Positions 1-38,311 of a stretch of 38,311 nucleotides of DNA are shown here, piece by piece. The stretch lies in contig JAGWBT010000045.1 in NCBI GenBank assembly GCA_021295755.1, positions 1-38,311 on the forward strand, given 5' to 3'. The notes under the pieces are model-generated. The model made no database searches. It had not been told where the DNA came from and saw only the letters and a program-made list of their open reading frames with translations. This DNA is from Candidatus Poribacteria bacterium (GTDB lineage Bacteria; Poribacteria; WGA-4E; PCPOR2b). Positions within the stretch are counted from its first letter, which is position 1; the number at the start of each line of letters is the position of its first letter. The position numbers were made by a program, and so were the translations under genes.

Positions 1-76
1 CCTTGTTGATAGCGCAATTCTAATTCTTAAAGGAACGGGGGAGAATCCCAATCCTTTAGGTTTGGGAGTATGTCAA
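1..76 (+). mobile_element. Right end of an IS200/IS605-family element (partial)
   Basis: A short hairpin at about 49-66 (arms CCCAATCC and GGTTTGGG, loop TTTA, one mismatch) is followed by GGGAGTATGTCAA ending at 76. This hairpin plus terminal TCAA is the usual form of the right end of IS200/IS605 elements and of the 3' end of the TnpB-associated omega RNA. If so, the guide would begin at 77 and cover roughly the next 16 bases. The transposase and most of tnpB would lie left of the window. The assignment rests on motif recognition only; the left end and target site cannot be seen. Confidence 0.45.
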
Positions 77-106
77 GGGTTCATCCATAGACTTCTGAGT
101 ACATGA
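2..106 (+). CDS. 3' tail of a probable tnpB reading frame (partial at 5' end)
   Basis: An open frame enters from the left edge and reads ...GENPNPLGLGVCQ... before stopping at TGA 104-106. The stretch from about 44 to 76 is encoded by the element's terminal hairpin, as is common where tnpB runs into the right end of IS200/IS605 elements. The last nine or so codons would then be read from flanking host DNA. TnpB is an RNA-guided nuclease linked to transposon retention. Only about 34 codons are visible, with none of the catalytic residues, so the call depends entirely on the adjoining right-end structure. Confidence 0.3.
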   Translation, partial: LVDSAILILKGTGENPNPLGLGVCQGFIHRLLST

Positions 107-179
107 CCCCGTAAATTCTTGAATGATGTAGAAACGACCTCCGCACCAATTTGCACCAAAGGTTAAAAAGGAAGGGTGC

Positions 180-1745
180 ATGAAAAAGATACAACGCGCA
201 TTAATCAGTACGTACGATAAAACCGGCCTTATAAATCTTGCCAAAACCCTTGTTCAACACGGTGTAGAAATTCTTTCCACAGGCGGCACCGCAAATACGC
301 TCCGCGAATCGGGGATTGAAATTCGCGAGGTGTCTGATTACACTGGTTTCCCGGAAATGCTTGATGGGCGGGTAAAAACGCTTCACCCCAAAATCCACGG
401 CGGCTTGTTAGCGATTAGGGATAACCCCGACCACGTGGTTCAAGCGTCGAACCAAGGGATTGAATTCATTGATCTTGTCGTTTCCAATCTCTATCCATTT
501 GAGGAAACGATCGCTGAGGAAGGGGTCGAACTCGCCGAAGCCATTGAAAACATCGACATCGGTGGACCGTCAATGATTCGGGCAGCTGCCAAAAACTATC
601 CCGATGTTGCTATCCTCGCGGATCCACAACAGTATCCTAACGTTATTGCGGAACTAGACGCAAACAACGGTTGTCTTTCAGGGGAAACCCGGTTTCGGTT
701 AGCTAAAGCGGCGTTTGCACACACTGCCCATTACGACACAGCGATTTCGCGTTATCTCGGCAATCTAGATGCCCCCAATGCGGACTTTCCTGACCTGCTC
801 GACCTCCGGTACGAGAGCGCCCAAAGTCTCCGGTACGGTGAGAATCCCCATCAGCGCGCGGCGTTCTATCGTACCCACGCTTCGCCGGAACCGTGTGCAG
901 CGTGGGCAAATCAACTGAGTGGCCAACCGCTTTCGTTCAATAACATCCTTGATCTGGAGGCGGCTATTGAAATCGTCAAGGACTTCTCCGAACCGGCCTG
1001 CGTGATTATCAAGCATAATAACCCGTGTGGATTAGCCACGGCTGGCAGTTTGGAGGAGGCATTCACCGACGCCCTTGATTGCGATCGAACCTCTGCTTTT
1101 GGTTCCGTCATCGGTTTGAACCAAGCCGTCTCCTTGAAAGTGGCAAACACTATCCGTGAGGCAGCAAACGCAGGAATCAAAGTCGATGCCGTTATCGCTC
1201 CAAGTTACACCTCGAAAGCGCTGCGCGCGCTCTCCCGCGTGAAGCGCCGACCTATTCTCGAAACAGGTGAACTTCGGCAGGATGCCGAGATTAAGCAAAT
1301 TCGGAACGTTATGGGTGGAGTTCTTGTCCAAGATCGCGATCTCCATGAAATCACACCTGATGACCTGAAGGTTGTCACGCAGCGTCAACCAACAGATGAG
1401 GAAATTGAATCACTCCTGTTTGCGTGGCAGGCGTGCAAGCACGTCAAATCAAACTGTGTACTACTCGCCCAAGGTTCAAAGACGGTCGGAATTGGTGCTG
1501 GTCAGATGAGTCGCGTTGATTCATGCATTATCGCAGCACGTAAGGCAGGTGATCGGGCGAAAGCATCCGTCCTCGCCTCTGATGCCTACTTCCCATTCCC
1601 GGACGGGGTAGAAATCGCCGGGGAAGCAGGTGTGCGGGCAATTATTCAACCCGGCGGTTCGGTGGGCGATCAGCCTGTGATTGAGACAGCAGATCGATAC
1701 GGTATGGCGATGGTCTTCACCGGCGTCCGGCATTTTCGGCACTAA
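180..1745 (+). CDS. purH: Bifunctional AICAR formyltransferase / IMP cyclohydrolase PurH
   Basis: Catalyses the last two steps of de novo purine synthesis: formylation of AICAR with 10-formyl-THF, then ring closure to IMP, in the cytoplasm. The 521-residue length is normal for the family. The N-terminal MGS-like cyclohydrolase domain (about 1-195) carries STGGTANTL and DGRVKTLHPKIHGG. The C-terminal transformylase domain carries SLRYGENPHQ (216-225) and the catalytic KHNNPCG motif (Lys278, His279). An AAGGAAGG ribosome binding site lies just before the ATG. The gene is complete. The IS-like end at 76 lies only about 100 bases upstream, so part of the native promoter may have been replaced. 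No other purine genes are adjacent. Confidence 0.97.
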   Translation: MKKIQRALISTYDKTGLINLAKTLVQHGVEILSTGGTANTLRESGIEIREVSDYTGFPEMLDGRVKTLHPKIHGGLLAIRDNPDHVVQASNQGIEFIDLVVSNLYPFEETIAEEGVELAEAIENIDIGGPSMIRAAAKNYPDVAILADPQQYPNVIAELDANNGCLSGETRFRLAKAAFAHTAHYDTAISRYLGNLDAPNADFPDLLDLRYESAQSLRYGENPHQRAAFYRTHASPEPCAAWANQLSGQPLSFNNILDLEAAIEIVKDFSEPACVIIKHNNPCGLATAGSLEEAFTDALDCDRTSAFGSVIGLNQAVSLKVANTIREAANAGIKVDAVIAPSYTSKALRALSRVKRRPILETGELRQDAEIKQIRNVMGGVLVQDRDLHEITPDDLKVVTQRQPTDEEIESLLFAWQACKHVKSNCVLLAQGSKTVGIGAGQMSRVDSCIIAARKAGDRAKASVLASDAYFPFPDGVEIAGEAGVRAIIQPGGSVGDQPVIETADRYGMAMVFTGVRHFRH

Positions 1746-1797
1746 GAGGATACCGCTATAATGATAGAGATAACCCCAACACTGCGAGGGAAACCAG

Positions 1798-2571
1798 ATG
1801 GAAACAATTCGACTTGTATCGGGTCATGAAATTCCTGTTTTGGGACTTGGGACATGGAACTTGCGGGACGAACAGTGCAAAACCGTTGTCAAGATAGCCC
1901 TTGAACTCGGTTATAACCACATTGACACCGCTTGGATGTACGCCAATCAAAAGGAAATTGGGGATGCGCTGCGGGAAATTGGTGCAGCTAGGGAGAATCT
2001 TTATATTACCTCTAAGATTTGGCACACCCACCTAAAGTATGATCAGGTGCACTCCCAATTTGATGAATGCTTAACAGATCTACAAACCGATTATGTAGAT
2101 CTGTTGCTAGTCCACCATCCCGGCGATGGAACTGTACCGATGGAAGAAACCTTGTCCGCATTCAACGAGATACACGACGCAGGCAAGGCAAAAAGTATCG
2201 GCATCAGCAACTTTAGTATCGAACAGGTAGATCAGGCAAGGGCAATCTCCCAGGCACCCATCACGACCAATCAGGTGGAATATCACGCCCATAGTCAACA
2301 CGAGAATCTCTTGCAACACTGTCATGCACTTCAGATTCCCTTGACCGCCCATCGCCCACTAGCAGTCGGCAAAATCGTTGACGATCCAGTTTTGGGAGGC
2401 ATTGGTGCCACACACGGAAAAACAGCGGCACAGATCGCCTTGCGATGGCTGCTTCAGAAGGGTTTAATCGTGATTCCCAAATCGGGCTCTGACCCCCATC
2501 TGAGAGAAAATCTTGACCTGTTTGATTGGGAACTAACACCTGAAGAAATGGAAAAGATCAACAACCTTTGA
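1798..2571 (+). CDS. Aldo/keto reductase
   Basis: A 257-residue NADPH-dependent aldo/keto reductase of the short prokaryotic type (2,5-diketo-gluconate reductase / prostaglandin F synthase-like). The (beta/alpha)8 signature residues are present: Asp43 and Tyr48 in HIDTAWMYANQKEIG, Lys73 in YITSKIWHTH and His106 in DLLLVHHPG, which form the catalytic tetrad. The cofactor-binding IPKSGSDPHLRENLDLFDWELT region lies near the C-terminus, written here as IPKSGS followed by LRENL. It follows purH by 52 bases with its own GAGGG site, so co-transcription is possible. The physiological carbonyl substrate cannot be read from the sequence. Confidence 0.93.
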   Translation: METIRLVSGHEIPVLGLGTWNLRDEQCKTVVKIALELGYNHIDTAWMYANQKEIGDALREIGAARENLYITSKIWHTHLKYDQVHSQFDECLTDLQTDYVDLLLVHHPGDGTVPMEETLSAFNEIHDAGKAKSIGISNFSIEQVDQARAISQAPITTNQVEYHAHSQHENLLQHCHALQIPLTAHRPLAVGKIVDDPVLGGIGATHGKTAAQIALRWLLQKGLIVIPKSGSDPHLRENLDLFDWELTPEEMEKINNL

Positions 2572-2633
2572 GACGGCGGAAACATAAGGACTTCTCGCCA
2601 CCGTGATATTGATTCAAGAGTAGGAGGAACTCT

Positions 2634-3350
2634 ATGATCAGACCCACCGAAGCCCAAACGACACAATGGGAAGAAAAAGGTTACCTTGTCTTCGAAGATG
2701 CAATTCAGGACGATCAGTTGAAGCGGCTCCAAACCGTCTTCGATTATTGGGCGGAAAAGTGCAAGCCTGCATGGTTAGACCGTATAGAGGCAGGCGAGGC
2801 AGCTGCGTCGTTTTACGACATCCCAGACCCCTTTGACAAAGATGCAATCTTTGTAGATATGATTGATCATCCCAGCTATTACGGCAGTTTGATGGCATTT
2901 ACGGACGACGATTTGATTCTGTTGGGACCGCAGGTCCGCACCGTTCCGCCGGGCCCCGTCTGTTACACCGGTTGGCATCCCGATGTGCCACAGAGTAATC
3001 CGCTGCATATCAAGGTCCAAGTTTACGTGAACGATGTCGAACCCGAATCCGGCGAATTTGCGTTTGTGCCGGGGAGCCACAAACCCGACGCAGGACCGTA
3101 CTCCAAAGCGCAGCGGCTAGAAGCAATGCCCGGTCATAAGCGGTTTTCGGGAAAAGCAGGCACTGCGATTATGTTCAACTCGTACGGCTGGCACACCGCC
3201 ATGGATAACCACACAGACACGCCACGAAAATCGCTCATCCTCATTTACGAAAAACGGACGCCGGGGCGCGTAGATTCAAAGCGGTTTGTCTCCATTGCTC
3301 ACCTTTGCACGACGCGGGAACGGCGGAAACTGTTCGGTTTGGAGGAGTGA
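2634..3350 (+). CDS. Phytanoyl-CoA dioxygenase (PhyH) family protein
   Basis: A 238-residue Fe(II)/2-oxoglutarate-dependent oxygenase with a double-stranded beta-helix core. The iron-binding facial triad is visible as His115 and Asp117 (GWHPDVP) and His187 (YGWHTAMDNH); Arg198 (DTPRKS) is placed to bind the 2-oxoglutarate carboxylate. VPGSHK (145-150) is also typical of the family. A strong AGGAGGA site precedes the ATG. The stop overlaps the start of the following amidohydrolase by one base (TGATG), which indicates translational coupling and a shared pathway. Family members hydroxylate very varied small molecules, so the substrate is unknown. Confidence 0.9.
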   Translation: MIRPTEAQTTQWEEKGYLVFEDAIQDDQLKRLQTVFDYWAEKCKPAWLDRIEAGEAAASFYDIPDPFDKDAIFVDMIDHPSYYGSLMAFTDDDLILLGPQVRTVPPGPVCYTGWHPDVPQSNPLHIKVQVYVNDVEPESGEFAFVPGSHKPDAGPYSKAQRLEAMPGHKRFSGKAGTAIMFNSYGWHTAMDNHTDTPRKSLILIYEKRTPGRVDSKRFVSIAHLCTTRERRKLFGLEE

Positions 3351-4246
3351 TGACGCGCATAGATTCCCATCTCCACGTTTTCGCCAAAGTTTCTCCTGAA
3401 TTTCCCAGAGAACCAACTCCGGTCTGCCCGGCGGATCGGGAAGAAACCGCCGAAAAACTACTGGATGAAATGGAAGCAAACGGCATTGACCAAGCAATGC
3501 TCGTGCAGACCGGTGGCACTGAGATTAAACACCACGCCTACCTACTGCACTGTTTGAGGACGTATCCTGATCGCTTCCTCGGTATTGGATTAGTGCCGCC
3601 ACGCCTTACCGAACCGGAAGACCACATGGATAGACTGACAGATGGCACCGGGATTATCGGTTTTCGGCTATCTTCGATTGGAGGCCCGAGAGATCCGTTT
3701 GCTCGAATCAACATCAGGGAAATCAAAACCTATCGTATCTGGAAACATGCCGCGGAGAACGATTATGTTCTCTGGTTGTATCCTCGCGCGGTTGATGCAC
3801 ACCTGCTCCAGTATCTGATTGATGCCTTTCCCCAAGTCCGGGTTGTCCTGAACCATCTGGGAATTTGTCCCGGCGAAGGGAAATTCTCTTGGGACGCGAA
3901 AGGGCGACCACGAATTGAAACAGTCGAATATAATCCGGCTTTTCACACAACCCACCGGCTTGCCTGTTTTGAAAATGTAATGATGCATATATCAGGTCAA
4001 TACGCCTTCAGCAATGAAGCATATCCCTATCTAGACCTTGCCCGGTGGCACCAGCGAATACTCGATCTTTTCGGTGCAAAGCGGCTGATGTGGGCAACCG
4101 ATTTTCCGTGGATCTTGGAAGATCCCGGATACGACCAACTCACCGGCATCCTCAACAAACTGTTACCGGATCTACGCGACGACGAATACGATGACATCAT
4201 GGGTGAGAATGCGAAACGGTTTCTAAGATTTCCCAACCGTGCGTGA
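3350..4246 (+). CDS. Amidohydrolase-2 family metal-dependent hydrolase
   Basis: A 298-residue TIM-barrel amidohydrolase. The N-terminal metal-binding DSHLHVF (His7, His9) follows the chosen start, VVLNHLG supplies a mid-barrel His, and MWATDFPWI supplies the late Asp. These residues are as expected for the family that includes lactonases (2-pyrone-4,6-dicarboxylate hydrolase type) and decarboxylases (ACMSD type). The ATG at 3350 overlaps the stop of the PhyH gene and has GGAGGAG five or so bases upstream. An upstream in-frame ATG at 3305 would add 15 residues before the conserved beta-strand and lie inside the PhyH gene, so I reject it. Substrate unknown; lactone or amide opening after PhyH oxidation is an inference. 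Confidence 0.88.
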   Translation: MTRIDSHLHVFAKVSPEFPREPTPVCPADREETAEKLLDEMEANGIDQAMLVQTGGTEIKHHAYLLHCLRTYPDRFLGIGLVPPRLTEPEDHMDRLTDGTGIIGFRLSSIGGPRDPFARINIREIKTYRIWKHAAENDYVLWLYPRAVDAHLLQYLIDAFPQVRVVLNHLGICPGEGKFSWDAKGRPRIETVEYNPAFHTTHRLACFENVMMHISGQYAFSNEAYPYLDLARWHQRILDLFGAKRLMWATDFPWILEDPGYDQLTGILNKLLPDLRDDEYDDIMGENAKRFLRFPNRA

Positions 4247-4346
4247 TAGCCCATTAGGTTGTGGAATCTTCTAACCCTCCGCGCTGTGACCGGACTTTAT
4301 AGCAGCTACTGAACCGTGCCTCCTGACGGGGCACCACCATCCCTCT

Positions 4347-5807
4347 ATGATTGCTCTTACAGAGCATCAGGTTCACCTATCCATGAGACAACAAGCGCAA
4401 GCCTCGACATCAAACATAATCAAGGAAATGCAAGCCGGCAAGGTTCGTCCTGTTTATCTGCTATGCGGCGAAGAACAGTATCTGGTAGAGAGCACCCTCA
4501 AGCAGATGCTTGAAAATCTTTTGTCACCTGAAACCCGTGATTTTAATCTGACTCACCTTGATGGCGCGGAGGTCTCTGTCCGCGAGATTCTCAGTACGGT
4601 GGAAGTCTATCCAGTGATGGCAGATTGGCGGGTTGTTGTTGTGAGCGAAGCCACGGTGTTTAAGAGACAGCAGGGGCCATCATCGCCAGAGATCATAGAA
4701 ACCGCCGCTGAAGCCGCCGAAGAAGGAAATCCACGGAAAGCAATCGCACTGATGGTCAAGGTTTTGGGCGTTTCAGCGCAAGACATTGCTGACGAAAGTA
4801 GCGACTTCAGGGAAACCATCAGCGATCTCATCGAGGCGAACGAAGAAGGTTTGAGTCCTGAAGACCTCGAATTTCTCCACAACTTATCCCAAATTACCGC
4901 TCAAATTGAGGATTTGCAACACATATCAGGCACAGCTGATGATACTGAAATCCTGATCCAGTGGCTAGATGGGGAGCTACCCAAAACGAGTGTTTTAATA
5001 TTTACGGTCAAAGGAAACGTCGATGGACGGAGTCGGCTTGTCAAATTGATTGGTCGTGTTGGTCGACATGCCTCGTTTGCCTCGCTAGAGCCCGCAAGAT
5101 CGGGTCAGCAAGATCGGGTCTACCAAGGTGTTGCCAGAAAACTTGAAACATTCGGGAAGAAGATTTCGCCCAACGCGTTTAGCCTCCTTCAGAAGCGGAC
5201 AGGAAACGACATGCACTTGATTGCTGAAGCGATCGAAAAGATAATTGCTTTTGTCGGGGACAAGACACGGGTTGACGAGCGGGATATCGAAACCATCATA
5301 GCGCAGAGCAGTTTCGAGAACATCTTCGCACTTACCGATGCACTTGGGAAAAGATCCGTCTCGCAAGCGTTGTCTAGTCTCCACAGCGTTCTAGAAAGTG
5401 GCGAGCCACCGATCAAAGTCAATGCCCTCATTGCGCGGCAAATTCGACTCACACTCCAGGCGAAACTGCTTGCCGAGAGGGGTGACCTAAAACCGATGGT
5501 GGATAGGATGAATTACCAAAGTTTCGCAGATAATGTTTTCAAGCCACTTGCCAATAAGATGTCCAATTACCTGCCTAATGTAGCGCAAGTCAATCTCCTC
5601 AAGCAGAATCCTTACGCTGCTTATAAAGTTATCCAAGCAATTCCCTTCTTTAGCACGGAAGAATTAATCCACGGATTGGAACAAACATTAGAAGCGGATG
5701 TACAGCTCAAGAGCAGTCAATTAGATCCGGAGTGCATCTTAGAACAGCTAGTCTATGAGCTTTGTACAAAGCCAAATACTAGGCGGCTGGCAAGAAACAG
5801 AATATGA
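4347..5807 (+). CDS. holA: DNA polymerase III subunit delta (HolA) with a large insertion
   Basis: The delta subunit opens the beta sliding clamp as part of the clamp loader. Diagnostic pieces are VRPVYLLCGEEQYLVE (residues 33-48), the WRVVVVSEA strand (94-102), ILIQWLDGELPKTSVLIFT (202-220) and the C-terminal helical domain with ALIARQIRL. At 486 residues it is well above the usual 330-350. The surplus is partly an acidic, helix-rich segment at about 109-197, inserted in domain I between two core strands. No convincing ribosome binding site supports ATG 4347; an in-frame ATG at 4383 (residue 13) is an alternative. The gene is otherwise intact, and its function is probably the standard one. 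Confidence 0.87.
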   Translation: MIALTEHQVHLSMRQQAQASTSNIIKEMQAGKVRPVYLLCGEEQYLVESTLKQMLENLLSPETRDFNLTHLDGAEVSVREILSTVEVYPVMADWRVVVVSEATVFKRQQGPSSPEIIETAAEAAEEGNPRKAIALMVKVLGVSAQDIADESSDFRETISDLIEANEEGLSPEDLEFLHNLSQITAQIEDLQHISGTADDTEILIQWLDGELPKTSVLIFTVKGNVDGRSRLVKLIGRVGRHASFASLEPARSGQQDRVYQGVARKLETFGKKISPNAFSLLQKRTGNDMHLIAEAIEKIIAFVGDKTRVDERDIETIIAQSSFENIFALTDALGKRSVSQALSSLHSVLESGEPPIKVNALIARQIRLTLQAKLLAERGDLKPMVDRMNYQSFADNVFKPLANKMSNYLPNVAQVNLLKQNPYAAYKVIQAIPFFSTEELIHGLEQTLEADVQLKSSQLDPECILEQLVYELCTKPNTRRLARNRI

Positions 5808-6051
5808 GATGGGTGGTATGCCCCTCGTAGCCAGCGAGCAGTCCGCCCTGCAGAGCAGGACGACCACAACCAGTTGGGGATCTTGCCTTGAACCGTCCAC
5901 ATATTCGCCCCGACTCGCCCTAAGTTTACACTAGCCACTTCAAGAGTGGCAAAAACCTTATATCTCACTAGCAAGGAAATTGATGAACCCAAATGACGAT
6001 TAGATTGTATCACTCTAGCCTTTTAACATTGAAAATGGAGGCATAAATATA

Positions 6052-6279
6052 ATGGAAGTAGTTTTCTTTGTAGGTCTATTTATTGTTGTTATTGTAGCTA
6101 TTCAAACTATCGGTGACATAGTAAAAAGGAAGTACCAATTTGAAAACAGAACCGATGTTAGTCAGGAAGCACTCGCAAACATCCAAGCCGATCTGAACGC
6201 GCTGCAGAAGAGCGTTGATGAAATGAAGGAATATCTCACAGATCTTTACATTCAACAGCACGACGAAAAATTAAAATAG
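6052..6279 (+). CDS. Small membrane protein with C-terminal coiled coil (paralogue A)
   Basis: A 75-residue protein with one N-terminal membrane helix (about 3-23, rich in V, I, F) followed by a basic stop-transfer KRK and a predicted coiled coil ending in LTDLYIQQHDEKLK. GGAGG lies about 11 bases upstream of the ATG. The layout, a single helix then a cytoplasmic coiled coil, resembles PspB, but I see no diagnostic PspB signature. It is followed after 57 bases by a second gene of the same build. I do not recognise a named family. Confidence 0.7.
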   Translation: MEVVFFVGLFIVVIVAIQTIGDIVKRKYQFENRTDVSQEALANIQADLNALQKSVDEMKEYLTDLYIQQHDEKLK

Positions 6280-6336
6280 GGTACTAAACAACGCTATATA
6301 AAGAATACGTTTTTTGAATAACGTGGAGGGCTGAAC

Positions 6337-6576
6337 ATGATAGAAATTGTTGCAATTATCGCATTTACTAGCGTTATAATCGTAATCCTCACTTATATTA
6401 AGGATTCACTTGATCGCAGACGTAGAGCCAAAACCAAAGGGGCGGGAAAAGAAGCTGCGCAGATGCAAGCAGATATTGGTGAACTCCAGGTGGAGTGCCG
6501 CAAACTCCGGAAAAGAGTTGCTGAACTACAGGAACAGATCGCCGAACTCTACATTCAACAACACGACAAACGTTGA
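6337..6576 (+). CDS. Small membrane protein with C-terminal coiled coil (paralogue B)
   Basis: A 79-residue protein with a membrane helix at about 2-24, a very basic stop-transfer segment (DRRRRAKTK) and a heptad-type coiled coil. It shares QAD-x2-x-LQ and the ending LYIQQHD with the upstream paralogue, also at the DNA level (ACATTCAACA followed by CACGAC in both). GGAGGG stands 7 bases before the ATG. The pair most likely arose by tandem duplication and could form homo- or hetero-oligomers at the inner face of the membrane; the function is unknown. Confidence 0.7.
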   Translation: MIEIVAIIAFTSVIIVILTYIKDSLDRRRRAKTKGAGKEAAQMQADIGELQVECRKLRKRVAELQEQIAELYIQQHDKR

Positions 6577-6684
6577 ATTGGCGAGCAGTCGGAGTAACTG
6601 AGATTTCAACTATAGAGAAAAATTCATAGCGTCCGATTAGATTTTGCTAGCAGTTGAAGATAGTCTGACCACCATCTTTAATTC

Positions 6685-6713
6685 TTGCATTTTCACTAGG
6701 AAGTAAGTATAAT
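6685..6713 (+). promoter_or_regulatory. Sigma70-type promoter of the cold-shock gene
   Basis: TTGCAT (6685-6690) and a perfect TATAAT (6708-6713) are separated by 17 bases. Transcription would start near 6720 and leave a leader of about 160 bases before the ATG at 6879. Long structured leaders are typical of cspA-type genes, where they govern cold-dependent translation. The rest of the 6577-6878 gap holds no other gene that I can see. Confidence 0.6.
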
Positions 6714-6878
6714 ATAAGGGCAACTGTACAATGGATTCAAGAAAGCTCTACAAGTTGTGTGAAGGGCAAAACTGAGGCTTCTTCCCCGGATTTGCTGTCA
6801 TTTTGTACCTCTATGCTTCTTTCAGCTTCATGAGACGTTTGCAGTTAAATATTCCGAAGCGAAAGGAGGTGCGCAAAG

Positions 6879-7060
6879 ATGGCAACAGGCCGTGTGAAAT
6901 GGTTTAGCAACCAAAAAGGCTACGGATTCATCACTACTGATTCAGGGGAAGATGTGTTTATACATTATTCCGCTATCGAAGGCGTTGGCTTCAAATCTCT
7001 CGATGAGGGACAAGAAGTTGAGTTTATCAAGCGGAAAACGTTGTGATACTTGAAGGTTAG
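6879..7060 (+). pseudogene. CspA-family cold-shock protein, disrupted by an out-of-frame internal deletion
   Basis: The frame from ATG 6879 (AAAGGAGG upstream) encodes [15 protein letters not shown] with RNP1 (KGYGFI) and RNP2 (VFIHYS), the nucleic-acid-binding motifs of CspA proteins. It then reads VEFIKRKTL and stops at 7044-7046 after 55 residues, short of the usual 65-70. In the +2-shifted frame from 7028 the DNA reads [10 protein letters not shown] and stops at TAG 7058-7060, which is exactly how cold-shock proteins end. The linking stretch around the conserved G-x-K/R-G-P is missing. About 25 bases (3n+1) appear to have been lost near 7026-7028. The truncated product lacks the last strand of the OB fold. 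A sequencing or assembly error is the main alternative. Confidence 0.8.
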
Positions 7061-7096
7061 CAGATCGAAATCGACTATATATTTGGCCACAAAGAT

Positions 7097-7133
7097 AAAA
7101 AAAGGCTCCCAGGTTTATGGGAGCCTTTTTTTT
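7097..7133. terminator. Bidirectional intrinsic terminator between csp and nadA
   Basis: GGCTCCC (7104-7110) and GGGAGCC (7119-7125) form a stem with an 8-base loop. A runs on the left and T runs on the right extend the pairing and supply a U tract in both directions. It sits between the convergent cold-shock gene (+) and nadA (-), so it can end both transcripts. Confidence 0.9.
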
Positions 7134-7162
7134 GTTGAGTTCAATTTCAGGTATTTTATGTT

Positions 7163-8275
7163 TCACGCGCTTAGCTCTAGCATCCGCTCAATGGGCGTTC
7201 TTGCTCGTTCGATGACCTCCGGCATAAGTGTCACTTCGTGCGGACTCAAATCGTCACCTTTATCAAGCGCCTGTAGGACATTAAGCACCTTATCAAGGGT
7301 GATCTTCGCCATGTGAGAACACCGTACAGAACAGGCGGTCGAAAATTGTACGGTCGGGAATTCCTGCGCCAAATTGGAGGTCAACTCGCACTCCGAAGCA
7401 ACAAAGGCGCGTTCCAACCGATTTTCCTCTACCCTCTTAGCAATGTCCTGTCCTATCTGGCTGGTACTGCCGTAAAAATCGGCTTCCTGAAGCACTTCAG
7501 GGCGACATTCCCAGTGTGCATAAAGTATTCTGGTGGAATGACCTTTGGGGATGTCAAATGAATTACGTATTGCTAAGAGATCTGAAAGCAGGAATTTTTC
7601 ATGCACCTCACATACGGCTCCTCTTTCTTGGTTCCCTTTACCGGGGTAGAAGACTGTTTTCGTTCCCTTCAGTTCCTCCTCTAAATTCTCCGCGAAATAA
7701 ATGTCAGGAACAAAAAGAATCTCATTGCCCGGCATTTCTCGGGCGATTTGGGCGGCATTTGCGGACGTACAACAGATGTCCGACTCCGCCTTTGCATCGG
7801 CGTAGCTATTGATGTAAATCATGACAGGAACCCCTGGATAGAGTGCCTTTAGCTTCCTGACCTCTTTAGCCCCAAAATTATCCGCCAAGGAGCAGCCCGC
7901 TGTCTTATCTGCAGCGAGAACCGTTTTTGAAGGATTGAGGATTTTCGCAGTTTCCGCCATGAACGGCACACCGTTAAAGAGGATGTACGGTGCGTTGGTT
8001 TTTGCAGCGTACATGCTCAACCCAAGTGAATCACCTTGCTCACTCTTTGTCGACAAACCAAATACGAGAGGCTCCATGTAATTATGGCCGAGTATCACTA
8101 CATTGTGCTTTTCCTTCAGTCTCAATATTTGATACACTGTTTCTGCGTGCGCTTCAATGTCGATAGGTGTTAAGCTGGGATGGTTCCGCTTATAAAGCTC
8201 TTTCTTCACACTTTCAACACTGAGCGCTGATTTATCGATATGATTGTGTTGGGATACTGTTGGTTGGGAATTCAT
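7163..8275 (-). CDS. nadA: Quinolinate synthase NadA
   Basis: Condenses iminoaspartate with dihydroxyacetone phosphate to quinolinate in de novo NAD synthesis, using a [4Fe-4S] cluster with one open site. The 370-residue protein shows VILGHNYMEP, the AGCSLADNF motif (Cys128), VCEVHEKF (Cys222), a version of the HPEC motif written HWECRPEV (Cys257) and STSQIGQ. Cluster ligands are expected to be Cys128, Cys222 and Cys315 or Cys319. The usual Pro of HPEC is Trp here. nadB and nadC are not in the window. A promoter is visible about 130 bases upstream, and the terminator at 7097-7133 closes the transcript, so the gene is probably monocistronic. Confidence 0.96.
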   Translation of the reverse strand: MNSQPTVSQHNHIDKSALSVESVKKELYKRNHPSLTPIDIEAHAETVYQILRLKEKHNVVILGHNYMEPLVFGLSTKSEQGDSLGLSMYAAKTNAPYILFNGVPFMAETAKILNPSKTVLAADKTAGCSLADNFGAKEVRKLKALYPGVPVMIYINSYADAKAESDICCTSANAAQIAREMPGNEILFVPDIYFAENLEEELKGTKTVFYPGKGNQERGAVCEVHEKFLLSDLLAIRNSFDIPKGHSTRILYAHWECRPEVLQEADFYGSTSQIGQDIAKRVEENRLERAFVASECELTSNLAQEFPTVQFSTACSVRCSHMAKITLDKVLNVLQALDKGDDLSPHEVTLMPEVIERARTPIERMLELSA

Positions 8276-8403
8276 TTCTTCTCACCCCTGAATCTATCGG
8301 CGTTTCTTTCGCCTCGAATTTCTGATTTGAGCTTCTTAATTCTGAAGCGCCTCTGAGCATATAGCCGAGGTAGTAATTTTTGTTGTTTGTTGGATTGCCC
8401 TAG

Positions 8404-8432
8404 AGTTTACAACGATTAGAGATCTTTGTCAA
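8404..8432 (-). promoter_or_regulatory. Sigma70-type promoter of nadA
   Basis: On the minus strand TTGACA (8432-8427) and TAAACT (8409-8404) are separated by 17 bases. Transcription would begin near 8397, giving a leader of about 120 bases to the nadA ATG at 8275. I see no clear NAD-responsive repressor site. Confidence 0.6.
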
Positions 8433-8516
8433 GTATGATTACGACGAATCGTTAAAATTTATTGTCACAGTAGATCGATCTGACCGAAAGGCTATTGACT
8501 ACGAATGAACGAATCA

Positions 8517-11042
8517 TTATGCGGAGGTGTCATCCAAAATTGAGACAATCCCTCGACTGCCGTCGACTCGCAGGCGTTGACCGGATTGGATGCGTTGTGT
8601 CGCACCAGCGATATTGACCACCGCCGGAATGCCGTATTCCCGTGCAACGATAGCACCATGGGACAGCATTCCCCCATACTCCATCACCAATGCAGCGGCG
8701 TGAAGAAAAAGCGGTGTCCAACCCGGATCTGTTGAAGGACAGACCAAGATATAATTTTCACCAGCAATCTGTGCATTGGCTGCGTCGCGGAGAACATATG
8801 CCTCGCCGGTAGCAACGCCAACCGACACCCCAACTCCTTGGATATCATCCTTTGCTTCAATCGCTTGTGGCTCACCGATCCGGTTAAGGATATCGCTGTA
8901 GATGACATCAGGCAGTTCAATCTTTAATAGTCGTGATCGGGTTGTTTTGCGTTCCGCAATCATTGATTGGAGGTCTTCTCCTTCGATGAGTCGATTTAAC
9001 TCATCAGGCACAAGATAGAAAACACCACCGTCAAGTTGATAGCGGCGATCGAGTTCCAGCAAGGCGTTTCGGATTAATTCGTAGCCGAGCATGAGATAGA
9101 ACTTCGCAGTCTCCCGGAAGGGCATGTACCGCTGTACGAGGTTAAGCGCTTTGTTGATCCGTTTCCGAAACGCAGCGGCTTTGTTCACCGGTAACCGTGC
9201 CAATCTCCTTTTTGCTTTTTCCCGATTCGACCTTTGGGCTTGAACATGCTTCGTGGGATTGGCATCGGGATTAGCGCGAAACGATGTGATAATCTGTTCG
9301 ATGTAGGAAGGGTCCTCACGCCAGCGGGGCTGTGCCAACTCAAATTCGCCGACCGATCGATGTCCGTGTTTTTCCAAGAAATCTTCCAGTGTGAGTTCGC
9401 CCTGTGCGACCTCCCACATTTTCAGATTGGCGTCAACGGTTAGATCACCTTCCAACCCTGTGATTAACAGTCTAGCGAGATCTTTTGCCTCCTCTTCACT
9501 AAAACACTTTTGCAGGTCGATTTCCAACTGCTGATACGAGAAACTCGCAAACACCGTCGCCTGAAGCGCGTCTTTCGCGAATTCGTTGAGTGTTTTCTCA
9601 CGCCATTCGTGGAATTTTTCAATTATCTCTTGATCTGACAGCTCCTCAAGTGAAACTTGTCTTTGAGTCTGAACATACTGTTCAAACGCTGGGAAGGTTT
9701 TCTCGGAGAGATTCGTATCAAGATTTTCACGAATTTTGCTATGCTTGAACTCAGCCGTAATTGCCTTAACGATGTAGTAAGGGAACTTGACCCAGAACAG
9801 AGCGTTACTGCGCTTGATGTTCGGGGTCGGCTGTGGGTAGATTGCCTTGTTTGGATCACGCTTGAGTTGCTGAAAATCGTGTTCAAACAGAAAGCCATGA
9901 AAGTTGAATTCTACTTCTCGACTCAAGTTGAAGTAGAGGCGTCCGCAGATTAGGTCCAGCACTCCCTCCTCATTGAACCTGCGGCTCGGAAGGAACCCCA
10001 ACTCACGACAGGTCTGCCCAAATCCACCACGACCTGACATAAATTCCTGCATGATTGCCCATGTCATGGGGAGAGGCGTGGGTAGGACTTCGGCAAGATT
10101 GTATCGGCTCCACACCGTTCCACCCTCATCGGCTTTTTTCTGGAGGGCTTCAATTTCCTGACGGCGAAGCTGCTCAATCTCCGCTGCGTCTGTGAGCGTT
10201 GTTATGGGACGGGCCTGCAGTAAATAGAATTGGCCTCCAGCATGTGCCCATTCGACGTCTTGGGGTGCACCATAGAACGCGTCCACCTGCATACCCAGCT
10301 TGCCGAGTTCAGCAACCTGTCCACGTTGAAGGCTTGGAATCTCGCGCTGACCGATTGGGACTGCTTGTACTCCCTCGCGTGCGATCATCTTCCGCTTGGT
10401 TACTACAGTCTCGCGGATGAGATTTCCGGTTTCTCGTGAAATCATAAAATGATCGGGAGTCGTTTCTCCGGAAACAACGGACTCACCCAAGCCCCAGTTT
10501 GATTCGATGACGAGTTCATCACCTCCTGTCGGGTTGCGGGTAAACATAACGCCGGAAACCTCGGCGTCGACCATCGTCTGTACCACGACAGCCATCGCCA
10601 GCTGCACATCCGCGATTCCGTGTTCTCGGCGATAGGCAACTGCACGTTCCGACCATAGCGACGCCCAGCACGCTTTAATTTTATCCAAGAGGTCAGATGC
10701 CCTGGATACATTTAGGAATGTGTCCTGCTGTCCAGCAAAACTGGCATCGGGTAGATCCTCTGCGGTGGCAGACGAGCGCACCGCAACCGAATCTGCGCCT
10801 AATTGGTTATAAGCTGCTAAAATCTCCGATTGAAGTGACTCCGGGAGTGTGGCGGCTTGGACAGCTTCGCTATTCTGTGTATCAACCATATCAAGGGTAG
10901 TACGATAAGCATCAGTTGTAACACAGAAGCCGGGCGGCACAAGAAACCCCGCCGCCCTCAACTTGCCCAGATTCGACCCCTTTCCACCGACAAGCGGGAG
11001 ATCTGAGTCATCAATTTCTGCAAAGTGTTTGATCCATGTCAT
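8517..11042 (-). CDS. PEP-synthase-like / rifampicin-phosphotransferase-like enzyme
   Basis: A protein of 841 residues with an N-terminal ATP-grasp domain of the PEP-synthase/PPDK type (LPLVGGKGSNLGKL near the start, AVRSSATAEDLPDASFAGQQDT, then QARPITT), a long middle domain, and a C-terminal swivelling phosphohistidine domain with GGMLSHGAIVAREYGIPAVV (phospho-acceptor His near residue 795). There is no C-terminal PEP/pyruvate TIM barrel. That order and length match rifampicin phosphotransferase rather than true PpsA. Homologues phosphorylate an acceptor held by the middle domain using the beta-phosphate of ATP. I start at ATG 11042 because family members begin just before the first conserved strand; GTG 11096 would add 18 residues. 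The acceptor may not be rifampicin. Confidence 0.85.
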   Translation of the reverse strand: MTWIKHFAEIDDSDLPLVGGKGSNLGKLRAAGFLVPPGFCVTTDAYRTTLDMVDTQNSEAVQAATLPESLQSEILAAYNQLGADSVAVRSSATAEDLPDASFAGQQDTFLNVSRASDLLDKIKACWASLWSERAVAYRREHGIADVQLAMAVVVQTMVDAEVSGVMFTRNPTGGDELVIESNWGLGESVVSGETTPDHFMISRETGNLIRETVVTKRKMIAREGVQAVPIGQREIPSLQRGQVAELGKLGMQVDAFYGAPQDVEWAHAGGQFYLLQARPITTLTDAAEIEQLRRQEIEALQKKADEGGTVWSRYNLAEVLPTPLPMTWAIMQEFMSGRGGFGQTCRELGFLPSRRFNEEGVLDLICGRLYFNLSREVEFNFHGFLFEHDFQQLKRDPNKAIYPQPTPNIKRSNALFWVKFPYYIVKAITAEFKHSKIRENLDTNLSEKTFPAFEQYVQTQRQVSLEELSDQEIIEKFHEWREKTLNEFAKDALQATVFASFSYQQLEIDLQKCFSEEEAKDLARLLITGLEGDLTVDANLKMWEVAQGELTLEDFLEKHGHRSVGEFELAQPRWREDPSYIEQIITSFRANPDANPTKHVQAQRSNREKAKRRLARLPVNKAAAFRKRINKALNLVQRYMPFRETAKFYLMLGYELIRNALLELDRRYQLDGGVFYLVPDELNRLIEGEDLQSMIAERKTTRSRLLKIELPDVIYSDILNRIGEPQAIEAKDDIQGVGVSVGVATGEAYVLRDAANAQIAGENYILVCPSTDPGWTPLFLHAAALVMEYGGMLSHGAIVAREYGIPAVVNIAGATQRIQSGQRLRVDGSRGIVSILDDTSA

Positions 11043-11132
11043 AGGTGCGAAACATAACACATAAAGGGAAAACAAGAACCCCGGGCTTCGGTACACCGCT
11101 TGATTCTTGCTTCCTGCGAACGCTTACGACGT

Positions 11133-12182
11133 TTAATTCTGCTGCTCTGGAAATGGAGCGCGGATATCGTAACGTCCCTCTACAAATACAGGCAACATGC
11201 CGCCTTCCACCATCAAATCTAGTGGATTGGCGCGCGTGGTTAATGGAAACTCGACAACATCCTTAATCCGCAAAGATTCATAAATCGCCATCAGGATCCC
11301 CATCGTAGTGGCGGCATGTCTCCCTGCGTTACGATGTTCCTCAATCTCTCCGTCGAGCCATGCAATCATTTCCTCGTACTGGTTCGGTTCGTTCTGACGG
11401 GGCGTGATGGTCTGCCACCCTGCGACCTTGCTATTGAGCAACTCAATTGTGCCATCTGCGCCACGTCTGAGTTGGCCCTCGCTCCCATAAACAGCATCGC
11501 CACGCAGTCCAGGGTCGGGGAGATCGCTCTCATAAATTCCGCGAATGCCGCCTTCAAAGCAGATTTCGGCCATGCAAAGGTCTTCACAGCGTACCCGGCG
11601 TTCCCACTTATCTGTCCGACGCGAAACCTGCCCAATTAACCACAACGGTTCCGGATCACCGAGGATGTAACGCATCTCATCAATTTCGTGGGTGCCTCGA
11701 TTGAGCAAACCATATCCATCGCGACGCAACATCGCCTGCGGTTCACCGATTGCGCCTTGCTGAATGAGCCGTCGCGCCTCACAGTTCTGGGGCATAAAAC
11801 GCCGCTGATGTCCGACGACCAGCTTGGTGCCACTCTTTTCACAAGCGGCCATCATGTCCTGCGCTTCACCGTAAGATGCGCTCATCGGTTTTTCGCCGAG
11901 AATCCCTGACACCCCTGCTTCCGCAGCAATTAACGTGAGTTCGGCGCGAACGCTTTGCCATGTTGTAATACTTACAACATCCAAGGTCTCTTTTTCAAAC
12001 ATCTCACGGATATCAGTATAATGTGTTGATAGTGAAAATTCGTGCGCTAGTTGAGCGGCAGCGTCCGGATTCATATCCGCCGCGGTCACCACTTCAGCGC
12101 GACCAGTAGTTGGCCAAGCATTGGCATGAGACCTTCCCATCCCACCACAACCAATGATTCCAACTCGGTATGTTTTTGCCAT
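11133..12182 (-). CDS. Gfo/Idh/MocA family oxidoreductase (1)
   Basis: A 349-residue NAD(P)-dependent oxidoreductase. The Rossmann fold begins with VGIIGCGGMG, and the EKP motif (GEKPMS) holds the catalytic Lys. GTHEIDEMRYILG supplies the usual active-site Asp/His region of the alpha/beta C-terminal domain. I use ATG 12182, which has AAGGAG 9 bases upstream; ATG 12212 would add ten residues with no better site. The family oxidises or reduces sugars, inositols and related polyols; the substrate here is unknown. It precedes the PEP-synthase-like gene on the same strand with a gap of about 90 bases. Confidence 0.92.
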   Translation of the reverse strand: MAKTYRVGIIGCGGMGRSHANAWPTTGRAEVVTAADMNPDAAAQLAHEFSLSTHYTDIREMFEKETLDVVSITTWQSVRAELTLIAAEAGVSGILGEKPMSASYGEAQDMMAACEKSGTKLVVGHQRRFMPQNCEARRLIQQGAIGEPQAMLRRDGYGLLNRGTHEIDEMRYILGDPEPLWLIGQVSRRTDKWERRVRCEDLCMAEICFEGGIRGIYESDLPDPGLRGDAVYGSEGQLRRGADGTIELLNSKVAGWQTITPRQNEPNQYEEMIAWLDGEIEEHRNAGRHAATTMGILMAIYESLRIKDVVEFPLTTRANPLDLMVEGGMLPVFVEGRYDIRAPFPEQQN

Positions 12183-12343
12183 AATTTTAATCTCCTTAAT
12201 AATCCGGGGCAAGTTGCATTCAATGTTTCAAGTTTTAAGGATAAAGTCTCAAATGATATTGCCCATTATATCAAATTTCACGATGTTAATCAATCGGAAA
12301 CCTGTTATCTATTATCGCCACATCATTTTAATCGCGGAGGGAC

Positions 12344-13180
12344 CTACCAACCCTGTTTAATCCTCCCCCAAGTTGTAGCAAGTTTACCCGATGCGTCTAC
12401 TGCAAATAGAATATTCCCTATCCCTGTCTTGAGTTGTATAATCTCAGCTTCATCCAAGGCAGTGTTGAATATGATCAATTCGTCGATCACACTTTCACTG
12501 AAAGAATCAAATCTCTCCGGGATCAGTGCACCAATATGTAGATTCCTCTTGGAATCCGGAAACAATGCTATTCTCTTTTCGCCATCCCGGAGCGCGATCT
12601 CCCGCAAGATGCCATCAATATAAATCTTAGGATCGTCCTCATTATGTTTGGCAACAGCGACATAATGATGCCATTGATCATCAGGGATACCTTCCACTCC
12701 GCGGAACCCACCTCTAAAAAAGAAAAAGAACATATTCTTGAGAATCTTGTGAAGTGCTATTCCATAATTCGCCTGTCCCTGCTGACCAAACCCCCAGTTT
12801 CCACCCTTTTCCATAATATAAAAAGGTGCTTCAGCAATATCGTTCGCATCCTGCCGGAGCGGTCTTTTTACCCATACAGAGATGGTGATGACATCATTGA
12901 TCTGTAACTTTCTATGGTGCGGCACCTCCAGATATTTACCCTTCCCAAAGGCAAATGCCTTGCCGAATTTCCCTTCTACCAACTCCGGGTTTCCCACCAA
13001 CTCCGCATGATGTAGGTTACCAGAGAGGTCTTTCGTCACATCTTTCTCGACCTCATCAAAAAGCCACATCGCAACGATATCTTCGGGCTGGATTCGAGCT
13101 TCGCTCACGTTCATCGAGATAAAACTCATAACCGTCAAAGTGACGAGGAGAATGCCTAATCTTGTTACGACACTGTTCAT
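12344..13180 (-). CDS. Secreted LamG / concanavalin A-like domain protein
   Basis: A 278-residue protein with a signal peptide (hydrophobic about 6-24, cleavage likely after VSEA) and one LamG-type jelly-roll domain. Typical segments are AMWLFDE, DLSGNLHHAELVGNPELVEGKFG (read as the start of the fold), ITISVWVKRP, WHHYVAVAKH and IYIDG. Such domains bind glycans or proteins outside the cytoplasm. AGGAG stands 9 bases before the ATG. It follows the SAM hydrolase gene by 17 bases and is probably in the same operon. Ligand unknown. Confidence 0.88.
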   Translation of the reverse strand: MNSVVTRLGILLVTLTVMSFISMNVSEARIQPEDIVAMWLFDEVEKDVTKDLSGNLHHAELVGNPELVEGKFGKAFAFGKGKYLEVPHHRKLQINDVITISVWVKRPLRQDANDIAEAPFYIMEKGGNWGFGQQGQANYGIALHKILKNMFFFFFRGGFRGVEGIPDDQWHHYVAVAKHNEDDPKIYIDGILREIALRDGEKRIALFPDSKRNLHIGALIPERFDSFSESVIDELIIFNTALDEAEIIQLKTGIGNILFAVDASGKLATTWGRIKQGW

Positions 13181-13197
13181 ATTTATGCGCTCCTATC

Positions 13198-14097
13198 TTA
13201 GTCTGACTCCTTACGTACAATGCACTTCCCTGTAGCTTCCAGTTTTAACTGCTTGGCAAGATTTCCTTGGTTGATGGCAACCTCAAAAACCCCACCACTC
13301 CCAAACAACCCAACAAAAAAGCCGACCGGCGCATCCCCGTAAGCCTTGACATATTTGCAGCCGACAGTTCTATGGTGGCTAAACTCAACCTCAATAGTCT
13401 GCCCACCTTGTATACCCAGTTTTTCAAACAGGTCGGGACGTATATTCGTGATAACATTTCCATATTCGTCAATTACCTCGATCTGCCCAACAATTGTGTC
13501 ATTAACTATCTTCGCAAATGAAATTGGCAGCTGGACATACTTCTCCAGGACGGGACCGACCTTTTCAAACGCAAACCCTTTGGCAAGATGCGCCGCAGCG
13601 GGGCCAAAAATATCTCGACCGTGAAACGTGCTTGATTGAACGTCCTGACGCATGACATCGCGGTTCGTGATTTCTCGCACCTCCGCGACACCCATTGAAT
13701 CGCCAATCAGTGTTAAGAGCCCATTATCCGGCGCAATAAAACAGTTGCCATTCTTCGTTTTCATCGCGATCGGTTTGCGTTGGGTGCCAACCCCCGGATC
13801 GATAACACCAACGAAAACTGTCCCTATCGGAAATTCTGGCGCAGCTTTGGCGAGTGTATATGCCCCCTCCTTAATATCAAATTTCGAGACTCCGTGGGAA
13901 ATCTCGTCAATTGTCGCCTGTGGGAAGATCTTATACATTGCCCCCTTCATCGCACCGACGTAAAAATCCTTAACACCGAAATCCGTTATCATGATGATTA
14001 AGCCGTTGGTCTGGTCTCCCATCGTAGGTGGCGTCAAGCTAACAACAATCAGAAACAATAATAGCAGCCGGACGCCGTAGTAAAAGCATTTTCTCAT
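13198..14097 (-). CDS. SAM hydroxide adenosyltransferase (DUF62) with an export signal
   Basis: A 299-residue member of the SAM hydrolase / fluorinase-chlorinase family, most of which split S-adenosylmethionine with water to adenosine and methionine. Family motifs are ITDFGVKDFYVGAMKG (37-52), VGVIDPGVGT (96-105), APDNGLLT (122-129) and STFHGRDIFGPAAAHLAKG (156-174). ATG 14097 has AAGGAG 10 bases upstream and is preferred over ATG 14124. Residues 8-26 form a strong hydrophobic core after RK, followed by TMGDQ, so an N-terminal signal peptide or anchor precedes the enzyme domain. This is odd because SAM is a cytoplasmic metabolite. RimI lies upstream and LamG downstream on the same strand. No chlorinase-specific feature was tested. 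Confidence 0.88.
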   Translation of the reverse strand: MRKCFYYGVRLLLLFLIVVSLTPPTMGDQTNGLIIMITDFGVKDFYVGAMKGAMYKIFPQATIDEISHGVSKFDIKEGAYTLAKAAPEFPIGTVFVGVIDPGVGTQRKPIAMKTKNGNCFIAPDNGLLTLIGDSMGVAEVREITNRDVMRQDVQSSTFHGRDIFGPAAAHLAKGFAFEKVGPVLEKYVQLPISFAKIVNDTIVGQIEVIDEYGNVITNIRPDLFEKLGIQGGQTIEVEFSHHRTVGCKYVKAYGDAPVGFFVGLFGSGGVFEVAINQGNLAKQLKLEATGKCIVRKESD

Positions 14098-14145
14098 CGT
14101 ATCGCAACTCCTTTCCATTAACAATTAAGCGATTTTCGAGGATCT

Positions 14146-14685
14146 TCAACAAGCCTTGGGCTCAGAATTTGTATAATCCGCATGGTCAATGCACAGATCA
14201 ATTTTCCCAAGGTCAGACAGTTGAAAAACGTAGGCATCTTCACGATTGTCCATATAATATTTCTCCCGAACAGCAACAATCCGAAACCCAAATTGTCTGT
14301 AGAGATGCTGTGCCGGGTTATTGCTCACTCGCACCTCCAAAGAGACATGATTGCCCCCCAGTTTCCGGATATTTACAAGCGATTCTGCAAGCAGATATTT
14401 ACCAACACCTTGATTTCGATAATTGGGAGAGACAGCGAAGTTGGCAATATGCGCATCGTCTTCTACGACCCAGAAATTAATAAACGCAATCGGATTTTGA
14501 TCGTGGCGGCTGACCAGAAAGTAAACATGATGGCTTCCCGGTCTCAGTCCATCACGAAACGAGGCTTCCTCCCACGGACAGGAAAACGAACTTCGTTCAA
14601 TCTCCATTACTGCCGGCAGATCGCTTTCCTGCATGCAATCAACCCGAATCTCTGGGAACGGCAGCTTTACTTTAATGCGTTTCAA
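14146..14685 (-). CDS. rimI: GNAT N-acetyltransferase, RimI-like
   Basis: A 179-residue GNAT-fold acetyltransferase matching RimI, which acetylates the N-terminus of ribosomal protein bS18. Visible are MEIERSSFSCPWEEASF, the acetyl-CoA-binding NYRNQGVGKYLL loop (Q-x-x-G-x-G/A), LEVRVSNNPAQHLYRQFGF and REKYYMDNREDAYVF. The start is TTG at 14685-14683, supported by GAGGAG nine bases upstream. The next gene on this strand (SAM hydrolase) begins 48 bases after the stop, so the two are probably co-transcribed. A tsaB neighbour, common for rimI, is not present in the window. Confidence 0.88.
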   Translation of the reverse strand: MKRIKVKLPFPEIRVDCMQESDLPAVMEIERSSFSCPWEEASFRDGLRPGSHHVYFLVSRHDQNPIAFINFWVVEDDAHIANFAVSPNYRNQGVGKYLLAESLVNIRKLGGNHVSLEVRVSNNPAQHLYRQFGFRIVAVREKYYMDNREDAYVFQLSDLGKIDLCIDHADYTNSEPKAC

Positions 14686-14754
14686 ACTGTACTTCTCCTC
14701 TTTTTCACAGAGGCTTGCTCGCTTGCTCCGTATCTGCCTCCACTTTTTCCGTCC

Positions 14755-14784
14755 TTGATTCGACCTTCGAGCATCTGCTATAAT
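14755..14784 (+). promoter_or_regulatory. Promoter of the Gfo/Idh/MocA gene at 14815
   Basis: TTGATT (14755-14760) and a perfect TATAAT (14779-14784) are separated by 18 bases. The start would be near 14791, followed by AAGGAG (14801-14806) and the ATG at 14815. It lies in the divergent gap with rimI. Confidence 0.5.
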
Positions 14785-14814
14785 ATCTAAAGTTCAATTT
14801 AAGGAGATGAACGA

Positions 14815-15912
14815 ATGTCTGATTTTAAACCCGTCAAGACAGTCATTGTTGGCTGCGGTATGATTGCGAGCAAAGGTTATCAGCCACGCTGCCAAGCTTA
14901 TCCACACAAGATTGAACTTGTCGGCTATTACGACCAAGATGTTTCTCGTGCGGAAGCACTCGCCCAAAATGGCGGGGGAAAAGTGTATAAGTCCTTCGAC
15001 GATGTTCTTAATGATTCCAACGTTGAAGCAATTATTAATCTGACCATTCATACGGGACATTACCCGGTGTCATTGGCAGGGCTCGCAGCAGGAAAGCACG
15101 TTTATTCAGAAAAACCCGTTGCCCTACGCATCGAGGAAGCAGATCAGTTAGTCGAAACGGCAGACGCCACGGGAGTTAAGTTTGCATGTGCGCCGGTGGC
15201 GATGCTCGGTCATGTCCAGCAGAACGTCTGGGAACGCATCCGCGACGGGGAGATCGGCGAGGTTGTTTCCGCCATTGGAAATTTTGGCGGACCGGTCGAG
15301 TATTGGCATCCGACCGCCGATGCATTTATGAAGAAAGGCGTGGGGCCTTTCAAGGATGTTGCCCCCTATCCGCTGACTGCCATGACGACGATGATTGGTC
15401 CCGTCAAACGGGTCTACGGTTTGGCTCGGATTACCGTTCCCGAACGGATGTTACACGCAGGACCACGCGCAGGAACGCACTATCAAGTCACTGAGAAAGA
15501 CCACGGCTTCGGGCTACTTGAATTTGAGAGTGGTGCGTACGGGCTACTCTACCACAGTTGGACAGCTAGATCGGAAATCCCACCTTACGAGATTCATGGC
15601 ACAAAAGGAGTCTTCTCGATCCAGGCACATGACGACGGACGTGGAATTCGCAAACGCACACTTGGGGGCGATTGGGAAATTGAGGCGTCCCCGGAAGGAG
15701 CGTACGAGGGTTTAGACTGGGGCAAGGGGCCCTCCGACTTTGCGGACGCAATTCGGAATGATCGACCCGTGCGATGTTCAGGAAAACACGCTCGGCATGT
15801 ACTGGAAATCTGCGAACGCGTTTTTGAATCCGCCGACAAGGGGATGCCGGTTGATGTTGTGAGTCGGTTCCCCGCACCTATTCCTGTGGGACAGTCTCCA
15901 CCGTGGACTTGA
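14815..15912 (+). CDS. Gfo/Idh/MocA family oxidoreductase (2)
   Basis: A 365-residue oxidoreductase beginning TVIVGCGMIASKGYQPRC, with the second Gly of the dinucleotide motif as GCGMIA. The EKP motif is present as YSEKPVALR, and the GVGPFKDVAPYPLTAMTTMIG segment fits the active-site helix. NAD(P)-linked oxidation of a sugar or sugar acid is the family expectation. AAGGAG lies 8 bases before the ATG, with a readable promoter upstream. It converges on the CNNM-domain gene with only 7 bases between stops, and I see no terminator there. Confidence 0.92.
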   Translation: MSDFKPVKTVIVGCGMIASKGYQPRCQAYPHKIELVGYYDQDVSRAEALAQNGGGKVYKSFDDVLNDSNVEAIINLTIHTGHYPVSLAGLAAGKHVYSEKPVALRIEEADQLVETADATGVKFACAPVAMLGHVQQNVWERIRDGEIGEVVSAIGNFGGPVEYWHPTADAFMKKGVGPFKDVAPYPLTAMTTMIGPVKRVYGLARITVPERMLHAGPRAGTHYQVTEKDHGFGLLEFESGAYGLLYHSWTARSEIPPYEIHGTKGVFSIQAHDDGRGIRKRTLGGDWEIEASPEGAYEGLDWGKGPSDFADAIRNDRPVRCSGKHARHVLEICERVFESADKGMPVDVVSRFPAPIPVGQSPPWT

Positions 15913-15919
15913 GATGCTG

Positions 15920-16930
15920 CTAATTGCTCTGTTTTCGAGCAAACTCTTGCAGATCAACAACTGTATCGGTTTCGTCTACGAGTGGACCTGTGAGGACTTC
16001 CAACACATCTTCAAGCGTTACGACTCCTGATACACCTCCATATTCATCAACAACAACGGCTAAATGTTGGCGAGTTTGCTGAAATATTAACAAGAGCTGA
16101 TCGGCACGTTTTCCTCCTAGTACAAACTGCACCGTATAAGCAAAATTTGAGATGGATTGATCCAGTTTCCCTTGGATGATCCCTGCCAGCAACTCGGTCT
16201 TCAAAGCGACTCCGGTGACCTCATCCGGTGTTTCTCCAATTATGATAATTCGACTGTGTGGCGAAGTCAGAATGTCCCCTTTTGCTTCAGCGAGTGTTAA
16301 GTCGCCCTTTAGGTATGTCATTACCACTCTTGGCGTCATTAGATCGGCAGCTGTCATATCATTCAAATTGAATATTTTTCGGATCATTTCAAATTCATCA
16401 TCCTCAATCGTGCCCGCCTCTTGTCCCATTTTTGCCAGTAGCTGTATCTCCGCCTCATCGGTTGTGAACCTGTTACCACCTGCCGTTAAAGGGTTTGTAA
16501 CTTTCTCGATGCACCATATCAAGGGAGTTAAAATTCGGGTCAATCCAGCGACGGGCCTAGCAATAACTAGCGCAATCTGGTCTGAATATCGTTCACCCAA
16601 CGTTTTAGGAATAATTTCCGAGAAGAGTATCACTAAGAAGGTGAGCATCCCTGAAACTAAACCTAACCATTGACTCCCCAAAACGGCAGTAGCCAAATAA
16701 CCCACGACAATCGTTCCAACAATGTTAGCAATATTGTTGAGGATAACAATGGTTGCGATCGGGCGATTCATCTGCTCGCGGATGGAAAGTAGGGCTAGCG
16801 CGTTGGGGCGTTTTGATTGCGCCAATCGTCGAACTTTAACTAGCCGGACCGAAAACAAGGCTGCCTCAGATCCGGAACAGATGGCAGAAGAAAGCAAGAC
16901 AATTCCAATAGTTATCAGCAGCATCAACAT
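15920..16930 (-). CDS. CNNM (DUF21) / CBS-domain membrane protein, short form
   Basis: A 336-residue integral membrane protein of the HlyC/CorC family. The CNNM transmembrane domain (about 1-180) begins with SSAICSGSEAALFSVRLVKVRRLAQ and includes the SEIIPKTLGERYSDQIA motif. A pair of CBS domains follows (about 200-325), with DLMTPRVVMTYLKGD and VVDEYGGVSGVVTLEDVLE. Proteins of this type move or sense divalent cations, probably Mg2+. The usual C-terminal CorC_HlyC FAD-like domain of about 80 residues is absent: the protein stops just after the second CBS. AAAGGAAAA precedes the ATG. No frame remnant of the missing domain is apparent downstream. Confidence 0.88.
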   Translation of the reverse strand: MLMLLITIGIVLLSSAICSGSEAALFSVRLVKVRRLAQSKRPNALALLSIREQMNRPIATIVILNNIANIVGTIVVGYLATAVLGSQWLGLVSGMLTFLVILFSEIIPKTLGERYSDQIALVIARPVAGLTRILTPLIWCIEKVTNPLTAGGNRFTTDEAEIQLLAKMGQEAGTIEDDEFEMIRKIFNLNDMTAADLMTPRVVMTYLKGDLTLAEAKGDILTSPHSRIIIIGETPDEVTGVALKTELLAGIIQGKLDQSISNFAYTVQFVLGGKRADQLLLIFQQTRQHLAVVVDEYGGVSGVVTLEDVLEVLTGPLVDETDTVVDLQEFARKQSN

Positions 16931-17144
16931 TGGATTTTCCTTTTATTTAACCGTTCGGGGTGCCCTTTTTGTTTGGATTAATTTATCGGTTCATTGTAGC
17001 ATTTACCATTCACAGTGTCAATCCCGAAATGAATTGAACAGAAATTTACGAAGCCGCTGAGGAGTCCTCCTCATTTGTATATTGCCATCCATTGAAAGTG
17101 AACACCACACCTATATTGAAAAGTAAAAGTTAGGAAAAATACTA

Positions 17145-18809
17145 ATGCAAACACTATTGTGCCGAAGAGTCCCTGCCAAAGACGGAGCAAATCTTGCTAC
17201 AGATGTTTATCTCCCCGACGGTCCTGGACGGTTTCCCACTGTTATTGTTCGCACTCCCTACCATCGCGTCGGTCTTCAAGGCACAGCATATCAGTTCACG
17301 CAGCGAGGTTATGCATTTGTCGCACAGGATTGCCGTGGCAAGTACGATTCCGACGGTGTTTTCGTACCACTAGTTGATGAGGCTCGTGACGGACAAATGA
17401 CGTTAGATTGGACGGCAAATCAGCGATGGTGCAACGGCCGAATTGGGTTGTGGGGACGCAGCTATCTCGGAATTGTTCAAGTGCCGGCGGCAAGCGGTGG
17501 TCATGAGGCATTGCGCTGTATCGTCCCTTCTGTCGCACCCGGTTCATTCTTCCGTGATTGGATTCGTTACGATGGCTGCTTCGCACTCGGCAACGCCATT
17601 CGATGGTCTCTGACGCACGCTTCTTGTCGCAATCAACCACCAATGGCACACCTCTCATGGGACAAACTTAACCACCTGTCCAATCCTAAGGCGATCGCCG
17701 GTCAAGCCGGCTTTGAGACACCCGTTCTGTCGGATTGGGCAACTCACGATCATTATGACGACTATTGGAAATCAATCGATCAATGTTTGATACACCCGCG
17801 CATCAGGGTGCCGGGATTTCATGCTGGCGGGTGGTTCGACCATCTCACGCGGGGGCAGTTTGAGGCTTATCAAAACATCCGGGACAGTGGTGCGACAGAA
17901 TTAGCACAAAGCGGGCAACGTCTTCTAATTGGACCGTGGGGGCATAGAAATATCGGAAACACCGGACCAGACCACTGTCGTTACGGCGACTGGGATTTCG
18001 GAACGGAAGCAGATATGTCGGTTCTTGCACATGAACTTCAGTTTCTTGATTTTCATCTAAGAGAAATAGACAACGGTTACACAAGCCAACTACCTGTGAA
18101 AGCGTTTCTGATGGGAGAAAACCGATGGCTTTCCTTGCAAGATTGGCCCCCACCAGAAACAACGAAGCAGTCGTGGCATCTCAAATCGGATGGCAGTGCA
18201 AACATGCGAACCGGTGACGGGGCACTGACACAAGAACCCCCGGCTAAGAGTGCTAGTGATAGTTACATCTACAATCCACGTGATCCGGTCCCGACACATG
18301 GAGGTCCCGTCTATTGGGGACTTGAACACCTCGGTCCTGTTGACCAACGTCCAATACTTGATCGGTCTGATCTACTCTTTTATCGAAGTCCCAAACTTGA
18401 ATCGCCGTTGACCGTAGTCGGCGAGGTGACACTTGATCTCTGCATTTCCAGCGATGCTGTCGATACCGATTTTGTTGCTAAACTCTGTGTTGAAGAAGCC
18501 TCTGGTGCTGTGACCTGTCTGACGATTGGCTCACTGCGGTGTCGCTACCGTGAAAGTTGGGCGGATCCTCAACCACTCGCATCAGGCGATATTCCCCATA
18601 TCCGCTTGCAGATGGGACAGATTGCCTATGTGTTTCCAGTTGGTTCGCGGATCTGTCTGCTTATCACTAGCAGCGACTTTCCCCGTATCCTCCCGCATCC
18701 GAACACTCTAGCACCACCATGGTCAAAGACCGAACCGGTTATTGCCCGTAACACGGTTCATCACGGCAAAGGACATCTGTCGCGTCTAAATCTGTCAGTG
18801 ATTGAATAG
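17145..18809 (+). CDS. CocE/NonD family hydrolase (peptidase S15-like)
   Basis: A 554-residue serine hydrolase of the CocE / X-Pro dipeptidyl-peptidase family. The catalytic triad can be read as Ser106 (GLWGRSYLGI), Asp232 (HAGGWFDHLTRG) and His267 (LLIGPWGHRNI), matching the family order. The N-terminal alpha/beta-hydrolase domain (DGANLATDVYLP, VIVRTPYHR, FVAQDCRGKYDS) is followed by a C-terminal jelly-roll domain (from about 400). There is no signal peptide, so it is probably cytoplasmic. TAGGAAAAA precedes the ATG. Members cleave esters or amides, including acyl side chains; the substrate is unknown. No partner gene is adjacent on the same strand. Confidence 0.92.
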   Translation: MQTLLCRRVPAKDGANLATDVYLPDGPGRFPTVIVRTPYHRVGLQGTAYQFTQRGYAFVAQDCRGKYDSDGVFVPLVDEARDGQMTLDWTANQRWCNGRIGLWGRSYLGIVQVPAASGGHEALRCIVPSVAPGSFFRDWIRYDGCFALGNAIRWSLTHASCRNQPPMAHLSWDKLNHLSNPKAIAGQAGFETPVLSDWATHDHYDDYWKSIDQCLIHPRIRVPGFHAGGWFDHLTRGQFEAYQNIRDSGATELAQSGQRLLIGPWGHRNIGNTGPDHCRYGDWDFGTEADMSVLAHELQFLDFHLREIDNGYTSQLPVKAFLMGENRWLSLQDWPPPETTKQSWHLKSDGSANMRTGDGALTQEPPAKSASDSYIYNPRDPVPTHGGPVYWGLEHLGPVDQRPILDRSDLLFYRSPKLESPLTVVGEVTLDLCISSDAVDTDFVAKLCVEEASGAVTCLTIGSLRCRYRESWADPQPLASGDIPHIRLQMGQIAYVFPVGSRICLLITSSDFPRILPHPNTLAPPWSKTEPVIARNTVHHGKGHLSRLNLSVIE

Positions 18810-18992
18810 TTGGAAGAAGTAATATGCATGTAGGAGCGATTGTTGGGTAAGAGGACGTTATCAGGTGAGCGATGTGGATTGGCGGGCAACCGTAGGGATC
18901 AGGGCTAGTTTAGGCTCATCATGCAGAAAGATGCCACTCAAGAGGCACCATTGAATTGTTCAGGTATCGGGTGATAGAGTCTCCCGCCGATT

Positions 18993-20375
18993 CTAACCCT
19001 TAAAATCTCTGCTACTAAACCCGTAGTTCTGCATCCGGTTCTGAAGCCTACGGCGGGAGATCCCCAGAAGTTCAGCGGCTTGGGTTTGGTTGCCTCCGGT
19101 CTGTGTCAAGGCAACCCGAATGTATTCCTTTACAATTTCTTCAAGGGCAACTCCCTCTTCCGGAATTTCTACGGGAAAATCCCCTGGAGGCAATGAGCTG
19201 TCCGAAATTTCGGGCGGAAGATCTTCAAGATCGATGCCCTCGTTTTCTGAGAGCACGAAAATTCTGTGCAGATAGTTTTCAAGTTGACGTACATTCCCGG
19301 GCCAATCGTAGCGCCGAAGTGCGGACATGGCTCTAGGTGTCATGCGTTTCGGTTCCGCACCGGGGTATTCCTGTCCAAACTTCTGGAGGAAGAAATCGAC
19401 CAAAAGCCCTATGTCCTCGCCTCGCTCCCGGAGATCAGGCATATGGAGTGGGATGACGTTTAACCGGAAGAACAGGTCCTCACGGAAGCTTCCCTCATTG
19501 ACAGCGGTTTGCAAATCTATATTGGTCGCAGCGAGAACACACACATCAACTTTAATCGGTTGCACTCCACCGACGCGCATAATCTCCCTTTCGTGCAAGA
19601 CATGGAGCAGTTTACTCTGCGTATGCACAGACAGATCGCTGATTTCATCTAGAAAAACTGTCCCACCATTTGCCGCTTCAAACACGCCGTCTCTCTGTCG
19701 ATGCGCATCGGTGAATGCTCCTTTTTCATGCCCGAAGAGCTCACTTTCAATCAGCGTTTCCGGCACAGCACCACAATTAATCTGGATGAACGGCTTGTCC
19801 TTACGTTTTCCGTATTCATGAATTGCTCTCGCAACGAGTCCCTTCCCTGTGCCCGTATTCCCCGTGATTAATACCTGATTGGCACCGCGATGTATGATTC
19901 GAGACATCGTTTTGAACAGTTGACGTATGGAATCGCTTTGACCAATGATTTCATCAAAATGAATCTCCTGCACATCGGTTTCGTCACTCGACGCCTCATC
20001 TGTTATGCCTTGTCGCATCTCAATAGCACGCCTAATCTCTTTCTTGAGGGTATCAATCTGGATCGGTTTTTCGAGGTAATAGAATGCTCCTTCACGTGCC
20101 ACCAGGTCCACGGCGTCGTTCACCTCAGCATAAGCTGTGACAATCAGTACCGGCAGATCTGGATCTCTACTTTTGATTTCATGAAGCAATTCTCGTCCTG
20201 ACATCTGAGCCATCCGCATATCGCTGACAACGACATCAAATAGGTTGTCCTCAATTTTTTCGAGGGCAGTAACGCCATTTTCGGCTGTCTCTATAGTGTA
20301 GCCTTCGCGCTTTAATATGGTCTGCAACACAGTCCGTTGACCTTGGTCATCATCGACAATCAGTATTGACGGCAT
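18993..20375 (-). CDS. Sigma54-dependent response regulator (NtrC family)
   Basis: A 460-residue regulator with three domains: receiver (1-120; phospho-acceptor Asp52 in VVSDMRM, Asp8/Asp9, Lys103), AAA+ ATPase (about 140-370; Walker A GNTGTGKG 172-179, Walker B VFLDEI with Asp243/Glu244) and a Fis-type HTH (TGGNQTQAAELLGISRRRLQNRM). The sigma54-contacting loop reads GAFTDA (219-224) instead of the canonical GAFTGA. AGGGAGGA precedes the ATG. It lies 13 bases after the sensor kinase gene and is surely its partner. Target promoters cannot be named; I did not find a clear -24/-12 element in the window. Confidence 0.95.
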   Translation of the reverse strand: MPSILIVDDDQGQRTVLQTILKREGYTIETAENGVTALEKIEDNLFDVVVSDMRMAQMSGRELLHEIKSRDPDLPVLIVTAYAEVNDAVDLVAREGAFYYLEKPIQIDTLKKEIRRAIEMRQGITDEASSDETDVQEIHFDEIIGQSDSIRQLFKTMSRIIHRGANQVLITGNTGTGKGLVARAIHEYGKRKDKPFIQINCGAVPETLIESELFGHEKGAFTDAHRQRDGVFEAANGGTVFLDEISDLSVHTQSKLLHVLHEREIMRVGGVQPIKVDVCVLAATNIDLQTAVNEGSFREDLFFRLNVIPLHMPDLRERGEDIGLLVDFFLQKFGQEYPGAEPKRMTPRAMSALRRYDWPGNVRQLENYLHRIFVLSENEGIDLEDLPPEISDSSLPPGDFPVEIPEEGVALEEIVKEYIRVALTQTGGNQTQAAELLGISRRRLQNRMQNYGFSSRDFKG

Positions 20376-20388
20376 ACTATTCCTCCCT

Positions 20389-21972
20389 CTAGCTTACAGA
20401 TTTATCGGCTGGGGCGTTAGCGAGGTTCTTAATAGGCAGGTAAATCTGAAATGCGGTTCCCATCCCGACTTGGCTTTTAAGTTCAATTCTGCCCTGATGC
20501 GCTGTAATAATCTGGTGCGCAATCGCAAGCCCAAGCCCCATTCCCCCTTCACTCTCCTTCGTGGTGAAATAGGCATCGAAAATCCGTTCTTGGATTTCCG
20601 GAGGAATGCCAACCCCCGTATCGCGGACCTCAATCTGGATGCCGTGACCGGTGAGTGTTTGAGCAGGCTGCGTTGTAATGTAAATTCTTCCGCCCTTGGG
20701 CATGGCTTGAATGCTATTCTGTATCAGGTTAAAAAACATCTGCCGAATCAACCCTTGATCTAGTTGCTGTTGTGGCAAATTTGTAGCGTAATTAGTGACA
20801 ATCGTAATTTTGGCACTTTCGGTCATGAGCGTAAATTCTGCAATGACTTGGTCGATAAGCGCGTTGAGAGTTGTGGGTTTCAGATCGAGCGTTTTCGGAC
20901 GATTCAAGGTCACAAACTGCTCAGAGATTCGCTGCAACTGTTGGATTTCAAAGTTCACAATATCGAGCAGGTTTCGAGCTTCTTCGATGTCGTTGGGTTT
21001 AATATTGTTCTGTGAAAAGAGGTCTCGCAGATGCTGGGCTGTCATCCCAATAGTATTCAGTGGGTTACGGATTTCATGGGCGACGCCTGCAGCAAACTGT
21101 TGAAGCGCAGCGATTCGCTTGGCATGCGTTCCCGTCAATTGCCTCAGCATCCGTGCAAGACTGTATGTCACGCGCCCAATTTCGTCGGAGGCGTAGGACT
21201 GCGGCAGCGATTCGGAGTCGCCTGCTTCCGCCTGTCTGATAATTTCCATCATACCTTGAAGAGGACGAAGAACCAAGCGAGTCGTCATCATATCAATGAT
21301 AATGACCAACAGGACACTCACAACAATAATGGAAATCAGGAGCATGAAGCGGAGACGGTAAAGATGATTGGCGAGATCGGGTCCTGCAAAGAGTGCTTGA
21401 ATAAACCCGTCGATCGGTTCTGTGTCAAATTCCTCTCCAACAAATTCAACCGAATAGGGAATGATAACTGCTGTCGCATCTCTGCCGTTAATTTGGGGTG
21501 TCCTATAGAGTTCAAAACCTTTCTTCCTTATTTCAAATACCCCTTCCTCGGTTAAATTTATATGGTCGTTTACCCCCTTATTTGGAATTAAACTAGCTTG
21601 GATTCTCGCATCAATGCCGATCGTCACATTTATGTCTAAAACATCCCGCATCTCGTTAGGCTTGTCCTTTTTTAATTGTCGGAGAGCATGTTCAAGTTTT
21701 TCTCTGTATAGTGTCTGCCTATCCTCGATCTTGTCTTCGACAAGCGGCTGAATCGTCTGCTCTGCAATTTCTTTGAATGCCATATTGTCTTCAACGAGCG
21801 GGCGAATAGTCTTCTCTGTAATTTCTTTGAAAATCGCGCCTCGTGTTATGCCCTTTTCGTAAAGGTCTCCAAGGTCATCTACAGCTTTAACATTGAGAAG
21901 CATGTAGAAGGCAGCAAGAAGAACCAAAACAGATAGATTAATAATGAGGGCGTACTTCCACTGTAAACGCAT
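20389..21972 (-). CDS. Membrane sensor histidine kinase (NtrB/HAMP type)
   Basis: A 527-residue kinase with a membrane helix at about 9-27, an extracytoplasmic region to about 208, a second helix (about 209-228), HAMP (to about 283), HisKA with phospho-acceptor His299 (AAGVAHEIRNPLNTIG) and HATPase_c (N box NLIQNSIQAMPKGG; G1 VRDTGVGIPP; F and G2 boxes FDAYFTTKESEGGMGLGLAI). The extracytoplasmic part carries an 18-residue tandem repeat (48-83). Its ATG lies one base after the glpK stop, which implies translational coupling. It phosphorylates the regulator encoded immediately downstream. The signal is unknown; the gene order suggests a link to glycerol or a related metabolite. Confidence 0.95.
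   Translation of the reverse strand: MRLQWKYALIINLSVLVLLAAFYMLLNVKAVDDLGDLYEKGITRGAIFKEITEKTIRPLVEDNMAFKEIAEQTIQPLVEDKIEDRQTLYREKLEHALRQLKKDKPNEMRDVLDINVTIGIDARIQASLIPNKGVNDHINLTEEGVFEIRKKGFELYRTPQINGRDATAVIIPYSVEFVGEEFDTEPIDGFIQALFAGPDLANHLYRLRFMLLISIIVVSVLLVIIIDMMTTRLVLRPLQGMMEIIRQAEAGDSESLPQSYASDEIGRVTYSLARMLRQLTGTHAKRIAALQQFAAGVAHEIRNPLNTIGMTAQHLRDLFSQNNIKPNDIEEARNLLDIVNFEIQQLQRISEQFVTLNRPKTLDLKPTTLNALIDQVIAEFTLMTESAKITIVTNYATNLPQQQLDQGLIRQMFFNLIQNSIQAMPKGGRIYITTQPAQTLTGHGIQIEVRDTGVGIPPEIQERIFDAYFTTKESEGGMGLGLAIAHQIITAHQGRIELKSQVGMGTAFQIYLPIKNLANAPADKSVS
21724..21831 (-). repeat. 54-bp tandem duplication within the sensor kinase
   Basis: Residues 48-65 and 66-83 of the kinase repeat the pattern FKEI-x-E-x-TI-x-PLVED, differing at a few positions. 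They follow the first membrane helix and probably form a continuous helix in the periplasmic region. Confidence 0.7.
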
Positions 21973-21973
21973 G

Positions 21974-23464
<1,491 letters not shown>

Positions 23465-23542
23465 TCTGTTTTCACCAAACGCAATAAAAATCCGTGTCAT
23501 CTACAGAGCGTTTTCAATATAACACAGGCGTTGGGAGGCGTC

Positions 23543-23586
23543 AACAGGAAAAATTGATTGACAAAAAATCCTGTTAGGATTACAAT
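23543..23586 (+). promoter_or_regulatory. Promoter with operator-like palindromes upstream of the dehydratase gene
   Basis: TTGACA (23558-23563) and TACAAT (23581-23586) are separated by exactly 17 bases. The spacer holds AATCCT-GTT-AGGATT (23567-23581), a perfect 6-base-arm palindrome that touches the -10 box. AACAGGA (23543-23549) pairs with TCCTGTT (23569-23575) as a second, wider inverted repeat. This layout is what a repressor operator over a promoter looks like, though no cognate regulator gene is adjacent. Confidence 0.6.
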
Positions 23587-23662
23587 GGAGACAAAGCTTA
23601 TATGGTATTTCAGATAACGGCTGAACGCAACATCCTTATCGGAAAGAAAGGTCGGAATATTA

Positions 23663-24805
23663 ATGAAGATTACGAATATCAAAACCTTTATGGCCCGCTT
23701 CGGCGGACGCTCAAGAGGACTGATTAAAGTTGAAACTGACGAAGGCATTCACGGCTGGGGCGAATCCTACTCCGTAGGACCGAACCTCGCTGCTGAACCC
23801 ATTGCGGATTATATCTTTGAGATGATTAAGGGAGAAGATCCACGCCGCATCGAATACATCATGATGAAGATTCACCAGCAATTACGCTTCCCTGCTGGCG
23901 GTGTGGGTCTCGCAGTTACCTCCGCAATTGACCACGCTTTGTGGGACATCAGCGGTAAAGCAGCCAACCTTCCTGTCTATATGCTCCTTGGCGGGTCCGT
24001 CCGCGATCGCATCCGTGTCTATCAAGGAGTCGGAGGCCGTGATGGGCAGGAAGCCGGTGAAACAGCACATCGATTAAACGAAGAGGGGGGCTTTACAGCT
24101 TTCAAAACCAGCCCTTATCCGATCGAGCCGGATGCAAATCGTTGGGGACGAGTTTGTGCTGCCGCTGCTGACTATTTTGAGGGGATTCGCGACCATACAC
24201 CGGACGATTGGGAGTTCGCGTTCGACCCACACGCTAAGATCTTTGAACCAATTCGTGCATTGCAGCTATCCAATGCGCTAGCACCTTATGACCCCTATTT
24301 CTACGAAGAACCGCTCAGACCCGAACACATCCCCGCATGGTCTCGCTTACGTTCTCAGATGCAAGTACCATTGGCAACCGGCGAATCTCTCTATGCACGT
24401 TTCGAATTTCTCAACCTGATGGCTGCACAAGGGGCAGACATCATTCAGCCGGACGTCTGCGTCTGCGGTGGATTGCTCGAAATGCGCAAAATCGCCGCTA
24501 TTGCCGAAGCACATTATGTCTCCATTGCCCCCCACAATCCGATGGGACCTTTGGCGACCGCGGTGAACGTGCACTTTGCTGCAGCAACGCCCAATTTCAA
24601 GGTTCTCGAATACATCTCGCCGACAGGAACTGAATGGAATGAGTGGGTGGATGAACCCTATCTGCCCAAAGATGGGTATCTTGAATTGCGCGATCGGCCA
24701 GGTCTCGGTGTGGATATAAATGAAGACGTCATCGGCGATAACGAATATGTCCACTGGCAACGCACCTGCCCGATTCGTCCAGATGGGTCAACGGGATATA
24801 TTTAG
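23663..24805 (+). CDS. Mandelate racemase / enolase-superfamily dehydratase, galactonate-dehydratase-like
   Basis: A 380-residue enolase-superfamily enzyme with an N-terminal capping domain (about 1-125) and a barrel. Expected metal ligands are Asp188, Glu215 and Glu241; His190 (FAFDPHAK) and His291 (IAPHNPMGP) with Asp264 (QPDVCVCGG) fit the general acid/base pattern of D-galactonate dehydratase (DgoD) and related sugar-acid dehydratases. Glu316 (LEY) closes the site. The expected reaction is dehydration of an aldonic acid to a 2-keto-3-deoxy acid. The exact sugar acid cannot be assigned. It has a strong promoter with operator-like palindromes. No kinase or aldolase for the product is next to it. 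Confidence 0.92.
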   Translation: MKITNIKTFMARFGGRSRGLIKVETDEGIHGWGESYSVGPNLAAEPIADYIFEMIKGEDPRRIEYIMMKIHQQLRFPAGGVGLAVTSAIDHALWDISGKAANLPVYMLLGGSVRDRIRVYQGVGGRDGQEAGETAHRLNEEGGFTAFKTSPYPIEPDANRWGRVCAAAADYFEGIRDHTPDDWEFAFDPHAKIFEPIRALQLSNALAPYDPYFYEEPLRPEHIPAWSRLRSQMQVPLATGESLYARFEFLNLMAAQGADIIQPDVCVCGGLLEMRKIAAIAEAHYVSIAPHNPMGPLATAVNVHFAAATPNFKVLEYISPTGTEWNEWVDEPYLPKDGYLELRDRPGLGVDINEDVIGDNEYVHWQRTCPIRPDGSTGYI

Positions 24806-25257
24806 ATGGGGACGTGATGCGTGAAACGTGAAACGTAAGACATGACTGCAAGTTTGGAAGATTATAATATAGTGTGTTAAGTTTCCACTTCGTAGCAGAC
24901 CGTTCGCTTAACTTTTGCGTTTGTTCACCGATAATCTCCTTAGGACTGCTGTTTGAGGGGTTCGAGAATCTCCTCAAACAGCAGGTTATTCTCAAAGATC
25001 GCCAAGATTTCTTCCTCATCTACTCGCCAACCTGTCCTTTCCATACGTGATATTATGGTGAATTAGAAAAATAAGTGGACATTTACCAATAACTCCGACC
25101 TTAGTGAAGTTTGCAAAGTCCCCCTGATAACGGTTTCCCCCTTGATATGGCTGTGCATTGGGAGTGTCTAAGTAATTCTAAAATCTACCATAAATTGACA
25201 AATATCGTCATCTTATTTTTTCGATACTTCCCCCGGAAGTCGCTATAAGAAATTATG
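24806..25257. other. Intergenic stretch with no convincing gene
   Basis: About 450 bases between the dehydratase and the Rieske gene. It contains a GTGAAACGTGAAACGT short direct repeat at about 24820, a strong 13-bp hairpin (24946-24984) and a 34-codon minus-strand frame (25044-24940, MERTGWRVDEEEILAIFE...) without a ribosome binding site. It may be a decayed gene or insertion scar. I assign no function. Confidence 0.4.
24946..24984. repeat. Perfect 13-bp inverted repeat (stem-loop)
   Basis: CTGCTGTTTGAGG (24946-24958) is exactly complementary to CCTCAAACAGCAG (24972-24984), with a 13-base loop. There is no following T run, so it is not a standard intrinsic terminator. It could be a 3'-end stabilising hairpin, a protein-binding site or a mobile-element remnant. 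Confidence 0.75.
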
Positions 25258-25286
25258 TTGAGGAATATCGAGAGACGTGATACAAT
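25258..25286 (+). promoter_or_regulatory. Promoter of the Rieske ferredoxin gene
   Basis: TTGAGG (25258-25263) and TACAAT (25281-25286) are separated by 17 bases. The start would be near 25293, with AAAGGA before the ATG at 25343. Confidence 0.55.
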
Positions 25287-25342
25287 GAAAGTATAGAATA
25301 TAAAGCGTAAACTCTAGAAAATTAAGTGAGAAAGGAATACGA

Positions 25343-25669
25343 ATGTCTCAGTTTGTGAAAGCTGCCGAGACAACGGACGTTCAGCCCGGTGATTGTCTCG
25401 GTGTTAAGGTCGAAGGCGTTTTCATCGGTATATACAATATCGATGGCGACTATTACGCGATGAATAACATCTGTCCGCATCTTGGTGGAGTTTTGACCTA
25501 CGGATTCTTTGATGATAACGCTGTTACTTGTCCGCTCCACATGTGGGAGTTTGATGTGAAGACAGGAAAATGCCTCTGGCCAGAGCAGGAGAAACTCCCC
25601 ACGTATCCTGTAAAGATTGAGGGCAACGATATTCTTGTCGATGTCAATTCACCCCAGCCCCAACAATAG
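25343..25669 (+). CDS. Rieske [2Fe-2S] ferredoxin
   Basis: A 108-residue soluble Rieske protein. The cluster motif is Cys-Pro-His (CPHLGG) followed after 16 residues by Cys-Pro-Leu-His (CPLHMWEFD), supplying two Cys and two His ligands. Length and the EFDVKTG segment resemble ferredoxin components of aromatic-ring dioxygenases and NirD-like small subunits. There is no membrane anchor. No oxygenase alpha subunit or reductase lies nearby, so its electron partners are unknown. It has its own promoter. The PhyH enzymes in the window do not normally need a ferredoxin. Confidence 0.93.
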   Translation: MSQFVKAAETTDVQPGDCLGVKVEGVFIGIYNIDGDYYAMNNICPHLGGVLTYGFFDDNAVTCPLHMWEFDVKTGKCLWPEQEKLPTYPVKIEGNDILVDVNSPQPQQ

Positions 25670-25793
25670 AGAAGTAAAGCAGGGATATAACGAACATAGC
25701 GGTGTTTACGCACTACGCATCGGAATATCTCTCTGCCTCACTGATTTTCTCACCAACCACAGAAAGGAAATGATCTAAGAGGAGTTGAAGTCT

Positions 25794-26712
25794 ATGGCAT
25801 ATTTGATAACAGGTGGAATGGGGTGCATTGGATCCTATGTCATTCGTGACCTTCTGAACGCCGGCGAAAAAATTGTTGTGTACGATTTTATTCCTGATTT
25901 AACCATTCCCAAAATGGTGTTGACAGAGGACCAACTTGAACAGTTTACTTTCGTTCAGGGGGACATTACCGATCTCCCGCATGTGTTGCGAACGGTCCAA
26001 GAGCACCAAATCGATCGGATTATCCATCTCGCATCGTGGCAGGTGCCAGCGTGCGATGCCAACCCACCACAAGCGTTAAAGATTGTATGTGAAGGCACAA
26101 TTAATATGTTTGAGGCAGCGCGCATTTTCGGCCTCAAACGGGTTGTCTGGGCAAGTAGTGTCGCAGTCTTCGGATCGCCGGAAGATTATAATCACGAGCA
26201 GATTGCAAATGAAGTCCATGAATGAGAGATATGCAGCGCACTATTTTGATAACTACGGTGTAGACACGATAGGATTGAGATTTACCGCGGTATACGGTGT
26301 CGGACGGACACGGGGAATGAGTTCATTCTCAACGCAAATGATTGAAGCTGCTGCACATGGGAAACCCTACGTTTCTCCATTCGGCGATGATGCGATAGAT
26401 TGGCAATACGTCGAGGATGTGTCCAGATCTATTGTGATGTCGTGTACCTGTCCAGCCACAAAGACGCGTGTCTTCAACGTCAAAGGTGGAATTCGCACGG
26501 TTAAGGAAGGTGTCACTTACTTAAAGAAATTGGTGCCCAGTGCACAGATTACGCTTGAGCCGGGCGTGTTTGGAATTTCATGGGATTATGATGCGGATCC
26601 AATCGCTCAAGAGGTCGGGTTCACACCCCAATACACCATGGAGCAAGGGATCTTGAAGACGCTCAATCATTTCCGTGAGTTGGCAGGATCGGACCCGATT
26701 CAGGAACCGTGA
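25794..26712 (+). pseudogene. NAD-dependent epimerase/dehydratase, frameshifted by an internal deletion
   Basis: An extended-SDR protein encoded in two frames. The first part, from ATG 25794 (GAGGAG upstream), has the nucleotide-binding ITGGMGCIGSYV, GDITD, HLASWQ and VVWASSVAVFGSPEDY, then ends at TGA 26223-26225. The second part continues the fold in another frame from Lys codon 26212 (KSMNERYAAHYF...) through GLRFTAVYGVGRTRG and WQYVEDVSRSIV to 26712. In intact relatives about 20 residues, including the catalytic Tyr of Y-x3-K, sit between these pieces; here only the Lys side remains. The missing DNA is not a multiple of three. Neither product should be catalytic. A misassembly is the alternative. 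An upstream TTG (25785) is not the start. Confidence 0.85.
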
Positions 26713-26746
26713 TTGGCGAAGGACAAAATGTAAGATGGAGAGTGCT

Positions 26747-27202
26747 ATGGAATTTGAACTTCAAACCCTCGATCAGCGGCTTGGAAAATTTGAAGGCGTC
26801 CAGCAACAGCACGATCAACGTCTCGCAGATATTGAACGTCGATTAGGCACAATTGAAGTCCTAATTAGGGATGTCCGTGCAGAAGGGCACCGTGAGCGAG
26901 AGGCATTGCGCACTGAATTGGCAAGTCAGATTCATGAAACTCGTACAGAATTAATCGGTCACATTGAGAACGTTAGAACCGAGCTGACTAGCAAAATTGA
27001 AAGTTATCGAGAGGAAATCGTAGGAGTTCGGGGGTAAATCGCAGGAGTTCGGGGGGAAATCGCAGGAGTTCTGGGGGAAATCCTCAACGGACGAATAGAT
27101 CAACTGAGTAACAAAATTGATGGACTGTACAAGTGGATCATTGGCATCCTAATTGCAGTTGGGGTAAGCGTAATAGCGTCTCTGCTAAAGGGAATTTTCT
27201 AA
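26747..27202 (+). pseudogene. Coiled-coil protein with C-terminal membrane anchor, interrupted by a nonsense codon
   Basis: From ATG 26747 (GGAG six bases upstream) the frame encodes a long heptad-type coiled coil (LDQRLGKFEG, RLADIERRLGTIEVL, TELASQIHETRTEL). It stops at TAA 27035-27037 inside a 21-bp tandem repeat. In the same frame beyond this codon the protein would continue as further repeat units, RIDQLSNKIDGLYKW and a hydrophobic helix (IIGILIAVGVSVIASLL) to a natural stop at 27200-27202. In the other repeat copies the TAA position is GAA (Glu), so one G-to-T change explains the break. The short product would be soluble and lack its anchor. Total intact length would be 151 residues. 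Family unknown. Confidence 0.7.
27014..27076 (+). repeat. Three 21-bp tandem repeats
   Basis: Units at 27014-27034, 27035-27055 and 27056-27076 follow the pattern GAAATCGCAGGAGTTCGGGG plus G, with one or two changes each. They encode the heptad EI(A/V)GV(R/L)G. The second unit begins with TAA in place of GAA. Confidence 0.9.
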
Positions 27203-27328
27203 GAGAGTGTGTGAAGCCTATTTTAGTAGTTGCGGCGCAGAACCTGTCCTCGATTCAATCGGGATTCCTAACTTGGAGATGGCCGGTGATTTAGCCACAA
27301 CCAACCTATAACCATGGGAGATCACAAA

Positions 27329-28405
27329 ATGAAGCTAGGCGCATTTATGATGCCGCTGCACCCCCCGGACAAAGACCGGACGGAGTGTTTTGAAGAGGAC
27401 ATCGATTTAATTGTCCTCGCTGATGAATTGGGATTTACCGAAGCTTGGATTGGGCAGCATCACACGGTCGCCTGGGAACCCATTCCATCTAACGATGTGT
27501 TTATCGGCAACGTCCTACCGCGCACGAAGAACATCCGCCTCGGCACCGGTGTGTCTATCATCCCCCAGCACCACCCGGTCAACACCGCGGTTCGCCTTGC
27601 GTTTCTTGATCATCTCGCTCGTGGCCGTCTGAATTGTGGATTTGGGCAAGGCGGGGTAGCAACTGACTGGGGGCTATTCGACTTACCTGATCCCAAAACG
27701 CAGGGGCTGATGACCATGGAGGCAATTGACACCATCCTCAAGTTGTGGCAAACGGACCCACCCTTCGAGTTCAACGGGGATTTCTGGAATATCAAACTTG
27801 AAACCCTCGATCACGAACGTGGAATTGGAGTACTGCTCCAACCTTACCAAAAACCGCACCCACCGATCGCTATGAGCATTGTAAGAGGAAACTCGATGGC
27901 AGCCCGGACAGCGGGTCAACGCGGCTTTATACCTATAAGCACGAACCTTGTATCAGAGGTAACCCTTGCAAATCATTGGGAAACCTATTGCGCCGGTGCT
28001 GAAGACGCTGGACTGCCCACACCGAACCGATCAGACTGGCGCATCTCGCGCAGTATCTTTGTCGGAGAATCGACTGAAGAAGCATGGGAGCACGCAATAA
28101 ATGGGAGTTTTATCGGTGCATATGATTACCTGATCACTGTTCTTACAAAAGCAAATATGCTCAATATTCTGAAAGATGATCCGGATTTCCCCGATGAGGA
28201 TATAACGCCAGAATATGTTCTTAAGAAAATCTGTATCATCGGTGATGTGGCAGAATGTATCCGTCGTCTTGAAGAGGTGTGGGAACAGTCCGGTGGATTT
28301 GGCACACTGCTGATGATCACACATGATTGGGATGACAGAGATACATGGAGACGTTCCCAAGAGTTGCTAGCGAGTGAGGTTATTCCTGCGATGCCAACAA
28401 TTTAA
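27329..28405 (+). CDS. Luciferase-like (LLM-class) flavin-dependent monooxygenase
   Basis: A 358-residue TIM-barrel enzyme of the bacterial-luciferase superfamily. Typical segments are KLGAFMMPLHPP, LADELGFTEAWIGQHH, RTKNIRLGTGVSIIPQHHPV and LDHLARGRLNCGFGQGG, which build the F420/FMNH2 site. ATG 27329 has GGGAG 8 bases upstream; ATG 27314 is an alternative. The next gene, 18 bases downstream, is a flavin reductase, which suggests FMNH2 rather than F420 as the reductant. Substrates of relatives include alkanals, sulfonates, chelators and polyketides. The target compound is unknown. Confidence 0.92.
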   Translation: MKLGAFMMPLHPPDKDRTECFEEDIDLIVLADELGFTEAWIGQHHTVAWEPIPSNDVFIGNVLPRTKNIRLGTGVSIIPQHHPVNTAVRLAFLDHLARGRLNCGFGQGGVATDWGLFDLPDPKTQGLMTMEAIDTILKLWQTDPPFEFNGDFWNIKLETLDHERGIGVLLQPYQKPHPPIAMSIVRGNSMAARTAGQRGFIPISTNLVSEVTLANHWETYCAGAEDAGLPTPNRSDWRISRSIFVGESTEEAWEHAINGSFIGAYDYLITVLTKANMLNILKDDPDFPDEDITPEYVLKKICIIGDVAECIRRLEEVWEQSGGFGTLLMITHDWDDRDTWRRSQELLASEVIPAMPTI

Positions 28406-28423
28406 GAATAGACAAGGAGGAGA

Positions 28424-28915
28424 ATGATGGCGTTCGATCCGATGCTTCAAAGGCAGATTATGGGCCGTTTCGCAACTGGGGTCACGGTAGTGACAACGCG
28501 GTATGGCGAACAGATTTCGGGAATGACGGCAAACGCTGTCATGTCTCTTTCGCTTGACCCGCCGCTAGTCGTGGTTTCTGTAGACCATCAGAGCAATATG
28601 CACGGACACTTGACGCAAGGTCAGTGTTATGCAATAAATGTGCTCAGACACGACCAAGAGGATCTTTCCCGTCGGTTTGCCAAACCAGGGCCCAAGGATT
28701 TTTCAGACCTAAATCTGACAGTGGCAGAAACCGGGGCTCCCATTTTCGTTGACGTACTCGCTTATATAGACTGCCGGGTTGTTGAGGTAGCACCCGCCGG
28801 CGATCACGATATGTTCATTGGCGAACCCGTTGCCGGTGAAACTTACGATGGCGAGCCACTTATCTTCTATAGTGGACAGTATGCCCAATTGGAGGTCGCA
28901 CCAACAACCTCCTAG
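28424..28915 (+). CDS. Flavin reductase family protein (FMN reductase component)
   Basis: A 163-residue flavin reductase-like domain protein (split-barrel fold). FATGVTVVTT, SGMTANAVMSLSLDPPLVVVSV and CYAINVL are the family hallmarks; the later GDHDMFIGEPV supplies the conserved His/Asp region. AAGGAGGAG precedes two consecutive ATG codons (28424 and 28427). It is probably the NAD(P)H:FMN reductase that feeds the upstream LLM monooxygenase, forming a two-component system. A hairpin at 29096-29114 (ATCCCGG / CCGGGGAT) lies downstream but lacks a T run. Confidence 0.93.
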   Translation: MMAFDPMLQRQIMGRFATGVTVVTTRYGEQISGMTANAVMSLSLDPPLVVVSVDHQSNMHGHLTQGQCYAINVLRHDQEDLSRRFAKPGPKDFSDLNLTVAETGAPIFVDVLAYIDCRVVEVAPAGDHDMFIGEPVAGETYDGEPLIFYSGQYAQLEVAPTTS

Positions 28916-29200
28916 AAGGTCTGCAAAAGATGTCTCTCGGCGCGGCGTCTTGATGTTTGCGGTGACGGGAATTATCGCGGAATTCGTTTCAATCCAGACG
29001 TGAAACGCGCACAGATTCTCTTCGTATTTCGCTCATTACCTTTTCCTGTCAGTTTTTGACTCACCATTGCTTTCTCTCCCTATCCCATGCCGAGGATCCC
29101 GGTTTACCGGGGATTGCTAGCCACGATAACGCCTTTGGCACACTGACCCCTCAAATGTAGATATTACCAATCAAAGAAAAACTATAGCAAGGAGAACACA

Positions 29201-30478
29201 ATGGAAAAGGTTCCAATCTGCCTAGTGGGTTGTGGTGGTATGGGGCATCGCCATGTCATGGGGTATAAAGAACTGAAGGACAGCGGCATCGGCAACCTCG
29301 ATTTAATAGCTGTCTGCGATATTCGACAGGAGAACGCAGAATTGGTGGCGAACGAAGCCGGGCATCTGCTTGGTAGAAGACCGATGGTTTTCACCGATCT
29401 AGATCAGGTCCTCGCTCACCCAAATATCGCAGCTGTTGATGTCGTTACGGACGGTTCAACCCATCACGCGGTCGGGGTGCCGGCACTTGAGGCGGGAAAA
29501 CATACAATGGTTGAAAAACCGTTGGGGATTACGATACGTGCCTGTCAAGCAATGATTGACGCTGCTCAGCGCAGCGGTGCAATACTCGCAACGGCGGAAA
29601 ATTATCGCCGGGACACGCCCAACCGATTGGTACGAGCGATTATTGATGCAGGGTTGCTAGGCGATCCTTACCTTATGATCCAGACCTCTCTCGGAGGTGG
29701 CGATACCATGGCTATCACCCCTTGGCGACACCTCAAGGAGAAAGGTGCGATCGGCTTAGACATGGGGGTTCATTACGCTGACATTATCCGCTACTATATG
29801 GGTGAATATAGCGGGATTTTTGGCCGGGGACTTATCGTTGAACCTGTGCGCCGCAAGCCAGACCATGCGGATCATCCGCTAATTTCCTACCGGGAACGCG
29901 TCAAGAGTTACCCGGACAGCGTAGAAGCGACCGGTGAGGATTCAGTGATTGCGCTGTACACAATGGAGTCAGGGGCTATTGTTCAACTCTCATATGTTGG
30001 CGGCGGACGTGGCAGTCAAGGCTGGGAACGGAGTGTTCACGGCCGCTGGGGCGCTGTGTATGCCCCCGGAGAACGTAACGGCAATCCGGTGGTGCTGCGT
30101 TTGGAGGGCCGGGAACTAAAGGGAAAAGAGATTCTATCGCTTCTGCCTCAATTTGAACTCAACGAAATAACGGAACGCTTTTTTGGCAAAGGGGGCGTTG
30201 AATATGAACCACCAGTAGACGCGCCTGAGCCCGGAATCGCGGTTGATGCCAAACATCTAGCCATTGAATACCACGATTTCGGTCAGGCAATCCGCAACGG
30301 AACAAATCCCGAAGTGGATGGTGAAGGTGGTATGAAAGCGGTTGCTGCAATAGTTGGGGCATACGAATCTGCTCTGGCTAAACGCTCCGTGAGCATGGAA
30401 AGTGTATTGTCCGGTGAGGTACGGGAGTACCAAGTGGACATTGATGCAGCACTAGGACTTGATACACCCGTGAATTAG
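29201..30478 (+). CDS. Gfo/Idh/MocA family oxidoreductase (3)
   Basis: A 425-residue oxidoreductase. The dinucleotide-binding ICLVGCGGMGHRH opens the Rossmann domain, VEKPLGITIRA carries the catalytic Lys, and GAIGLDMGVHYADIIRYYMGE carries the Asp/His pair. It is longer than the usual 330-380 because of a segment after about 210 (RKPDHADHPLISYRERVK). AAGGAG stands 9 bases before the ATG. It starts a five-gene run with short gaps (40 bases to the cupin gene). Substrate unknown. Confidence 0.92.
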   Translation: MEKVPICLVGCGGMGHRHVMGYKELKDSGIGNLDLIAVCDIRQENAELVANEAGHLLGRRPMVFTDLDQVLAHPNIAAVDVVTDGSTHHAVGVPALEAGKHTMVEKPLGITIRACQAMIDAAQRSGAILATAENYRRDTPNRLVRAIIDAGLLGDPYLMIQTSLGGGDTMAITPWRHLKEKGAIGLDMGVHYADIIRYYMGEYSGIFGRGLIVEPVRRKPDHADHPLISYRERVKSYPDSVEATGEDSVIALYTMESGAIVQLSYVGGGRGSQGWERSVHGRWGAVYAPGERNGNPVVLRLEGRELKGKEILSLLPQFELNEITERFFGKGGVEYEPPVDAPEPGIAVDAKHLAIEYHDFGQAIRNGTNPEVDGEGGMKAVAAIVGAYESALAKRSVSMESVLSGEVREYQVDIDAALGLDTPVN

Positions 30479-30518
30479 ACATTTTCAATCAACCACCCAT
30501 TTTGAGGAGGAGAAAACC

Positions 30519-31172
30519 ATGGGTTTCACGGTCTATGATTGTCGTAAAGACATCCGCAATATCTTGGTGACCCCGCAGATACGTGCCCGTTTTTGTCGCA
30601 TGGAGCCGGGACCAGGCTCGCTTGATAAGTATCACACCCACGATTTGGGCCATGAGATCTTTATCATTCTGTCGGGACGGGTAGAATTCAGGATCAACGG
30701 CGAAACCAAAGAGCTAGGCCCGGGACAAATGTGCTATGCCCTCGCGGACGAGCCTCATTCGGTGCGAGTTCTTGGGGATGAACCGGTGTATATGTATCTC
30801 TCAGTGACACCTCATATCCAACCGACTCACACCCAGTATGCTGACGATGGGGAACGTCTCCCGCCCCAGTTCAGACCGTCCAGCGACTATGACACGGAGA
30901 CAGATTCTACCACGCCGATTGACGCGCTTATTGACCATCATGTTGGTACAGCGCGATCGGTGGCGGACATGGCGCAGAACAGCGCCCAGATCCAAGAGCA
31001 GATGGCGGCTGCCCTCAAACAGGCGTTATCATCGGGGGACGAGAAAGCTGCTGCTGAGATACGAGATGTCATGTGGGAACCTCTGTTAGAGACTTTCAAA
31101 AAGGTCAATGAAATGGCCGCAGAATGGAACACACTTACCCCACGAGCAGGAACACTTCGCACTTATCGTTGA
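30519..31172 (+). CDS. Cupin-domain protein with helical C-terminal extension
   Basis: A 217-residue protein. The N-terminal cupin barrel (about 1-110) shows a full metal site: His39, His41 and Glu46 (KYHTHDLGHEIF) with His80 (ADEPHSVRV), the usual 3-His/1-Glu pattern. The rest (about 130-205) is alpha-helical and Gln/Ala/Glu-rich (SVADMAQNSAQIQEQMAAALKQ), possibly a dimerisation helix. GAGGAGGAG precedes the ATG. The position between two Gfo/Idh genes points to an isomerase, dioxygenase or small-molecule-binding role in the same pathway. Function not assignable from sequence. Confidence 0.85.
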   Translation: MGFTVYDCRKDIRNILVTPQIRARFCRMEPGPGSLDKYHTHDLGHEIFIILSGRVEFRINGETKELGPGQMCYALADEPHSVRVLGDEPVYMYLSVTPHIQPTHTQYADDGERLPPQFRPSSDYDTETDSTTPIDALIDHHVGTARSVADMAQNSAQIQEQMAAALKQALSSGDEKAAAEIRDVMWEPLLETFKKVNEMAAEWNTLTPRAGTLRTYR

Positions 31173-31204
31173 AGTGTGTCGCCTGAAAAATGGAGGGAAA
31201 CAGT

Positions 31205-32287
31205 ATGTCAACAGTACGAATTGGCGTTGTTGGATGCGGTGCAATCGCTCAAGTCCAACATCTTCCCAACTTGCTTGAACTTGACGATGAATTTGAAGTG
31301 CCTATCGTCTGCGACGTGTCACCGGGACAGGCAGAATATGTGGCTCGCAGGTTCAAAGTTCCCCAGTATGTCACCGATATTCGCGATATGCTAGCGGCAG
31401 ACATCGACGCGGTACTGCTCTGCCATACGGATCCCAAGACTGAGGCAGCGGTACAAGCCTTTGAGGCGGGAAAGCATGTTTTCATCGAAAAGCCCATCTG
31501 TACCTCCTTGCAGGAGGCCGATGCGATGATCGATGCAATGCGAAAATCGGGGAAGGTTGGCCAAGCGGGATACATGAAGGTATACGAACCAGCCTTTGAG
31601 ATGGCGAAACGCGAAGTTGATACGATGGACGATATTAAATTTGTGCAGACCAATCATCTGCATCCGAGCAATGAGCTCCACCTGAGCCATTTCAAGGTCA
31701 AGCGGTTCAATGATCTGCCGCCCGCTGCCATGATGGAACGGCAGGAAGCATCTAGAGCCGCACGGCGCGAAGCGTTTGGGAATCTCTTTGAGAAGGCTGA
31801 ATCTTGCGGCATCGCCTACGGTCTCATCCACGACCTTTACAGCCTACGAACTATGCTAGGTGTACCGAGCGCCGTCATCAGCACAGAAATTTGGAACGAC
31901 CGCCGAGCTATAACAACTATCTTGGAATATCCCAACGGAGCGCGTTGCGTCGTCAGCCGAGTAGATCTCAACAAGTTGTGGGATTTCAAGCAGACCCTTG
32001 AGATCTACAGCGAAGCCAAGCGGGTCATCCTCTCGTACCCAACCGGCTTTTCGCGTCGGGTGCTTACAAAGTTGGTCGTGCAGGGTATTGACGAGGAAGG
32101 TAACAGTTTCTACAAGGAACCAGCAATTCCGTGGGACAGCGGGTTTACCCGCGAGCTGCTCCACCTCCGCGAGTGTATCACCCAAAGCACCCCTTCGCGC
32201 TCTTCACTCGTAGATGCGCGGGACGATATTGCGCTCATCATCGACATCACCAAAGCGTATATTACCCGGTCGCCCGTCTATCGATAA
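31205..32287 (+). CDS. Gfo/Idh/MocA family oxidoreductase (4)
   Basis: A 360-residue oxidoreductase with IGVVGCGAIAQVQHLPNL at the start and the EKP motif in VFIEKPICTSLQEAD. The central part has an unusual basic, Met-rich helix (AMMERQEASRAARREAF) where relatives hold a glycine-rich active-site loop. GGAGGG lies 8 bases before ATG 31205; ATG 31190 would overlap this site and is rejected. It follows the cupin gene by 32 bases and precedes the VOC gene by 12, so all are probably one transcript. Confidence 0.9.
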   Translation: MSTVRIGVVGCGAIAQVQHLPNLLELDDEFEVPIVCDVSPGQAEYVARRFKVPQYVTDIRDMLAADIDAVLLCHTDPKTEAAVQAFEAGKHVFIEKPICTSLQEADAMIDAMRKSGKVGQAGYMKVYEPAFEMAKREVDTMDDIKFVQTNHLHPSNELHLSHFKVKRFNDLPPAAMMERQEASRAARREAFGNLFEKAESCGIAYGLIHDLYSLRTMLGVPSAVISTEIWNDRRAITTILEYPNGARCVVSRVDLNKLWDFKQTLEIYSEAKRVILSYPTGFSRRVLTKLVVQGIDEEGNSFYKEPAIPWDSGFTRELLHLRECITQSTPSRSSLVDARDDIALIIDITKAYITRSPVYR

Positions 32288-32299
32288 GGAGGATAAACG

Positions 32300-32707
32300 A
32301 TGGATGCGAGCCTTTGGAATATCGGTATCAAGGTGGAGGATCTGGATGCGGAGATCGGCTTTTTTGAGGAATTGGGCGCCAAACTGTTAAGTCGTGGCTC
32401 ACGCATTAGGGAAGATGGAGCACATCCCCATGCGTTGCTGGAGTTCGGTGGAACCCGCCTCTTTCTGACCCCGAAACCGGTCTTTCAGGAGGCGCTCAAC
32501 CATCCGCTCATGCCCGGACTGACTCACGCGGTGTTTGAGGTCGATGACTTGGACGAGGCATACCAACGACTTATCGCGTTAGGCACGGAAGTGCTCCTAG
32601 AACCGGTGGAGATTAGCACCGATTTTGGGTCACGCCGAATCTCTTTTTACAGATCGCCCAACGGTCTTGTCTTTGAGGTGATGCAGATTATAGAATCGAA
32701 GGTGTAG
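32300..32707 (+). CDS. VOC-family (glyoxalase/dioxygenase-fold) protein
   Basis: A 135-residue vicinal-oxygen-chelate protein made of two beta-alpha-beta-beta-beta modules. Module 1 starts with WNIGIKVEDLDAEIGFFEELGAKLL and includes HPHALLEFGGTRLFL; module 2 has THAVFEVDDLDEAYQRLIALGTEVL and ends with SPNGLVFEVMQ. AAGGAGG is 6 or so bases before the ATG. VOC proteins act as isomerases, lyases or dioxygenases with a divalent metal; the Glu of VFEV is a likely ligand. It lies between a Gfo/Idh gene and a PhyH gene in a tight run. Reaction unknown. Confidence 0.88.
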   Translation: MDASLWNIGIKVEDLDAEIGFFEELGAKLLSRGSRIREDGAHPHALLEFGGTRLFLTPKPVFQEALNHPLMPGLTHAVFEVDDLDEAYQRLIALGTEVLLEPVEISTDFGSRRISFYRSPNGLVFEVMQIIESKV

Positions 32708-32744
32708 TTTATTCGTCACCTTTGAAGCGAAAGGAAAACGAACT

Positions 32745-33965
32745 ATGCAAGTCAATCCACAACAGCTGCTTGACGATGGCTATATCATTCTGCGCGAGGT
32801 CATTCCGCCGGGGCAGCTAGAAGAACTGCGCGACTGTTTCGAAACGCTAGTTGAGCGGCAGAAGGTCATCTGGACGGAGGAACGCCAACCTGACGATCCA
32901 CCGGGAGGCTATTGGGAAACCGCAGCGCAACCGCGTGTATTCTTCGATGGTGTCGCTGACGAGACAACCGCTAAAGCGGTGGAGTTTTGCTTGCACGAAA
33001 ATACTTTGGGCGTCAGCCGCCAACTGATGCAGGCACCGGAGGCTTCCCCAACACTGATGGCTCTGATGTGCAGCCCGGTGCGAGATCATGGACCTGCCAA
33101 CTGGCATCGCGATATTGATCCCGTTACACAGGCACCTCTACGGGGTATGCAGATGGATGTGATTGACAATGCACCGGCTTACGTCCAATGGAACATCCCC
33201 CTCTATGATGACAGCGTATTTTGGGTCGTGCCGAAAAGTCACAAACGCCCTAACACAGAAACGGAAAATGACCACTTGGCGACAAAGGGACGGGAGCCAA
33301 TACCGGGTGGGATGCCGGTGGAACTTAACGCCGGTGACGGTATCGTCTATATCCACATGATGCTGCACTGGGGAAGTAACTACAGCCCAAAGTTACGGCG
33401 GACGGTGCATCTTGGTTATCGCTCTTTCGGCGGTCCTATTTATCCCTTGGTCAACCACTTCTACTGGCATCCGGATTTCACGACGCGCATGCCGCAAGAG
33501 ACACGAGAACGGTTTAAGCATTTCTATCAACTACACGAACAACAGTGTGATGTGATTGAATCCACTTTCCGCGCCATCCTCGCTAAAGATGCGGAGGCAT
33601 TCCGCAATGGACTTGTGACACTTCATCCCGGCGAAGCATGGCGGATGGTATGTGTGGTCTATCTATCCAAATTGGTGGAAAAAACGCACACATTGAAACA
33701 GTCGAATGTCGCTAACCTACCGTTTGAGGAGCGTGTGGCTGCCATCTCGGAGCACCAGCTCAATTTCTATCTGTTCGAGGACTTTTCTCGCCGCTTCTCG
33801 GCAGAGGAGGCTGACCTACTTTGGAATCGGTTTCGGACGCTTTATGATAAAATGCAGGAGGAGATAGACCGGTCTGTTCCTAACTTGGAGTCTCGACAGG
33901 ACCGGTTATTGCTGACTGACATGCCCGCTGATTTCGATGTGGAGGACTTTATCAATAGTTGGTAG
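32745..33965 (+). CDS. Phytanoyl-CoA dioxygenase (PhyH) family protein, long form
   Basis: A 406-residue Fe(II)/2-oxoglutarate oxygenase. The iron triad can be read as His121 and Asp123 (NWHRDIDPV) and His208 (MMLHWGSNYSP); Arg218 or Arg219 (KLRRTVHLGYR) would bind the co-substrate. VPKSHKRPN (162-170) fits the core fold. The C-terminal third (from about 245) is a helical extension lacking in the shorter PhyH at 2634. AAAGGAAAA precedes the ATG. It ends the five-gene run; a cluster of palindromic repeats follows at once. Substrate unknown. Confidence 0.9.
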   Translation: MQVNPQQLLDDGYIILREVIPPGQLEELRDCFETLVERQKVIWTEERQPDDPPGGYWETAAQPRVFFDGVADETTAKAVEFCLHENTLGVSRQLMQAPEASPTLMALMCSPVRDHGPANWHRDIDPVTQAPLRGMQMDVIDNAPAYVQWNIPLYDDSVFWVVPKSHKRPNTETENDHLATKGREPIPGGMPVELNAGDGIVYIHMMLHWGSNYSPKLRRTVHLGYRSFGGPIYPLVNHFYWHPDFTTRMPQETRERFKHFYQLHEQQCDVIESTFRAILAKDAEAFRNGLVTLHPGEAWRMVCVVYLSKLVEKTHTLKQSNVANLPFEERVAAISEHQLNFYLFEDFSRRFSAEEADLLWNRFRTLYDKMQEEIDRSVPNLESRQDRLLLTDMPADFDVEDFINSW

Positions 33966-33987
33966 GTTCTGTTGACATTTAACAAAT

Positions 33988-34140
33988 GGAACGGAGAGCT
34001 CCGTTCCCTACGAAATATACGCGCTTCTACGTTCCGCTTCGTAGTGAACAACGATCGTTGTTCACTACCACCCATTGTATTTTTTTCTACGTATATCGTC
34101 CTGCTGGCTATGGGGCGGGCAAGATGCCCGACCTACGGAG
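33988..34140. repeat. Nested palindromic repeat cluster (MITE- or REP-like)
   Basis: Three structures lie in 150 bases: a 9-bp-arm hairpin with a 2-base loop (33988-34007, GGAACGGAG / CTCCGTTCC), a perfect 28-bp palindrome (34041-34068, beginning GTAGTGAACA), and CGGGC-AAGAT-GCCCG (34116-34130) followed by ACCTACGG. Imperfect symmetric ACGTATAT/ATATACG stretches flank the central palindrome. The gap has no gene. The design is that of dispersed intergenic repeats and may also end the upstream transcript. Confidence 0.75.
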
Positions 34141-34212
34141 AGAGGATATTGTTGGGTTTCACGGTTCCCCGTTCAACCCAACTACGTGATGTTGGATGCA
34201 AACAGAACCTAG

Positions 34213-36537
34213 TTAATTTGCTGATTGACCCAATTGCTCAATTGCCCATTCGCACCGTTCAATCCAATCTTCTGCACGGTGAATGAGTCCAAGGGGTAGA
34301 GTGTTATCAACAGCGAGCTGGTTAAACTGCTCAATAGCATGCTCATATTGTCCGAGCCGATACAAGTTCACGCCAATAAGCCTTATATTTTCGACCGCTA
34401 ATTTTTGGTGTGGCAGCCCTAAATCAGCAGCCTTCAACAGATATTGGTTTGATGCAGCATACTCCCGATCAAAATAGAGTTGTCGTCCAATGAGATAATG
34501 ACCCAGCCCCCACTCCGGCAACGCATTAATCACTTCGTGGAGCAGTGTCATCTTGAGTCGGTTTGACGGTTGACCGACAAGCACCTGCCTGATTTTATCC
34601 TCCACATCAGGCGAGTCAAGGGCAAGTGTTGCGAGCTTGGCTTGTGCCTCTCGATCAAGGGCATCAGAGGTGTGAAGTGCAAAGACCTCCTGATATTGCG
34701 AAAGGGCATTCTCGTGCTCCCCTCGCTGCCAGTAGACGTTCCCCTCCACATTTTTCGCCTCTGCAACCCGGTTCATGCTAGCGTCGGGATGTGCGATGAT
34801 CTGCGATACCCACTCCAAGGTTGATAGGTAATCTTCGGTTTGATAGTGTGCATACATGAGTCCTCGCAGATGGCGCGGATTATCTGGATCAAATTGGTAG
34901 ACCTGTTCAAACAGACGAATCGCTGTGTTCATATCCGTTCGGTAATACGCTCGCCACCCATCGGAAGAGAGTTGAGCGATTTCATGGGCGCACGGTTTCT
35001 GGAAAATACCTGGACGGTTGAAGCGGTGGGCCGCGATAGCCAGATCCGCCTCTGTCAGCGGAACCGTCTCCAGAAAGTCCGTCCACTCCCGTTCAAGTTC
35101 TGCTAGGGATTTACCGTAAACCTCCTTAAAATTCCCTGTTGGAAAGACGCGTTTAGCTTTTTCTACCCCGTACCTTTCGATGAGAAGCCGCACGAAAGAC
35201 CCCGCCAAAGTATAGCTCTGCGACGAGGCTTGCGTCCAAAAACCGATCCCCATAATCTGACTCATCTTCGGCGCAATTTCCAACTGTTGCATCGCCTGAC
35301 TCCACTGATGTGCCGTCAACTTTCCTTCATCCCAATCTGCAGCAACGGCGATTCCTTCGTGCAGTCCAATTTTGAGGCTTACTCTCAAAATCGGATGCCA
35401 GTCCGCCGTCAAGGCGTGCGCTAACTCATGCTTCATGACCGGATGGGGAAAATCCTCGTAGTTGATATGAAAGCCATACCCAAGTGGATCTTCAACCGAT
35501 GTGCCTCGCGCTCCCATGAGTCGCTTCTTCTGTGCAGGCGATGTGTAGATATAGGATTGAACCTTCTTGGTCGGTTCTATCTGGAAATAACGGATCAACT
35601 GTGCATAGCGAAACTCATGATCTTGCGCAATCCACTCAATCTCTTTTTCAACCTTCGATCCTTTCTCGTAGTAGATTTTGAAATGTGCTGTCTCTTCCAA
35701 GCCACCTAATTTCTCTTCGATATAGCCTCGCGTCGGACGCAATCCCAACTCTCCGCGAAACAGGTAGATTAGCCCAAACAGGATTATTAACACGACGAGG
35801 CGAATTCGATGGTTCAGGTCTGCAAATTGTGGCTTGAATCGGTACAGTTTTTGCCAATAGAGGGTTGGCTCCAATCGCGTATGCCTGCCAATCTCCAAGG
35901 TGTTAATCGCAAGCGATAGGAAAATCCATGCCAATAGCAGCGTTACACCCCGTGCGATGAGTAGGGTGCCGGATATTGCGATACGCTCGTCATAGATGGG
36001 ACCCGGAAAGTAGCCGAAGGTTGAGTGGTAACCGAAGATAGGTGGGTGAAAGATGAGGTTATAGGCAAGTGCCAGAAGCGTAGCAAAGATGTAAACAAGA
36101 TAAGCGAGATATGCAGCCCAACGCCGCTTCAACCATAATCCGAAGAATATACCTAGCGCGGTGGCATAGGCACAACTGACGACGGGCAAGAGGAGAAAGA
36201 ACGCGAACCCCTCCAAGAAATCACAATTTTTGACGCGGAAGGCATTCAATAAAATGATGATTAACGGCGCTGCAAGTAATATCAGGTTCACTCCAAGCGC
36301 GCGCCAAAAAGTCGACATAACCATCTGAGCGGCGGTGCCTCTCATCAGTTGAGTACGCTGTCTCAGGTTGCCCACACCTGTCACAGCGGTATGGCCCCCC
36401 GCAAATGAAATAGCGAAAGCAAGGACCGCACAAAATTCAAACGCAAGGAGATTAAGCAGGGGCGTATTCGCTAGAATCAACGCAAGGAGTGTCAACGCAG
36501 CGAACGAGCACCAATAAGAAAAGGACTTGAAGGTCAT
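34213..36537 (-). CDS. Polytopic membrane protein with HExxH peptidase domain and TPRs
   Basis: A 774-residue protein in three parts. Residues 1-265 hold several membrane helices. Residues 285-480 form a peptidase MA-like domain with HELAH (His370, Glu371, His374) and a downstream Glu394 (GLHEGIAVAADW), which is the zinc site of gluzincin metallopeptidases. Residues 530-765 contain TPR-like helical pairs (AIRLFEQVYQFDPDNPRHL, ALSQYQEVFALH, LYRLGQYEHAIEQFNQLA). The N-terminal part may be derived from a membrane permease-like domain. It is probably inner-membrane with the peptidase and TPRs on one side. No ribosome binding site is strong. Substrate and partners are unknown. Confidence 0.82.
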   Translation of the reverse strand: MTFKSFSYWCSFAALTLLALILANTPLLNLLAFEFCAVLAFAISFAGGHTAVTGVGNLRQRTQLMRGTAAQMVMSTFWRALGVNLILLAAPLIIILLNAFRVKNCDFLEGFAFFLLLPVVSCAYATALGIFFGLWLKRRWAAYLAYLVYIFATLLALAYNLIFHPPIFGYHSTFGYFPGPIYDERIAISGTLLIARGVTLLLAWIFLSLAINTLEIGRHTRLEPTLYWQKLYRFKPQFADLNHRIRLVVLIILFGLIYLFRGELGLRPTRGYIEEKLGGLEETAHFKIYYEKGSKVEKEIEWIAQDHEFRYAQLIRYFQIEPTKKVQSYIYTSPAQKKRLMGARGTSVEDPLGYGFHINYEDFPHPVMKHELAHALTADWHPILRVSLKIGLHEGIAVAADWDEGKLTAHQWSQAMQQLEIAPKMSQIMGIGFWTQASSQSYTLAGSFVRLLIERYGVEKAKRVFPTGNFKEVYGKSLAELEREWTDFLETVPLTEADLAIAAHRFNRPGIFQKPCAHEIAQLSSDGWRAYYRTDMNTAIRLFEQVYQFDPDNPRHLRGLMYAHYQTEDYLSTLEWVSQIIAHPDASMNRVAEAKNVEGNVYWQRGEHENALSQYQEVFALHTSDALDREAQAKLATLALDSPDVEDKIRQVLVGQPSNRLKMTLLHEVINALPEWGLGHYLIGRQLYFDREYAASNQYLLKAADLGLPHQKLAVENIRLIGVNLYRLGQYEHAIEQFNQLAVDNTLPLGLIHRAEDWIERCEWAIEQLGQSAN

Positions 36538-36674
36538 GTCTGTACTTAAAAAAATAAAACGTAACGCGTAATGCGTAAAATTTTTCCTTATGTATCATGC
36601 TTTAGGTATCATATTTGGAATTCAAAGCAACCTGAGGCGATTTCGGACAGATCGGGTTATTGCGGATCGCCCAA

Positions 36675-36741
36675 AGTAGTAGGTAGCCCCTCTGTGCCTC
36701 TATTAAACAACGGTCACGGCATACGGAGTTTGCCTACTACT
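36675..36741. repeat. Imperfect inverted repeat in the 36.6-36.8 kb gap
   Basis: AGTAGTAGG (36675-36683) pairs with CCTACTACT (36733-36741), and an inner, imperfect pair (CTCTGTGCC with GGCATACGGAG) extends the arms. The 317-base gap from 36538 to 36854 is otherwise without a gene. It looks like a dispersed intergenic repeat. Confidence 0.6.
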
Positions 36742-36795
36742 ATCAGCCCGGGGTATTTTAGCATAGATTGGGAGAAAGCCCAAGCAATTCTTACC

Positions 36796-36825
36796 TTGAC
36801 AATTGGCGATAGAATCATCTAATAT
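36796..36825 (+). promoter_or_regulatory. Promoter of the Ppx/GppA gene
   Basis: TTGACA (36796-36801) and TAATAT (36820-36825) are separated by 18 bases. The start would be near 36832, with GAGGAG at 36844-36849 and the ATG at 36855. Confidence 0.6.
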
Positions 36826-36854
36826 TTTGACACCTACAAACATGAGGAGCGGAT

Positions 36855-38311
36855 ATGGAAAGTGCTACACTTGCCGCAATCGATGTGGGATCGAACGCGA
36901 TTCGGCTAAAAATTGTTGAAGTGAAAACTGATGGGACTATTGAGGCGGTATATCAACATCGGGCACCCGTTCGTCTGGGGCACGAAGTTTTCTTGACTGG
37001 GTTTCTAAACGATGAAGCAATTGAACAGGCAATCGAGGCGTTTGGTGAGTTTCGACAAGTCATTGAGGCGATGAAGGTCCACACCACACGCGCCATTGCA
37101 ACCAGCGCTACACGCGAAGCTATCAACGGCGATAACCTTGTAAACCGTATTTACAATAGCTCCGGTGTGCAGTTGGAACGTATCTCCGGCGGCGAAGAAG
37201 CGCGCCTCGTCCAACTCGCGGTGACCCGCAAAGTTGATATCCAGAATAGGGTTGCCTTAGTCATTGACATTGGTGGAGGAAGTGTTGAATTTGACGTCAT
37301 CGATCACGGCTCAATTATTTACTCCAACAGTCTTCGGTTAGGAACTGTGCGGCTACAAGAAACCTTCCTGAGGACGGATACTATCTCAGATCTACAGATC
37401 TTGTTGCTCCGGGCGTACATGGAGCAGCTGCTCGAAACCACGTTAGATGCCATCAACCAATACGAAATTGATATAGTGCTTGGCACCGGCGGAAATGTCG
37501 AAGAACTTGGGCGACAGCTTGGTGTTCTGGACCCAGATAACAACGAATTCCCAAGAGATGTTCGTTTCATCCCGCTGCGGGATTTTCAACGCTTTGTCAG
37601 AGAGATTTCGAGACTCAGTGTGCAGGAACGGATGGAGCGATACGGCATGGCACCGGACCGTGCGGACGTTATCTTGCCCGCAGGTCTCGTTCTTACGGAG
37701 GTGGTGAGCAATGTAATTGGGGCGCGGGGGCTTTATGCAGCAAATGTTGGACTCAAGGACGGGTTACTTGCCGAGATGGCAGATCGCCACAGGAATTCAT
37801 GGGACGTGACATCAGAAGAAACAGAGATTATCAAGGCAGCGATGGCGCTTGGCAATAAGTATCACTTCCACGTGGGGCACGCCAAACAGGTCCGTTATTT
37901 GGCAGAGTTGCTGTTTGATCAACTGCAACCCATTCATCATTTGTCGTCAGAGTCGCGGCTGCTCCTGAGTGTAGCGACAGCCCTCCATGAAATCGGTGGG
38001 TATGTCAACCCGTTGTCGCATCACAAGCATTCCTACTACCTGATACGGAATTCGGAGATTGTTGGACTCAATGAAAAACAGCTTGAGCTGGTTGCCAACA
38101 TCGCCCGTTATCATCGCAAAGCATTCCCTGACCCAAACAAATCCTCCCATTCTCATTTTCAGCGGCTCTCGTATACCGAAAAGGAACAGGTGACTCGGCT
38201 GGCTGCCATTTTGCGGATTGCTGACGCCTTAGATCATCAGCACAAATCAATTGTTGAAGATCTGAAAGTGAAGATTTTTGATGATGCGATTGAAATTAAT
38301 GTACGATCGTT
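36855..38311 (+). CDS. ppx: Exopolyphosphatase / guanosine pentaphosphatase (Ppx/GppA), 3' end outside window
   Basis: Reads from ATG 36855 (GAGGAG upstream) to the window edge, 485 codons without a stop. Ppx/GppA enzymes hydrolyse inorganic polyphosphate or pppGpp. The actin-like ATPase fold is shown by AAIDVGSNAIRLKIVEV, RAIATSATREAING, ERISGGEEARL and the phosphate-binding VIDIGGGSVEFDVI. From about residue 315 there is a C-terminal HD-type helical domain with ALHEIGGYV, HHKHSYYLI and RIADALDHQHK. The two-part layout matches the long bacterial Ppx form. It has its own promoter. Whether it prefers polyphosphate or pppGpp cannot be told. Confidence 0.92.
   Translation, partial: MESATLAAIDVGSNAIRLKIVEVKTDGTIEAVYQHRAPVRLGHEVFLTGFLNDEAIEQAIEAFGEFRQVIEAMKVHTTRAIATSATREAINGDNLVNRIYNSSGVQLERISGGEEARLVQLAVTRKVDIQNRVALVIDIGGGSVEFDVIDHGSIIYSNSLRLGTVRLQETFLRTDTISDLQILLLRAYMEQLLETTLDAINQYEIDIVLGTGGNVEELGRQLGVLDPDNNEFPRDVRFIPLRDFQRFVREISRLSVQERMERYGMAPDRADVILPAGLVLTEVVSNVIGARGLYAANVGLKDGLLAEMADRHRNSWDVTSEETEIIKAAMALGNKYHFHVGHAKQVRYLAELLFDQLQPIHHLSSESRLLLSVATALHEIGGYVNPLSHHKHSYYLIRNSEIVGLNEKQLELVANIARYHRKAFPDPNKSSHSHFQRLSYTEKEQVTRLAAILRIADALDHQHKSIVEDLKVKIFDDAIEINVRS

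Follow-up and report, generated by a model that had tools for sequence, protein, structure and literature searches.

Gene content and layout of the array

Poribacteria are uncultured bacteria, known best from sponges. The window analysed here, a stretch of 38,311 nucleotides, comes from a metagenome-assembled genome of Candidatus Poribacteria. Between positions 29201 and 33965, it carries five genes on the forward strand, coding for a Gfo/Idh/MocA dehydrogenase (GfoA, 29201-30478), a cupin (30519-31172), a second Gfo/Idh/MocA dehydrogenase (GfoB, 31190-32287), a VOC-fold protein (32300-32707) and a long-form Fe(II)/2-oxoglutarate oxygenase (PhyH, 32745-33965), with spacings, in gene order, of 40, 17, 12 and 37 nt. 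All five matched Pfam domains above the curated cut-offs (GFO_IDH_MocA for both dehydrogenases, Cupin_2, Glyoxalase at 3e-10 and PhyH at 5.6e-9), and the compact, co-directional cluster with gaps of 12 to 40 nt described by the first-pass annotation was recovered. The homologues of GfoB begin at its sixth residue, so its start is probably at 31205, and the gap to the cupin would then be 32 nt.

These five genes are the variable 3′ end of a longer array of ten genes, found in one Poribacteria genus, that starts at 23663 on the same strand. The first-pass annotation had overlooked the upstream half. The first member is an MLE gene (23663-24805; Pfam MR_MLE_C, 8e-56) coding for an enolase-superfamily, galactonate-dehydratase-like sugar-acid dehydratase; its 274.8 bits against the PRK14017 galactonate dehydratase model lie below the cut-off of 311, so it is not an equivalog. 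Five of the six species in the genus have it at the syntenic position, and the contig of the sixth (G002) starts downstream of that point. A Rieske [2Fe-2S] ferredoxin (25343-25669; Pfam Rieske, 6e-20), conserved in all six, is followed by an SDR NAD-epimerase/dehydratase gene (25785-26712) with a broken frame in the window genome, where it is split into two ORFs and is ca. 38 nt shorter than its congener counterpart. One congener (G005) has an intact ORF of 321 aa, of which residues 1-143 and 156-321 match the window in two different frames. Next come a luciferase-type FMN-dependent monooxygenase (LLM, 27314-28405; Pfam Bac_luciferase, 2e-37) and its partner flavin reductase (28424-28915; Pfam Flavin_Reduct, 3.5e-42).

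The wide intergenic distances (285 nt before GfoA, ca. 600 nt before LLM and 537 nt before the Rieske gene) do not fix the number of transcripts across the array. Promoter and terminator scans gave counts about equal to those in shuffled sequences, with one promoter-like site (11-of-12) ahead of MLE, and thus support no claim about operon boundaries. A linked transporter was also sought, and none appeared among the window genes scanned.

Active sites and nearest relatives

Both dehydrogenases have the hallmarks of the Gfo/Idh/MocA family, i.e., an NAD-binding domain, the EKP motif and a catalytic His/Asp region. In GfoA, E105-K106-P107 and D187-x3-H191 are invariant among 13 homologues, and in GfoB the same holds for E100-K101-P102 and H214-D215 among 20. 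Among solved structures, their closest relatives include DgpA and glucose-fructose oxidoreductase. The full 3-His/1-Glu set previously noted in the cupin was confirmed, with H39, H41, E46 and H80, a putative metal site, invariant in 28 homologues; the structural model (mean pLDDT 79.7) has a cupin fold by Foldseek and a C-terminal helical hairpin. In the VOC protein, E48, H76 and E126 are present. The place of the usual first metal-binding His is taken by N7, both in the six homologues, without exception, and in the sister genus (G007), which may leave the metal site incomplete. Active-site residues are conserved in the other four genes, PhyH included. The description of the set as oxidative enzymes of the sugar or polyol type is supported.

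PhyH has the HxD...H triad, the distal Arg and the fold of Fe(II)/2-oxoglutarate oxygenases, with H121-x-D123, H208 and R218/R219 invariant in 32 homologues. No solved relative was detected at E 0.001 by single-protein search, profile searches gave weak matches only, and no close relative of the long form is found among solved or curated proteins. The best Foldseek matches of its model (mean pLDDT 91) are EvdO1, TlxIJ, SnoN and AviO1. These are tailoring enzymes, which would fit a biosynthetic cluster decorating a secondary metabolite or glycan, as would the epimerase and the Rieske ferredoxin located upstream. Against this, no scaffold synthase, glycosyltransferase or methyltransferase is found among the Pfam-matched window genes, and a sugar-acid dehydratase is a neighbour, as is a glycerol kinase, which makes a tailoring cluster very unlikely.

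For LLM, the nearest solved relative by profile search is 3,6-diketocamphane 1,6-monooxygenase (217.7 bits, over profile positions 2-355, i.e., the full length). This full-length similarity within the LLM/luciferase fold and the separate flavin reductase gene are both features of type II Baeyer-Villiger monooxygenases. The flavin reductase, which adjoins LLM throughout the genus (six species) and also in G007, G014 and G006 (C24), is predicted from its sequence and position to be most likely the supplier of FMNH2. Dimethyl-sulfide and methanesulfonate monooxygenases were considered as identities for LLM and rejected on weak profile scores.

Conservation within and beyond the genus

With respect to three congeners (G003, G004 and G005; dS about 0.5-1.6), dN/dS is 0.04-0.09 for the five genes and 0.02-0.14 for the whole array. 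All array genes are under purifying selection, and the low values indicate that the five genes are more than chance ORFs. The same three congeners keep the five-gene order and spacing. This agrees with the first-pass annotation, which had treated the set as one dedicated five-gene system and proposed searching for the order in relatives. However, collinearity extends over nearly all of the window in four other species of the genus, these three included, so gene order at this level is weak evidence. Besides, GfoA and PhyH occur together in four of the six species and both lack orthologues, genome-wide, in the other two (G001 and G002), where cupin and GfoB persist. One of these (G001) also lacks VOC, and the other (G002) retains a decayed 3′ end of GfoA as a scar. 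The closest GfoA orthologues (88-92% identity) are found only in G003-G005, the next best being at 46%. The co-loss of GfoA and PhyH may represent a single event, since G001 and G002 are possibly sisters (bipartition support of 0.90, root not resolved). Elsewhere in the order, the conserved neighbour of PhyH is DUF6807, and PhyH orthologues occur in two genomes (G009 and G012) without cupin or GfoB orthologues. Altogether, a single pathway confined to the five genes seems highly improbable, and the possibility that each gene has a different conserved neighbour elsewhere holds for PhyH and not for cupin-GfoB.

What remains in order in all six species is LLM, flavin reductase, cupin and GfoB. 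Cupin and GfoB are adjacent in all of them and in G011, G014, G016 and G066, and at 47-54% identity the adjacency extends to families f4 and f7. Among 85 genomes, 59 have both genes, 17 neither and only 9 a single one (Fisher p of 1.5e-10, phylogeny ignored). GfoB is the core partner of the cupin. G001 and G007 also have a GfoB homologue (62%) next to an MLE gene of the galactonate-dehydratase-like type. G007 still has the cupin in place, followed by a remnant of GfoB (its last 43 residues) and then VOC, and thus the cupin-GfoB-VOC order predates the genus. Outside the genus, the recurrent modules are cupin-GfoB, LLM-flavin reductase and PhyH-DUF6807. Plasmids were also searched with LLM, GfoA, GfoB, cupin and PhyH; no comparable cluster appeared in the regions examined, and relatives of the cupin and PhyH were almost absent.

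One could argue that cupin-GfoB and LLM-flavin reductase are the only functional units and that the other genes are independent, held in place by background synteny. The collinearity of almost the entire window in four other species fits this idea, as do the varying neighbours of LLM, PhyH and VOC elsewhere. We consider it unlikely given the gaps of only 12 to 40 nt, the ribosome-binding-like motifs (AAGGAG or GGAGGAG) that precede GfoA and the cupin, the age of the cupin-GfoB-VOC order and the contiguous LLM-flavin reductase-VOC of G006, where VOC follows the flavin reductase.

In other genomes, LLM and flavin reductase are accompanied by HxlAB, AtuA or TylF. In G007, whose LLM is 87% identical, 3-hexulose-6-phosphate synthase and 6-phospho-3-hexuloisomerase, both above their equivalog cut-offs, lie directly upstream of LLM and flavin reductase. 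Of 59 genomes, only 7 have an HxlA above its cut-off, and these are precisely the ones whose LLM has at least 87% identity. This would suit a demethylase or C1-releasing monooxygenase in an array degrading a methylated compound (a methyl sugar or methylated solute), with HxlA-HxlB fixing the formaldehyde. However, this co-occurrence is confounded by phylogeny, and in the window genus HxlAB is found at another locus, where its neighbours are MacB-type transporters, an amidohydrolase and an FAD oxidoreductase. Among solved structures, the dimethyl-sulfide and methanesulfonate enzymes stand at a large distance from LLM, and the more remote relatives of LLM adjoin AtuA or TylF instead. A C1 role therefore appears doubtful.

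Proposed function

Our tentative reading, to which we give somewhat less than even weight, is that one Poribacteria genus has its own modular array for oxidative catabolism, of which the five genes form the 3′ part. We infer the reactions, their order, the substrate and the catabolic role; gene content, active sites intact in most members, purifying selection and module behaviour are observed. The stable core would be the two-component FMN monooxygenase (LLM plus flavin reductase) and the cupin-GfoB pair. GfoB, and GfoA where present, would use NAD(P) to turn a secondary alcohol group into a ketone, the substrate being a sugar, a polyol or some other cyclic alcohol. The flavin reductase would deliver FMNH2, and LLM would then oxygenate the ketone, probably by a Baeyer-Villiger reaction giving a lactone. 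The cupin, with VOC, might isomerise or open an unstable keto or lactone intermediate, and MLE, if it works with them, would dehydrate the sugar acid so formed. GfoA and PhyH would represent an accessory step that widens the substrate range, PhyH hydroxylating a substrate variant using Fe(II) and 2-oxoglutarate. We counted several observations against this proposal: sequence similarities of about 25-40% do not specify a substrate, the Fe(II)/2-oxoglutarate enzymes nearest in fold to PhyH are biosynthetic, no array member is an equivalog from a described pathway, the scanned genes include no linked transporter, gaps are wide, and the co-loss is possibly single.

The five genes resemble an as yet uncharacterised route for the breakdown of a sugar or ketone, and not a new self-contained five-gene system. 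A specific pathway, in which a keto-sugar or keto-polyol made by Gfo/Idh enzymes is lactonised by a flavin monooxygenase of Baeyer-Villiger type II and cupin-GfoB is a dedicated module, is a long shot; no such Gfo/Idh plus Baeyer-Villiger lactonisation route for carbohydrates was found in the literature searched. Poribacteria have many PhyH and Gfo/Idh genes without an assigned role, and the sets that travel together (cupin-GfoB, LLM-flavin reductase and GfoA with PhyH) provide testable units of their metabolism. Where congeners are collinear in any case, a compact gene order in a single genome should not be taken for a single pathway.

Comparison with known systems

The suggestion that this is not a described pathway was borne out in the libraries and literature searched. 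No array member reached the equivalog cut-off of any described pathway, and in the open-access literature no paper combined PhyH, cupin and Gfo/Idh, the pair Gfo/Idh and cupin appearing only in an unrelated one. Inositol (iol) and levoglucosan (Lgd) pathways were rejected on scores under the equivalog cut-offs: the Gfo/Idh proteins gave 91.8 and 86.5 bits against IolG (TIGR04380; cut-off 355), and GfoA and GfoB gave 88.4 and 46.9 bits against LgdA (NF052479; cut-off 650).

The levoglucosan pathway of Bacillus smithii (lgdA-lgdB1-lgdB2-lgdC, with LgdC annotated as Gfo/Idh/MocA-type; PMC7676230) resembles the array in using dehydrogenases of this type at two steps, and its LgdA model matches GfoA. 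However, its LgdB1 and LgdB2 belong to the sugar phosphate isomerase/epimerase type, a domain found in none of the array genes, and the four levoglucosan genes include no flavin monooxygenase, cupin or PhyH. DgpA, involved in C-glycoside oxidation (PDB 7xr9 and 9m3d), ranks first or close to first among the solved relatives of both GfoB and GfoA, but the match lies mostly in the NAD-binding domain, and the array lacks partner genes of the sugar phosphate isomerase type.

The window PhyH, which has 12 matches in its own genome, belongs to the expanded and mostly uncharacterised PhyH family of Poribacteria. Kamke et al. (2014, PMC3909097) were able to predict a function for a part of this family only, e.g., the PhnY-like members. 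Finally, the 3,6-diketocamphane 1,6-monooxygenase of Pseudomonas putida (PDB 4uwm, PMC4631483), the only solved LLM relative at that distance, shares with LLM the full-length profile match and an adjacent flavin reductase gene. In contrast, LLM has no camphor-pathway genes nearby and is coupled to Gfo/Idh and cupin genes.

Extent and conservation of the gene array

The window covers 1-38311 of contig G000:C45, from a poribacterial MAG. The five genes at 29201-33965 on the forward strand (GfoA, cupin, GfoB, VOC and PhyH) were found where the first-pass annotation had placed them, with intergenic gaps of 40, 17, 12 and 37 nt, and their families (Gfo/Idh, cupin, Gfo/Idh, VOC and PhyH) were those it had assigned. 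The cupin metal ligands, the PhyH triad and the Gfo/Idh motifs do not vary among the aligned homologues. Residue 7 of the VOC protein is Asn in this alignment, a position that, from the general features of the fold, we take to be the usual place of the metal-binding His. Judging from the low dN/dS values against three congeners, G003 to G005 (0.04-0.09, with dS of ca. 0.5-1.6), all five are real, functional genes under selection.

The boundary drawn around these five genes was wrong, since same-strand genes located upstream belong to the unit too, i.e., an MLE sugar-acid dehydratase (23663-24805; 274.8 bits with the galactonate dehydratase model, below its cut-off of 311), a Rieske ferredoxin, an SDR epimerase (25785-26712), a luciferase-type monooxygenase (LLM) and a flavin reductase. 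The epimerase frame is broken, and the gene is ca. 38 nt shorter than that of the congener G005; it could be a true pseudogene, or the MAG could be misassembled at this point. Larger gaps precede the Rieske (537 nt), LLM (ca. 600 nt) and GfoA (285 nt) genes, and thus, the array cannot be taken as one transcript. On one side, a glycerol kinase gene (GlpK score above the cut-off) is divergent from MLE and precedes genes for a histidine kinase and an NtrC-type regulator; downstream, the array is flanked by a convergent TPR protein gene.

The ten-gene order is complete in G003, G004 and G005. Conservation of gene order at the genus level is background, because collinearity extends to nearly all of the 28 window genes that were compared, in the stretches fetched from G001, G003, G004 and G005 (those of G003 and G004 stop short of the last window genes). 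Against this background, the array is a region of difference. GfoA, VOC and PhyH are missing from the array of G001, a single-contig genome, and GfoA and PhyH from that of G002; no orthologue of GfoA or PhyH was found elsewhere in these two genomes (best matches, 46 and 52%, respectively). In G002, ca. 90 nt running upstream of and into the cupin gene match the 3' end of GfoA and the spacer with 75% identity, a decayed scar indicating that GfoA was deleted there. The tree sets G001 and G002 apart from the other four members of the genus (support, 0.90); with the root unresolved, the genes may have been lost in a single event or in two. Besides GfoA, VOC and PhyH, the only tested gene missing from the collinear G001 region codes for a Peptidase S15 (17145-18809). 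A 202-aa ORF with no Pfam match (14182-14790) has 63-67% identity in G001 and G005 and no counterpart in the G003 and G004 stretches compared.

Modules outside the genus

The cupin gene adjoins GfoB, at 47-54% identity, in three genomes of one other family (G011, G014 and G016) and in G066, from a further family of the class. Among 85 genomes, 59 have both genes, 17 neither, 7 only GfoB and 2 only the cupin (Fisher p of 1.5e-10, or 2.3e-4 within the order, kinship being ignored). The two are unlinked in the loci examined of family f3. The sister genus (G007) carries the final 43 residues of GfoB after the cupin gene and before VOC, indicating that cupin-GfoB-VOC is older than the genus.

PhyH is present in G009 and G012, where cupin and GfoB orthologues are absent. 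In almost all of the f3 genomes examined, a DUF6807 gene comes after the PhyH orthologue, and the surroundings include additional PhyH genes as well as genes for an NADH-dehydrogenase-like protein and an MFS transporter. The LLM-flavin reductase pair adjoins HxlA-HxlB in G007, AtuA, its ferredoxin and a VOC gene in G006, and TylF in G014. A second LLM in the window genome (G000:C170; 65% identical) has a PhyH gene and a 3-hydroxyisobutyrate-dehydrogenase-like gene nearby.

Proposed chemistry

Among solved structures, the nearest full-length relative of the LLM is 3,6-diketocamphane monooxygenase (217.7 bits), far ahead of dimethyl-sulfide (39 bits) and alkanesulfonate (24-33 bits) monooxygenases, which supports a putative oxygenation of a ketone using FMNH2 from the adjacent flavin reductase. 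That the LLM is instead a demethylase-type enzyme releasing formaldehyde, linked to HxlA and HxlB, seems unlikely to us. HxlA exceeds the cut-off in only 7 of 59 genomes, which are exactly those with the LLM at 87% identity or more, and in one of them (G007) both gene sets are direct neighbors, a pattern consistent with formaldehyde release by the LLM; however, HxlAB is placed away from the array in the window genus, and the comparison with solved structures does not favor a demethylase. On the G007 contig (C265), HxlA and HxlB, which fix formaldehyde through the ribulose monophosphate pathway, are directly upstream of the LLM and flavin reductase genes, with a DUF4432 gene close by on the opposite strand. 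In the window genome, HxlA-HxlB (on G000:C78; 7385-8585 of locus L237) has MacB/FtsX-type transporter genes on one side and an amidohydrolase on the other, with no linkage to the array.

Gfo/Idh enzymes are known to convert alcohols of sugars and polyols to ketones, and the nearest solved relatives of GfoA and GfoB include DgpA and glucose-fructose oxidoreductase. Combined with a diketocamphane-like, ketone-oxygenating LLM, this suggests a route, of which we infer both the reactions and the substrate, where a Gfo/Idh step would turn an alcohol into a ketone, the LLM and flavin reductase would yield a lactone, and a later step would give a sugar acid, with the cupin and VOC perhaps acting on a labile intermediate. 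The PhyH structure model (mean pLDDT, 91) has its best Foldseek matches with the Fe(II)/2-oxoglutarate enzymes EvdO1, TlxIJ, SnoN and AviO1. The first-pass annotation had recognized no described pathway here, and rightly so. The array is modular and putatively catabolic, built from known enzyme families, in an arrangement that is undescribed but ordinary in kind.
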